From Candidatus Altimarinota bacterium (GTDB lineage Bacteria > Patescibacteriota > Gracilibacteria > BD1-5 > UBA6164): 64,000 bases of DNA. The translations under genes were made by a program, and so were the position numbers. The notes under the pieces are model-generated. The model searched no databases. It saw only the letters and a program-made list of their open reading frames with translations, and had not been told where the DNA came from. Position 1 is the stretch's first letter; each line of letters opens with the position of its first letter. Where the stretch lies: the NCBI GenBank assembly GCA_025210615.1, contig JAOARJ010000015.1:32622-96621 (forward strand), given 5' to 3'. Shown piece after piece: positions 1-64,000 of the stretch.

Positions 1-962
1 TGGATTATTTATTAAAAATAGCTGAGCCGAATATTTCTATTTTTACTAAATTAGACAAGGTACATAGCGCTTATTTTAATTCTCTTGATGAGATTTGAGA
101 TGAAAAATTTAAATTACTTCAAAATACGAAAAATACAGTTTTTATAAATAAATTAGAGGAATATATTTGTGATAAATCAAAAAATTTAAAAAATAATTTA
201 GAAGTAATTTTTTATTGAAAAGAAGAGGAACATTATAAAAATTATAATATAATAAAAAATATTAAAAATAATATAGAAGCTAGTTTTGAAGTTATTTTAG
301 ATGATGAAATAATAAAAGTTAACACAAATTTAATTTGAAAAGAAAATATTGCTTATATCGCTTTAGCACTAAATATAGCGAAAAATTTGTGATATCAAGT
401 TGAAAATAATATTATTATTGATTATAAGCTGCAAGCTTGAAGATTTAGTATTTTTGAGGGAATAAAGGGTAGTGTTTTAGTAGATTCTAGTTATAATGCA
501 AGTCCGTTAAGCATGAAAAAAATGATAGAAAATACTTATAACTTAAAAAATCAGATATTTAAAAATCATAAAATAATGCTTGTTTTATGAGATATGAGAG
601 AGCTTTGAGAATTTAGTGAAAATGAGCATAAAATGCTGGCCAGTAGTATAATATCAGTAGCTGATAAAGTTATAACAGTTTGACCAGAAATGCAAGATTT
701 TTTGATAAAAGAACTTAGAATGTGTAATTTTTCTGGAGAAATTTTTACTTTTTTGAAATCAAATAAAGCAGGAGAAAAAGTTTTAGAAATTTTGGAAGAA
801 GACAGTGAAAATAAATATCTAGTTTTATTTAAATGAAGTCAAAATACGATTTTTATGGAAGAATCTATCAAACCAGTTTTAAAAAATTATAATGATGAGA
901 GTGAGTTATGTAGACAAAGCGTAGATTGGATGATTAAAAAGAAAAGATTTTTTGGAGAATAA
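1..962 (+). CDS. murF: UDP-MurNAc-tripeptide--D-Ala-D-Ala ligase MurF, 3' part
   Basis: C-terminal about 319 residues of a Mur ligase; the start lies before the window. MurF adds D-Ala-D-Ala to the UDP-MurNAc tripeptide in the cytoplasm, the step that consumes the product of Ddl (encoded at 56225-57364). I see the Mur ligase central/C-terminal signature DSSYNASP near visible residue 161, followed by LGDMRELGEFSENEH, which matches the family's GDMxELG motif. Gly in GDMREL is read from TGA. The N-terminal domain and P-loop are not in view. It ends with TAA; the toxin-antitoxin pair follows after 63 nt. MurF rather than MurC/D/E because of the YNASP and DMREL context. Confidence 0.88.
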
Positions 963-1025
963 AAAAATTATAAAAAAACTTGAAAAAGGTATTACTTTTA
1001 TTATAATAGTAATACTAATTTAACT

Positions 1026-1328
1026 ATGAAAAAATTTTGTATTATGAAATCTACCTACCCAAAAGAAAAAGCTGTGAGAAACAGTTTTACTTTGAAACCC
1101 AAAAACTTTAAAAAGTTATCTCAATATAAAAACAAGTCTTTACTTGTGAATAAAGCTTTAGAACTTTATTTTAGTAGAGAAAAAGCTCTTCAAGATGCTG
1201 ATGATAAATGGTTAAGAAAAACCATAAAAGAGGCTCAAGAAGAAATAGCAAGAGGAGAATATACTATTATTAATCCTAATTGATGAGATATTACTGATGA
1301 AATGTTAGAGGAAACTTTATGGAGTTAA
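1026..1328 (+). CDS. Probable RHH-type antitoxin
   Basis: 100-residue protein rich in Lys and Glu, immediately upstream of a YafQ/RelE-like toxin (29-nt gap), so very probably its antitoxin. The N-terminal half (about residues 18-45, SFTLKPKNFKKLSQY) resembles a ribbon-helix-helix DNA-binding unit, and the acidic C-terminal half would wrap the toxin. A second ATG at 1044 (MKSTYPKEK) is an equally good start. One TGA glycine codon (residue 87) must be read through to reach the TAA. Antitoxins of this type normally repress their own operon. Family assignment is inferred from size, composition and context. Confidence 0.6.
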
Positions 1329-1357
1329 GGATATTTTAGTTATTTATTATAAGTAAG

Positions 1358-1651
1358 ATGGAGTTTTGATATTCTAATAAATTTAAAAAATCTGCTAAAA
1401 AGATTTGAAAATCAAATTTAAAATATAAATTAAAAATTAACGATTGTATTAAAGATTTTCAAAAAAAATTATTTAATAGTAAATATTATAGAAAGAAATT
1501 AAAAAATTATAAAAATTGTCATTCATTAACTGTTACTTGAGATATTAGAATAGTTATTGAAATCTTAATTAAAGATAATAAATGTTATTTTCTGAATATC
1601 TGAACTCATAGTGATTTAGAAATTTCATCAGAAAAAAGAAACAAATTTTAA
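1358..1651 (+). CDS. YafQ/RelE-family mRNA interferase toxin
   Basis: 97-residue basic protein. The C-terminal half (LTVTGDIRIVIEI, then GTHSDLE) matches the RelE/YafQ fold, where a T-G-D-x-R-I-V-I strand is followed by the G-T-H-S-D-L motif; toxins of this family cleave mRNA on the ribosome. It is translated only if four TGA codons are read as Gly, including the Gly of GTHSD, so the toxin would be inert in a standard-code host. It follows the antitoxin gene and ends just before a bidirectional terminator. The residues usually catalytic in YafQ (His and Asp of HSD, upstream His of CHSL) are present. Confidence 0.75.
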
Positions 1652-1653
1652 TA

Positions 1654-1687
1654 AAAAACTCTTAAATTAATAAGAGTTTATTTTTTT
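1654..1687. terminator. Bidirectional intrinsic terminator
   Basis: Stem AAACTCTTA / TAAGAGTTT with a 6-nt loop, followed by a T-run on both strands; it separates the toxin gene from the convergent coupling-ATPase gene, whose stop codon overlaps it. Confidence 0.75.
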
Positions 1688-4194
1688 GATTTATTTTCTT
1701 CTTCTTTTGTTACGTTTACTTGAATTTTTGCTTCTTCTTCAAGTCTTTTAGCTTTTTCTTGAGCTTGTTTAGCAAGCAAGGCTTCGTGTTTTTTTTGTTT
1801 TTCTTTCTTCATTTTTTCTTTATAATCATCTCTTCTTTTTTGGAATTTTTTCTCTTGCGTTTCAATTTCTCTTAGAGAAGAGTTAATTTTATCCTCTACG
1901 AATTTCTTGCTTTTACAATATTTTTCACGACTAACTCTAAAAATTTTATCATACCTTATAGAAAATACTTCAGGGTCAAGATTTTTAGGAGGGAAAGTAT
2001 CAGCTGAAAATACCGGAGTCGGCATTCAATCTACTAATAATTTAGTATAAATAGTATATTTCCTTAAGTTTACTAAATCTTCAACTTCGACTTCTCATCA
2101 TAAAACTTCCTTTAAAATAGCTCAATCATGGTATCCAACTTGGAAAGTAACCATACTTCAAACATTTCAGAAAACAGCTCATCTTACATCTTCAGGCATT
2201 TGTTCAATATATTGATTTGCCATTACTAAATTTAGCTTATATTTACGCGCCTCTGATAAAATTGAAGCGAAAGATTCTGTCGCAAAGTTTTGGAATTCAT
2301 CTACATAAAGATAAAAATCTTTTCTGTCTTTTTCTCAGATATCCGCACGGCTCATAGCATCTATTTGGAATTTTGTAACAAGCATGGCTCATAGTAAACT
2401 AGAAGCGTCTTCTCAAATTTTTCACTTTGATAAATTAATTATCACTATTTTTTTATTATCCATTGCCCAACGCAGTCCAAATGAGTTTTTAGGTTGTCAT
2501 AAAACATTTCTAAGGATAGGACTTGATAAAAATTGTCCAACTTTATTTAGTACAGGAGCTACATATTCTGCTTGGTTTTTTGGATCCCAACTACCAAATT
2601 CGTTCACCCAGAATTTTTTTACGATAGGGTCTTTTATTTTTGCTACAACTTTTTCTCTATAAGAAGCCGTTGTTAGCATCATTGGAATTGAAATTAAAGT
2701 AGTATTAGGATATTCAAGCAATGCTAAAATTGTATTTCTCAAAATATGCTCTAATCTAGGTCACCAACTATCACCAAAAATTTTCTTAAAAATCCCTACA
2801 AGTCAAGATGCTATAAGCGGTCTATAAGCAGGTTTCACATCTTCAAGCATATTAAATGCGACAGGAAAATCAGTATCACTTGGGTCAAAAATTACTACAT
2901 CATTTGTTCTTGATTTCGGTACATTTCATAAAACTGTTTCAGCTAAATCTCAATGAGGGTCAATAACAGCGACTCATCTTCATTTATGAATATCGTCTAA
3001 AATCATATTTTCCAAAATTGTAGACTTTCACATTCAAGTTTTTCAAACGATATACATATGTCTTCTTCTGTCGTTTGGTCCTATTCAGAAGTCTAAATTA
3101 CTTCATCTAAAATTTGTTTTTCAAATAGGAGTTAAATCCTCTTGTTTGTGAAGTAATGGCAGATTAGAAGGTGGTTCAAATCATCTCGCTTGTATCCAGT
3201 TTATAGATGGAGTTTGTACATAAGAAGTAGGTAAATGAACTAATCAAGCCAACTCTACCGTATTCATAATCATTCCATCATTACAATTTCTTTCTTTGAT
3301 ATTGTTATTATTTTCAGTTATTTTATCTAGTTCTAGACTATTTACAGAAGGAACACTATAAACTCAAAGCGTAGAATAAAGCTCTTTTATGGCCATTTTT
3401 CATTCAACTTTATCATCTCATACGAATACTAAATTCATATCAACTCAATATCAAAAAGAAGCAATTTTTTCTTTAAAAAGTGTGAAATGTTCATCATTTT
3501 TTTCAAAAATATTTCATTCTCAAGTAATTTTTTCTTTACTGAGCATTATGATTTTATAGAAAAATCTAAAGATATAAATAAAAGGAGCGTATAAAAAATA
3601 CCAATTAGTTTTATGTCTAGTAAGCAGTAATTTTTTTAAAAATTTTGGATATCCTCAGAATAAAATTTTTGCTGTATGTTCATAATCTTTTTTCCAGTCT
3701 TCATCCCAAAGTGGAGAAAAATTTACTTGGAAAATATTGATACTACGTGTAGAAGCTGTATTTAAAGCAGAAGTTATAGAAGAAAAAGGGTCAATAATTC
3801 ATTTTACAGAAGAATCAGAAAAAGTTGTATAGTTTTTGATAGGGTACAAGAAATGTTTTCATTGTTTAATTTTTCACACAATAAATTTATCATCTGGCAG
3901 ATTTGCCAAATAATCTTGTACTTCTACAATTTCTACATTTGAATAATGAGCATAAATTTGATTAGTTAAGAAATTTTTATATTCTGGTGTTGTAATAAAG
4001 AAAAATCTAATTTTATTTCAAATATGAGCTATCTCAAAGGAAAAACAAGGTCTTCCTGTTGTAGCTTTTTGAAAAATAGTAGGTTTTTCATCTAAAACTT
4101 TATATAAAATTCTTAAAATATGTTCAAAGGCTAATGCTCATTTTTCATTCAGTCTATCTACAAGTATTTCTAATACGACTTTTTGCTTATTCAT
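1678..4194 (-). CDS. VirD4/TraG-like type IV coupling ATPase
   Basis: 838-residue protein. Walker A (VGKTGMGKST) lies near residue 381 and Walker B (LYVDEFQNF) near 628, with FDPSD and IDPHGD segments between them, as in the TraG/TraD/VirD4 and HerA-like DNA-pumping ATPases. The N-terminal about 370 residues contain a hydrophobic stretch (around LLLTRHKTNWYFLYAPFIYIFRFFY) that could anchor it in the membrane; the C-terminal about 60 residues form a highly charged Lys/Glu coiled coil. No relaxase or other type IV secretion gene is visible nearby, so it is an orphan; proteins of this kind are common in CPR genomes. Role (DNA transfer, DNA uptake or pilus-linked) is open. Confidence 0.8.
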
Positions 4195-4354
4195 TACCTT
4201 TTTTTAGTTTTATAATCTTCTATTTTTATTTTCTGTTTTTATTTTATCATAAAATTATAAAAAATACAAAAATCAGCACTACTTTTTTTGCTAAAGATAA
4301 TTATATCTAAATTATATAAAAAAGCTATTTAAAAATACTTGCGTTTAAGGAAAA

Positions 4355-4708
4355 TTATTTTAAATCATCAAATAAAATTAGCATAAAAATTTCTTCTAAC
4401 TCAGGATTGGAAGTTGAATTTAATTTATTTACGCTATAAGCAGCGTTTTTTTCTAAAAATTTTTTATTACATTTCTCTACACTAGAAAATCAGATTTTTA
4501 TGTTTGCATCTATTAAATCTATAATATCTTCTCATTTTACACCATCAATATCAAGAAAATAATCTATAAAAGCGATATCAAATTTTTGTTCTAAAGCATC
4601 TTTATAAGAAAAAAAATGAACAAAATCATATTTAATTCACTTAGGTATAGAATTAATAATTTGTGCTATTCAGTATTCTTGGTCATCTATTAATGCGATT
4701 TTTAACAT
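4355..4708 (-). CDS. Single-domain response regulator (receiver)
   Basis: 117 residues, a stand-alone CheY-like receiver. Acidic pocket D8-D9, phospho-acceptor D49 in FIDYFLD, a Ser at about 76 (IGFSSV) in the position of the conserved Ser/Thr, and Lys at about 97 (SVNKLNS). No output domain and no neighbouring histidine kinase in the window. It lies between the VirD4-like gene and the PolA-like nuclease gene on the same strand. Glycines in IKIG and DGVKG are TGA codons. Sequence is divergent, so the fold is inferred from the order of the conserved residues. Confidence 0.65.
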
Positions 4709-4797
4709 AAATTTTTATTATTTATTAAAAAATTATTCTTGATACTCCTTCTCCTTATAGTAGAGGGGTTAAGCAAGGTACAAAAATGCAATTAATA

Positions 4798-6033
4798 TTA
4801 AAATAAACTAACTTGTTTAGCATCATTTTTAGTATTGCTTTCAGCTTTTTTCTCTAAAAAATTATAGATTATATGTAAATCATATTTTAGATTATGTCAG
4901 ATAATTATTTTATCACTATTTAATAAATTTTCTAAAAATTCTTGAGCAGTTTTTATGTCAATTTTATCTCAAGAATGCCTGATATTTATATAATATCAAA
5001 TATTATTTATATATAAACTAATCCCTACTAACTGCGCTTCCATATAATTTAAACTTGTTGTTTCAGTATCCAAAACTATTTCATTATTTTTATCTATTAT
5101 TTTATTTAATTTTTCTAAATCTTTATTATTTTTTATAATTTGTAATTTAATTTTTTCGCTATCAAAATTTTTTAAATCTTTGTTTTCTCATCAAGTTATA
5201 GAGTAAAATTCTAAGTTATTTAAAAAATCTATTGCATCAGGATTAAATATTTTTTCTTTATCAAAAATATGTTCTTTTTCATTAATTTCTAAATTAATAT
5301 TACAGACTATTGTAGCTAAGCGTTTTGATAAAAAAGCATTTTCTTTTCACGCGATTAATTTTTCTCAGGTTTTTCAAGTAAAATCATCGCTGTTATTATA
5401 AATTTCTTCTAAAGTGCCATATTTTTCTAGCATAGTTTGAGCTTTTTTTGGTCAAAATCAATCTAAGCCTGGAATATTATCAGATTTATCTCAAACAATA
5501 GCTAAATAATCTATAACTTGCTCTGGTTTTATACCAAATTTTTCTATCGTTTCTTCTACTCCGAAATCTTTTTTCTTCATAGTATCTTTTATTTTTACAT
5601 TGTCTTGTACTAGCGAATATAAGTCTTTATCTCAAGATAAAATATAGACATTATTATTTTTATCTTGTCAGAATTTTGTAGCTAGAGTTCAAATTACATC
5701 ATCAGCTTCATAACCAGGAATTTCTATAATTTTTATTCAAGTTTTTCAAATCATTTCATCAACTAAATCAAATTGTGATTTTAGATTATCAGGCGCTTTA
5801 TCTCTAGTTCATTTATATTCTGGATAAAATTCTTCTCTAAAATTTTTTTCTTTAGAATCACGGACAAAATATATATAATCAGGTTTAAATTTATCTCATA
5901 GAGATTTTATAAATTTCGCCATACCGAAAACAGCATTAACATAGCGTCAATCCTTTGTAGTAAATTCAGGAATAGCATAAAACATTCTATAAATAAAATT
6001 GTTTCAGTCGATTATATATATCTTTTTTTTCAT
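4798..6033 (-). CDS. PolA-like nuclease: 5'-3' exonuclease plus 3'-5' exonuclease-like domain, no polymerase
   Basis: 411 residues. Residues 1 to about 280 are the 5' nuclease (flap endonuclease) domain of DNA polymerase I: YIIDGNNFIYR at the N-terminus, GYEADDVIG, the ILSGDKDLY motif and the helix-hairpin-helix region GDKSDNIPGLDG. A 3'-5' exonuclease-like domain starts near residue 310, with VLDTETTSL and GHNLKYDLH. The frame stops at residue 411, where PolA would continue for about 450 residues with its polymerase domain. The last residues, KQVSLF, resemble the sliding-clamp binding motif QLSLF/QxSLF. It starts 10 nt after the secreted-protein gene. Likely role: primer removal and repair. 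Confidence 0.8.
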
Positions 6034-6043
6034 TATAAAGCTT

Positions 6044-7537
6044 TTATTTTATATAAAATTCTGTTGGTTCAGTATTAACTTTCCATGTTCCAGGGGGTGG
6101 TCAAAATCAGCTATGAGAATAACTCATATAGTGTTGGTCACTCCAATATCAAGCATTTCACACCATTCATCAAACCTCCCGTTTATCTCAAACTAATCAA
6201 GGGTTACAATAACTATATCATAACCAAATCATAGTTGTATTATCATAGGTTGGAGTAACTCATTCTATTGCTATAGTCATATAGTCTGAATGTCATTTAC
6301 AATGAATTCCTGGAGAAGTAATCTCTTCTACATTAGTTTCTATTAATCAATTCAATGCTTCAAAATAATTTTGTCATCAAGTTTTTAGCATAATATTATT
6401 TGCTGCCATATTATATCTATTTGGGTTAAAACATTCTAGATTCGTATAATTAGTTGCTGGTCAATCAGATTTTTGCCAACAATCTTTTGCATTAGCAAAG
6501 GTATAATTTCAAAGTATATTTACATATCTTGTCCGTCCTCATCAATCTGTTGTCATATCACAATAAACTTCAAAAGCAGCATTTCATCAAGAACCATCTG
6601 GGTCTATCCAATACGTTTTATCTTGATTTAAATAAGACGGTTCAGTGTCTAAAATATTTTTACAGCTTGTTCAAGGATTATTTTCAGTTCATATTTTTGG
6701 TGTTCATTTTCTAATAAAAACATTTATGGTATGAGTACTAGAATTAGTAGGTCCATCTTGCATCCAACCATTATTCCGTGTTCAATATGATAAAGCCATT
6801 ACTCAACCATGACTATCATCAGAAAAAATTATTCAACTATTATTGTCCCGAAATTGGTTCCAAAATTCATCTCTAGAAACATTTGTTCATTTATCAAGTA
6901 TAGTTAGTCAAGCATTTGTTCTACTTCATCATCTTGAAGCATCGTCTTTCATAGCTAGTGCCCATTTTCAAGTTTTATCATAATTTAATTTTGCCCAATA
7001 ATTACTATCAGTATGAAATAATACTTCATCAGAAGCATCTACCAAAGTATTATTTACTTTGTAATTACAATGTTGATTTAACTGAGTACAAGAGCCATCT
7101 CATTTAAATTCTTGACCATATGTAGTAGTTTCTCATACATGCACTAGTGTCCATCATCAATCGTCAAATGTCATATTACAATAAACTTGATATGCAGCAT
7201 TTGAATTAGGTTTTATCCAGTAAATTCAGTTTTGAGTAACTCAAGAACTTTGTACATCTAAACAAGATAATCAAGGATTATCACTTGTTAATCATTTCTT
7301 TACATCTCATAGACAATTTCAAGAATTATTACATAATTTTCCTGTTACATATAATTTTCAATTTAATTTTATGTCACTAGAACTAACATCTATTTTATTA
7401 GTTAAACTAGAAATATTTGTCCAAGTAGAGTTATCTAAAACTTCTCAAGAATTTTTTGTAACAATAATAGCACCAATAAAATTAGCTAAATATATTCAGC
7501 TTAGAATTAGGCTTAAAAATAGTATAAACTTTTTCAT
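6044..7537 (-). CDS. Secreted fibrinogen-like repeat protein, paralogue 1
   Basis: 497 residues. N-terminal signal peptide (Lys-rich start, then FILFLSLILSG). Two repeats follow a shared N-terminal module: each has a Cys, then Y-W-I-x-P, a Cys and a G-G-W-T or G-G-R-T element (QVYCNMTFDDGGWT; FEVYCDMTTDGGGRT), the pattern of fibrinogen C-terminal/COLFI-type domains. Trp, Cys, Asn and Gly are abundant; many Gly are TGA. The first about 75 residues are nearly the same, even in DNA, as those of the genes at 54781, 59464 and 63918. Predicted to be exported and probably sugar- or host-binding; ligand unknown. Translationally close to the downstream nuclease gene (10-nt gap). Confidence 0.7.
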
Positions 7538-7768
7538 AACTTTATTTAAAAATAATAATTATTTTGATTATAATAAGTTTTGTATAGAAAAGCAAATTTT
7601 ATTATTATAAAGTCTTGATAATTTTAAAAAAAGTAGTAGAATAATGTCAGCTTATAAATATTGCAGAGAGAATTATATAAGTTAGTTTTATTTAAAGTTA
7701 GTTTGTATAATTTTCACTGCCAAAGATGATAAAATTTATAAGCAATTTTAATGCTTAATTTATTTATT
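7538..7768 (+). promoter_or_regulatory. Divergent intergenic region with structured pnp leader
   Basis: Holds the promoters of the secreted protein (minus) and pnp (plus). A TATAAT-like box is at about 7709-7714 (GTATAAT). Just before the pnp start, AAATTTATAAGCA (about 7730) can pair with TGCTTAATTT (7752-7761), forming a leader hairpin that would sequester an alternative in-frame ATG at 7751. In other bacteria PNPase controls its own leader, so this may matter; that part is inference. Confidence 0.35.
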
Positions 7769-10036
7769 ATGCACGGAATTTCTGACAAAACTGCGCCAAA
7801 TTTAGAGGTGCTTAAAAAAACTTATAATATAGCTTGAAAAGATATTACTTTTGAAGCTGGAAGAATTTGATTACTAGCGTCTTGAGCTGTAACTATAAGC
7901 GATGAATATGGAAATGTTTTATTTGTTACAACTTGAATTGAAGAAAATAATGTAGATGAAAATGCTCCGTTTTTTCCTTTAATGGTTGATTATCAAGAAA
8001 AATTTTATGCGATTTGAAAAATCTGATGAAATAGATTTCAAAGAAGAGAATGAAGACCTTCTGATACGGCAGTACTTCTTTCTAGACTTATAGATAGACC
8101 TATTAGACCAATGTTTGCTGATGGATTTGTAAATCCAACTCAAATTATAGCGACACCTCTTTCTTCAAATTGAGAATGAGATTTATGATTTTTTGGTATA
8201 ACTTGAGCGAGTCTTGGTTTACTTATGGCTTGAGCGCCTTTTGAATGACCTGTTTCTTGAGTAAAAATTACGCTAACTAGTGAATGAAAATATATTTTTG
8301 ACCCTAGTAATGAAGAACAAGAAGCGGGATTATTAACAGTCGTTGTAGCTGGTACAAAAGACGCTATCACAATGGTAGAAGCGAGCGCAAACGAAGTTTC
8401 TAACGACCAAATGGTTTCTATGCTTGAATATGCTCATGGCGTGATTATCAAGGTCTGTGAAGCGCAAGAGGATTATTTAGATGCTTATTCAAAATTATAT
8501 TGAATCAAAGAAATAAAAGCTGTTTACAAAAAATATGATGATTTTATGTTATCAAAAATTTCTGACTTTTTAACGAAAGAAAGGTTAGAATGTCTTTATA
8601 ATAAGGGGAAAAAAGAGTTTTCTCACGAAGTGAAACTTTTAGAAGAAGCTGTTATAGAAAATTTTGATTTAAAAGAAGAAAATCCAGAAGGACAAAGGAT
8701 AAAATATAGCGAAGTAGGGAAATATGTATGAAAGAGAATTAAACAAGTAATGAGAGAAAATATTTTAGAGAGAGAATTAAGATTAGATTGAAGAAAAGTT
8801 GATGAAGTTAGACAAATAAAAACAGATGTTTGATTACTTCCTAGAGTTCACGGAAGTGGATTATTCCAAAGATGAATGACACAAAGTTTATCTATCACGA
8901 CTTTATGAGGTCCTGCCGATGTACAAGTCGTTGACGATATGTTTGAAGAAGATGAAAAAAGATTTATTCATCACTATAATTTTCCACCTTATTCAGTTTG
9001 AGATGTAAGATTTTTAAGATGAGCGGGGAGAAGAGAAATAGGACATTGAAAACTTGCTGAAAAAGCTTTAATGCCTGTTCTTCCTAAAGAAGAAGATTTT
9101 CCTTATATGATGAGAGTCGTTTCTGAAATTACTACTTGTAATGGTTCTTCATCAATGGCTTCAGTATGTTGAACTACGCTTAGTTTGATGCATGCTTGAG
9201 TACCTATTAAAGCTCCTGTTGCTTGAGTTGCTATGTGAATGATTTTTGATGATAAAACTAAAGATTATAAGATTTTAACTGATATTCAAGCGCAAGAAGA
9301 TTTCTTATGAGATATGGATTTCAAGGTTGCTAGAACGCCAAATTGAATCACAGCGATGCAACTAGATATGAAAGTAAAATGATTAAGTATGCAAGTATTT
9401 AGGGAGGCTTTTGCTCAATGAGGAGAAGCTACAAGTCATATTCTAAAAGAAATGATGAAGACTATAAATACTCCAAATAAGGAGTTATCTCCTTATGCTC
9501 CTTGTATTACAACTTGTCAAATAACAGAAAAACAAATTAGTCCAGTTATTGGAAAATGATGAGAAAATGTTCAAAGAATGGAAAAAGATTATTGAGCTTC
9601 TATTCATATTGCTGATGATTGATTAGTGACTATTACAGCTGAAAATGCTGATAAATGACAAGCTGTTATAGATGATATTATGAAACTTATTTGGGAACCT
9701 AGCGTGTGAGAAAAACATGAATGAAAAGTTATAAAAATTATAGATTGAGTATGAGCGATTGTTGAATTTAAAGGTAAATCATGAATGGTTCATATTTCTA
9801 AATTAGAAAAATGAAAAACATTAAAAGTTGAAGATGTGGTAAAAACTTGAGATAATATTACAGTATGAATTTTAAATGTAGATAAAGCTCAATGAAGAAT
9901 AGCGCTAGCTAGAATAGGAGAAGATGTATCACCTCATAATCTAAAAAAATCTTGAGAAAATAAAGACGCTAAAAAATTAGAAATAAAACCAAATAATTGA
10001 GATAAAAAATCTGAAGATAAAAAGTGAGAAAAATAA
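7769..10036 (+). CDS. pnp: Polynucleotide phosphorylase
   Basis: 755 residues, the normal size for PNPase: processive phosphorolytic 3'-5' RNA decay in the cytoplasm. Visible in order: first RNase PH domain (residues about 10-140, with [27 protein letters not shown]), a helical middle, second RNase PH domain (about 340-480, [17 protein letters not shown]), a KH domain (about 590-650, [13 protein letters not shown]), and an S1 domain (about 655-715) followed by a Lys/Asp-rich tail. Several dozen TGA codons fall at conserved glycines. ATG at 7751 is an in-frame alternative start giving six more residues. No Shine-Dalgarno sequence. Confidence 0.96.
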
Positions 10037-10064
10037 AAATATTTTTTAATTAAAATAATATATT

Positions 10065-10355
10065 ATGACTACTATTACGAAAGAGGAATTTACTAAACAT
10101 GCATGTGAACAAGTTCTTAGATTTTCAATTGTAGAAAAATGGGATGATTTATCAGAAGCAAGAAAAGTTCAACTTGGATTTAATATGGGAGCAATGTCTC
10201 TTGCTTTAAATCTATCTAAAGAAGATTGATTTATGGCTCTTTTTAATGTTAGAACAGGAGAAATTTCTATGCAAGAATTTAGAAAACATATTGCAAATAT
10301 TGTCGCTAAATATAATATTAAGGTTGAAGAAAAAATGATTGAATTACCATTTTAG
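10065..10355 (+). CDS. Hypothetical 96-residue protein
   Basis: Small, mostly helical protein with one TGA (NLSKEDGFMALF). It begins 28 nt after pnp and ends before a terminator, so it is probably co-transcribed with pnp. No signal peptide, membrane segment or motif that I recognise. Codon use agrees with its neighbours. Confidence 0.6.
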
Positions 10356-10397
10356 TTTTTCAATTAATAATTTTAAAGTAAAAAAAAGTGTGACATA

Positions 10398-10428
10398 AAA
10401 CTAGCTAAAATAAGCTAGTTTTTCTTTT
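10398..10428 (+). terminator. Terminator of the pnp transcript
   Basis: Perfect stem AAACTAGCT / AGCTAGTTT around AAAATA, followed by TTTTCTTTT. Confidence 0.85.
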
Positions 10429-10454
10429 GACTTTAGCTATTTATTCCATATAAT
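10427..10454 (+). promoter_or_regulatory. aspS promoter
   Basis: TTGACT, 16-nt spacer, TATAAT (10449-10454), 35 nt before the aspS start. It overlaps the end of the preceding terminator's T-run. Confidence 0.75.
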
Positions 10455-10489
10455 AGGCCTGTTTTAATAATAAAAAGTAAAAAAGAAAT

Positions 10490-12310
10490 ATGTTAAGAAG
10501 TCATAAATGTAATGAGCTTAATAAAGCTAATATTTGAGAAAAAGTACGTTTAGCCTGATGGGTATCAAATAGAAGAGACCACGGATGAATAATTTTCATA
10601 GATTTGAGAGATAGATATTGAGTTTCTCAAATTGTTTTTGATCCTGAAAATGCGACAGTTTTTAAAGAAGCTGAAGCTTTAAGAAGTGAATATGTAGTTG
10701 CTATTGAATGAGTGGTTAGAGAAAGACCAGCCGGACAAGAAAATAAAAATCTGCCTACTTGAGAAGTAGAAATTTTGGTTGAATCAATGAATTTACACGC
10801 AAAAAGTAAAACTCCTCCTTTTGAATTAGATGACCATTCTACTGAAGCTAACGAAGAAATTAGACTGAAATATAGATATTTAGATATGAGAAGAAAGAAA
10901 ATTCTTGATTATATGAAATTTAGATCAAAAATGACAACTTATACTAGAAATTGGTTTACGCAAAGGGATTTTTTAGATGTGCAAACTCCTATTTTAGCAA
11001 CTTCTTCTCCAGAATGAGCGAGAGATTTCTTGGTGCCTTCTAGGCTTCACGCTGGGAAGTTTTATGCTCTGCCACAAGCACCACAACAATTTAAACAATT
11101 ACTTATGGTATGAGGAGTTGATAAATATTTTCAAGTAGCGCCTTGTTTTAGAGATGAAGATCCTAGAGCTGATAGACATGCTTGAGATTTTTATCAAATT
11201 GATTGTGAAATGAGTTTTGTTGAGCAAGATGATGTTTTTAATGTAGTTGAAGAATTTTTATTAGATGCAACTAATGATTTATCAGATAAAAAAGTATTAA
11301 CTCAAACAGTAAATAATGATAAAATAAGAGAAAACGGAAAATTTTTTCAAATGACTTATGAGGAAGCTATGGCGAATTATTGAAGCGATAAACCAGATCT
11401 TAGATTTGGTTTAAAATTCGTAGATTTAACTGATGTTTATAAAGAAAGTGAGTTTGCTGTATTTAAATCAGTAGCGACAAGTGGATGAATTATCAAAGCG
11501 ATAAAATTAGAAAACCAAAAATTATCAAGAAAAGAAATAGATGAACTTACAAAAGTAGCTCAAAAAGCAGGAGCAAAAGGTCTTGCTTATATAATTTATG
11601 ATGATGCTGAAGAAGGGGGGAAAAAATCTCCTATCTTAAAATTTATGGGAGAAGCTGAAATTTCTGAAATGGAAAAAAGACTTGAGCCAAAACACGGAGA
11701 TATAATTTTCTTTTCAGCTGATGAATTTGAAAAAGCTGTAAAAATTCTTAACGTAGTAAGACTTGCTTTAAGAGATAAATTTGAATTAGCTAGTAAAAAT
11801 GAAATTTCATTTTGTTGGGTAACTGATTTTCCTATTTTTGAACAAGATGAAAATACTTGAAAAATAGATTTTGAACATAATCCTTTCTCAATGCCAAAAG
11901 GTGGTATTTCAGATTTTGATAGAGAAGATTTACTAGAAGTTAGATGACTTCAATATGATTTATCTTGTAACTGATATGAAATTTTATCAGGTGCGATTAG
12001 AAATCATGATGTAGACGCTTTAGTAAAGGCTTTTGAAATGGTTGGAAGAGATAAACAAGAAGTTATGGATAAATTTGGTGCGATGTATGAAGCTTTTCAA
12101 TATTGAGTGCCTCCACATGGTGGGTTTGCGATTGGTATGGATAGACTTATGATGATTTATGTTGATGAAGAAAATATTCGTGATATTTATGCTTTCCCTA
12201 AATCTGGTAAGGCTCAAGACCTTATGATGAATGGACCAAGTAGCGTAGATAATGACCAATTATTAGAGCTAAATATTGAAGCAATTTTACCTGAAGAAGA
12301 AGATAAATAA
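10490..12310 (+). CDS. aspS: Aspartyl-tRNA synthetase
   Basis: 606 residues, bacterial-type class II enzyme charging tRNA-Asp. N-terminal OB-fold anticodon-binding domain ([19 protein letters not shown]), motif 1 region (RYLDMRR), catalytic-domain segments [11 protein letters not shown] and [11 protein letters not shown] (motif 2), the bacterial GAD insertion around residues 280-420, and motif 3 [11 protein letters not shown] near the C-terminus. The TGA in SSPEGARDF is the conserved glycine of the aspartate-binding region. Followed after 32 nt by tyrS, probably in one operon. Confidence 0.96.
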
Positions 12311-12342
12311 ATTTTATAAAATATTAAAATAATAAAAATATT

Positions 12343-13548
12343 ATGGAAAATAGAGATAAAATTATAGATAATTTATTAAAAAAATGAGTATCTAGAGTTA
12401 TTGATGAAGAAAATCTTAGAAAAAGATTAACCTCTTGAAAAAAGTTAAGAATAAAATTATGAATAGACCCAACAGGAAGTGTAATTCATATCGGACATGC
12501 TGTACCTATTTTAAAACTTAAAGCGTTTCAAGATTTAGGTCATCAAGTTGTATTGATTATTTGAGATTCTACAGCTGAGGTAGGGGATACGTCTGATAAA
12601 AATGCTGAAAGACCATTGCTTACTAAAGAAGAAATTAAAGAAAATTATAAAAATTATATCAATATGTTTTCAAAAATTTTGGATATTGATAAAGTTGAAG
12701 TTAGATATAATAGTGAATGGCTTAGTAAAATAGATTTTAATGGAGTTGGGCATTTAGCGAAAAACTTTTCAGTTGCTGAAATGCTTGATAGAGATAATTT
12801 TTCAAAAAGATATAAGGGGTGAGTGAGAATTTCTCTTCAAGAATTTTTGTATCCACTTATGCAAGGGTATGATTCTATTGCTGTTGAAGCTGATGTAGAG
12901 CTAGGTTGAAATGATCAATATTTTAATCTTTTAGCTGGTAGAAGACTTCAAGAAGCATATGGACAAGAAAAACAAGATGTGATGATGTTTAACCTTATAG
13001 AAGGGACAGATGGTAGAAAAATGAGTAAAACTTATCATAATTTTATCGGTCTTGATGAGTCAGCGAATAATATGTTTGTGAAAGTTATGGAAATAAAAGA
13101 TGAACTTATTTTGACTTATTTTGAGCATTGTACTGATATGTTTTTAGAAGATATTGAGCAATATAAAACTAGATTAGAATCTTGAGAAAATCCTAGAGAA
13201 GTAAAAATAGATTTAGCGAAAACTATTGTTACATTATATTTTGATGAGGACGCTGCGCAGGAGGCTTATAAATATTTTGAAAAAGTATTAAAAGAAGGAT
13301 TAGTACCAGATGAAAAAGATATAGAAAAAGTTGAATTAGAAGATTCTGAACTACCTTTAGTAAGTCTTATTAGACAAGCTGGTATGGTGAATAATTCTAC
13401 TGAAGCTAGAAACGCTCTTAATTCAAATTGAGTGAAAGTTAATAATGAAAAACAAACTGATGCGAAATTTATGGTAAAATTAGATAAAGAAAATTATACT
13501 TTATTACAAGTATGAAAGAAAAAATTCAAATTAGTTAAACAAAAATAA
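12343..13548 (+). CDS. tyrS: Tyrosyl-tRNA synthetase
   Basis: 401 residues, class I synthetase for tRNA-Tyr. The HIGH motif is intact (VIHIGHAVP, about residue 46), the KMSKS-type loop reads GRKMSKT (about 226), and a C-terminal S4-like RNA-binding domain ([20 protein letters not shown]) is present. It is of the longer TyrRS subclass (TyrZ-like) rather than the Tyr-binding arrangement of E. coli TyrS, judged from HIGH and KMSKT; that subclass call is tentative. Second gene after aspS; ends in a terminator. Confidence 0.93.
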
Positions 13549-13577
13549 AACTCTCTAATTAAAGAGAGTTTTTTTTA
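13546..13577. terminator. Bidirectional terminator between tyrS and the CNBD gene
   Basis: AAAACTCTCT / AGAGAGTTTT stem with an AATTAA-type loop, T-runs on both strands; it overlaps both stop codons. Confidence 0.8.
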
Positions 13578-13961
13578 ATCTTCTAAATCTAAATTTTCTT
13601 CTATTCTTTGCATAATTTGTTTATTTATAGCGTTTGAATAATTATTAATTATTTCTATAAGAGAGTCTTGAGTTAGAATATAAGTTTCTACCTCAGTTTT
13701 TGCGATAACTGTTGCTGTTCTTTCTCCATCATTAAGTAGAGCAATTTCTCAGAATACATCTCATTCTCATAATGTTTTTCTTTCTTTGTTATCAACAAAG
13801 ATTTCTACTTCTCAAGATTTGATTATATATCATTTTCAATTGCTTTCTTCTCATTGCGACATAATTTCTCTTCAGGCTCAAAAAATTTCAATATTACATT
13901 TTGATAGAATATAATTTACATCTTCTTGTTCTATTCATCTGAAAATTTTTATATTTTGCAT
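13575..13961 (-). CDS. Stand-alone cyclic-nucleotide-binding-domain protein
   Basis: 128 residues forming one cNMP-binding beta-roll: GYIIKSGEVEIFV, GEGDVFGEIALLNDGERTATV, the last being the phosphate-binding cassette (F-G-E-[IL]-A-L-[LN]...R-[ST]-A-[TS]-V) with Glu and Arg in place. No DNA-binding HTH or other effector domain follows, so it is not a CRP-type regulator by itself; it may regulate a partner. Monocistronic and convergent with tyrS. Confidence 0.82.
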
Positions 13962-14097
13962 AGTTTTGTGAGATTATTAATTATTAAAATTATAGCATTA
14001 TTATACAAAAAAATATCTAAAAAATCAAATTTAAAATTAATTAAAAATCTTTTTAACAAATTTTCATCATTATTTGTGAAAAAAAGTCCCGAAAAAC

Positions 14098-14161
14098 TTG
14101 CTTTTTATTTTTTTCTGACTATACTCTCCGCGCAAATTAATCTAGGATATATTATATATCC
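14098..14161 (+). promoter_or_regulatory. atp operon promoter and palindromic leader
   Basis: TTGCTT (14098-14103), 16 nt, TATACT (14120-14125), followed by the 17-nt perfect palindrome GGATATATTATATATCC (14145-14161) and then TTTTTT. The palindrome plus T-run lies about 13 nt after the predicted start site and 39 nt before atpB, so it could act as a weak attenuator or as an operator. Sequence facts are direct; function is inferred. Confidence 0.5.
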
Positions 14162-14199
14162 TTTTTTAATTGTTTATTTGTCTAATGGATAAGTAGAGT

Positions 14200-15054
14200 A
14201 TGAGCCACTGATGAAGTGAATTTATCTCTTTTACTCTAGGTGAAACGCACGTATCTATTCCATGGATACCGCAATTTGCTTGAGTGTGAATTGAGATACT
14301 ATTGATTTTAGGGCTTATCTTACTATATACGTATAGAAAGAATAGCTCTGGAATGGTGCTGTTTGACTCAATATTTGAAAAGGTTTATGCTTTTTTTGAA
14401 GAAATTCTTTGAGAAGAAACTAAATCTTGGGTGAAAAATTTTGTTACTACATTATTTTTCGTGATATTATTCTCAAACTTATTAGGTTTGATGATAGAGT
14501 TTATCGCACCGATCTTCGGGACAAACGAAGAAGGGCATCTCCTACTTGAATGATTTATCTGATCACCTACGACAGACCTTAATTTTAATATAGGTATGGC
14601 GATTATAGGTGTATTAGTGGTATTAGTTATGCAAGCTAAATCACTATGAATCTGAGGATTTATACATGACTATTTCCCAATTATGGGTAAAGGTTATCTT
14701 CCTTATGAGAAAGGTAAATTACCTCCAGTTATTGATTATCCAGCATGGGCTATAATAAAAGTATTCGATATTATTTTGTCATTGTTCTTATGATTACTTG
14801 AAGTAATCTGAACATTAGCAAAAATCGTATCACTTTCATTTAGGCTGTTTGGTAATATGACATCTGGTGCTACTCTTATAGTTATGCTATATGTAGCGTT
14901 AGGTTGAATAACTGCAGGAATAGTATGATTACAATTGCCACTTTGAGTGCCGATTTTAATATATTTACAAGAGCTGTTAGTATCTTTGATACAAGCCTTT
15001 GTATTCCCATTGCTGATTGCTATATTTGTTAAAGTAGCTATCACGCATGATTAA
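14200..15054 (+). CDS. atpB: ATP synthase subunit a
   Basis: 284 residues, integral membrane stator subunit of Fo carrying the ion half-channels. At least five hydrophobic segments; the essential Arg helix is visible as SLSFRLFGNMTSG, and the final helix includes the QAFVF segment. An in-frame TAG at 14194 fixes the start at 14200. Glycines of the N-terminus and of the membrane helices are largely TGA. First gene of the atp operon; no atpI-type gene is convincing upstream. The Asn/Thr after FG is as in typical bacterial subunits. Confidence 0.93.
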
Positions 15055-15090
15055 GAATAATAATAATTTATTTTGTTAATTATTGAGAAC

Positions 15091-15552
15091 ATGGAAAACG
15101 TTATGGTATATTTAGGGGCTGGTCTAGCTATCGGTCTAGGTTGAGTTGGTGTTGCTATCGCTCAATGACAATTAGCTAAAACTTCTATGGATGTTTTAGG
15201 TAAAAACCCTAAATTAGCTGGTACACTTTTAGTTTATACTATCTTAGGTATAGCTTTAGTAGAATCTGCTGCTATCTACTCTTTAGTAGTTGCTATGCAA
15301 ATTATTTCTACTGAAGGATTAAGTAACTTTGCTGCTATTGGTGCTGGTCTTGCTATCGGTTTAACTTCTTTTGGTGCTGGTATGTGAGAAGGTAAATTAG
15401 TTTCTGGAGCTTTAGAAGCTATCAACAGAAACCCTGAAAATAAAGGTAAAGTATTATCTTTTATGATTCTTTTCGTAGCATTAGTAGAAGTAATCGCTAT
15501 CTACGGTCTAATTATTGCTTTCCAATTAATTGGTACAGCTAGCGCTGCTTAA
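15091..15552 (+). CDS. atpE: ATP synthase subunit c, duplicated (four-helix)
   Basis: 153 residues, twice the usual bacterial c subunit: two hairpins in tandem. Hairpin 1 has AQGQLAKTSMDVLGKNP on its first helix and ALVESAAIYSLV on its second, so the Na+-site residues Gln, Glu-Ser and Tyr are present. Hairpin 2 has MGEGKLVSGALEAINRNP and ALVEVIAIYGLI: Glu replaces Gln and Val replaces Ser. Both hairpins keep the ion-binding Glu and the cytoplasmic N-P loop. Forms the rotor ring in the membrane. Most glycines are GGT with only three TGA, in contrast with many neighbouring genes. Confidence 0.93.
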
Positions 15553-15592
15553 TAGTTAGAAATAACGAAAATATATCTTAAAATAATTGAAA

Positions 15593-16063
15593 ATGAATAT
15601 AGATGTATGAGTTTTAATAGCTCAGCTAATAAACTTTTGAATTCTATTCTTTCTTTTCAATAAATTCTTAAGTGAACCTATTTCTAAAGAAATACAAACT
15701 AGAAAAGAGCAAATATCTAAAATGTCTAATATAGACAAGCAGTTAGAAGAAAAAATGCTTGAAGCTAATAAAATGGCAGAAGATATCAAATCTGAAGCTA
15801 GAAAAACAGCTCAAGAAACTATTGATTCTTCTGTGGTATTAGCTAAAAAGAAAGCAGATGATATTGTAGCAAAAGCAGATAGCGAAGCTAAAAATAAAGT
15901 ATCTGATGCTCAAAAAGAAATAGAAAAAGAAAGATTATCTATGATGAATAATGCTAAAGCTAAGATTACTGGTTTAGTATTATCATTAAATAGAAAATTA
16001 TTCGATGAAGAAAAAACTAATAAAGAATTTATCGAAAAAGAAATAGAAGGTATTAAATTATAA
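15593..16063 (+). CDS. atpF: ATP synthase subunit b
   Basis: 156 residues: one N-terminal membrane helix (VGVLIAQLINFGILFFLF), the FNKFLSEPISKEI hinge typical of subunit b, then a long charged coiled coil rich in Lys, Glu and Ala (residues 35-150) forming the peripheral stalk. Start ATG at 15593, 40 nt after atpE. The two TGA codons are in the membrane helix; without them the frame would be truncated to its coiled coil. Confidence 0.9.
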
Positions 16064-16075
16064 ATCTTATATAAT

Positions 16076-16420
16076 ATGGATTTAACTTCTTTAAATAGAG
16101 AAGAATTAAAAAATCTTCTTAAAAAATTAAAAACTTTTAAAAATTTAAGAAGTTCACTAGGTAAAAGAGGAGATGAGCAATTTAAGCATCTTGAAGATGG
16201 AACTCCTATTTTAACAGTAGAACATACTTCTAAAGTTAGTTCTAGTTTAGCTTATGAAAAAGCTCTTGAAGTTTTTAAAAAAGCTTTCAAGCTAGAGCCT
16301 AAACAAGAAGATATTAAATTTGTTGTTAATGATAACTTAGTAGGAGGTATAAGAGTTATCAAAGATGATAGTTTAGTAGACTTAAGTTTTTTAAAAATTG
16401 AAAATGCTTTAACTAAATAA
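16076..16420 (+). CDS. atpH: ATP synthase delta subunit, short form
   Basis: 114 residues against about 175-180 in most bacteria. The C-terminal signature is clear (NDNLVGGIRVIKDDSLVDLSF, matching the family's L-[IV]-G-G-x-x-[IV]...D-x-S end), which in other species binds subunit b. The N-terminal six-helix domain that contacts the alpha subunits is largely missing or replaced by a short Lys-rich segment. It lies in the canonical place between atpF and atpA, 12 nt after atpF, so the assignment is supported by order as well. Confidence 0.82.
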   Translation: MDLTSLNREELKNLLKKLKTFKNLRSSLGKRGDEQFKHLEDGTPILTVEHTSKVSSSLAYEKALEVFKKAFKLEPKQEDIKFVVNDNLVGGIRVIKDDSLVDLSFLKIENALTK

Positions 16421-16468
16421 TTATTTATTAAAGCTAGAAAATATTTACACTTTAACCTTTTATAAGAT

Positions 16469-17974
16469 ATGTCAGTAGACTTATTGAATAAAATTATTAA
16501 CGAGGTTGAAAATCGTATAAATACTACTGAAATTACTCCAGACGTAGAAAATACTGGTGAAGTATTTTACTTATGAGATGGTGTAGCGAAAGTTTCTGGA
16601 CTTAGAAATGTTGCATATAACGAAGTAGTAGAATTTGAATCTGGAGCTAAATGAATGGCTTTGAACCTTGAAGAACATTTCGTTTGAGTTGTTATCTTAA
16701 ACGGTTTTGAAAAAATCAAGGAATGAGAAAAAGCTAAAGCTACAGGTAAAACGGTTAGTGTGCCAGTTGGTAAGGAATTAATCGGTAGAGTAGTTGACGC
16801 ACTATGAAACCCTATCGATGGATTAGGTGAAATTAAAACTAAAGAAACATATCCAGTAGAAAGAGTTGCTACTGGTGTTATGGCTAGAAAATCAGTTCAT
16901 GAACCACTTCAAACAGGTATTAAAGCGGTTGACGCATTGGTGCCAATTGGTAGAGGACAAAGAGAATTGATTATCGGTGATAGACAAACAGGTAAAACTC
17001 AAGTAGCAATCGATGCTATCTTAAATCAAAAAGGTCAAGGAGTAACATGTGTTTATGTTGCTGTTGGTCAAAAAGAAGGTAAAGTTGCTAGAATTGTTGA
17101 AGAATTAAAGAAAAGAGGAGCTATGGATTATACAATCGTAGTTACTGCTTCAGCATCTGAACCTGCTGCTATGCAATACTTAGCTCCATATGCTGGGTGT
17201 GCGATGGCTGAATATTTTATGTTTAATAGTGAACACTCTTTAATAATTTATGATGATTTATCTAAACAAGCTAATGCTTATAGAGAAATGTCATTATTAC
17301 TTAGAAGACCACCATGAAGAGAGGCTTATCCATGAGACGTATTCTTCCTACATTCAAGACTTCTAGAAAGAGCTTCTAAATTAAACGATAAATTATGAGC
17401 TGGTTCTATGACAGCACTTCCTGTTATTGAAACTCAAGCTGGTGACTTATCAGCTTATATCCCAACAAATGTAATTTCTATTACTGATGGGCAAATCTTC
17501 TTAGATTCTGATTTATTCAACGCTGGTCAAAAACCTGCTATTAATGTTGGTAATTCAGTATCAAGAGTATGAGGTTCAGCTCAAATAAAAGCTATGAAAA
17601 AAGTAGCTGGTACTTTGAAACTAGACCTTGCTCAATTTAGAGAATTAGAAGCGTTTTCACAATTTGCTTCTGATTTAGATGCTTCTACTAAAGCTAAATT
17701 AGATAGAGGTGCTAAAATGATGCAACTTCTTAAACAAAATGTTTATGCTCCAGTTGTTGTAGAAAAACAAGTTTGTGCAATTTACGCTGGTGCTAAAGGT
17801 TTCTTAGATAATATAGAAACTTCTAAAGTATGAGAATTTGAACAAAACTTATACGATGCTTTAGATACTGATACTTCTATTGTAGAAGCTATTAATAAAT
17901 CTAAAAAACTAGAAGATGATACTGTTAGCGCATTAGAAGAAACTATCAAGAAAACAGTTGAATTAAGCAAATAG
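16469..17974 (+). CDS. atpA: ATP synthase subunit alpha
   Basis: 501 residues, the regulatory nucleotide-binding subunit of F1. P-loop GDRQTGKT at about residue 169-176, [16 protein letters not shown] just before it, and the alpha-subunit motif PGREAYPGDVF with TGA-encoded glycines. Length and domain order (beta-barrel, nucleotide domain, helical C-terminus) are normal. Conserved glycines in the P-loop are GGT, whereas surface glycines are often TGA. Confidence 0.96.
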
Positions 17975-18000
17975 TTTACTTTTTGTAAAAATCTTTATTT

Positions 18001-18915
18001 ATGGCAAATGCTAAAGAGATAAAGAGAAGAATAAGTTCTATAAAAAATACTGCAAAAATTACTAAAGCTATGGAGCTTATTTCTACTGTTAAGATGAAAA
18101 AAGCTCAAGACGCTGCGACAAGCAAAAAAGCGTTTATGGCTGAAGCAATGAAAGTGTTTTTAAGAATTTGAGATTCTCTAAATGATTATGCTTTTTTCAA
18201 ACAAGGTTCTTGAGATAAAACTTTATGAGTAATGATTACTTCAAATAAAGGTTTATGTTGAGGGTACAATGTTAATACAATGAAAAAAGTAAATTCATAC
18301 AGAAAAGAAACAGGAGAAGAAATGGATTATGTTACAATTTGAAAAAGATGAGCTTTATTTGTAGCTAGAACTGGAAATAATATTGTTGCTGATTATAGTG
18401 ATGATTATAGTGATAATATAACGCCAGTATTTAGTAAAAATGTTTCAGACTTAGTTATTGAAAAATTTATGTCTGGAGAATACAAAAAAGTTGTAATTTT
18501 CTACACTCATTTTGTAAATACTATTTCTCAAGTACCTGTTGCTAGAACATTTTTAGAAATTTCTAAAGACGATATATTTGCTTATTTTAAACAAGTTTTA
18601 GGTGAAGATAAATACGAAGATTTAGCGAAAGAAATCGAAGGAGAGTCAAATGAAGTTTATGAATTTGAACCTTCTAAAGAAGAAATTGCTAAACAAATCG
18701 TTCCAATGATTCTTGAGATGATGTTATATGATATTTTACTTCAAGCGAAAGCTTCAGAGCATTCTCAAAGAATGGTAGCGATGAAAGCTGCCAAAGATAA
18801 TGCAAACAGTTTTGCTGGTAAGTTAACTCTAGCTTATAATAAGGCTAGACAAGCAGCTATTACAGCTGAAGTATCAGAAATTGTTTCTTGAGTTGAAGCT
18901 ATGAAAGATGCATAA
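18001..18915 (+). CDS. atpG: ATP synthase subunit gamma
   Basis: 304 residues, the central rotor shaft. N-terminal helix [28 protein letters not shown] and the C-terminal helix ([33 protein letters not shown]) are the two conserved coiled-coil halves; TSNKGLCGGYN is the Rossmann-like domain motif, here with one TGA glycine. Follows atpA by 26 nt. Usual length for the family. Confidence 0.94.
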
Positions 18916-18936
18916 TTTATTTACTAATCTTAAAGT

Positions 18937-19341
18937 ATGAAATTAAAAGTTTATACAGATGGAGGTAGTAGATGAAATCCTTGAATAGCTTGATTAGGCG
19001 TTTATATTACTGACTTTTTTGATAAAAAAGTTGAACAAAGATATAAACACTTATGAGAAAAAACTAATAACGAAGCTGAATACTTATGAGCTTATTACTG
19101 AATCAAAAGAGCTATAGAGCTCTGAGCATCAGAAATAGAACTATATATGGATTCAAATCTCGTTATTAAACAATTATCTTGAGAATGGAAAATAAAAAAA
19201 GAGCAGTTAAGAAAGATTAACGAAGATATAATTAGTGAAATTAAAAAAGCAAATGTAAAAATTAAATATAACTGGATTCCTAGAGAAGACAATAAAGAAG
19301 CTGATAGGCTTAGTAATGTCGCTATGGATAATCCAAGTTAG
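18937..19341 (+). CDS. rnhA: Ribonuclease HI
   Basis: 134 residues. Cleaves the RNA of RNA-DNA hybrids. Catalytic residues are visible: D7 and the YTDGGSRGNPG motif, E in NNEAEY (about 48), D in YMDSNLVIKQL (about 70) and the final D in NKEADRLSN (about 122). It resembles the Bacillus/archaeal-type RNase HI lacking the E. coli basic handle. Oddly inserted inside the ATP synthase operon between atpG (21-nt gap) and atpD (29-nt gap). Confidence 0.92.
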
Positions 19342-19370
19342 AAAAAAATTATTTTTTAAATGTAAAAATA

Positions 19371-20762
<1,392 letters not shown>

Positions 20763-20783
20763 TAACTTTAATCAAAATATTCT

Positions 20784-21212
20784 ATGTTTTTAGAAGTTAT
20801 AGCTTTTGATGGTAAAGCCTTCAGTCACGATAAAGTAAAGAGCGTTAACTTGATGACAAGTGCGTGAGAAATTACCGTGTTAGAAAACCATATGCCATTA
20901 ACTTCTGTTTTAAAACCATGAGTAGTGAATATTGAATGTAACAATTGAAATTGAGATTGTGATAAACAAGTATTAGCGATTTGAGGTTGAATTATTGAAA
21001 TCAATAAAAAAACTGTAAAAATCTTAGTTGATACTCTTTACACTCTTGATGAAGTTGATGCAGCTGAAGCTACTGATGCTGTTGCTAAAGCCGAAGAGTT
21101 GATGGACAAATATAAATGAGCAAAAGATAAAGCTGATATGGATAAATTCATACAAGCTGAAGATATGCTTATGAAATCAATTGCTAAGTTAAAACTTAGT
21201 AAATATAAATAA
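20784..21212 (+). CDS. atpC: ATP synthase subunit epsilon
   Basis: 142 residues. N-terminal beta-sandwich (VNLMTSAGEITVLENHMPLTSVLKPG is the conserved GE-x-x-x-L-x-x-H-x-P pattern) followed by a two-helix C-terminal domain that in other bacteria inhibits ATP hydrolysis. An Asn/Cys-rich loop (ECNNGNGDCDK) is an unusual insertion. Last gene of the atp operon, 21 nt after atpD. Confidence 0.9.
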
Positions 21213-21238
21213 AAAATCCTTAAATAAGGATTTTTTTT
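21210..21238 (+). terminator. Terminator of the atp operon
   Basis: Stem AAATCCTT / AAGGATTT around AAAT, followed by eight T; overlaps the atpC stop codon. Confidence 0.85.
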
Positions 21239-21242
21239 GTGG

Positions 21243-21593
21243 TTATTTTTCTGGAATAAAACCTATATTTAATTCATGAGAAGTTCAGTTAAAATTTTCT
21301 TCTATTTTTACAATTGCTTCTTCAGTTGCTTCTATTATTTGTCATATTGAGCAAGAAACTCTTTTAAATTCATATTCTCAATTAGTTTTTATTTCAAGCT
21401 CCTTTAATGCAGCTGTTATTTCTAAATCAGTAAAAGGTTTATAAAAAATCTTTTTTGCTTTTTTTACAAGAGCATCTTTTTCATCATCTCTTAATATTTT
21501 ATTAACAGAAATTTGAATTAAAGTTATAATATTATCATCAGATTCTTTTGGTTTTTCTCTATGCTTAGGTAAACTTTTATGAAGTAAATGCAT
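21243..21593 (-). CDS. Hypothetical 116-residue protein
   Basis: Soluble, charged protein. The middle (LIQISVNKILRDDEKDALVKKAKKIF) looks helical, the C-terminal part mixed. Four TGA glycines. Convergent with atpC, with no obvious operon partner: the acs gene upstream ends 67 nt before its start on the same strand. I recognise no family. Confidence 0.6.
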
Positions 21594-21660
21594 AATTGAA
21601 ATAAATTTATTTTAAAATAACATTGTGATTATAAGAAATAAGTATATAAAGTCAAAAGAA

Positions 21661-23595
21661 TTAAATATTTTCATTATATAATTTTTCTATTTCTTCTATA
21701 ATTTTTGGGTTTTCTAGAGTAGAAATATCGCTTGTTATTTTTTCTCAAGCCGTGATACTTCTAAGTAATCTTCTCATAATTTTTCCGCTTCTAGTTTTAG
21801 GTAACCCTTCTATAATAAGTAAATCATCAAGTTTTACTATTGGTCATATATTTTTTCTTAGTTGTAAATTTATTTCAGATAATAATTCTTGTTTTTTATT
21901 AATTTCTTTTTTTATTACTATAAATCAAAAAATATTTTCTCAAGTGATTTTATCTTTTCTTCATACAACGCTACATTCAGCGACAGATTCGTTTTTTGAA
22001 ATGATGTCTTCAACTTCAGCTGTACCTATTCTATGACCACTTACATTGATAACATCGTCTAATCTTCAAGTAATTTTTATATAATTATTATCTAATTTTA
22101 TAGCTCAATCTCAAGAAAAATAAACTGGCTTTCAATCTATTTTTACATCACTAAAATAAGATTTTATAAATTTTTCATCATCTTCCCAAAGTCATCTTAT
22201 CATACTTGGCCATGGCTTAGTTATACATAATAATCACTTTTTATTATATCAAATATCTTCACCATTTTTATCTAAAATATTCGCCATAATTCAAGGCATA
22301 GGAAGAGTCGCAACTCAAGGTATAGTAGGTGTGACAGCTGGTAGGGGAGCTATCATATGCCCTCAAGTTTCAGTTTGCCACCAAGTGTCAACAATAGGAC
22401 ATTTTTTTTGTCAAACCATTTCATAAAACCAATTCCAAGCTTCTGGATTTATAGGCTCTCAAACAGTTCATAATATTTCTAAACTAGATAAATCATAATT
22501 TTTTGGTAAATCTTTGCATAATTTATGGAGACTTCTAATAAGCGTCGGAGCGGTATAAAATTTATTTACTTTATGTTTTTCTATAATTTCCCAAACTCTT
22601 CAAGCGTCAGGATAAGTAGGTACACCTTCATAAATAACAGTTGTTCCACCGTTTAATAGAGGTCCATAAATACTATAAGTATGTCCAGTTATCCATCATA
22701 TATCAGCCGTACACCAAAAAACATCTCACTTTTGTAAGTCAAAAGCCCACTTAGTTGTTAATTTTACCCATAATAAATATCCTCAAATAGAATGTTTTAC
22801 TCATTTTGGTTTTCCTGTACTTCCTGAAGTATAAAGTAAAAATAATAAATCTTCACTAGATAATTTTTCTACTTCACAAACTTCAGATTCTTCTAAAATT
22901 AAATCATTATAAATATAGTCATTTTCATTGATTTTTATTTCAATATTGTTTCTTTTTATTACTAAAACTTTTGGCTTGCTATCAATGTTTTCTATAGCTT
23001 TATCAACAGTGTTTTTAAGATTATATGCTTTTCATTTTCTATAAGCTCAATCAGCTGTTATAACTAATTTGGCCGAGCAGCTAACTATTCTTTCTTCTAA
23101 AGCTCCACTAGAAAATCATCAGAAAACGATATTATGAATGGCTCAAATGCGCGTGCAAGCTAGTATAGCGTATATGCTTTCCAAAATCATTGGCATATAT
23201 AGGGCAACTCTATCTCATTTTTGGATTCATAATTTTTTTAATAAATTTGCAGTTTTATTTACTTGCTGAGATAATTTTTTGTAAGTAATTTTTGTAACTT
23301 CTCAATTTTCTGCTTCAAAAATTATAGCAATTTTATCAGCATTTTTTTCTAAATTAGCATCTATACATTCATACGCTGCATTTATTTCTCAGTCTTCAAA
23401 CCATTTATAAAAAGGCGCGTTTTCACCATTTAGAGAAATTTCAGGTTTTTTAAACCATTCTAAATTATCTTTAGCTAATTCAAGCCATTTATTATTATAA
23501 TCTTCTTCAAATTCTTTTTGTATTTCTAAATACTGTTCCATTGATTTTATATGAGCTTTTTTTTGTAAATTTTCTGGTGGATTAAATAATTGCAT
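21661..23595 (-). CDS. acs: Acetyl-CoA synthetase (AMP-forming)
   Basis: 644 residues, the normal size. Activates acetate to acetyl-CoA through acetyl-AMP. P-loop-like motif [33 protein letters not shown] (acetate pocket Trp, A5 motif), [31 protein letters not shown], and the acetylatable Lys in TRSGKIMRR. The first about 70 residues match the ACAS N-terminal domain. In a cell with few metabolic genes this may link acetate or acetyl-CoA exchange to ATP or AMP. Confidence 0.95.
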
Positions 23596-23693
23596 AATTT
23601 TTTATGAAAAAATATTAACTTTAATATAAGGTTTTTTAATATTTAGTCAATAATTATTTAAAAATAAAATAGCTAGTTAATTCTAGCCATTTT

Positions 23694-24146
23694 TTAATGA
23701 TGATAATTTCAGCCTTCTTTAATTTTTTTCGCTCTATAAATTTGTTCTAATAGTATTAAAATCGCCATAATATGAGGAAAAGTCATAGGAGAAAAACTTA
23801 GTTTAAAATCAATATTATTTTTTATAATTTCTAAATCTACTCAATAAGCTCATCAAATTATAAAGACAATATCAGAATATTTTACTTGTTTTTCTTCAAT
23901 AAATTTTTCAAACTTTTGCGTAGAAAGTTCTTCAGAATCAATGTATAATAATACTTTATATCAAGAAGTTTTTTCTAAAATTTTATTTAAAATTAAACTT
24001 TCTTTTTTGATTATTTCATCAGGATTAGTAGATTTTACAGGTTTTAATTTTTGAAAATTAACGCTTTTTCATAATCTTTTTTCATATTCTTTAATTGACT
24101 TATCAAAATGCTTATAAGAATCAACAAAACTTATTATTTTTATCAT
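23694..24146 (-). CDS. rlmH: 23S rRNA (pseudouridine-1915-N3) methyltransferase RlmH
   Basis: 150 residues, small SPOUT methyltransferase. The knot motif is clear: FIIGGAYGVD, then [35 protein letters not shown], the diagnostic RlmH ending. Four TGA glycines include those of the S-adenosylmethionine-binding GGAYG. Stands between tex and acs on the same strand (14 nt after tex). Confidence 0.94.
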
Positions 24147-24160
24147 AATTTTTTATTATT

Positions 24161-26323
24161 TTATAATCATTTCATACTAAGGCTCACTCTTTCTCTTTTT
24201 TTGTCAATTTCAATAACTTTTACCTCTACATTTTGTCAAACAGTTACAACATCAGAAGGATTAGAAACATAATTATCAGATAATTGTGAGATATGCACAA
24301 GCCCATCACTATGCAATCAAATATCCACAAAAGCACCAAAATCAGTAACATTTCTAACAACTCAATCCAAAATCATTCCTTCTTTTAAATCGGTAATTTC
24401 AAGTACATCACTCTTGAATTTAGGCGCTTCAATATTCTCTCTAGGATCTAATCAAGGTGTCGCTAATTCTTTAAAAATATCATTTAATGTTTCAAATCAA
24501 ATTTCATATTTTTCAGAAAAATCTCTAATTTTTGAATCAGAAATTTCTAAATTTATAGGCAGTTTTAAGTCTTTTTTCTTTATGTCAAATTCTTTTTCTA
24601 AGATTGCATAAGTTGTTTTATATGTTTCAGGGTGGATTCCAGTTTCATCTAAAACTTCTTTTCATCATTTAATTCTTAAGAATCAAATCGCTTGTTCAAA
24701 ACCTTTTGGACCTAATCATTTCACTTTTTTTATTTCGCTTCTTTTTGTAAATTCTCCATTTTCATTTCTATAACTCACGACGTTTTGCGCGATTTTTTTC
24801 GTTAATCATGCGATGTAGCTAAGAAGAGTATAAGAAGCAGTATTCACATCTACTCAAACAGCATTTACCGTGTCTTCGACTTTTTCATCAAGTTTTCCAG
24901 CGAGTAATTTTTGGTCAACATCATGTTGATATTGTCCAACTCAAATAGATTTTGGATCAATTTTTGTAAGTTCCGCTAAAGAATCTTGTACTCTATGTCC
25001 GATAGAAATCGCTCATCTAACAGTAACGTCTAATTCTGGATATTCTTCAGTCGCTAATTTTGAAGCGCTATAAACAGATGCTCCAGCCTCGTTTACTACC
25101 ATATAATCTACGCTTAGGTCAGCTTTTTTTATAACTTCGTTAACAAATTTTTCTGTTTCACGAGATGCCGTTCAGTTTCAAATAACGATTAAATCGACAT
25201 TATGTTTTTTTGTAAGTTTAACTATTTCGCTGTAAGCTCAAGCGATGTCATTTCTAGGAGGTACATGCCATAAAACGCTGTTATCTAAAAATTTTCAAGT
25301 AGCATCCAAAACAGCTACTTTACAACCTGTTCTAAATCAAGGGTCAATAGCCAAGATAGTTTTTCCTCTTACTGGAGGAGTTAAAAGCAGTCCTCTCATA
25401 TTTTCTCAGAATACTTTAATGGCTTCTAAATCAGCCCATTTTTTCTTGTCACTTCTAATTTCTCTTTCAATAGAAGGAAGCATAAGTCTTTTTAGCCCAT
25501 CAGTAATAGCTTCTTTTAAGTAAACTACACTAGTATTTGGATTTTCAGGAGTGAATTTATATTTCCCATTTTCTATAATTTTTTCTTCGTACATATCTAA
25601 TTTTACAGATAATTCTTTTTCTTTTTCGGCTCTAGAAACAGCTAAATAAGCATAAGACGGCATAGCTGAAATTTTCTTTTTATAATCTTTATAAATTTTA
25701 TATGTTCACTCTTCATCAAATTTTTTCGTAGCTTTAGTTACTAAAGTTGCTCCTTCTTCTTCTTTTTCTTTTGTATAACCTCTTAAATCAGCATCATCAG
25801 CTACCATTTCTGCGATAATATCTTGTGCTCATTTTATAGCTTCCTGCTTTGTCTTCACAGCTTTTTTCGGGTCTTTATTTTCTTTGATAAATTTTTCTGC
25901 TTCTGCCTCAAATTCCTCTTTAGTCATATCAGCCAAAGCAAGAATATCAGCTAATGGTTCAAGTCATTTAGCTTTAGCTATTGTTGCTCTAGTATTTTTC
26001 TTTTCTTTGAATGGTCTGTATAAATCTTCAACTCTAGCTAAAGTTTCAGCATTTAAAATATCTTTTTTAAGTTCAGGAGTTAGCATTCATTTTTCATCAA
26101 TAAGTCTAATTACATCTTCTTTTCTTGATTCTAAATTTTTTGCATATTCATAAATATCATTAAAATCTCTCAGCGTTTCATCGCTTGCTCATCAAGTTAA
26201 TTCTTTCCTATATCTGGCGATAAAGGGGATAGTATTTCACTCATCAAGTAATTTTATAATAGCTTCAATAGAGCTAGTTTTCATTCACGTTTTGTTTGAA
26301 ATTTTTTGTACTAAATCTTGCAT
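24161..26323 (-). CDS. tex: Tex-family S1 RNA-binding transcription accessory protein
   Basis: 720 residues. In order: N-terminal helical domain (FIARYRKELTGG), YqgF/RNase H-like domain (LAIDPGFRTGCKVAVLD, about residue 325), helix-hairpin-helix units (VNTASYTLLSYIAGL; VKGLGPKGFEQAIGFLRI) and a C-terminal S1 domain ([35 protein letters not shown]). All four Tex modules are present at the expected length. Nucleic-acid-binding protein, role in transcription. Confidence 0.95.
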
Positions 26324-26455
26324 TTTTCTGTAAAAATTAAAAATAAATCCCTATAAATATAAGCAAAAATTAAGGAATTACAAAAAAAACTTTTATTTTT
26401 TAAAAAATAGGTTAAAATAAAGCAGTTAAAAAATTATTATTTAAAAAATAAAGTT

Positions 26456-27004
26456 ATGCTATATATATTGTTAGGTATTGCCTGAGTTATCTGATTGTTC
26501 TTGATGACAAAATATAATGCAATGGTAACTCTTAGAAATAATAGAGAAAAATCATTCGCTGATATTGATGTGCAGTTAAAACAAAGATTTGATTTAGTAC
26601 CAAATTTAGTTAGTGCAGTAAAAGGTTATGCTACTCATGAAAAAGAAACTTTTGAAAATATAACTAAGGCGAGAAGTAATTATCAAGAAGCAAAAACTAC
26701 TGACCAAAAAGTAGCAGCGAGTAATATGTTATCTAGCGCTTTATCAGGGCTTAATTTAGTTGTAGAAAATTATCCTGATTTAAAAGCTAATGAATGATTT
26801 AATAATCTTCAAATAGAATTAAGCGATATTGAAAATAAAATCGCAGCAGCTAGAAGATTCTTCAATAGTGCAACGACAGAATTTAATACTTATATCCAAA
26901 TGTTTCCAGCAAATATCGTAGCAGGTATGTTTGGTTTCTCTAAAGCAGAACTTTTTGCTACTGAAAGTGAAGAAGAAAGACAAAATGTAAAAGTTGAATT
27001 TTAA
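26456..27004 (+). CDS. LemA family protein
   Basis: 182 residues: an N-terminal membrane helix (LLGIAGVIGLFLM) and a helical LemA domain (DVQLKQRFDLVPNLVSAVKGYATHE, SALSGLNLVVENYPDLKANEGF, NSATTEFNTYIQMFPANIVAGMFGF). Located 21 nt before htpX; LemA-HtpX pairing is widespread in bacteria and suggests a shared role in membrane-protein quality control, though the LemA function is not settled. Confidence 0.93.
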
Positions 27005-27025
27005 TCTTAATTAGAAAAATAAATT

Positions 27026-27976
27026 ATGGCAGTAATCTGATTACAAAGCTCAATATGGTCAAATAGATTAAAAACAATTTATTTGCTAATTCTATTTCCG
27101 TTATTTTTATTTGGATTATTTTACGCAGTATTTTTTGCAATGAATTATAATTCAGCAGTAGAATTTTCCCAAGTATTAGATTCTACAAATAAAATATTTT
27201 TACAAGTTATTTCTGTATTAACGCCAGTTTTATTTGTTCGGATGCTTATTTCTTTCTTCTTTTACAGACAAATAATTTTTAAATTTTCTTGAGCAAAAGC
27301 TATTACAAGAAAAGAAAATCCAGAAATTTATAATATTGTAGAAAATTTATGTATTTCTAGAGGTCTTCCTACTCCGAATATTTGAATTTTAGAAGATGAT
27401 AGTATGAATGCTTTTGCGACATGATTATCAGAAAAAAGTGCGTGGATAGTATTTTCTAGAGGGCTTTTAAATAGACTAGATAAAAGAGAAATAGAAGCGG
27501 TTGCTGCCCATGAGTTAACTCATATTATAAATAGAGATAGTTTACTTATGGTCGTGATTATCGTGATAATTTGAGCTGTAGCGACTATCTGAGAAATAGT
27601 TTTTAGATGGTGACTATATAGCAGACCTAATAGCGATAGTAAAGATAATTCAAAAGCGTTATTAATTATGATTTGATTAGTTTTAATGTTTTTGTGATAC
27701 TTGATTTTTCCATTAGTTAGACTCGCGATATCAAGAAAAAGAGAATATTTAGCCGATGCTTGAGCGGTAGAACTAACCAGTGATAATAGGGCTATGATAA
27801 GCGCTTTAGAAAAAATTAGTACAGATGCTCAAATAGAATCAATAAAGAAAAATACAGTGGCCGCTTTATGTATAGAAGATCCTAAGAGCAAAAAAGAAAA
27901 AAGAAGTTTTATATGAAATTTATTTTCAACTCATCCAAGTGTTCCAGACAGAATTGAGGCATTAAAAAAATATTAG
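27026..27976 (+). CDS. htpX: Protease HtpX, M48 family
   Basis: 316 residues, membrane zinc metalloprotease. HELTH zinc motif (about residue 162-166) preceded by IEAVAAHE, third ligand Glu in EYLADAGAVEL, four predicted membrane segments, and the C-terminal FSTHPSVPDRIEAL signature. Acts on misfolded membrane proteins from the cytoplasmic side. Forms an operon with lemA. Ends with TAG inside its terminator. Confidence 0.95.
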
Positions 27977-28000
27977 GACTATCCTAATATTTTATTTTTT
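27969..28000. terminator. Terminator after htpX
   Basis: Perfect stem ATATTAGGA / TCCTAATAT with a 3-nt loop, then TTTATTTTTTT on the plus strand; the convergent small gene ends within it. Confidence 0.85.
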
Positions 28001-28213
28001 TATATCTAAATTACTAATTTTTTCATCGTTATATAGAATATAGGTTTGCTTATCACTAGAGCTTAATTTATACTTTGTCTTTAGTTCTTCTATTTCTATA
28101 TAATGCTCTTTATTTAGCTCTTGTTTTAGACTTAAATAAGCTACTAAATATCATAAAAAAAACGCAATAATTATAAAAATTGTTGAGATAAAAAATTTCG
28201 TATTATTTTTCAT
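27992..28213 (-). CDS. Small membrane-anchored protein (FtsB/DivIC-like layout)
   Basis: 73 residues: one N-terminal membrane helix (FFISTIFIIIAFFLGYLVAYL) followed by a short Lys/Glu-rich probable coiled coil. This layout resembles FtsB/FtsL/DivIC division proteins, but no sequence motif proves it. Its start overlaps the end of folD by 11 nt, so they are translationally coupled. Confidence 0.5.
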
Positions 28214-29039
28214 TTTGAATATTATAAGCCTTTAAAGTATTTTGCATTAGCATAGCAACAGTCATCGCTCAAACTCCACCAGGAACAGGAGTGATCATAT
28301 TTCAATTATTATTTATAGTTTCAAAATCAGCATCTCAATAAATTTTTCAATCTCTAACTGTGAATCATACATCTATAACAATAGTATTTTTATTTATCAT
28401 ATCTAAAGTTAAAAATCAAGGTTTTCAAATTGCAACACAAACTATATCAGCCTTTTTTGTATAATAGCTAATATCTTTTGTCCTACTATGACAAGTTGTT
28501 ATAGTAGCTGAATTATTTAGCATCATGAGACTTAATGGCTTACCAACAATATTACTTCTTCAAATAACAACAACATCTTTTCAAGTTACATCAATATTAT
28601 ATTTTTCAAGAAGTGTCATAATTCAAGTAGGTGTACAACTAGCTAAAAACGAACTATCTCAGATAGCTAATTTTCAAAAATTTTGTTTAGTGAATCAATC
28701 TACATCTTTTTCTGGCTTGATAGCGTTTATTACTTTTGCTGTATCAATATGTTTTGGTAGGGGAAGTTGCACTATAAATCAATGAGTTTTTTTATCATCA
28801 TTTAGCCATTCTATTTTATTTAATAATTCTTGCTCATCAAAATTTTCTTCATAATGGAAAAGCTCAAAATCAATTCAAAGATATTCAGCCCATTTTTTTT
28901 TCTGATTTATATATCTTATAGAATCTTCGTTATTCCCAACTAAAATAGCTTTTAAATAAACTTTTTCTGATAAATTAGAAACTTCTTTTTTTAATTCTTC
29001 ATAAATTTCACTAGCAACTTTTTTTCCATCTATAATCAT
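28203..29039 (-). CDS. folD: Methylenetetrahydrofolate dehydrogenase/cyclohydrolase FolD
   Basis: 278 residues, bifunctional enzyme interconverting 5,10-methylene- and 10-formyl-THF with NADP. Motifs: [14 protein letters not shown] (catalytic Lys in the Y-x-x-x-K pattern), [50 protein letters not shown] and the C-terminal [17 protein letters not shown]. All consensus FolD blocks are present, with several TGA glycines. Confidence 0.96.
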
Positions 29040-29120
29040 TAATTTTTAGTTATTTTTTAAATCAAAACAATTTTATGATTATATATTAAATTGTCAAATT
29101 TAAAATTTGTTGTATTTATT

Positions 29121-29148
29121 TTTGAAAAAAATTTTTTATCCATATAAT
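29121..29148 (+). promoter_or_regulatory. ruvB promoter
   Basis: TTTGAA (29121-29126), 16-nt spacer, TATAAT (29143-29148), 31 nt before the GTG start. Confidence 0.6.
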
Positions 29149-29178
29149 GAAGTTTAATTATTATTAAAAAATAAAAGC

Positions 29179-30222
29179 GTGGCTATAAAATCAAGTAAAA
29201 CAAATAATAGACAAGAAAAAAATCAAGCGCAAGAAGATAGGATAATATCTTCTCAAGAAAAAGTTACAGATAAAACTATTGATAATAGTCTAAGACCGAA
29301 GTTTTTGGATGATTATGTAGGGCAAAGTTCTATAAAAAAACATTTAGATGTATCGATAAAATCAGCTCAAATTAGAGCACAATGTTTGGGACATATTTTA
29401 TTTTATGGTCCGCCTTGACTTGGGAAAACTACGCTTTCTCAAATTATTTCAAATGAAATGGGGAGTAATATAAAAATTACTAGTGGACCAGCAGTTGAAA
29501 AACAAGCAGATTTGGTATCGCTTTTGACAAATTTGGAGCAGGGAGATGTTTTATTTATAGATGAAATTCATAGATTACGCCCTCAAATTGAAGAAATTTT
29601 GTATACTGCGATGGAAGATTTTAATATTGATATTATGGTTGGGAAGTGAACTTGAGCGACATCTGTAAGAATGGATTTACCTGAATTTACTCTTATTTGA
29701 GCGACAACAAGATTATCAAGTTTGTCAGCGCCGCTTCGTGATAGATTTTGAAATGTGTTAAAATTAGATTTTTATAACTCTAGCGAGCTTAGTGAAATTA
29801 TTTTAAAAAATGCTAAAAAATTAGAAGTACCACTAACGGATAAAACAGCCGAAAATATAGCGAAAAGAAGTAGGTGAACTCCTAGAATAGCGAATAGATT
29901 ATTAAAAATTATTAGAGATTATTTTACGATTTGAAAAGATATTTCTAACGAAGAAATTTTGAACAATATTTTTTGTGATTTAAATATTGATGATTTATGA
30001 TTAGATAGCTTAGATAAGCAATATTTAGAAAATATTTATTATAAATTTGCTGGAGGGCCGGTTTGACTTAATACTTTGGCTTCAGCAATAGGAGAAGAAG
30101 AAGATACGATAGAAGATGTGGTTGAACCTTATTTACTTCAAATTTGATTTTTGGAAAGAACACCAAGAGGGAGAAAAATCACTGAAAGTTGAATTGCTCA
30201 AATTATAAATAATAATAAATAA
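29179..30222 (+). CDS. ruvB: Holliday junction branch migration ATPase RuvB
   Basis: 347 residues. Motor of RuvAB at Holliday junctions. [18 protein letters not shown] start of the AAA+ domain, Walker A YGPPGLGKTT (its second Gly is TGA), Walker B FIDEIHRL, sensor [18 protein letters not shown] and the C-terminal winged helix ([12 protein letters not shown]). Starts with GTG, unlike nearly all neighbours. A charged 35-residue N-terminal extension precedes the conserved region. Confidence 0.95.
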
Positions 30223-30233
30223 AGAAAAGACTA

Positions 30234-30302
30234 TTGATGTGGCGAAGCCTCGCGAAGCGAGGCTCCGCATAGGAGCGGCGAGCTAGCTCGCCGCTCCATC
30301 AA
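30234..30302 (+). repeat. GC-rich double-hairpin element 1 (after ruvB)
   Basis: Begins 11 nt after the ruvB stop. Hairpin 1: 12-bp stem 30242-30253 / 30257-30268 with a GAA loop and one mismatch. Hairpin 2: perfect 26-nt palindrome at 30272-30297 (GGAGCGGCGAGC half-site). TTGATG at 30234 and CATCAA at 30297-30302 can close both into a three-way junction. GC is far above the surroundings. Shares the TTGATG-YGG...CTCCGC frame with the elements at 43981 and 57373. Confidence 0.75.
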
Positions 30303-30337
30303 AAAAACAATCCTTATATTTTTATAAAGCTGAAAAA

Positions 30338-31294
30338 ATGTTAATTTTAACAAAAAAAAATATAGATGATAATAAATTAGACTTAGAAAAAAAATCTAGT
30401 TTTTGGCAATCTGTAGAGCGGATAAATATTATTTTGAAATCTGGACAAGCCGAAAAAATTTTTGTATTAAATAATAATTTAGTTGTAGAAAAAAGACGCG
30501 TTGCTTTATGAGAATATTGATTATTTATTTTGTGAATTAATAGCAATTTTGAAATAAATGAAAAGCAATTAATAGCTTTGGTAAAACAAGAAAAAGCTTT
30601 ATTTATTCAAGTAGAATATATTAGTTATAATGAGAATTTTGAGCAAATAAAATTAGAGAAATTTAGTGAAGAATATTATAAAAAGTTTATTACCCCTTAC
30701 ACGGCTATAATAAATTTAGAAAATACAGAAGATGAAATTTTAGTTAATATGAAACCAAAGTGAAGATATAATATAAAACTTGCTAAGAAAAAACTCATAG
30801 AAGTAAAAGAGGTAGAAAAAACAGATGAAAATATAAAAATTTATTATGATTTAATGCTTGAAACTACTTCAAGAGACAATTTTTTTGGTAATAATTTTGA
30901 TTATTATAAGACTTTTTTACAAGAAAATAAAAATGCTTATTTATTACTGGCTTATAAAGATGAAAAAGCCATTGCTTGATGAATATTTGTAGATTCTTGA
31001 GACACAAGCATTTATTATTATTGAGCTAGTACAAGCGATAAAAAATATAGAAATCTTATGGCGCCTTATTTGGTTCAATGGACAGCGATAGAGAAGAGTA
31101 AGGCTTCTTGAAAAAAAATATATGATTTTTTATGAATAGCTACTCCAGATGAGAAAAATTCTGATTTAGCTTGAGTTACTGATTTTAAATTAAAATTAAC
31201 TAAAAATAAAGTTAATGTTTCTAAAAGTTTTATCTATAAGAACAAAAAATGTAAATATTTTGTTATAAAAATGTTAAAAAAATTAAAAAAATAA
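30338..31294 (+). CDS. FemAB-like peptidyltransferase (GNAT fold)
   Basis: 318 residues. The middle and C-terminal parts resemble FemX/FemAB-family aminoacyl transferases that build peptidoglycan cross-bridges from aminoacyl-tRNA: the TPYTAIINLENTEDEILVNMKPKGRYNIKLAKKK segment is the family's K-x-R-Y-N-I-x-x-A core, followed by YLLLAYKDEKAIAGGIFVD and YYYGASTSDKKYRNLMAPYLVQW. No signal peptide; would act at the cytoplasmic face. Substrate amino acid cannot be read from sequence. It fits with murF and ddl in a cell with a peptidoglycan wall. Confidence 0.85.
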
Positions 31295-31338
31295 ATAAAA
31301 ATTGAATCTGTTTTTTATGTGAAGAAATAAAATATTTT

Positions 31339-31366
31339 TTGCAAAAAATAAGAAAAATATTATACT
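31339..31366 (+). promoter_or_regulatory. Promoter of the LPXTG surface protein gene
   Basis: TTGCAA (31339-31344), 16-nt spacer, TATACT (31361-31366), 36 nt before the start codon. Confidence 0.7.
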
Positions 31367-31402
31367 AAAATAAATTTAATTTTATTTAATAAATTTGAGG
31401 TT

Positions 31403-32026
31403 ATGAAAAAGGTGTTTAAGTTAGCTTTAATAACAGCTTTATCTAGTGTAATGATAGTATCAGTTAATGCTGAAGAAGAAGCAAAAGATTATAATTATAC
31501 TACTACAGTATGAAATATAACAGGAACAAATGGTAGTACTAATATAGATGCTGGAGCTTCTGTAAAATGAGATATTCATAATGATTGATGAAAAGTTACT
31601 GTTGAAATGGATAGTTTTGTAAAATGAAATCTTACTAGTAATTGATGAACTATTCTTGTTAAGTCAGGGAGTTTTGTAGAAGAAAATGTTGTTGCTGAAA
31701 AATGAGAAGAAATTGTTATTGATAATCAAGAATGTATAAAAAATCCAGAAAAATGTCCTAAAGAACCTTTACCTGATTATGAAAGTGAATGAGAAGAATA
31801 TTCAACATGAAAAATAGAATCTGTTGATACGATTTCAGATGATAAAGCTTGAAATGTAGAAGAAGTTGAAGTTAATGAAGAACCAAAAGAGCAGTTAAAT
31901 GCTGCTGGACCTCAAAAAGTAGAAGCTACAAGATTACCAACTACATGAGCTGAAGAAGTTGTTCTGTTGATTTTAGCTTTAGTATTAGCTGGTGGAATGA
32001 TGGTATATAAAACTAGAAAAGCATAA
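31403..32026 (+). CDS. Cell-wall-anchored surface protein with LPXTG-type sorting signal
   Basis: 207 residues. Signal peptide (KKVFKLALITALSSVMIVSVNA, cleavage near residue 25), then a Gly/Asn/Thr-rich beta-like domain with repeated G-D/N-L/I and D-x-G-G elements (GDIHNDGGKVTVEMDSF; GNLTSNGGTILVKSGSF), a Glu/Pro-rich linker, and a C-terminal sorting signal: LPTTG (residues 178-182), a hydrophobic helix (VVLLILALVLAGGMMVY) and KTRKA. The essential Gly of LPTTG is a TGA codon (31946-31948). The repeat units resemble bactofilin/polymer-like beta repeats. No sortase gene is in this window. Confidence 0.82.
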
Positions 32027-32038
32027 AAATTAAATAAA

Positions 32039-32071
32039 ATAAAAACTAGATTTTAAAGTCTAGTTTTTTGT
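32039..32071. terminator. Bidirectional terminator
   Basis: Stem AAAACTAGA / TCTAGTTTT around TTTAAAG-type loop, T-run at the plus-strand end; separates the LPXTG gene from the convergent secreted protein. Confidence 0.75.
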
Positions 32072-32073
32072 TT

Positions 32074-32958
32074 CTAAAAGTTTTTTACAGCTTCGTGCAT
32101 TTTGTCTATAAGTTCTTGTGATTGTTTGTCTTTTAATTTTCCATTTTCATCAACTATTTCATTATAAACATTTTCAAGAGCTTTCTTTCATATTCCTTCT
32201 ATTCACTTTTCTTTGTCACCATCATAATTTAATCTACATTTTTCATCATTAAATTTAAGTCAATAAATTCAAAATTCTAATAAATATCAATCTTCATTAG
32301 TTTCTTTTATTATATACCGAAGGTCAGCGCATGAATATTGTCATATCATATAAAAGTTTCATCAAATATGCTCAATATGAGCGTCTTCTCAAATATGAGT
32401 ATCAATTGTTCAATCAGATTTTTTTATAATTAATTCAATCTTATTATTTTCTTCCCATTTAGTATTTAAATATTTTTCTTCTATTATTTGTTCTGTTGCC
32501 CGTCAATGCTTAATTGTTCATTCATTATTCATTTGCATTTTTATTTTTGGGAAGTTTTCTTTTAATTTTTCTAAATTATATCAGAAAACATTTTTATAAT
32601 TTACTTCTTTAGAATTTTCTTTTTTTACTATATGTTGTAATAATTTAAAAAATATAGCAAGAGTTTTTGGTTTGTTAAAATATTTTTTATATTCTTCTTC
32701 TTTAGTAATTTTATTAAATAATATTTTGTATAATTTATCATATTCTTCAGGACTATTTATAGCCATATTATTTATAACTTTTTTAAAAATCCTAATAATT
32801 TTCTCTTCTTTTTCTGATAATTTTATACTGATATTTGGATAATCACTAGGAGAACCATCTTCATTTACATAAATCAGAGATAAAGCAAAAATATTATTTG
32901 AAAATAGTAATCATATTAATAAAACTGTACTTAAAATAATTTTTTTTATGTTTTTCAT
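32074..32958 (-). CDS. Secreted hypothetical protein
   Basis: 294 residues with a clear N-terminal signal peptide (KKIILSTVLLIGLLFSNNIFA). The rest is charged and mixed alpha/beta, with no motif I know; the segment CADLRYIIKETNEDGYLLEFGIYGLKFNDEKC contains two Cys that could pair. Several TGA glycines. Neighbours give no functional hint. Confidence 0.65.
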
Positions 32959-33028
32959 AATTTTATAAAATAATAAAAATCTAAAATATAAACAGAATTA
33001 TTATAATAAATTTAGATATAAAGCAAAT

Positions 33029-33058
33029 AAAAAAAAGCCTTGATTTTAGGCTTTTATA
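33029..33058 (-). terminator. Terminator of the LemA-like gene
   Basis: Stem AAAAGCCT / AGGCTTTT with a TGATTTT-type loop and A/T runs on both sides; overlaps the stop codon of the gene on the minus strand. Confidence 0.65.
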
Positions 33059-33569
33059 TTTCATCTTTTTCTCAAAAAGGTAAGAAAATTCATGCTATTG
33101 TAAAATTTTTATATTTGAGCATTTTGTTATATCTGCTTGAAACAATTTTATAAATTCTGATTTGTTTTCATATTTTTTCACTTGTTTCGTCTAATAAATC
33201 TCTTATATATAAGAATTTTCAATTTTTTTCTACTTTTTTAATAGGTTTTAATACTTTGAAAATAAAATTTAATTCGTGATGTATTTTTGCTTCTAGTGCT
33301 AGAAATTCGTGAAAATTATAATCATCGGTATTGAACATTTCCATTTTTTTCAAGTAGATTATATCTGAGAAAACCATTTCATGTTTGTCTACGTATTGTT
33401 TTGTTACTTGGTAGAAAGCAGGGATTAGATTTGTTCTTTTTTCAAATAAAATTTTTATTCTTTTTTCAAGTAAATTTAATTTGCTATGATATAAGACTAT
33501 TAAGAATAAATATGCAATAATTCAGATTATTAAAACTCAGATCAAAATGCTTAAAATTATCCACTCCAT
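33054..33569 (-). CDS. Divergent LemA-like membrane protein
   Basis: 171 residues: N-terminal membrane helix (WIILSILIGVLIIGIIAYLFLIVLY) followed by a helical part whose start, LEKRIKILFEKRTNLIPAFYQVTKQYVDKHE, resembles the LemA repeat of the gene at 26456 (LKQRFDLVPNLVSAVKGYATHE). No htpX neighbour here. Assigned by this local similarity only; the C-terminal half shows none of the LemA blocks. Confidence 0.55.
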
Positions 33570-33678
33570 TTTCTTTTGTTAAAGGCTAAAAATAAATAAA
33601 ATTTCGTTATTTAATCTTAATTTTATATAAAAAATGAAAAAAGCAAATAATTTTGCGTGATTTTTTTGTGATTTTCTT

Positions 33679-33706
33679 TTGACTAAAAGGGAAGTTTTCA
33701 TATAAT
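33679..33706 (+). promoter_or_regulatory. secE-nusG promoter
   Basis: TTGACT (33679-33684), 16 nt, TATAAT (33701-33706), 39 nt before secE. Confidence 0.75.
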
Positions 33707-33745
33707 TGCTGTTGACAAGTATCAATATTACTTAATTTTTTTTTT

Positions 33746-33931
33746 ATGTTTAAATATTTTAAAGAATCTTTAGCTGAATTTAGACACGTTAGTTGGCCAA
33801 CAAAAAAGCAAACTAGAAGTTATTTAAGAATAGTTGTATGAGTTTTAACAGCTTTTACAATTTATTTAATGATTGTAGGATGAGTATTTTCATCTGCATT
33901 ATTTATGATTAAAGATTTATTAACTAAATAA
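33746..33931 (+). CDS. secE: Preprotein translocase subunit SecE
   Basis: 61 residues, the single-helix form of SecE. The amphipathic segment FKESLAEFRHVSWPTKKQT ending in the diagnostic V-x-W-P-x-x-x-E/Q-T motif precedes one membrane helix (VVGVLTAFTIYLMIVGGVFSS). Clamps SecY in the membrane. Nine nt before nusG, the classical gene pair. Confidence 0.93.
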
Positions 33932-33940
33932 TAGGATAAA

Positions 33941-34480
33941 ATGGTAAAGAAAGCCAAAGCCGAATGGTATGTGATTCAAGTTGTTTCAGGAACAGAAGAA
34001 ACTGTGAGAACTTCTCTTTTACAAAGAAAAGAAAGATTTGGATTAGAAGATCACATTTTAGATGTATTTGTACCTATGCATGATGTAATTAGTAGAAAGA
34101 AATCTGGAGAAAAAGTGAAAACTCAAAAAAATATTTTTCCAGGTTATATTTTGGTGCAAATGGTAGTAACTAACGAAAGTTGGTATATTGTTCGTAATAC
34201 TCCAAATGTAACTTGATTTTTATGAGCGTGAAATATTCCTGTACCAGTTGCTTGAGAAGAATTAGATAGACTTAAATGAGTATTAAAAGATAAAGCTCAA
34301 ACTTATTCAACAAATTTCAAAGAAGGAGATAGAGCAATTATTGTAGATGGTCCTTTTGAATGAAATGAATGAAATATTACTGAAGTAGATGAGGATAAAT
34401 GACTTGTGAAAGTTAATATAAATTTACTTGGAAGAGATACTCCGATAGAATTAGAATTTTCTCAAATTAAAACTAACTAG
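33941..34480 (+). CDS. nusG: Transcription elongation/antitermination factor NusG
   Basis: 179 residues. NGN domain (WYVIQVVSGTEETVRTSL, FPGYILVQMV, WYIVRNTPNVTGFLG) and C-terminal KOW domain (FKEGDRAIIVDGPFEGNEGNITEVDED). Couples RNA polymerase to Rho or the ribosome. Normally rplK follows secE-nusG; here a membrane-anchored protein and greA follow instead. Confidence 0.95.
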
Positions 34481-34485
34481 ATTTT

Positions 34486-35169
34486 ATGGAAACAAAAACT
34501 ATATCAAAAATTTTGTGTGGTTTAGCTATTTTTTCTATAGTATTTCTATGATTATATTATGGTAGTGAAGATTTTAGAGTTATAATAAAGTGAATAAAAC
34601 ACTGAGATAATTCGAATAAAATAGAAGTAACAGATGAAATAAAAATTCCAGAAAATAATGTTAGTGTAGAACTTCCAAAAATAGAAAAAGCTGAGCCAGC
34701 AGTTATAGAAAATATTTCTGAAACGCCTAATAATTCAGAAAATAATAGCGAAGATAATGCTGTAATAGAAACGAAAATTATTTCTGATAGCGAGCAAAGT
34801 TTTTTGGATAAATTTAATGAATATAGTTTGACTCATAATGATATTGCATTGCCATTATTTTGAGTACTAAGAGATTTTTCTTCTCCGTATGAAACTTATA
34901 GTAATGATTCTTGAGATTTGACGATATATTTTTTCTGAAAATATGATTATAATGCGTTAAAAACATATTTTAGTGATAGAAAAGAAGTGATAAATATGAG
35001 TGTTAATGAAGTAAATAATTTTGGAGATAATTCATTTTATTTAAATTCTGACGGAAATAATACTTGAAAAACTAGAATAATTTTGAAATTAGGGGAGCAC
35101 GCTTATGCGGTAGAAGTTAACAAAAAAAATTATAACAATATAAAAACAATTTTACTTAATTTAAAATAA
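34486..35169 (+). CDS. Membrane-anchored hypothetical protein
   Basis: 227 residues: N-terminal membrane segment (ILCGLAIFSIVFLGLYYGS), a Glu/Asn-rich linker (residues 50-105), and a C-terminal globular region (about 110-227) predicted to face the outside. I recognise no domain. Starts 5 nt after nusG and ends 4 nt before greA, so it belongs to the secE-nusG-greA transcript. Confidence 0.6.
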
Positions 35170-35173
35170 AATT

Positions 35174-35662
35174 ATGACAGATAAATTCATATATCTTACA
35201 AAAGAGGGGTTTGAAAACTTAAAAAAAGAGCTTGAATATTTAAAAACTGATAAAAGAATTGAGATAGCTGAAAAGCTTAAAGAAGCTATTTCTTATTGAG
35301 ATTTATCAGAAAATTCTGAATATGAAGATGCGAGAAATGAACAATCTCAAATTGAAGTTAGAATCAAACAAATTGAAGCTGATTTAAAATTAGTAAAACT
35401 TATTGATGAAGATGATGCTGACCAAAGTAAAGTAAAAATGGGGTCACTTGTGAAATTAGTTGAAATTATTGATGGAAAAGAGCAAGAAAAAGTTGAATAT
35501 AAGATTATGTGATCAATGGAAACTGATATTTTGGCTACTCCACCAAGAATTTCAAATGAATCTCCAGTAGGGAAAGCGATTATTTGAAAGAAAAAATGAG
35601 CTACAGTTAATGTAAAAGCTCCAGCTTGAACTAAAAAATACAAAATTATAAGCTTTAAATAG
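35174..35662 (+). CDS. greA: Transcription elongation factor GreA
   Basis: 162 residues. N-terminal coiled-coil hairpin ([40 protein letters not shown]) with the acidic tip EDARNEQ, and a C-terminal FKBP-like domain (ISNESPVGKAIIGKKKGATVNVKAPAGTKKYKIISF). Stimulates transcript cleavage by stalled RNA polymerase. The D-L-S-E-N tip Gly preceding it is TGA. Normal length. Confidence 0.95.
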
Positions 35663-35693
35663 GCTTAGTTATATTTTATAAAAAATTAAAATT

Positions 35694-36122
35694 ATGCCAG
35701 AAACTTTAGTGCAAACAAATATTTTTTATGAAAATATTATATTAATTCCAGTTATAACGATTATTATAACTATTGTTTTGAAGTGAATTGTTTTTAAATT
35801 ACTTTGAAAAAAAGATCACGTAAGTTTGGCATTATGAAGTGGTTGAATGCCTAGTGCACATTCTTCTTTTGTATCAAGTTTGACAACTGCTATTGCTATA
35901 AAACATTGAATAGATTCTGATTTATTTGCTTTAGCTTTGGTGATTGCTGTTGTTGTGATATATGATGCGATAAATGTTAGATATGAAGCTTGACTACACG
36001 CGAAAGCTATGAATAAAAATTTATGAAGTAATTTTAAAGAATCGCTTTGACACTTACCGAGTGAAGCATTTGCTTGAAGTATTTTGTGAATTATAGTCGC
36101 TGTAATTTTAAAAGTTATATAA
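35694..36122 (+). CDS. DUF212/divergent PAP2 family membrane protein
   Basis: 142 residues, mostly membrane. The conserved block GGMPSAHSSFVSSLTTAIAI, then VVVIYDAINVRYEAGLHAKAMN and ESLGHLPSEAFAGSILGIIVAVIL identify the family, a shortened relative of PAP2 phosphatases (the SAH and H-x-P motifs are kept). Substrate unknown, possibly a lipid phosphate. Several of the motif glycines are TGA. 31 nt after greA. Confidence 0.85.
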
Positions 36123-36148
36123 AAAATATTTTTTAATTTATATTTATT

Positions 36149-36463
36149 GTGTGAGATTTTGATAAATGACCAGAATGAAAAAATAGCTCTGAGATTGATC
36201 CAAAACAATTAGAAATAGATAAAATCTATTATACAAGACTTTTAGAACAAATTTTTAATGATGAAATTGAGCCTAAATATTGATTAACAATAATATGAGA
36301 GATATCAAGTAGGGCTGCTAAATGACATTTTGCTTGGGAAGAATTATGAACTACTGAGGATAAAGCTAGGGAAAAGTATCAAGAAATGTATAAGAAAAGG
36401 CTAGGTCAAATAAAAAGAGAAACGACTCCTTCAAATCCATTTAAAAAATGAACTGAATTATAA
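36149..36463 (+). CDS. Hypothetical 104-residue protein (GTG start)
   Basis: Short, charged protein without signal or membrane segment. GTG at 36149 is the only plausible start before the conserved-looking frame, since no ATG occurs before residue 77. Six TGA codons early in the frame would make it unreadable in the standard code. Ends in a terminator. No family recognised. Confidence 0.5.
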
Positions 36464-36491
36464 AAAAACTGTTTTTATAAGCAGTTTTTTT
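36464..36491 (+). terminator. Terminator
   Basis: AAAAACTG / CAGTTTTT stem followed by TTTGTTTTTTT. Confidence 0.65.
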
Positions 36492-36547
36492 GTTTTTTTG
36501 TAAAACTTATGATAGAATATTTTAAATATATTTTAATTATAGAAAAT

Positions 36548-37036
36548 ATGTCAATAACATGATTAGATATTCCTTGATTATTTGATGATAACAGAGAAAA
36601 ATTAGCAGAAATAAAAATAAAGAAATTATGGGAACAAATGTGGGAGAGATTGGAAGAAGAATGATATTATTTAATTTGAGAATATGCTGAGGATTTAAAT
36701 AATATTTATAAAGATGTTGTTTTTTATGAAGAAATAACCTGGGATGAACTATTAATAGAAGAAGAATATTTTTTAGATCATTATTTCGCTTCAGCAAGAG
36801 AATTAGTAAAGCTTATAAGAAGTTCAGAAAATAATATTGAATATTTTCCTGTTTTGGTAGATATATTAGGTACAGGTTTTATAAAACAAGAAGATATAGA
36901 ATTATCAGATAAAGAATATTCTCAACTTCGTATGAAATATGTTTTGAGTAAGAAAGATAATAGTTGTTGAGATGATTATAGTTATAAGAAAAGTTTTATT
37001 CATAGATATACTAATATTTTTTCTAGAGATAGATAA
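36548..37036 (+). CDS. Hypothetical acidic protein
   Basis: 162 residues, Glu- and Tyr-rich, soluble, with mostly helical character (KIKKLWEQMWERLEEEGYYLIGEYAEDLNNIYKD). Four TGA glycines. Stands alone between two terminators. No family recognised. Confidence 0.55.
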
Positions 37037-37046
37037 ACAAAAAAAG

Positions 37047-37078
37047 AAAAAACTACCTAAATTTAGGCAGTTTTTTTA
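37047..37078. terminator. Bidirectional terminator before gdhA
   Basis: AAACTACCTAAA / TTTAGGCAGTTT stem with one mismatch, A-run before and T-run after. Confidence 0.75.
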
Positions 37079-37091
37079 TTAATTTATTAAA

Positions 37092-38348
37092 TTATTTTAA
37101 ATCTCATCTAAGTTGCATCGCATCTCTTACTCTTTTTATTGAAACGATATAGGCAGCTTTTCTAAGCGAAGTTTCATACTCCTTAGCAGTATTATAAACT
37201 CAAGTTGTAGCTAAATTCATTTTTTCTTTTAATCTTTCTTCAACTTCTTGTGCGCTCCAATAAAAATTCATATCATTTTGTACTTGTTCAAAATATGAAA
37301 CAGTAACTCCTCAAGCATTAGCTAAAATATCAGGAATAACAGTTATTCACATATTTTCTAAAATTTCATCTCAAGCAGGAGTAGTAGGACCATTTGCTAG
37401 CTCTACAACATATTTAGCTTTTACTTTATCAGCATTATTTTCAGTGATTTGGTTTTCAAGTGCTGCTGGAACTAAAATGTCACAATCTTGAATTAATAAA
37501 TCTTCATTAGAAACTTCTATTTTAGTTGTACTATTACATTCAGTAACTGATTGTCTATTAGCTTTAAATTCATCAATTTTAGTTAAATTAATTCAGTCAG
37601 TAGGATTATAAATTCCTCATTTTGAGTCAGAAATTCAGATGATTTTTGCTCATAACTCTTCAGCTAGGTGAGCGAAAGTTAATCAAGCGTTTCAAGCTCA
37701 TTGAACAACGATTTTTTTATCTTTTAAACTATCTCAATTTAATTCTAAGATTTTTAATAAACTGTAGATTCAACCTTGAGCAGTAGCTTTATCTCTACCT
37801 AAGCTTCATCATACTTCTAGAGGTTTTCAAGTGAAACTTCCAGGAGTATATTTTCATACTAAACGAGAATATTCATCCATCATCCAAGACATAATTTGTC
37901 AGTTTGTGTTAACATCTGGAGCTGGTACATCTGCTCCGCTTCAAATATATTTATAAATCTCTCTTACATATCCTCTTGATAATTGTTCTAATTCTTTTTC
38001 GCTTAGTTCTTTTGGATTAACTATAATACCTCATTTACCTCATCATAAAGGCAAATCTAAGACACTTGTTTTTATCGTCATCCAAATAGATAATGCTTTT
38101 ACTTCTTCTCTTGATACATCTTGATGGAATCTAATTCAACCTTTAAAAGGTCCTCTAGCTTCGTTGTGTTGGCTTCTAAATCCTTTAAAAACTTTTATTT
38201 CTCCAGAATCCATTTTCACAGGTATCGATATTTCTAAAATTCTTTTTGGATTAGATAAAATTTCAAGTAAATCAGTATTATTTTTATCAAATAATTCTAG
38301 CGAGTTTTTTAATTGTTTTTTCGCTATTTCATATGGATTATTTTTCAT
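37092..38348 (-). CDS. gdhA: Glutamate/leucine-type dehydrogenase
   Basis: 418 residues, the size of hexameric NAD(P)-dependent glutamate dehydrogenases. [24 protein letters not shown] holds the substrate-binding Lys, and LPLGGGKGGIIVNP the catalytic-Lys loop, both with TGA glycines; [20 protein letters not shown] and the dinucleotide fold VVQGAGNAG follow. Reversibly deaminates glutamate to 2-oxoglutarate. The Rossmann GxGxxG reads G-A-G-N-A-G. Upstream on the same strand is trxA (28-nt gap), so they may be co-transcribed. Confidence 0.94.
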
Positions 38349-38376
38349 CTTATTTTCTGGTTAAAATATAAAAATT

Positions 38377-38694
38377 TTACAGTTGTTCTTCTATTTTTGA
38401 TACTAAAACATTTTTTCCTTGTACTCACATTAATGTTTCTACTAATTCTCCGTCTTTGAATAATAAAATTGTAGGAATACTCATTATTCCATATTTTCTA
38501 GCTGTTTCTCATGCGTTATCAACGTTTACTTTAACTACTTTAGCTTTTCATTCCATTTCAGTAGCTAATTCATCAATAACAGGAGATAACATTTGACAAG
38601 GTCCACACCAATCAGCATAGAAATCTACTAATACAACTCATTGTGACTCTAATACTTCGCTGTTGAAATCAGCATCTGTAACTATTTGTGCCAT
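38377..38694 (-). CDS. trxA: Thioredoxin
   Basis: 105 residues with the active site WCGPC (about residue 30-34), VLVDFYADWCGPCQML, the cis-proline IMSIPTILLF and the conserved Gly before the C-terminal helix. Thiol-disulfide reductant in the cytoplasm. In line with gdhA on the same strand. Confidence 0.96.
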
Positions 38695-38731
38695 AATAAT
38701 AAAATTAATAATTAAGTTATTATAAGGTGAT

Positions 38732-38766
38732 AAAAAGACGCCTAGAAAAAATTCTAAGGGCGTCCT
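38732..38766 (-). terminator. Terminator of tRNA-Lys
   Basis: On the minus strand GACGCCCTTAGAA / TTCTAGGCGTC pair around TTTT, then TCTTTTTAT; lies just after the tRNA. Confidence 0.75.
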
Positions 38767-38784
38767 TATTATATCTATTTTTAA

Positions 38785-38860
38785 TGGTGGGTCAACCGGG
38801 ACTCGAACCCAGGACCAGCGGCTTAAAAGGCCGTTGCTCTACCAACTGAGCTATTGACCC
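38785..38860 (-). tRNA. tRNA-Lys (anticodon UUU)
   Basis: 76 nt including an encoded CCA. Acceptor GGGTCAA / TTGACCC, D arm GCTC...GAGC with GTTGGTA loop, anticodon loop CTTTTAA (anticodon TTT), T loop TTCGAGT. One A-C mismatch at the top of the anticodon stem. Reads AAA and AAG. Confidence 0.95.
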
Positions 38861-38901
38861 ACTATTTATTAGTGGTTTACTTTCTCCTGAAAGCGAGACT
38901 A

Positions 38902-38929
38902 ATATTAAACATTTTTTTTAATAATGCAA
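38902..38929 (-). promoter_or_regulatory. tRNA-Lys promoter
   Basis: On the minus strand TTGCAT, 16-nt spacer, TAATAT, about 42 nt before the tRNA. Confidence 0.5.
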
Positions 38930-38957
38930 ATCTTTTTTTGACTTTTTTTTATAAAAA

Positions 38958-38988
38958 ATAAAAAAGGCTTAAATAAGCCTTTTTTGTA
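38958..38988 (-). terminator. Terminator of the ABC exporter gene
   Basis: AAAAAGGCTT / AAGCCTTTTT with an AAAT loop; on the minus strand it follows the exporter's stop codon. Confidence 0.75.
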
Positions 38989-39004
38989 GATAAAAAATTA
39001 TAAT

Positions 39005-40774
39005 TTATACTATAACTAATCTATCTGGATTAGCGATGCTATAGAATTTTCATTTTTTATTCATTAGTTCTTCATACTTTCCAGCTTCTACAACTTCTCA
39101 ATTTTCCAAAACTAATATTTTATCAGCGTTTTGGACTGTTGATAATCTATGTGCGATAATTATACTTGTTTTTCATTTCATTAAATTATCTAAAGATTTT
39201 TTAACTTCTACTTCTGTTTTATTATCTAACGCGCTCGTTGCTTCATCTAAAATTAATATTTGTGGGTTTTTTAAGATTATTCTGGCGATTGATAATCTTT
39301 GTTTTTCTCATCATGATAATTTTAGTCATCTTTCTCAAATTATAGTATCAAGTCAATCTTCTAATTTTAATACGAAATCTGCTTTAGCTAGTTTTATAGC
39401 ATTTATTAACTCCTGCTCGGTTGCATTGGATTTCGCGTATAATAAATTTTCTCTAATTGTGTCATTAAATAGGGTATTATCTTGCATCACAAGTCAGATA
39501 TTTTCTCTTAAACTTTCTTTATTTATTTGAGAAGTATCTTGTCAGTCTAATAATATTTTTCAAGAGTTTATTTCCCAGAATCTTATAATTAGATTTGTGA
39601 TAGTTGTTTTTCACGCTCCAGTATTTCATACAAAAGCGATTTTTTCTCAAGGATTAATAGTGAAATTAATATTTTTCAGAGTTTGTTTATCTTTGTTATA
39701 AGAAAAACTTACATCTTTAAATTCTATTTTTCAGTCTATATTTTCTATATTTTTTGAATTAGGATTATCGTTATCTAATTTTATATTATCAAATTCTTGA
39801 AAGAATTTTTTACTTCTTGATAATTGCGTTTGGATATTTTTAAGTTGAGAAAAAATATAATTAAGTGGCCAATAAATATAATTTAGATACATATAAAAAA
39901 CTAGTAATGTAGCGATTCAAATCTCTCCAGATTGTATCATAAAAATTCAAACTATCAGAATTATTGCTCTAGAAAAAGTTGTAAGTCAGTTCATATAAAC
40001 GGCTGCTAATTGCCATCTTTTTGATATAGAATATTGATTTTCTAGTGCGTAATTAGTTTCGTTTTCAAACTTTTTTTCAAATAAACTTTCTAATTTTAAA
40101 GTTTTTACAACAGCTAAGTTTGTCAAAGTTTCTCAAAAATGTCAGAAAGTTTTATCCCAGCTTTTATTAACTTCATTTTGTTTTTCAGCAGTTTTTTTAT
40201 TAAAAAATATTCACATAAAAATTATAACAGGAAGCATACTTAATGCTCCGATAGCAAGTTTCCAATTTATTATAAATATTACAACAATAGTTGTTAGAAC
40301 TCAGAATAAAACTCTAAGGACATCAAGCATTATGGCTTGCATAAAAAATAATTGTCCATCTATTCATCTATCAAAATTTTTATAAATACTACCAGGTTTT
40401 TTATTTAAATATTCTCAGTAATCTAGCTTTATAATTCTTTTTAAATAGGTTACAGCAGTATTTATATGCCATCTTAAAGCAGGTACATCAAAGATATAAT
40501 AATTATAAATAAATGATAAAATTACGGATATTATAGAATAGATTATTAATCCTATTAATATCGGCATTATTTTATTTATTTCTAAGTTTCAAGTATTATA
40601 AAAAGACTCTATTTTTTGTAAAACTTCATTTATAATTAGTGGTTCTATATATAGAAAAATAGCTAGAAATAACGAAAATAATATAGTGAAGATAAAATAT
40701 TTTTTTCATTTATAATCTATAAACAGCTTGATAGTTTTTTTCGCAGCTTGCATATTTGTCATCTCTTTTTTCAT
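39005..40774 (-). CDS. ABC exporter (fused membrane and ATPase domains)
   Basis: 589 residues. Six membrane helices in residues about 20-310, then an ATP-binding domain: Walker A AFVGNTGAGKTT, signature [15 protein letters not shown], Walker [13 protein letters not shown] and the H-loop IIAHRLSTV. Both glycines of the LSGG signature are TGA. The half-transporter would dimerise; MsbA/MDR-like exporters of lipids, peptides or drugs share this layout. Substrate not deducible. Divergent from tRNA-Gly(UCA). Confidence 0.92.
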
Positions 40775-40858
40775 CTTATTTTTTCTTAATCAAATAAATT
40801 ATTTTGTTTAACAAGGTTAGAATATTATATATATTTTTAAGAAAAATCAAAAAAAAGT

Positions 40859-40886
40859 TTGACATATTGCATAAGATTTATATACT
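40859..40886 (+). promoter_or_regulatory. Strong promoter of tRNA-Gly(UCA)
   Basis: TTGACA (40859-40864), 16-nt spacer, TATACT (40881-40886), the best match to the sigma-70 consensus in the window. A leader of about 58 nt follows, with a GCTAAC / GTTAGC hairpin (40894-40912). Confidence 0.85.
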
Positions 40887-40950
40887 ACTTCACGCTAACT
40901 AGTTTTGTTAGCAAACAAAAAGAGAGTTATAAACTCCTCTATTAAAATTT

Positions 40951-41029
40951 GCGGGGGTAACATAAAAGAGTGAGTGTACTAAGGCTTCAACCCTTGGGTG
41001 TGCCAGTTCAAACCTGGTCCCCCGCTCCA
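40951..41029 (+). tRNA. tRNA-Gly (anticodon UCA), UGA-decoding
   Basis: 79 nt with encoded CCA. Acceptor GCGGGGG / CCCCCGC (7 bp), discriminator U, D stem ACAT / GTGT, anticodon stem TAAGG / CCTTG extended by C-G, loop CTTCAAC (anticodon TCA at 40987-40989), T arm GCCAG TTCAAAC CTGGT. G1-C72, C2-G71, G3-C70 and U73 are the known identity elements of bacterial tRNA-Gly, so the tRNA should be charged with Gly and read UGA. The D loop lacks the GG pair that normally contacts the T loop, and two nucleotides instead of one join D and anticodon stems. Its presence explains why the frames only read with TGA = Gly. Confidence 0.93.
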
Positions 41030-41040
41030 AATTGAAATAA

Positions 41041-41073
41041 AAAAGATTTTAGGTAAGGGCCTAAATTTTTTAT
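41041..41073 (+). terminator. Terminator of tRNA-Gly(UCA)
   Basis: TTTTAGG / CCTAAA stem around TAAGG-type loop, then TTTTTTATTG. Confidence 0.7.
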
Positions 41074-41153
41074 TGTAAAATATTATATTCAATCTTGAAT
41101 TATTAATTAAATAGCTATAATAAAGTTATTAAATATTAATTTACAAGAAAATT

Positions 41154-41492
41154 ATGATAAAATGTTTTAAAGCTGAAGAAGCTAAAATAAGAAAAATTTC
41201 TGATTCATATTCTGTCGCTAATTTATTAACAGTAGAAAATAGTGAAAAACTTAGCGTAGCTGTGAGTGAAGCAGTAGAACATAATGAAACAACTCAGACG
41301 TCAAGTGATAGAGCATACTATATATTAGAATGAGAATTAGTTATCAACGATGAATTAAAAGCGAAAAAATGAGATTTAATTTTTATACCAGGGAATAGAG
41401 AATATAACTTTAAATGAACATTTAAAGCAGTATTAATAAATTCTCCAGCGTTTAAGAAAGAAGAAGAAAAAATTAAAAATTTGAAAAAATAA
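41154..41492 (+). CDS. Cupin-like small protein
   Basis: 112 residues; YYILEGELVINDELKAKKGDLIFIPGNREYNFKG is the cupin pattern of G-x-L-x-[ILV]...G-D-x-[FILV]-[IFV]-P-x. The metal His residues of many cupins are absent, so it may be a non-enzymatic barrel. Preceded by TTGAAT (41095) and TATAAT (41116), a plausible promoter with a 15-nt spacer. Confidence 0.65.
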
Positions 41493-41544
41493 TTATTATC
41501 TATATAATATAGACCACTTATAAAATAAAATTAATAATAAAATT

Positions 41545-41877
41545 ATGGCAAATAGTCACGGATTAACATCAAGAATTGTAAAAAAACAAGCTGCTGCTAG
41601 AAAATTAGCGAAAGGAAAAAAGAAAGCGGCTCAAGTTCATATTGGGAATGAAAATCCTCAAGTAAGAAAGAATCAAAGCTACAAATCAAGAAATCATTAT
41701 TATGAAAATAAACAAAATTTTCCTAAGAAAAAATTAAGAACAAAAAGTATTGAATCTCTTCAAGAACAAGGGATTATTGATGAAAGAGGTTTTTTTGTAA
41801 AAGGGAAAAAGAAAAATTTCATTACAAAATCAATGGTAGATTCAAAAGGTTTGGATTTTTATGGTATGCCTAGATAA
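41545..41877 (+). CDS. Small very basic protein
   Basis: 110 residues, about a quarter Lys and Arg (KKQAAARKLAKGKKKAAQ; KGKKKNFITK), no signal peptide or membrane segment. Such composition fits a ribosome- or nucleoid-associated protein, but no family is recognised. No TGA codon, and only GGA/GGG/GGT glycines. 52 nt after the cupin gene; ends in a terminator. Confidence 0.55.
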   Translation: MANSHGLTSRIVKKQAAARKLAKGKKKAAQVHIGNENPQVRKNQSYKSRNHYYENKQNFPKKKLRTKSIESLQEQGIIDERGFFVKGKKKNFITKSMVDSKGLDFYGMPR

Positions 41878-41889
41878 TTAAATAAAATA

Positions 41890-41918
41890 AAGCTCTCTAA
41901 TTTCTAGAGAGTTTTTTA
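41890..41918 (+). terminator. Terminator
   Basis: CTCTCTA / TAGAGAG around ATTTC, then TTTTTT. Confidence 0.8.
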
Positions 41919-41950
41919 ATAAGTAATTTTTATTAAAATTTTAAGAAAAT

Positions 41951-42015
41951 AAAAAGCGGAGGTATGTTAGACATACCGTCCGCTTTTTTGGGCTAGCTGT
42001 ATTATTTAGCTAGCC
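41951..42015. repeat. GC-rich double-hairpin element 5 / terminator
   Basis: Hairpin 1 (41951-41989): AAAAGCGGA-GGTATG / CATACCGTCCGCTTTT with a 1-nt bulge, flanked by A- and T-runs, so a terminator on both strands. Hairpin 2 (41990-42015): GGCTAGCT / AGCTAGCC around a 9-nt loop, containing the TAG stop of the minus-strand gene. Two adjacent GC-rich stems in an A/T region, as in the other elements, but without the TTGATG lead. Confidence 0.65.
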
Positions 42016-42264
42016 GAAGATAACAGTTAAGTTATCTTTGTTTCGTTCTATTTGATAAGCACTTCCTTGTGCCTCTTTATATGCCCAGCTATTAAGCCAA
42101 GCATAAAAGAGGTGGACTTCGTCGCCAATCTTTTTTATCGCTGTGAATGCGATTGAAAAAGAATTTTTGCGTTGTCTTGAAAGACCTTCATGTAGAACGT
42201 TTGTTCGTGCATTTTCAAGAGCTTTTTTTTCTTGCTCTAAGATATACTCTATCCATTCACACAT
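42010..42264 (-). CDS. Hypothetical protein, probably horizontally acquired
   Basis: 84 residues, unknown family. It differs from its surroundings in three ways: a consensus Shine-Dalgarno AAGGAGG 6 nt before the ATG, four glycines all as GGT/GGC/GGA and no TGA, and Arg codons CGA/CGC where neighbours use AGA. Its GC content is visibly higher. A CTTCGC / GCGAAG hairpin lies in its leader (42277-42296) and a terminator follows the stop. It would be translated the same in the standard code, consistent with recent transfer. No signal or membrane segment. Confidence 0.65.
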   Translation of the reverse strand: MCEWIEYILEQEKKALENARTNVLHEGLSRQRKNSFSIAFTAIKKIGDEVHLFYAWLNSWAYKEAQGSAYQIERNKDNLTVIFG

Positions 42265-42466
42265 AATTTCCTCCTTACTTCGCTTAATTGCGAAGCTAAA
42301 ATTTGTATTTTATAATATAATTATAAAATGTATTTTGTCAATAAAAAAGTATAAAAATAAAGAAAATATATCTAAAAAATTATTATTAATAAATAAGTTT
42401 TGAAAAATGAAAAATCTCTATATTATAGGCATAATTTATTTATAAAATTTATATAAAAATTTAATT

Positions 42467-43975
42467 ATGTTTTTGAAAATTTGTAGAGCATTATTTATCA
42501 GTTTTACTATTTTTATAGCCGTTATTTATATTGTTATTTGAATTTTAAATAGTTTAAAATTAGATGAAAAATATTTTTTAACTTCAAGTATTGATTTTAT
42601 AGAAAATAATAAAAAAATCGATAAAATTTATAGTTTTTGTGATAAAATTAATAGTAAAAATAATATAAATATTATAGAAATTAATAATGAAAAAGAGACT
42701 GAAGAATTATTAAACAAAAAAGAATTTGGGAATATTATTTATGCTTGTAAAACAAATTTTAGTGAAAAATTAACAGCTGATTTTACATATTTTCATAATG
42801 TGAAAACTCTTGAAGAATTAGCTGGTGGTAAATTTATAAATAGTGAAATAGATTATAAGGATAAAGCGAATTTATTTTTGGATTTTGTGAATAAAAAGGG
42901 GATATTAGACTACCAGATTCAGAATTATTCTTTTGATAAAGAAAAATTAAAAACAAATATTTTAATAGAGTTTAGTAATGATTTTCCTGAGCCAAATTTG
43001 AGAGATGGGAATACTGATAATGATGATAATAAACATATAAACTGTGTAAATTGTCATGGAAGTGAGGATATGAAAGGGAAGAGAGTGACTTGAATATTTT
43101 TTTGAGACGCGCATTTTTGAAGATGATTTGAGTATTTTACGCGTGAATGATTAAAAAAAGAGAGTGATTATTTTGAAAAATTTTATCAAGAAGATGATAT
43201 AAATAATGATTTAGAAGAGAATATTCACAGAAGATTATATGGGTTTGATATTGTTTGATTAAATTTAGAAACGGCAGTATCAAGCAAACAAGAGTGTCAA
43301 AAATCAGGGAAAGCGATAGTTTTAAAGACTTTACCTAAATATTTAGATTTATTTAAGAAAGTTTGATTTAATTATTTTAATTTGGCGAATAATCATAGTT
43401 TTGATTGTGGAAGAAGTTGATTTAATGCTACAAAAAAACATTTGTGAGATAAGAAATTAAATTATTTTTGAAATATGGCGTGAGAAGAAAATATTTTGAA
43501 ACAGGAAATAAATTGAATAAAAATCGCATTTATCGGGATAAATGATACTTTTTGGAATATTACTTGAGCTTGAATTAATTATGATAATTTAATAAAAAAG
43601 ATAGAAAAATTAAAGCAGGAGTGATATAAAATTATAATAAATATTCATTGGTGAGCCGAATATAAGACAAAAAATAGTCAAAGACAAGAAAATATAGCGA
43701 AGAGGTTTGCAAAAGCAAAAGTAGATTTAGTTATTGGTCATCATCCGCATGTAGTTCAAAATTATTTAATGTTTTATGAAACTCCAGTTTATTATAGTTT
43801 AGGGAATTTTATTTTTGACCAACCTTTTGAAGAAACCTTACCTTGAATGGCAGTTGCTTTTGAGATAGCGGAGCAAGGGATAAAAACTTATCCGATAACT
43901 TTTACTCGTGATAATAAGAGGTATTTTATAGATAATTTTGAGAGTGATTTTGAAGATGTAGAGATTATAAGGTAG
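42467..43975 (+). CDS. CapA-like (PgsA-type) metallophosphoesterase-fold protein
   Basis: 502 residues. An N-terminal membrane helix (FISFTIFIAVIYIVIGIL) and about 200 linker residues precede the CapA catalytic fold: GIFFGDAHFGRG, GLNLETAV, YFNLANNHSFDCG, INIHWGAEYK, VIGHHPHVVQN and YSLGNFIFDQ, all metal-site motifs of poly-gamma-glutamate biosynthesis/capsule enzymes. The catalytic part is outside the membrane. The linker contains CVNCH, a heme-c-like CxxCH, which I regard as probably chance. No other capsule gene is close. Confidence 0.88.
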
Positions 43976-43980
43976 TATTA

Positions 43981-44060
43981 TTGATGCGGAGCTCGCTATC
44001 AGCGAGCTCCGCTGGGGCGTCCAGCTTCATTATAAAATTTAAAAAAGAGCTGGACGCCCC
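43981..44060 (+). repeat. GC-rich double-hairpin element 2 (after capA-like gene)
   Basis: Starts 5 nt after the stop with TTGATGCGGAG. Hairpin 1 (43986-44012): perfect 12-bp stem closed by GCGGAGC / GCTCCGC around ATC. Hairpin 2: 44014-44026 pairs with 44048-44060 (13 bp, GGGGCGTCCAGCT arm) across an A/T loop of 21 nt; a run of seven A follows. Confidence 0.75.
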
Positions 44061-44089
44061 AAAAAAATAAAATTTAACTAAATAAAAAA

Positions 44090-45277
44090 ATGAAAAAAAA
44101 TATTTACATATATTATATAATTAGATTTTGCAGCTGACTTGAATTTCATAAGCCAATACTTGTTTTATTTTTTATGAAAACATTATGATTTAGTGATGCT
44201 GATGCAGTATTATTAGGGACTCTGATTCCTTTTTTTAGGATTATTTTTGAATTACCTACATGAAGTATCGCAGATAGAAAATGAAGAAAATTAAGTTTTA
44301 TAATTTGAATTATTATTCAAATGATTTGAATGTGACTTTATATTTTTAATACAACTTTTGAGTGATTTGTTATAGCGGCATTGTTAGCGTGATTAGGATT
44401 AGGTTTACAGTCTTGAAGTATAGAAGCACTTTTAAGTGATAGCGTTGGTAGTTCAAAAAAGAATTTTTTTGCTGTATGAAGCTGATTATTTTATTTATCA
44501 AGAATTTGAGCGATGTTAACATCATGAATTTTATTTGTGATTAATCCAGTTTTACCTTTTGTTTTATACATAATATCACTTGTTTTTAAATTGGTTTCAC
44601 TTATTTTTATCGATGAAAGAAATTTTGAAAAATCAAATGAAAAAACTAATTCTAGGCAAATAAAAAATGCTTTTATTGAGATGAAGAATAAACCAGATGT
44701 GTTTTTATTTTCAATTTTATTAATTATATTTATTTGAAGTGGAAATATGTTTTGGCATGTTTATTGAATTATTTTTCCTCAGCATTGATTGTCAGACCAG
44801 CAAGTTTGATATATGTATGCATTAGGAGCTTTTGTGTCTTTTATTTTCACTTATTTTGTAGTAAAAACTAAGAAAAATGAATATAATATTTTATTTAATA
44901 TGCTTTTATGAACAGTTATAGTAGTATTATTTTTTACTTATTGAAATTTTATTTGAATTTTAATTTGATATATTATTATTTCTAGTATATTTTCTTATCA
45001 AGATCCTATAATGCTTAATTTTATTTGAAAAAGAATATCATCAAAAAATAAAGCAACAGTACTTTCTATTGTTTCTATGTGATGAATGCTGACTTATGTT
45101 TTAGTTGGTTTTTATGCGACTTTTTGTCTTAAGTTTTTAACATTAGAATTTTATTATCTTTCAATATGAATGCTTGTTCTAATAGTATTTTTAGTTTGAA
45201 AATATTATTATAATTTAATATCTAATAGTTCAGATGAAACTATTTTAGAGCCTGTTTTAGTGAAAAGTGAAGAATAA
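44090..45277 (+). CDS. Major facilitator superfamily transporter
   Basis: 395 residues, twelve predicted membrane helices. The loop 2-3 motif RIIFELPTGSIADRKGRKLSF is the MFS signature G-x-x-x-D-R-x-G-R, with TGA glycines. The C-terminal half shows the usual repeat (VGYMYALGAFVSFIFTYF). Substrate unknown; the layout resembles drug or sugar efflux carriers. Confidence 0.85.
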
Positions 45278-45325
45278 AACTTGATAAATAAAAAAAATCG
45301 TTAGAATAAGAAGGCGAACTTTTTT

Positions 45326-45401
45326 GCAGCTATAGCTCAGTTGGAAGAGCACCAGGCCGCGAACCTGGGCGTCGTGGGTTCAAGTCCTGCTAGCTGCACC
45401 A
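45326..45401 (+). tRNA. tRNA-Arg (anticodon GCG)
   Basis: 76 nt with encoded CCA. Acceptor GCAGCTA / TAGCTGC, D arm GCTC...GAGC with AGTTGGAA loop (A20 is an Arg identity element), anticodon stem CCAGG / CCTGG, loop CCGCGAA (anticodon GCG at 45359-45361), T loop TTCAAGT, discriminator A. Two oddities: position 33 is C instead of the nearly invariant U, and GCG replaces the usual bacterial ACG that is modified to inosine. Confidence 0.85.
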
Positions 45402-45416
45402 TAAAAAACTACTTTG

Positions 45417-45448
45417 AATAAGCTATAATATTAGCTTATTTTTTATTT
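45417..45448 (+). terminator. Terminator after tRNA-Arg
   Basis: AATAAGCTA / TTAGCTTATT stem followed by TTTTATTTG. Confidence 0.75.
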
Positions 45449-45604
45449 GATTAAAAACCTGATTGACATATTCAGATAATTACTTTTTGTGCACATGGTA
45501 TATAATAAAAAATAAATTATATATTTTTGATATTAAAGCTAAAAAGTATTATATTTTTTTATATTATATCTTTTGTAAATTTAGTTAAAAAATTTTGACT
45601 TTTT

Positions 45605-45633
45605 TTGCAAAAAAAGTAAAATTACGGTATAAT
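45605..45633 (+). promoter_or_regulatory. Promoter of the unknown protein at 45680
   Basis: TTGCAA (45605-45610), 17-nt spacer, TATAAT (45628-45633). The 140 nt upstream of it are extremely A/T-rich; I see nothing else there. Confidence 0.7.
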
Positions 45634-45679
45634 AAAAATAATTATCATTTATTTAAAGTATTTTTGTAACTATAATACT

Positions 45680-47986
45680 ATGTCTAGGCTAAATAGTTTA
45701 ACATGAGGTAACGGAACTGTTCAAGAAGGTTGAACAGGTTTTGACCCGAAAATTTATGATGCTTTGAGGTGAGTAAACATTGATCCAAACGATCTAGGAG
45801 AATTAGCAGGTGATATGGTTTCTTGAAAAATTACTAATATAGAGGCTGTTATGCAAGAGTTAAATTTATCTGAAGCAGATAGGGCTAGAGTAGAAGGGGC
45901 AATGGCTGCTATAAAAGAAATGAAATTTATACAAGAAAGCAATAAAAATAGCGTTAATTCAATCTTAAGTCCAACCTATACTAAAAACGTAACAGATTTT
46001 AATATAAGTAAATTCGGACCAGATATTGTTAGATCTGATGTTTTAGACTGAAGAATGGAAGTTTTGCCTACGACTCAAGAAATGAAAAAAATGTTAACAA
46101 AATTTGCAAATGAAAGAATGGCAGTTTCAAATAGTACTAGGGCAGAAACTATGGAAATGTTGCCGTCAGCAAAATTAATAACATTATTGGGAATTTGTTT
46201 ATTACTTCTTTTTATATCATCAGGTTGTACTAATGATAGAGATGCTGATGCTTCTATTTGAGCAGAAGTTTCTGATATAGAATCAGAATCAACTGGCGTG
46301 GAAAACACAGATAATGAAATTCCTTGAGAGACAGGAAGACTTAAAGTTTATACTAAAAATGCAATTGAAGGGGAATCAAGTTTAACTCAAAATTGAACTG
46401 CTTTAGAGTGAGAACAAGTAAATCCAGTTGTTGCTATATCATGACCTACATGGACGGTTAAAGAGGGTGTTAATGGTACATTGGATGTTGCACAAAATAG
46501 TACTGCTGCTTGATTAATTAAAAAACCAGAGTGAGATATAGAAGATGGAGATAATGAAAATGAATGAAATTCAGATGATATTGCAGAAAATATGTTTAAA
46601 TGAAAAACTTCAGCGGAAATACATGCCATTATACTTAAATCACTTTCTGATATATGAGTTAAGTTAGAACTTGGAAAAGAGATAACAATTGTTGATATTG
46701 AAAGTCCTGTTAAATATCCTGACTGATCTATTGATCCAGAACTTTTTGCAGAGGCCAAGAATATAAAGATTTCAAATTTAATAGTAGAATGAGGTATTGA
46801 CGGAAATAATGTTGAGTCTAATTTATTAAAAAATACGATAAATAGACCTTCTACATGAGATGAAATGTTACATGTTAGATTGATGAATAAACTTGCAGAA
46901 TTTAAAGCTGAGAAAGAAGAAACTCAAAAAGAAGCCGAAATAAAAGCTGAAAAAGCAGGTGTTAATCTTGAAAAAGAAGGTAATTCAGATGAACAAGAAA
47001 AACTTATATATATATATGATAAACAGATAGCTGCATTTAATGCCTTAAATAATACATTTATTTCGTTAATGAAAAAAAGAACATTAGAAAAAAAGCCAGA
47101 ATTAGAAGTAAATGCTGCAGTCATAGATCAAATTTTCAATACTTTGTTTTCAGTTGTTTATTATACTCATACTTATTGAAACAATGTAAAAGAAATGCCA
47201 GATGCGTTACAACTACCTGTTTTAGCTGAATTTAACGATTTATTTTTATCGCTTATTAAAGTGATTCATTGAGAAGAAAAGGCGCAAGAGTTTGCAGCTC
47301 AATCTAAGAGACTTTATGTGTATAGAGATAAAGAAAATCCTGAAAATGATAAATCGTATAATGTAAGTAGTTTTTCGTGAGAAATGACTTGATTCATTGA
47401 AGGAGTTACTTGAGTTGATACACCAGAAGATTTTGTTGATAAATTTACACCAACTGTTGAAGAATTAGCTAAAAAAGATCCAAATGTTGCTAAGCTTTTG
47501 ATGGATGTTGAAACTAAAGTATGAGGGAAAGGATTTACTTGGTATGTATGACAATTGAATAAATTGTCAACAGGGTCTCAAAAATTTGTTGCTATAGCTC
47601 ATGAAAATTTGAAAAAAGAAATAACATTGGATAAGAAAAAATATATGAAAGCACTTAGGGATATTTTAGCTTTAGTTAAAGAAGAAGAAAAATTGAGAAA
47701 GGCTGATGTTATGGGGGTGTCAGAAACTACGCCTTTAGTAATGTCTTATCAAGACCTTGCTTGAATTACAAATGAATGATTTGTAACTGTTGCTATGTTA
47801 GAAAATGCTGCAGCTTTAGAAAAAACATGAGAGGATAATCTTGATGATGAGATAGCAGATATTGATGCAGCGCATGATGCAGAAATGGCAGTAAAAAAAC
47901 AAGCTCTTGGTATTTTAAAGACTATAAGAGGAGCGGCTGAAGCTGCAAATCAAGTGAAAGAAGCTCAAGAAGTATCAATGAGATAG
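45680..47986 (+). CDS. Large protein of unknown function with internal membrane segment
   Basis: 768 residues. Residues 1-160 are charged (IYDALRGVNIDPNDLGELAGDM), then a membrane helix around 163-180 (LITLLGICLLLLFISSG) followed by CTND, which resembles a lipobox Cys but is far from an N-terminus; the rest is Glu/Asp/Lys-rich and presumably on the other side. A coiled-coil stretch (AEKEETQKEAEIKAEKAG) is near residue 405-425. No domain recognised. The next gene (48127) also encodes a large unknown protein, and both have their own promoters. Confidence 0.7.
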
Positions 47987-48009
47987 TTATATAAAAATAA
48001 TTGAAAATT

Positions 48010-48041
48010 TAAAGAGAGTATATAAAAACTCTCTTTTTAAT
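48010..48041 (+). terminator. Terminator
   Basis: AAAGAGAGT / ACTCTCTTT around ATATAAAA, then TTTTT. Confidence 0.8.
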
Positions 48042-48060
48042 TTATTTTTTATTCCAAAAC

Positions 48061-48089
48061 TTGCAAGAATTTTTATTTTATGATAAACT
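48061..48089 (+). promoter_or_regulatory. Promoter of the coiled-coil protein gene
   Basis: TTGCAA (48061-48066), 17-nt spacer, TAAACT (48084-48089). Confidence 0.55.
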
Positions 48090-48126
48090 TATATCAATAA
48101 TATAATAATTCTATAAAAATCATTGT

Positions 48127-49944
48127 ATGGTTGATACTGCAGAAATAAAAAATTCTCCTAGTCCAGTAGATATTTCTTCTTCACTAGAAAATACTAATAC
48201 TACGCTGGAAATGAGCGAAGAAGCTAAAAATACTATTTTTTCTAAATTAGATAAAGTTAATAATAGCTTACAAGAAGAGATGGGACCAATGGCGCCTGAA
48301 TGATTAGAAGAGTGTAAAATATTTTTAACTGAAAATCAAGAAGCATTTTTTCTTGTAAAATCTATATTAGACGCAGGGAAGTGAGCAGAACTAGATAATT
48401 TTATATTTGATAAATGATTTATTATTGATGAGATTAGTATTGCTAAATTAAAAAGAGAATTTAAAGAAGTTTTTAAAAAGAAAAATAAGTTAGAAGAAAA
48501 TACTGAAGAAAATTTAGATATAGATTTGGATATTGAAAAAGAAAAAATAAAAATTGTTACTGTCTTAACTAAAAATATAGATAAATATAAATGAGAAGAT
48601 AAGGTTGTTATAGAAGAATTAATTAAAAATTTAGGTGAATGGACTATTGAAGAACTTGTAGAATATTTTAGTAATGAAGAAAAACTTCAAAAAATACTTG
48701 AAGTTATCATGAATAATATTGATGCAGAAACTTATAATACTGTTTGTGGTTTATTTGATTCTGTACCAAAAATTTCCCCAGTTTTACATCAAGTTTTAGA
48801 AAATATTGGTGCCCCAAAATGGCCAGCAACTGAGGATGATTTGAGAACTCGGGCAATGAAGCCTTTAGAGTGAAGTAATATGGTTACTGCTACATATACT
48901 GAGCAAGTAATTGATGCTAATTTTCATTGACAAGATTATAAAAAACAATGAAATAAAATTATTTGTTGAAAGGTGACTTTAGATTTAACAGATTTTTCGA
49001 GAAGTTTGAAATTATCTGATGACCATGATGGTTATATTAAAACAGAAAAAGTAGATTATGAATCAGATTATAAATATAGATTAGAGAAAGTGAGAATTAA
49101 AAAAGAAGCCCAAGAATTAACTGCTGAAAAACAATCTGCACAATGAGAAATAGATAAATTACAACCTGTTATCTGAGAATTGAAAGAAAAAATAAAAGAA
49201 TTAAAAGATGATTTAAAATTTAATAGAGATGAATTTTTAGTTAGAAAGGAATGGAAAAAAGATTTGAGAAAATATGAAAAAGAATTAGAAAAAACATTAG
49301 AAGTAGAAGAAAGTTTAAAATCTAGAATTTCAAATATTGATATCGCTATACAAGCCTTAATACAAAGATGAAAGGATTTAGATAAGAAAGAATCTATGAG
49401 AAAACAAAATTATTTAGATAAAGTTGCTGTTGCAGATGAAAAAGCATCAGAAAAATTTAAATTAATGGAAAGATTTTGAATCTTAACTCTTCAACCAATA
49501 CTTTTAAGAATTCAATGAGAATTAAACCGTGTTAGATGAAATTTAGATTTATGAGAGGGGAGAGAACTTATATCTAATTTAGATTTTGAAAGATGAGATT
49601 TTTGAATTAAACCAAATAGATATGATGTACTTATGACATTATTGAATGTTGTTATAAGTTGAACTAAAGATAAACCTATGGATGTTAATCTCGCTGATGA
49701 TATTGCTAAATGAGTTAGTTCGGCGAGGATGTATTCTGAAGAAAAAACAATAAGAGCAATGTTGATAGAACATTGAATGGAACCTAGAGAAAAAGCTGTT
49801 ACTAATGCTTTGATTCATTTAGAACAAAATGATAAAGATTATAAAAAAAGAGCTTTAAATACAAAAGAAGTAAAGAAGTGAAATAATTCAAGTTCAGAAA
49901 CTCAGTCTAATTCTAGTAATAAAAAGGAATTAATAAATAATTAA
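48127..49944 (+). CDS. Large coiled-coil protein of unknown function
   Basis: 605 residues, soluble. Residues about 310-440 form a long Lys/Glu/Leu coiled coil (KEKIKELKDDLKFNRDEF and the following repeats). The N-terminal half is helical and acidic; the C-terminal end is a Ser/Asn tail (SSSETQSNSSNKK). No signal peptide, no known domain. Follows the gene at 45680 and has the same strand, size class and composition; they may function together. Confidence 0.65.
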
Positions 49945-49961
49945 ATAATTAATAGAATAAT

Positions 49962-49994
49962 AAAAAAGCAGTCCAGTATGAAGGGCTGTTTTTA
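49962..49994 (+). terminator. Terminator
   Basis: AAAAAGCAGTCC / GGGCTGTTTTT around AGTATGAA. Confidence 0.7.
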
Positions 49995-50098
49995 ATATAT
50001 TTTTAAATAAGTTTTTAACATAAAAGTAGAATAAAAATTTGTATTTTTATAAAATTTAAGTATTATGCAGCTGCTTTAAAAATTAGTATAATATTTGT

Positions 50099-50207
50099 GA
50101 TTATGAAGCCTAAAGCTAAGTAGTCGCGCCAATTTGATGTAAAACATTCGTGTTTATATCGGATTAAAGCTTTACGAAAAATTCCTCTTTAATTAGAGGA
50201 TTTTTTG
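50099..50207 (+). ncRNA. Candidate small RNA of about 110 nt
   Basis: A TATAAT box (50087-50092) is followed by a compact region with GATGTAAAACA / TGTTTATATC around TTCG (50135-50160), flanking AAGCT / AGCTT pairing, and a terminator CCTCT / AGAGG with TTTTTT (50180-50207). No ORF longer than MKPKAK (50103) fits inside. No known RNA family is recognised; a leader attenuator is the alternative. The -35 is weak. Confidence 0.45.
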
Positions 50208-50255
50208 TTTGTAAAAAACTTTTGCATAAAAAATAAATTTAAATACAATGATAGA

Positions 50256-50383
50256 GCTAAAAATCCTTTGATAACAATTGTGAGTTAGGGTGACCACCCT
50301 GCTTGCTTAATTTTGATTGTTGTCAAGGTTTTTAGCAGAGCGAGATTTGGGTGGTTGCCCTTTTTGCTTTGTTAAAAACCTTG
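50256..50383 (+). ncRNA. Candidate switch-like structured RNA
   Basis: Segment B (50316-50341) can pair either with A upstream (50256-50278, GCTAAAAATCCTTTGATAAC...) or with C downstream (50366-50383, GCTTTGTTAAAAACCTTG); the two are mutually exclusive. The two apical loops are complementary (GACCACC at about 50292 against GGTGGTT at about 50351), allowing a kissing contact. It precedes the small gene at 50425. Structure is read directly; function is unknown. Confidence 0.5.
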
Positions 50384-50424
50384 TATTTTCTAGCTATTAA
50401 TTTTATTTGTTAATAGTTATTTTT

Positions 50425-50622
50425 ATGGAAAAACTTTTTAATAAAAAGACAGTAGAAGGGATATTTTATCATCTTTGATGGGATATAAAAGATAAAATTT
50501 GTATTTCTCTTATTAATAAAATGTATAATGACCAAAATATGTTTATAAATTATTTAAATAATAGTTTTGATAAAAAAGTACATTATTTTAATTTTGATGA
50601 TAGAAAAAAATCTCTAAATTAA
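50425..50622 (+). CDS. Small hypothetical protein
   Basis: 65 residues (MEKLFNKKTVEGIFYH start), soluble, aromatic- and Asn-rich, with one TGA glycine. Lies 41 nt after the candidate switch RNA and before a terminator, so the RNA may control it. No family recognised. Too short to be certain. Confidence 0.5.
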
Positions 50623-50640
50623 TAGAGATTTTATTTTTTT
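50605..50640 (+). terminator. Terminator
   Basis: AAATCTCT / AGAGATTT around AAATTAAT, then TATTTTTTT; overlaps the preceding stop codon. Confidence 0.75.
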
Positions 50641-50762
50641 TAAATATTAAATTTTGTTAAAAAGTGGGTGAGAAAATTGATAAAATAAGGCTTGTTTTTT
50701 TGTTAAAAAAGTTTGCTAAAATAGAAAATAAAAAAGTCAATAATAAAAACTAGAAAAAAGAT

Positions 50763-50825
50763 TTGAAAAAATGAAAAAACTATATATAGTATATTCAACT
50801 CAAAATAAAACACTAGATATTGAGT
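50763..50825 (+). promoter_or_regulatory. nrdD promoter with paired NrdR boxes
   Basis: Two 16-bp boxes matching ACACWATATATWGTGT: 50777-50792 (AAACTATATATAGTAT, 14/16) and 50810-50825 (ACACTAGATATTGAGT, 14/16), spaced 33 bp start to start. Box 1 overlaps the -10 of a plausible promoter TTGAAA (50763-50768), 16 nt, TATAGT (50785-50790), so NrdR binding would repress. nrdR itself is at 54236. Confidence 0.82.
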
Positions 50826-50853
50826 TAAATTTATTTTTTTAAATAGGGGATTT

Positions 50854-53061
50854 ATGGCCTTTTTTAAAGTAAAAAAGAGAAACTGAGCTATTGCTACATT
50901 TGATAAAGCAAGAATTGAAGACGCTATCAAAAAAGCAATTGAAGCTGCTGGATGAAAAGATTTTACAGAGGTAGAAAAAATAACAGATTTAGCAATTGAA
51001 TTAACAGAAGAAAAAGTTGGAAAAAATATTCCGGAAATAGAAGATTTACAAGATTGAGTAGAACAAGCCTTAATCAAATCAGGGCACGATTCTGTAGCGA
51101 AAGCATATATTATTTATAGACAAAAAAGAGCTGAAAGTAGACAAGATAAAAATGTAGTAATTGAAGTATGAAATACAATTGATGAATATTTAGACCAATC
51201 AGATTGGAGAGTAAAAGCTAATTCAAACATCTGATACTCACTATGAGGATTAATTCTAAATATTTCTGGTAAAGTTACAGCTAACTATTGGTTAAGCCAC
51301 GTTTATACTCCAGAAATCGGAAACTTACATAGAAACGGTGATTATCATATCCATGATCTTGATATGCTATGTGGATATTGTGCTGGTTGGAGTCTTAGAC
51401 AACTTCTTGAAGAAGGATTCAACTGAGTAGCTAATAAAATAGAATCAACTCCACCTAACAATTTGCAATCGGCTGTAAATCAAATGATTAACTTTTTATG
51501 AACACTTCAAAATGAATGGGCTTGAGCTCAAGCTTTCTCATCTTTTGATACATATCTTGCGCCATTTGTTCATAAAAAAAGAGAAGAAATTAGAGAAGAA
51601 TTAGAAGAATTTGGAGCAAAATTTGATAGTAATGAAGCGAAAGAAAAATATATTTATGATAAAACTTATAAATATGTGCTTCAACAAATGCAAAATTTTG
51701 TATTTGGTATGAACACTCCTTCAAGATGGGGTACACAGACACCATTTACAAATATAACATTAGACTGGACTTGTCCAGATGATTTGAAAGACAAAGCATT
51801 ATTTATGGGTTGAATAAATAAATGAGAATATAAAGCGAAATATGGAGATTTAGAAGAAGAAATGAGATTATTAAATAAAGCATTAGTAGAAGTATACGTA
51901 AATTGAGATTCTAAGTGAAGAGTATTTACTTTCCCAATTCCTACTTACAATATCACTGAAGATTTCCCATGGGATGATCCAGATTTAGACGGAGTATTTG
52001 AAATGACTGCTAAATATTGAATCCCATATTTCCAAAATTTCGTAGGGTCTCAATTTAAGAGAGAAAGACAACCTGATGGAAGTATAAAGAAAGTACCAAA
52101 TCCTGATGCTTATACTCCTGGAGCGGTTAGAAGTATGTGTTGTAGGTTACAACTAGACTTGACCCAATTAGAAAAAAGATGAAACGGTTTATTCGGTTCG
52201 GCTGAAATGACAGGTTCTATCTGAGTAGTAACTATTAATATGGCTAGAATTTGATATACTAATAAATGAGATAAATCAGCCTTTAAAGATAGAGTTAAAT
52301 ATCTAATGGATATGTCAAAAACTTCTTTAGAGATGAAGAGAAAAGAAATTATTACTCATTTAGAAAGTGGACTTTATCCTTATACAAAGAGATATTTAGG
52401 ACACTTTAGAAATCATTTTTCTACTATCTGATTAAACTGAATGAATGAAGCTATTATAAATTTCACAGATTGAAAAGAAGATATTACGACGCAGTGGGGT
52501 AAGAAATTCTCACTTGAAATTATGGAATATATGAGAGAAATTCTTAAAGATTATCAAGAAGAAACAGGGAATTTATATAATCTAGAAGCAACTCCAGCTG
52601 AAGGTACTACATATAGATTTGCTAGAGAGGATAAAAAACAATTACCTGGTATTATCCAAGCTGGTACAAATGATGCTCCATATTATACAAATTCAACTCA
52701 ACTTCCTGTTGATTTCACTGATGATGTATTTGAAGCATTAGAATACCAAAATGAGCTTCAATGTAAATATACTGGTTGAACAGTATTTCACGTATATTTA
52801 TGAGAAAGAGTATCAGATATTGAGTCTACAAAAGCGTTAATTAAGAAAACTTTATGACAATATCAACTTCCTTATATAACACTTTCTCCAACATTCTCAA
52901 TTTGTCCTAAACATGGATATATTATTTGAGAACATGATTATTGTCCAATTTGTGATGGAGAAATTGGTTATACTTGAGAAAAATTTGATATGCAAACAAG
53001 AGATAAATATACAGCGAATGATAAAAAAATGAAAGAATTTGAGGAAATAAAAATAGATTAA
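50854..53061 (+). CDS. nrdD: Anaerobic (class III) ribonucleoside-triphosphate reductase, large part lacking the glycyl-radical motif
   Basis: 735 residues. ATP-cone (residues 1-90, VKKRNGAIATFDKARIEDAI), ten-stranded barrel with RSMCCRLQLD (thiyl Cys site, about residue 430), and NGNLYNLEATPAEGT, RFAREDKK, TNDAPYYTNSTQLPV near 560-610, all NrdD blocks. The Zn motif is CPKHGY...CPIC (about 684 and 699). Other NrdDs continue with E-V-Y-S-R-V-x-G-Y-Y-R-P; here the end reads DGEIGYTGEKFDMQ and stops after about 30 charged residues, without R-V-x-G-Y. That domain is encoded separately at 53315-53482. Makes deoxynucleotides from NTPs under anoxia. Confidence 0.95.
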
Positions 53062-53087
53062 TTAGTTTAATTTTAAGTATAGGTGTG

Positions 53088-53151
53088 GAGGTTTTGTCAT
53101 CGCTTCACTAAGAACAAAACCTCAGGGTGCGGCGCGCAAAGCGCGCCGCAC
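53088..53151 (+). repeat. GC-rich double-hairpin element 4 (after nrdD)
   Basis: Hairpin 1: GAGGTTTTGT (53088-53097) / ACAAAACCTC (53114-53123), loop 16 nt. Hairpin 2: GTGCGGCGCGC / GCGCGCCGCAC around AAA (53127-53151), a perfect 11-bp stem. Starts 26 nt after the nrdD stop with GTGTGGAGG, close to the GYGGAG lead of the other elements. Separates the two nrd transcripts and may terminate or protect the nrdD mRNA. Confidence 0.7.
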
Positions 53152-53216
53152 TATAAATTAAAACTTCCTTATATAATACGAAGAAATAAAGTCAATATAG
53201 AAAGATGAAATAAAAT

Positions 53217-53272
53217 TTGCAAAATACAATATATTGTGGTAATATATTATCGTTATATACTATATAAGGTAT
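53217..53272 (+). promoter_or_regulatory. Promoter with paired NrdR boxes before the glycyl-radical subunit
   Basis: Boxes 53224-53239 (ATACAATATATTGTGG, 14/16 to ACACWATATATWGTGT) and 53257-53272 (ATACTATATAAGGTAT, 12/16), spaced 33 bp as in front of nrdD. Promoter candidates are TTGCAA (53217-53222), 17 nt, TAATAT (53240-53245), or TTGTGG (53234-53239), 16 nt, TATACT (53256-53261). The boxes cover the promoter either way. Confidence 0.78.
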
Positions 53273-53314
53273 ATTACAGAAAATAAAAATTATTATTTAT
53301 TAACTATAATTATT

Positions 53315-53482
53315 ATGAATGCAGCAAATGTAAACAGACAAAAATGTGAAATTTATACTAGAGTAATGGGTTATTATAGACCTGTAAGTCAATTTAATAT
53401 CGGTAAAAAATCAGAATTTTACTCTAGAGATTGTTTTACACAAAGTACAAATTCTAGTTTTAATGATGAATTTGGTGAATAA
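53315..53482 (+). CDS. Detached glycyl-radical domain of class III ribonucleotide reductase
   Basis: 55 residues, KCEIYTRVMGYYRPVSQFN at residues 10-28, which matches the C-terminal glycyl-radical segment of NrdD (E-[VI]-Y-S-R-V-x-G-Y-Y-R-P-V), including R16, V17, radical Gly19 (GGT) and Y20, followed by N-x-G-K-[KS]-E-F-x-x-R. Fusion at the end of the large NrdD would complete that protein. It begins its own NrdR-controlled operon with nrdG (24-nt gap) and nrdR. Analogous in principle to YfiD, the spare radical domain of pyruvate formate-lyase. Whether it binds NrdD in trans is inference. Confidence 0.88.
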   Translation: MNAANVNRQKCEIYTRVMGYYRPVSQFNIGKKSEFYSRDCFTQSTNSSFNDEFGE

Positions 53483-53506
53483 TTAAAAATAATTTAAAAG
53501 ATACTT

Positions 53507-54214
53507 ATGCAAATATCTTGAATTAAAAAAAGTACATTATTAGACTTCCCGGGTAAAGTTGCTACAATTATCTTTACTCCGGGATGTAATTTTAGATGTA
53601 GGTTTTGTCATAATAGTGAGTTTGTTCTTCCTGAAAAAATGAAAGAAAATAAAGTTTTTGAAGATTTAATTAGTGAGAAAGCATTTTTTAATTTTTTAGA
53701 AAGCAGAATTGGATTACTTGATGGTGTTGTGATCTGTTGATGAGAACCAACACTTCAAAAAGATTTATATGATTTTGCTAAAAAGATAAAGCAAATGTGA
53801 TTTTTAGTAAAACTTGATACAAATTGAAGAGATCCTGAGATAGTTCAAAAATTGATAAATGATAAAATTATTGATTTTGTTGCGATGGATATGAAGATGC
53901 CTTTTTCAAGATTTACAGAGCTTATTTGAATAGAAGAAAAAGTAGATAATTATAAAAAAACAGCTGAAATTTTATTAAATTCTAATATAGATTATGAGTT
54001 TAGAACAACTGTTATAAAAAATTATCACGACAAAGAAACTATAGAAGAAATAGCGAAAGATATAGAGGGAGCGAAGAATTATCATTTACAAAATTTTATC
54101 TGATGAAATACGCTAGAACCTGACTTTGACTGAGCTACTTTTTCAAAACCAGAGCTAAAAGAATTTATGGAAGTCGCTAAACCTTATGTTCAAAAATGTA
54201 CTATTAGAACATAA
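53507..54214 (+). CDS. nrdG: NrdG-type radical SAM activating enzyme
   Basis: 235 residues. The radical-SAM cluster motif reads PGCNFRCRFCHN (CxxxCxxC, about residue 25-33), followed by GGEPTLQKDLYDF and KLDTNGRDPE. It would install the radical on the Gly19 of the small subunit 24 nt upstream. Distinguished from PflA by operon context and by its N-terminal GIKKSTLLDFPGKVATIIFTPGC start, typical of anaerobic-RNR-type activases. Normal length for this subgroup. Confidence 0.92.
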
Positions 54215-54235
54215 AATATTTTTTTATTTAAAAAT

Positions 54236-54694
54236 ATGTATTGTTTAAAATGTAAAAATCCTGATACAAAAGTAATCGATTCTAGGGTTACTGATGATGG
54301 GAAATCAATAAGAAGAAGAAGAGAATGTGAAAAATGTGGAAGCAGATTTACAACATTTGAAAAAATGGAATTTACGAATTTTTTGGTGAGTAAATCGGAC
54401 GGAAATAAGGAATTATATGATAGAGAAAAAGTGAAAAAAAGTATTTATCTGACTTGTAATAAAAGGGATATAGACCCTGAAATTATAGATACAATGATAA
54501 GCGATTTAGAGTCGCAGTGGTGAGGGAATAAAAAAGGTGTGACTAGTAAGAGAATTTGAAAAGATATTTTATGTGAACTAAAAAAAATAGATAAGGTGGC
54601 TTTTATAAGGTATGCATCTGTCTATCATAACTTTGAAACTCCTGAGGATTTTGTAGAATTTATAAATGAAAATAAAAATACTTCTTGTAAATAA
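54236..54694 (+). CDS. nrdR: Transcriptional repressor NrdR
   Basis: 152 residues. N-terminal Zn ribbon (MYCLKCKNPDTKVIDSR...RRRRECEKCGSRFTTFE, four Cys) and ATP-cone (KSDGNKELYDREKVKKSIYLTCNKRDIDPEIID). NrdR represses ribonucleotide-reductase genes when dATP is plentiful by binding paired boxes; such boxes lie before nrdD and before the operon that contains this gene, so it appears autoregulated. Twenty-one nt after nrdG. Its stop overlaps a terminator. Confidence 0.96.
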
Positions 54695-54709
54695 AAGAAG
54701 TATTTTTTG
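54675..54709 (+). terminator. Terminator of the nrd operon
   Basis: AATACTTCTT / AAGAAGTATT around GTAAATAA, then TTTTTG; overlaps the nrdR stop. Confidence 0.8.
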
Positions 54710-54780
54710 TTAATAAAAATTTGCTTTTACATATAGAATCTAATATTTTTAGAAAAATATTAAATAATTTTTCAAAAATT

Positions 54781-55654
54781 ATGAAGAAAATTATATTATT
54801 TTTAAGCCTGATTTTAAGCTGAGTTTATTTAGCTAATTTTATTGGCGCTATTACTATAACTAAAAATTCTGGAGAAGTATTAGATAATTCTACATGGTGA
54901 AATATAGCTTGATTAACAGATAAAATAGATGTTAGTTCTGGTGATATAAAACTAAACTGAAAATTATATGTAACTTGAAAAATTTGTGACAGCAATTGAA
55001 TATGTTTATGAGATAAAATTTGAACGGAAAGTTATCCTTGATTAAGTTGTAATGATGTTTTAGAAAAATGATGAAGTATATGAAATTGAGTATATTGGTT
55101 AAAACCTGATGCTAAGCCTGCTTTTGAGGCTTATTGTATAATGGATTGGAATTGATGAGGTTATACTATTGTAGGGCTTTGAAATGAAAAAGAAACAAAT
55201 CATCCAGAATCTAATAATAATATATGAAACACACCTACTTCTTTAACTTCTTCAACACCAAAATTTATGTTTTCGGAGGAGAGAATAGCTTCTATTCCTT
55301 GAAGTAATTTATGGACTTACGTAGGGTATTGAGATACCAAAGCCCTTATGTATGAAACATGATACAAAAGTTCGGTATGATACAACCGATACTCAAACTA
55401 CTTTGTGAAAAATGTATTATAAAGATATGACTTTATTAACTCCTGTTGGTCGGCGGCATGGCTATAATCATTGACCTTGAATAATGCGGAGTGGTGTCAA
55501 TACTCGGTGTTGAATAAGTGCGACAGGTTCTCAATGGAATTTTTGTGCTAGTATTCTTTATGAAGTTGTTTGGAAAAGTGTTTGATGAGGACGGTCAACT
55601 TCAGTACCTAATCCAACAATATTAAATTGACCAATGTTACTTATGAAAAAATAA
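54781..55654 (+). pseudogene. Secreted fibrinogen-like protein, paralogue 2, frameshifted
   Basis: Frame 1 from 54781 encodes a signal peptide and the shared module (ITITKNSGEVLDNSTWGN), then YWLKPDAKPAFEAYC...GGGYTIVG, ending prematurely at TAA 55420-55422. Frame 2 from about 55352 to TAA 55652 continues the similarity to paralogue 3 (59464): KHD, GRRHGYNHGPGIMRSG and the identical tail GPMLLMKK. Around 55350 (CCTTATGTATG) one extra nucleotide (or two missing) shifts the frame. It is either a real frameshift, a programmed shift or an assembly error. Confidence 0.75.
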
Positions 55655-55686
55655 AAAGCTCTAGAATTAACTAGAGTTTTTATTTT
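55654..55686. terminator. Bidirectional terminator
   Basis: AAAAGCTCTAG / CTAGAGTTTT around AATTAA, T-run on the plus strand; ends paralogue 2 and faces the lipoprotein gene. Confidence 0.7.
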
Positions 55687-55708
55687 GCTTATGGTTTTTA
55701 AAATGAAA

Positions 55709-55996
55709 TTATTTAACTTCAATTTCAACATCAGCTTCAGCTTCTTTTTCACCTTCACCTGCTTCAACAGCAGCTTCAACAGCGTCAACAACAGCTTCAG
55801 CATCAACTTCAGGAGTAGTAGTATTTCCTTCAATTACAACTTCAGCTTCGTTTCCTTCAGCATCAACAGCTTCAACTTCTACAACAGGAGTAGCAGGAGT
55901 TTTAACTTCTCCACCTTCAACTGGAGTTTCAGTATTTTGTCCACATGATGCTAATAACGCACCAGCAAGTAATACAGCAATTAAACCTTTTTTCAT
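55709..55996 (-). CDS. Small acidic lipoprotein
   Basis: 95 residues. Lipobox LLASCG at residues 15-20 (signal MKKGLIAVLLAGALLASC), so lipid-anchored outside the membrane after processing. The mature part is an A/E/V low-complexity sequence (EVEAVDAEGNEAEVVIE; AVVDAVEAAVEAGEGEKE) without fold signals. All glycines are GGN, none TGA; abundant GAA/GCT/GTT codons suggest high expression. Function unknown. Confidence 0.7.
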   Translation of the reverse strand: MKKGLIAVLLAGALLASCGQNTETPVEGGEVKTPATPVVEVEAVDAEGNEAEVVIEGNTTTPEVDAEAVVDAVEAAVEAGEGEKEAEADVEIEVK

Positions 55997-56224
55997 AGTA
56001 ACAAATTATTTAAATATAAAATAGGTTAACGGTAGAGATTATAACTAAAATAAGCCAAAATCAACTTTTATTGTATTTACTTTATTTGTTTTTATTTTAT
56101 AATTTATTTTTATCTATACTATAAATAATAATATTAAAAATAATTCAAAATTTTAGCTTGTATATTGTAAAAAATTCATTATATTATAAGACAATAATTA
56201 ATTTTATTTATTAATTTAGATTAT

Positions 56225-57364
56225 ATGAAAATAGGAGTTGTTTTTGGGAGCCGCAATGTAGAACATGATGTTTCTATTACTAGTGCATATTGAGTTATGA
56301 AAGCCTTAGAAAAAGCCTGAAATTATGAAATTTATCCGATATATATTAGCCAAAACTGAAAATGGATTTATAATAAAGATTTATCTGACATAAATAATTT
56401 TAAAAATCTAGCAAAATTTGATGATTATACTTTCGAAATAGATATGTGCACAAGATGAAAATTTGCTTTTTCTCAATCAAAAAAATGATTATTCTGAAAA
56501 AAAGAAAAATTTGAATTAGATGTAATTTTTCCTGTGTTACATGGGCTTACTTGAGAAGATTGAACTATTCAATGATTATGTGAACTTCTTGAAGTGCCTT
56601 ACGCTTCTCCTAGTGTTTTATGAAGTGCTGTTTGAATGAATAAAACGCTTATGAAACAAGTGTTTGCTTCATATAATTTCCCTCAAACAAAACACTTAGT
56701 TTATACAAAGAATGATTTAAATAAGCAGGAAATTTTAAAAGAACTACAAATGCCTATTTTTGTAAAACCTGCTAATTTAGGTTCTTCTATTTGAGTATCA
56801 AAAGTGTCGTTAGAAAGTGATTTAGATGAAGCAATAGAGTTAGCTTTTCACTATGATAATGAGATTATAGTAGAGGAGTGAGTACAAAATCTTAAGGAAT
56901 TAAATTGTAGTGTTAGAGAAGAAAATGGACAAATTATGACTACTTTTGTCGAAGAACCAGTAACAGCTTGAGAATTTTTAGATTTTCAAGAAAAATATAC
57001 AAGTACTGATGGTTGAACTATGCAATGAGTTAAAGCAAAAGTAAAAATTCCAGCTGAGATTCCAGACGTAAGAGCTCACGAAATTCAAGAAATGACAAAG
57101 AAAATTTATGAAGTTTTAAAAATAAATGGTTGAGCACCTAGAATAGATTTTTTATATGACAGCAAAGCTGATAAATTTTATGTAAATGAAATTAATACTA
57201 TTCCAGGGGCGCTACAAATGCATTTATGGGATAAATCAGGAGTAAAACCAGCGCATTTGGTAACTTCTCTTATAGACACTGCCATAGCAAAATCAAAAGA
57301 AAGAGAATTAAATATTGATTTTAAATCAAATATTATAGATCATACAATAGCTTTTCAAAAATAA
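56225..57364 (+). CDS. ddl: D-alanine--D-alanine ligase
   Basis: 379 residues, ATP-grasp enzyme making the D-Ala-D-Ala used by MurF. GSRNVEHDVSITSA (substrate Glu and phosphate loop), [53 protein letters not shown], and the C-terminal GGAPRIDFLY...YVNEINTIPGALQMHLW. All ATP-grasp metal ligands are present. Longer than E. coli DdlB (306) but within the VanA-like/DdlA subclass with an omega-loop insertion. Many TGA glycines. Confidence 0.95.
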
Positions 57365-57372
57365 TTTTTTTA

Positions 57373-57486
57373 TTGATGTGGAGCCTCATTTTATGAGGCT
57401 CCGCTAAGCGTTTGGCTACATTTTAAATTTTATTGTAGAGCCAAACGCTTAAAGCCCCGCGAAATTATTTCGCGGGGCTTTTTTTT
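57373..57486 (+). repeat. GC-rich triple-hairpin element 3 (after ddl)
   Basis: Starts 8 nt after the stop with TTGATGTGGAG. Hairpin 1 (57378-57404): 12-bp stem G(T)GGAGCC...GGCTCCGC around TTT. Hairpin 2: 57406-57417 pairs with 57439-57450 (AAGCGTTTGGCT arm). Hairpin 3 (57451-57483): AAAGCCCCGCGAAAT / ATTTCGCGGGGCTTT, then TTTTTT, a terminator on both strands, also serving lepA. Confidence 0.8.
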
Positions 57487-57490
57487 AATC

Positions 57491-59356
57491 TTATTTCTTA
57501 AGTAGATTCACAAATGCTTCTGAAGGAATATTAACTTTTCAAAATTGTTTCATCTTTTTCTTTCATTTCTTTTGTTTGTCAAGTAGTTTTCTCTTACGAC
57601 TAATATCTCAACCATATAATTTAGCTGTTACATCTTTTCTCATAGCTGAAAGAGTTTCTCTTGCTACAATTTTCCCTCAAATAGCTGCTTGCAAAGGTAT
57701 TTTAAATAAAGCTCTTGGTATAACTTCTTTTAATTTACTCACAACTCTTCATCAGTAATAATTCGCTTGCTCTTTATGACAAATCATACTTAGTGCGTCT
57801 ATTCTTTCGCTATTTATTAAAATATCCAATTTTACTAAGTCATCTTTTTGGTATCTCAAAAAATCATAATTCATCGACGCATATCAACTAGATAATGATT
57901 TAAGTTCATCATAAAAATCACCAATAAGTTCCGCCATAGGAAGCTCATAAGTAAGCATAACTCTATCCTCATCAATAAACGCTTGATTTAAAAATACTCA
58001 TCTTCTTTCTTGCGCTAGTTGCATTAGATTTCATACAAATTCTTTCGGCGTTATAAGCTCACATTTTGCAATAGGCTCTTCCATATCTACATATAACTCT
58101 CTACTATTTGGCAAATCTTCAGGATTGGAAATATAAGCGTAAGTATAAGTTTGTCAATTTTCCTCAAAAGCAAAACCTCACATTCTTTCATATGCTTGCG
58201 CTTTATCTCCTAAAAATCTTACTTTATAAGTCACTTGTGGGGAAGTCATAATAACATCTAGCCCAAATTCTCTCATCATTCTTTCCTTTACAATATCAAG
58301 ATGAAGAAGCCCTAAAAATCCGCATCTAAATCAGTGTCAAAGTGCTGGAGAAACACTTGGCTCTTTTGTTAGGGAACTATCATTCAGCATTAACCTTTCT
58401 ATTGCATCTTTTAAGTCAGGATATTCATCTGTTGAAATAGGGAACATACCTGCATAAATAAACGGTGTAACTTCTTTAAATCATTCAATAGCCTGCGCGT
58501 CATCAATATTTTTTCCTTTACATTTCCATACAGTATCTCAAATTTGCGCATCACGAATAGATTTAAGCCCTGTTACTATATAACCAATTTCTCAAGTATG
58601 AATCACTCACGAAGATTTATAAGTAGGTGCGAAAAATCATACATCATTCGCCTCGATTTTTTTAGAGGTGTTTAAAAAATGTAGCGTATCTCATTTTTTA
58701 ATTTCTCAAGAAAAAACTTTCACATAAGATACAACTCATCTATAATTATCATATTGAGAATCAAAAACTAAGGCTTTTAATTCATTATTAGCCTGTTCTT
58801 CTTCAAAAATATTTGGCTGACTAATTCTCTCTACAATCGCTTCCAAAACAGCTTCTACATTTTCTCAAGTTTTTGCTGATACACTTATTATTTCATCTCT
58901 AGAGCATCATAATAAATTAATTAATTCTTCTGAAACTCTTTCAACATCCGCAGCTGGCAGGTCTATTTTATTAAGTACAGGAATAATATCCAAATCATTT
59001 TCTATCGCCATATACACGTTAGATAAAGTTTGTGCTTCTATACCTTGTGTAGCATCAACTACTAAAACAGCCCCCTCAACAGAAGCCAAACTTCTAGAAA
59101 CTTCATACTGAAAATCTACATGCCCAGGAGTATCAATAAGATTTAACTCGTGTCATTTATATTCCATCCTTACTGGTTGCAGTTTTATCGTAATTCATCT
59201 TTCTTGTTCAAGCTCCATTGTATCAAGCATTTGCCCGTGTTTCATATCTCTTTTTTCAATTGTTCAAGTTATCTCAAGCATTCTATCAGCTAGCGTAGAT
59301 TTTCCGTGGTCAATATGCGCTATAATACAAAAATTTCTTATTTTATTTAGTTCCAT
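57491..59356 (-). CDS. lepA: Elongation factor 4 (LepA)
   Basis: 621 residues. GTPase domain with P-loop [14 protein letters not shown] switch, DTPGHVDF, and NKIDLPAAD; then the EF-G-like domains and the C-terminal LepA domain ([92 protein letters not shown]). Binds ribosomes under stress. Length slightly above E. coli LepA (599). Convergent with ddl. Confidence 0.96.
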
Positions 59357-59439
59357 TTCTTATTTATTTTCTTAATTTTTATAATATTTTTTTAATTTCT
59401 GCCTTATTTTATATAATTTTTAAAAAATAGCAAAAAATA

Positions 59440-59472
59440 AAAAAACTCTAAATAATTAGAGTTTTATTTTTT
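59440..59472 (-). terminator. Terminator of paralogue 3
   Basis: AAAACTCTAA / TTAGAGTTTT around ATAA; A/T runs on both sides. Overlaps the stop codon on the minus strand. Confidence 0.7.
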
Positions 59473-60501
59473 CATAAGTAACATTGGTCAATATAAAACA
59501 GTTTCTGCTCATGCTCATGTATCTTTCCAAATTGTTTTATATAAAGAACTTGAACAAAATGCAGCTCAATATACTCAAAATTTCCATGAACACCGAGTAT
59601 TTCATCAAGACCGCATTATTCAAGGTCAATGTTGCCGTCAGGCAAACCGCCGACCTTTAGGTGTAAGTTCTATTCAATTTACATCATATAATAAATCAGA
59701 AGTTCAATTTCTATAATCATAATACCAACTACTTACATCGTGTTTAATAATCATTGCTTTAGCATCTCAATATCAAGCATAAGTCCAAAGAGTTCAAGAT
59801 ATAGCTGTAATTTTTGCGTCACTAAAAAGGAATTCAGAGGTACTTGAATTTAATGTAGAAGGGACACTTCATATATCAGATGCTCAAGGGGATATTGTAG
59901 TTTTCCGTGTATTTGTAGCTCAAACAACAGTATAACCTCATCAATTCCAGTCCATTATACAATAAGCTTGAAATGCTGTTCAACTTGGTTTTATCCAATA
60001 AACTCAATTAGTATTAACTCATTTATTTTTTAAATCTAAGCAAGATGTTCATGGATTTGAAGAAGTACCCCATGAAGGTTGCTCACAAGAGTCTCAATTT
60101 TTTACATATCAATCAGCACAAGTTTGAATAGTACATTCTCAATAATCATCAACTCAATTCCAAGTTTTTGTAGCCAAGGTTGCATTAGGTTTCTCTACAG
60201 TACAATCTTGCACATTATTTATACAACTAGAAGTTATTTTATCCCAGTGTTTATTAATATCACTACACTGTCATAAACAGTTTCAATCATTATCACATAG
60301 ACTTCAAGTTACATATAATTTTCAATTTAGTTTTATATCACTAGAACTAACATCTATTTTATCTGTTAATCAAGCTATATTTCACCATGTAGAATTATCT
60401 AATACTTCTCCAGAATTTTTAGTTATAGTAATAGCACTAATAAAATTAACTAAATATATTCAGCTTAATAATATTGAGATAAATAAAATAAATTTCTTCA
60501 T
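59464..60501 (-). CDS. Secreted fibrinogen-like protein, paralogue 3
   Basis: 345 residues, intact. Signal peptide (KKFILFISILLSGIYLVNF), shared module (SGEVLDNSTWGNIAGLTDKIDVSS), a Cys-rich insert absent from paralogue 2 (CTVEKPNATLATKTWNGVDDYGEC, CADGYVKNGDSC), then a fibrinogen-like repeat YWIKPSGTAFQAYCIMDWNGGGYTVV and the same tail GPMLLMKK. Secreted, probably on the cell surface. Opposite in orientation to paralogue 2, with ddl and lepA between them. Confidence 0.72.
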
Positions 60502-60638
60502 AATTTTTTAAAATTATTTAATATTTTTTTGATTATATTAGATTTTATATGTAAAAGCAAATTTAAATTTAAACATAAATTGCAAAAATTCTTTTTTTAT
60601 GTAAAATCAAATAAATTTATTTTTATTTATTTTTTGCT

Positions 60639-61400
60639 ATGGATTATATTAATATTGATAAAAATAACATTGATGAACATCATATTTGTTGTGCTTTATG
60701 AAGCGATAAAAGAAATACTTTAGCTGCTAGTTATAAAAAAGCTTGGATGAAAGATAGATTTGAAGACTGACTTGAATTTATTAAATGAGATGTTAGGTGA
60801 AAAGTTTTTATAGAATTTTGACCTGCTGAAAGTATGTGGAAACCAGTAATTGCTAATGATTATATGATGATAAACTGTATATGGGTAGCTGGTAAATTTT
60901 CTGGACAATGACATTGAGACGAATTATTAAATATGACTATTGCTAGAGCTAAAAAATTATGAAAAAAATGATTAGTCGTAGTTAGTGCTGATAAAAATAT
61001 TCCTTATTTAACAGAAAAAAAGTTTTATTTAAAACATTGATTCAAGCAGGTAGATAGACATTTAGATTTTGTATTATTAGCATTAAACTTTGATTGAGAT
61101 AATACTGATAATATAAAAATAATTAGAAATAAATGAGAAGATTTTGACTGATTAGTTATTTATTATTCTCACCAGTGCCCATTTACTGAAGAATACGCTC
61201 ACATAATAGTAGAAGAAGCAAAAAATATGTGACTAGATGCTAAAGCTGTTTTATTAAAAAATAAAAAAGAAGTAGATAAATATGCTTGTCCATTTGGGAC
61301 TAACACAGTATATTTATGATGAGAATTTTTGACTCATAGTATTATGTCAGTAAAAATGCTACGAAAATTATTAGACAAAAAATTAGATAATAAAAATTAA
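60639..61400 (+). CDS. GNAT acetyltransferase with YoaP-like C-terminal domain
   Basis: 253 residues. N-terminal GNAT fold (VFIEFGPAESMWKPVIANDYMMINCIWVAGKFSGQGHGDELL, the Q/R-x-x-G-x-G/A acetyl-CoA loop being GQGHG with TGA glycines) and a C-terminal thioredoxin-like part (YYSHQCPFTEEYAHI) resembling YoaP. Substrate unknown. Forms an operon with the PLP enzyme (10-nt gap). Confidence 0.75.
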
Positions 61401-61410
61401 AAAAAAAATT

Positions 61411-62310
61411 ATGAAAATCGATATAGAAAAGGCCCTAAAAAATGTACCGATAGTTAGTTTATGCGATAAAAATAATGATACTTATGCACTTATGGAAAAG
61501 TATAATATCTGCGGAAGTATAAAGGCAAAAGTGTCATATTTTATGATAAAAACAGCTTTAAAAGAGTGAAAACTTGATAAAAATAAAATTTTACTTGAAG
61601 CCTCTAGCTGAAATACGGCAATAGCTCTTGCTTATTTTTGAAAGATTTTTGATATAAAAATAAAGATTATTTTGCCAACAAATACAGCTATTTGTAAGAA
61701 AAAACTTATTACTTCTTATTGAGCCGAAATTGTTGAAGTAGAATGAATAACTGATGATTGTATTAAATATAGAGATGAGCTTTATGCTCAAGATAAAGAA
61801 AAATATTTCTTACCTGATCAGTTCACAAATTATGCGAATTTTAATGCTCATTATAATTTAACTTGACCGAGAATTGAAGAGGAGTTATGAACTAACTTAG
61901 ATTTTTTCTGTGCGGGACTTTGAACTTCTTGAACGCTTTTATGAACAGCAAAATATCTAAAACAAAAAAATCCAAATATAAAAATAATCGCTATAAATCC
62001 AATAGAGAGAGTAGAATGATTAAGAAATTTTAAAACAACAAAATTAAAAATTCCATTCTATGAAGAATATAAACATTTGATAGATAAAGTAATTGATGTA
62101 AGCGAAGAAGATATAGAAATCTGATTATGATTATACCTAAATAGATGATATTTAGTCTGACTATCTTCGTGAGCTGTATTAAGCTGACTTACACAATATT
62201 TAAAAGATAAAAAATGACTAAAATGATGTGTTATCGCTCCAGACTGATGAGATTTTTATCTAGATAAAGTCTGAAATTATGTGAATATGCAAAATATTTC
62301 TTGTTCTTAA
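61411..62310 (+). CDS. Cysteine synthase-family PLP enzyme
   Basis: 299 residues, fold-type II. The PLP Lys lies in GSIKAKVSYFM (about residue 36), ASSGNTAIALAYFG binds the substrate, and GLGTSGTLLGTAKYLK the phosphate (G-T-S-G-T); YLVGLSSGAVLSG and a C-terminal PDGGDFYLDK follow. Most like CysK/CysM or a beta-replacing relative (cystathionine beta-synthase type); exact reaction uncertain. Co-transcribed with the preceding GNAT. Confidence 0.8.
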
Positions 62311-62332
62311 AATTAAAATTTAATAAAAAATT

Positions 62333-63271
62333 ATGGATAAATTTACAGATAAAGTTCTTTATAGTAGCCATCAACATAAAATTATTTTACTAACTAATTT
62401 CTTAAAAAGTTTACTGATAATAAATCTTCCAGCAAGTATTATAATTTATTTTTCTACTAAAAATACGGCAATAACTGCTACTGCTTTTATAATTTTACTG
62501 ATATTATGATTTTTTTATAATTATTTTTTCTGGAAAAAATCTTATTTTATTATCACGAATCAAAAGGTCTTACTTAAAGTAAGAAACGGCTTTTTTTCAA
62601 AATTTCATATGAGTATTTATTATGAAAACATAAAAGATATCGCGTATAGCAAAAATAATGTTTTACATTATATGTTTAATTATTGAACTTTTTTCGCTAG
62701 AAGTTCAGCTTGAGCTAATTGAGATTTTATGGCAACACATCTTCCAAAGATAGAACAAGTTTATAAGTATGTGAATTATCTTTATTTGATGCCGAAAGAA
62801 GAGAGAAGAAATATCACTTCACTAAACTCTTCAGAAAATCAAAATAATTTAGAAAATTCAATAAATAAACAAGAAAAAAAGCTAACTAAAGAAGAAATTA
62901 TAGAAGCAGAAAAACAAAAATTATTAAGTATAAAATGAATAAAAGAAGTGGTTTTATTAGAAGATAAAGATAGAAAATATATTTTTGAAAATGAAGAAGA
63001 TAGAAATCATTGAGTATACGCTTGTATAAGCAAAAAAATTACTTTCTGTATCACTCATAATTCAGAATTTAGAAGCGCTGACAGTCCTATCGTTTTTAAA
63101 TCTTGAGAAAAAGTTATTTTCCCTGCTGTTTGATTTCATGAAGTATGAAATAGTACAACTGTTTCTAGCTCTCCAGGGTTAAAAATTCATAATTATTTAT
63201 CAGAAAAATTTAATAATATGGAAAACAATGATGCAACAGTTTTGGTGTGATTTGATATTCAACAATTTTAA
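62333..63271 (+). CDS. Membrane protein with PH-like domain and C-terminal beta domain
   Basis: 312 residues. Two membrane helices (LLTNFLKSLLIINLPASIIIYF; TAFIILLILGFFYNYFF) followed by YFIITNQKVLLKVRNGFFSKFHMSIYYENIKDIAYSKNNV, the bacterial PH-like (bPH2) pattern. The C-terminal part (KEVVLLEDKDRKYIFENEEDRN) looks beta-rich. Function unknown. Confidence 0.6.
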
Positions 63272-63293
63272 TTTTTTATTATTTTTTTAGAAT

Positions 63294-63857
63294 ATGACAA
63301 AAAAAAGATGTTTTTGGGCAGAAAATTGAACAAAACTTGAAAAAAAATATCATGATGAAGAATGGTGTGAAATTAATAAAGATGATAAATATTTATTTGA
63401 AATGCTTGTTTTAGAAGGAGCTCAAGCTGGTTTGTCATGGCGTACAATTTTGGAAAGACGCGAAAATTATAGAGCATCTTTTGATAATTTTGATATAGAT
63501 AAAATTATAAATTATGATAATAAAAAAATAGAAGAATTATTAAATAATCCTTGAATAATTAGAAATAAGTTAAAGATAAAATCTGTTATAAAAAATGCTA
63601 TGGCATTTAAAAAAATTCAAGAAGAATATTGAAATTTTAGTAATTATATTTGGGCGTTTACTGATAATAAACAAATTATCAATTCATATAATCATTATAG
63701 TGAAATGCCTGCTAGTAGCGATTTAAGTAAAAAAATTAGTAAAGATTTAAAAAGGTGTTGAATGAGCTTTGTTTGAGAAGTTATTATTTATAGTTATTTG
63801 CAAGCTATTTGAATTATTGTAGACCATGAAAAGTCTTGTTTTAAATATAAAAAATAA
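63294..63857 (+). CDS. tag: DNA-3-methyladenine glycosylase I
   Basis: 187 residues. RCFWAENGTKLEKKYHDEEW holds the conserved CxW start, YLFEMLVLEGAQAGLSWRTIL the helix-hairpin-helix base-flipping pocket with Glu, and SSDLSKKISKDLKRCGMSFVGEVIIYSYLQAIGIIVDH the C-terminal Tag motif with Zn ligands His/Cys. Removes 3-methyladenine from DNA. TGA glycines occur in both halves. Confidence 0.95.
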
Positions 63858-63917
63858 ATTTGCTATTTTATTTAAAAAATATTATAATTAAGCAAATATC
63901 GAATAATTTTTAAAATC

Positions 63918-64000
63918 ATGAAAAAAATAATTTTATTTATCTCTATATTATTATCTTGAATTTATTTAGCGAATTTTATTAATGCTATAACTGTAACTAA
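63918..64000 (+). CDS. Secreted fibrinogen-like protein, paralogue 4, truncated by the window end
   Basis: First 27 codons only: signal peptide (KKIILFISILLSGIYLANF) and start of the shared module (NAITVT), near-identical to paralogues 1-3. The TGA glycine at residue 14 is in the same place in all four. Confidence 0.7.

What the first reader, a model, noticed from the sequence alone, without database searches (positions are those of the whole stretch)
50854..53482. Class III ribonucleotide reductase split: glycyl-radical domain on its own 55-residue gene
Large NrdD has the ATP-cone, barrel, Cys pair and the CPKH...CPIC zinc motif, but ends about 30 residues later without R-V-x-G-Y. The ORF at 53315-53482 holds KCEIYTRVMGYYRPV, which in ordinary NrdD follows the zinc motif directly. 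So the radical Gly is on a separate polypeptide, encoded after a 253-nt gap containing a hairpin element and a second promoter. YfiD shows that a detached radical domain can complete PFL in trans; for RNR I know of no well-described cellular case. This would separate radical storage from catalysis and allow replacement of an oxygen-damaged subunit.
Basis: partly seen in the sequence, partly recalled or inferred. Interest (0 to 1): 0.95.

Follow-up and report, generated by a model that had tools for sequence, protein, structure and literature searches.

The report
Ribonucleotide reductase with detached radical domain
In this bacterium and many distant relatives the anaerobic enzyme that makes DNA building blocks is encoded as two proteins, a large catalytic one and a 55-residue one carrying the glycine that likely holds the radical, so the oxygen-sensitive part would have to dock from outside and could be replaceable.

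Summary
The split is real. Read with code 25 (TGA=Gly), NrdD (50854-53061, 735 aa) covers Pfam NRDD positions 2-528 of 562; a separate 55-aa ORF (53315-53482) covers 530-560. It is no assembly error and not unique: 30 of 30 nrdD loci read (29 relatives and the window) show it, with gaps of 13-319 nt in all three frames where measured (29 of 30). It recurs in other Patescibacteria, Bipolaricaulota, Halanaerobium, Thermoplasmatota and Woesearchaeota. In Halanaerobium nrdG lies between the halves, so there the domain must be its own polypeptide. No class I/II reductase was found in the window's genome. Both genes carry paired NrdR-box-like sites of identical 33-bp spacing, the only such pairs in 64 kb. 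Some bacteria keep a fused NrdD plus an extra domain, and 50 of 50 tested viral contigs hold the domain with no NrdD. Docking, radical installation and activity are inferred. Eight searches of one open-access library found no report of such a split. Best read as a two-protein class III reductase.

The parts
50777..50825 (+). pair of NrdR-box-like sites (50777-50792 and 50810-50825, starts 33 bp apart) upstream of nrdD
   Evidence: both 14/16 to the recalled consensus ACACWATATATWGTGT; with 53224 the three best single sites in the 64-kb window; pair scan
50854..53061 (+). nrdD large subunit, 735 aa, code 25: ATP-cone, barrel, conserved C176, C429 and C430, zinc-knuckle residues C684/H687/C697/C700; no glycyl-radical motif
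   Evidence: translation; PF03477 and PF13597 2-528/562; invariant columns over 36 rows; predicted fold
53088..53151 (+). two adjacent perfect hairpins (10-bp and 11-bp stems) between the genes; a similar double hairpin lies elsewhere in the genome (L002)
53224..53272 (+). second pair of NrdR-box-like sites (53224-53239, 14/16; 53257-53272, 12/16; starts 33 bp apart) upstream of the small gene
   Evidence: same spacing as the nrdD pair; a pair before the small gene was found in this genome only (1 of 29 loci scanned). A 12/16 site alone is not rare (18 in the window)
53315..53482 (+). stand-alone glycyl-radical domain gene, 55 aa; predicted radical glycine G19 (codon 53369-53371) in KCEIYTRVMGYYRPV
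   Evidence: PF13597 530-560/562; 278 proteins of similar length matched in the database, 120 listed; motif in a separate ORF in 30 of 30 loci
53507..54214 (+). nrdG, radical-SAM activase of the NrdG2 type, 235 aa, CNFRCRFCHN
   Evidence: TIGR02495 203.1 bits, cut-off 131.15; PF04055
54236..54694 (+). nrdR, transcriptional repressor of ribonucleotide reductase genes, 152 aa
   Evidence: TIGR00244 150 bits, cut-off 124.65; Zn_ribbon_NrdR and ATP-cone

Best explanation
The window encodes a class III ribonucleotide reductase as two separate genes, an NrdD that ends after its zinc knuckle and a 55-residue protein that holds the glycyl-radical motif, and this small protein is predicted to receive its radical from the neighbouring NrdG and to dock in trans into NrdD's barrel. 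Proposed mechanism: NrdG2 likely abstracts hydrogen from G19 of the small protein; the small protein would insert its glycine loop next to the NrdD finger loop (C429/C430), where the radical passes to a cysteine and triphosphate reduction runs as in ordinary NrdD. Because oxygen cuts glycyl-radical enzymes at the radical glycine, damage would destroy a disposable 55-aa part instead of the 735-aa catalyst. NrdR would repress both genes through box pairs at each. Shown: two genes, their complementarity, conservation, gene order, box-like pairs. Inferred: binding, radical, activity, exchange, repression.
Against: No biochemistry. The complex model was one chain whose stop codon was read as Gln, with fused homologues in the alignment, so it does not independently test docking; confidence over the small part is moderate (ten-residue block means 56, 83, 74, 75, 55), and alignment ranges give first and last residues only. 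How a 55-aa protein holds on to NrdD is open: the large subunit's own tail is predicted at low confidence (44-62). PF02867 is a weak detector of monomeric class II enzymes (33.8 bits for a real one in Halanaerobium), so a divergent second reductase in the window's genome is not fully excluded. Expression of the small ORF is not shown and no sigma-70 promoter was found before it. pN is biased down because the search pattern fixed many residues, and pS is near saturation.
Confidence: 0.9

Rival explanations
1. The nrdD gene is broken here (pseudogene, sequencing error or assembly gap) and the second ORF is its decaying tail.
For: A single MAG on its own could not exclude it; the 253-nt gap carries a repeated double-hairpin element.
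Against: Same split in 29 of 29 related loci read and 41 of 41 further genomes; sequence constraint; no other reductase found in the genome.
Confidence: 0.02
2. The two ORFs are joined after transcription or translation by an intron, split intein, frameshift or ribosomal bypass into one polypeptide.
For: Intron- and intein-split nrdD genes are known in phages (PMC3653736, passages).
Against: Gaps under 50 nt in many relatives leave no room for an intron; all three relative frames occur; nrdG lies between the halves in Halanaerobium, L166 and L167; in G697 one of two small genes lies about 178 kb from nrdD on the same contig.
Confidence: 0.03
3. The small protein is only a spare part (as YfiD is for pyruvate formate-lyase) and the large subunit works by some other radical source.
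For: Genomes with fused NrdD plus an extra stand-alone domain exist (L065, L067, L117, L161; G698, G699, G706, G708).
Against: In the window the large subunit has no radical domain of its own, so the small one is needed rather than spare unless an unknown radical source exists; NrdG2 is present.
Confidence: 0.04

Closest known systems
Ordinary class III ribonucleotide reductase NrdD + NrdG (P. copri 8p23, S. thermophilus 9d3x, T. maritima 4u3e, phage T4 1h78)
   Same: ATP-cone (where present), barrel, finger-loop cysteines, zinc knuckle, glycyl-radical motif, NrdG activase, predicted fold
   Different: the radical motif is on a second, separately encoded protein, split right after the zinc knuckle's last CPxC
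YfiD/GrcA and T4 Y06I, spare-part glycyl-radical proteins for pyruvate formate-lyase
   Same: a small stand-alone glycyl-radical domain that completes (there) or would complete (here) a large enzyme in trans
   Different: those are of the pyruvate formate-lyase type and replace a damaged domain of a fused enzyme; here the domain is of the NrdD type and the large subunit lacks it altogether. PMC8683613 (passages) says only these two spare parts were validated and speculates that spares for other enzymes exist
Split class II reductase NrdJa/NrdJb of Pseudomonas aeruginosa
   Same: a reductase encoded as two chains
   Different: class II uses adenosylcobalamin; NrdJb holds an IscU-like and a zinc-finger domain, not a radical domain (PMC9669993, passages)
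Split nrdD genes of phages phiAS4 and 949
   Same: nrdD in pieces
   Different: interrupted by an intron, or fragmented for unknown reasons, in single phages; not described as a conserved stand-alone radical domain (PMC3653736, passages)

Membership tests
class III ribonucleotide reductase (NrdD) | NRDD barrel domain over the curated cut-off | tested here: met
   553.8 bits against 26.2
class III ribonucleotide reductase (NrdD) | conserved active-site cysteines | tested here: met
   C176, C429, C430 invariant over 36 rows incl. fused NrdDs; the assignment of their roles is recalled
class III ribonucleotide reductase (NrdD) | C-terminal glycyl-radical motif in the same polypeptide | tested here: not met
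   large subunit stops at profile 528; motif on a separate ORF at 530-560. So the unit is filed as a two-protein variant, not as an ordinary NrdD
class III ribonucleotide reductase (NrdD) | dedicated radical-SAM activase NrdG | tested here: met
   TIGR02495 203.1 bits, cut-off 131.15, at 53507-54214
class III ribonucleotide reductase (NrdD) | glycyl radical by EPR and dNTP formation | not testable with these tools
   needs purified proteins
YfiD/GrcA spare-part family | PFL-type glycyl-radical domain (Pfam Gly_radical, recalled as PF01228) | tested here: not met
   the small protein matches only PF13597 at E up to 0.001 in Pfam
YfiD/GrcA spare-part family | restores a large enzyme in trans | not testable with these tools
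   works-like claim only

The most novel reading that the evidence does not exclude
Class III ribonucleotide reductase has a general, exchangeable radical cartridge: many anaerobes run it permanently as a two-protein enzyme, others keep a fused enzyme plus a zinc-ribbon-tagged spare, and phages carry the cartridge alone, without NrdD, to recharge or take over the host's reductase during infection.
Probability: 0.45. Interest if true: 0.96.

Novelty: new variant of a known kind. Interest (0 to 1): 0.9.

Why it matters
If it works as proposed it would be the first two-protein class III reductase and, to my knowledge, the first glycyl-radical enzyme whose radical domain is permanently a separate subunit. 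It makes an open question testable: whether spare-part radical proteins exist beyond pyruvate formate-lyase, as PMC8683613 speculated (passages). It gives a tractable system (a cultured Halanaerobium has it) in which radical installation, docking and exchange could be watched as separate steps. It also warns annotators: sources name the small halves 'hypothetical protein' or 'anaerobic ribonucleoside-triphosphate reductase', and a phage hit to 'NrdD' may be this domain alone.

Tried and rejected
Assembly gap or frameshift: rejected by 29 other loci (gap measured in 28 of them). Intron, intein or bypass: rejected by short gaps, mixed frames and nrdG lying between the halves. A structured RNA in the gap: Rfam gave one sub-threshold hit (20.3 bits, gathering 57). 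A sigma-70 promoter in the gap on the + strand: none found. 'Unique to this genome': rejected. 'Sole reductase in Halanaerobium': rejected after a check showed a B12-dependent class II enzyme (TIGR02505, 390 bits). One single origin of the split: the FastTree tree of 151 cores needs at least 16 fused/split changes, 9 forced by starred branches; but I chose which split loci to fetch, so fused forms are under-sampled, 23 loci gave no core and one short core was dropped, two labels (L199, L209) were corrected by hand after reading, and L098/L168 and L114 are long branches. P. copri chain 8p2s_A as proof that the large subunit stops short: dropped, because that chain itself is modelled only to about 675 (550 residues); 4u3e_B is used instead. 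L066 (G431) looked like a split but holds two fused paralogues. PDB sequence search with the 55-aa protein gave no hit up to E 1. Annotated phage records: only 2 of 50,697 matched the 55-aa protein at E up to 0.01, one annotated as the reductase itself; neither was examined further, so the viral evidence rests on metagenomic contigs. Literature: 8 searches for the split or stand-alone domain and 1 for NrdR boxes, in one open-access library; no split cellular class III reductase seen; papers were seen as listings and passages, none read whole; subscription papers are not covered.

Full report
Observation. The NrdD frame at 50854-53061 is open only if TGA is read as glycine; this is a code-25 genome (26 TGA codons; UCA tRNA). 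Pfam splits cleanly: the 735-aa protein covers NRDD 2-528 of 562, the 55-aa ORF at 53315-53482 covers 530-560. The last conserved part of the large protein is the zinc knuckle CPKH...CPIC; the conserved part of the small one begins RQKCEIYTRVMGYYRPV. In fused enzymes these follow each other directly, for example CPTCDAECEVWSRIMGYHRPV in L081.

Not an artefact. Of 60 genomes (the window's own and relatives) 33 have an NrdD match at E 0 and one a partial match; most of the rest match only in the ATP-cone and 3 not at all, so not every relative has this enzyme. All 30 loci that were handed out and read (L005-L034, the window included) carry the radical motif in a separate ORF. In 29 of 30 the gap could be measured (L008 escaped my zinc pattern): 13 to 319 nt, with 5, 14 and 10 cases in the three relative frames, the start being taken as the last Met before the motif. 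A NrdG-type CxxxCxxC motif follows within 1.5 kb in 26 of 30; in the other 4 the fetched locus ends about 1.2-1.3 kb downstream. The small gene is constrained: mean pN 0.12, pS 0.85 over 406 pairs of 29 loci and 31 codons; for the 116 pairs with pS under 0.6, pN 0.09 and pS 0.49. The pattern used to find the codons fixes many residues, which lowers pN.

How far it goes. In the class scan 100 of 353 genomes have the domain and no row has an open frame over 249 aa. In a phylum sample 77 of 379 genomes have it: by my count of the rows 43 only in short frames, 33 in frames of 350 aa or more (fused), 1 unresolved. A scan of named genomes kept the best 80 loci of 575; short-frame cases include Dojkabacteria (L086, L094, L114), Halanaerobium saccharolyticum (L105), Bipolaricaulota (L106, L149), Thermoplasmatota (L104), Woesearchaeota (L131) and Micrarchaeota (L154), while most of the 80 are fused. 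In the phylum-level group of the Halanaerobium genome 5 of 67 matching genomes (199 searched) are clearly short, 1 unresolved; in that of a Bipolaricaulota genome 20 of 65 (100 searched) clearly short by my count. I did not count, where weak matches are mixed in. For 41 genomes with short frames that I picked, all 41 have the large half; it ends at profile 521-534, the small half mostly starts at 519-533, and the four rows that span 1-562 contain stop codons.

Trans, not joined. In Halanaerobium the order is nrdD (1111-3171), nrdG (3172-3870), small gene (open frame 3962-4141); L166 and L167 have the same order. In G697 one of two small genes lies about 178 kb from nrdD on the same contig. So at least there the domain must act as its own polypeptide.

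Need for it. Among 35 genomes examined, the window's genome has only the split pair and no PF02867 reductase. By my reading 11 of the 35, all with the standard split, have no PF02867 match (18 of 35 have none in all). Others, such as G007, G017, G036, G103 and G266, have both. The test is imperfect: Halanaerobium's class II enzyme scored only 33.8 bits with PF02867 but is clearly one by TIGR02505.

Regulation. Scoring every 16-mer of the window against the recalled NrdR consensus, the three best sites (14 of 16) are 50777, 50810 and 53224; a 12/16 site, one of 18 in the window, lies at 53257. In a pair scan (sum 24 or more, starts 28-36 bp apart) the only hits in 64 kb are at these two places, each with its best pair spaced by exactly 33 bp, a 17-bp spacer; NrdR proteins bind boxes with 14-17 bp spacers (PMC12051234, passages). 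Of 29 loci scanned 21, the window included, have a pair upstream of nrdD; only the window has one in front of the small gene (no shuffled control was run). So in most relatives the two genes likely share one transcript, while here the small gene with nrdG and nrdR likely has its own NrdR-controlled start after two hairpins.

Evolution. On a FastTree tree of 151 barrel cores (83 split, 68 fused, chosen by me) the label needs at least 16 changes, 9 forced by starred branches; shuffles average 49.6. The window's clade of 32 split rows is sister to fused Patescibacteria (L081-L083), and one Thermoplasmatota split (L104) nests among fused relatives. Several genomes show a plausible intermediate: a full NrdD plus an extra domain gene with an N-terminal CxxC...CxxC part (L065, L067, L117, L161), and a truncated NrdD with the same kind of small protein (L068, L132). 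In four genomes of Desulfobacterales and a related symbiont (G698, G699, G706, G708) NrdD is fused and the extra domain is on another contig. Three Patescibacteria genomes (G712-G714) are split elsewhere, near profile 436, with halves on different contigs.

Phages. In viral contigs 66 of the 80 best loci (of 550 relatives found) have the domain in an ORF under 220 aa. Of these 66 I searched 50 (near-copies and a few others dropped): 50 of 50 hold only the domain and no other NRDD match on the contig; contigs may be fragments, and a host's NrdD would not be on them. Of 20 neighbour proteins chosen from 6 contigs, clear phage hallmarks (terminase, tail fibre, UvsX, endolysin) turned up in 4 of 6; L255 gave only an exonuclease and a methyltransferase, L265 only a family of unknown function. 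Annotated phage records gave only 2 matches.

Known or new. Eight searches found no report of a split cellular class III enzyme; papers were seen as listings and passages only. Closest are the PFL spare parts (PMC8683613) and split class II NrdJab (PMC9669993).

Noticed in passing
viral-contig loci L210-L289 (e.g. L278:3815-4135, L211:3986-4126): Phage-like contigs carry stand-alone NrdD-type radical domains without NrdD; 50 of 50 contigs tested, some with an N-terminal zinc-ribbon-like part.
   Followed up: partly
L095, L096, L097 (genomes G712-G714): NrdD split at a different place (profile about 436), with the C-terminal part (154-170 aa frame) on another contig and no PF02867 reductase found.
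   Followed up: partly
L065, L067, L117, L161; G698, G699, G706, G708: Full-length fused NrdD plus an extra stand-alone radical domain with CxxC...CxxC N-terminus, a candidate spare part for a reductase.
   Followed up: partly
window 53088-53151 and L002 about 1465-1525: A double hairpin (variable stem, then GGCGCGC-NNN-GCGCGCC) in a window of 27% GC occurs at two places found in this genome: perhaps a dispersed repeat.
   Followed up: partly
window 40951-41029: tRNA called SeC (UCA) is presumably the glycine tRNA that reads TGA in this genome.
   Followed up: no
G891, G918, G1310, G1345, G1373: NRDD profile pieces lie far apart within frames of 1009-1574 aa, as if inteins interrupt NrdD.
   Followed up: no
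L067 near 2266 (genome G277): A fused NrdD in the same class carries one in-frame TAG; sequencing error or recent damage not resolved.
   Followed up: no
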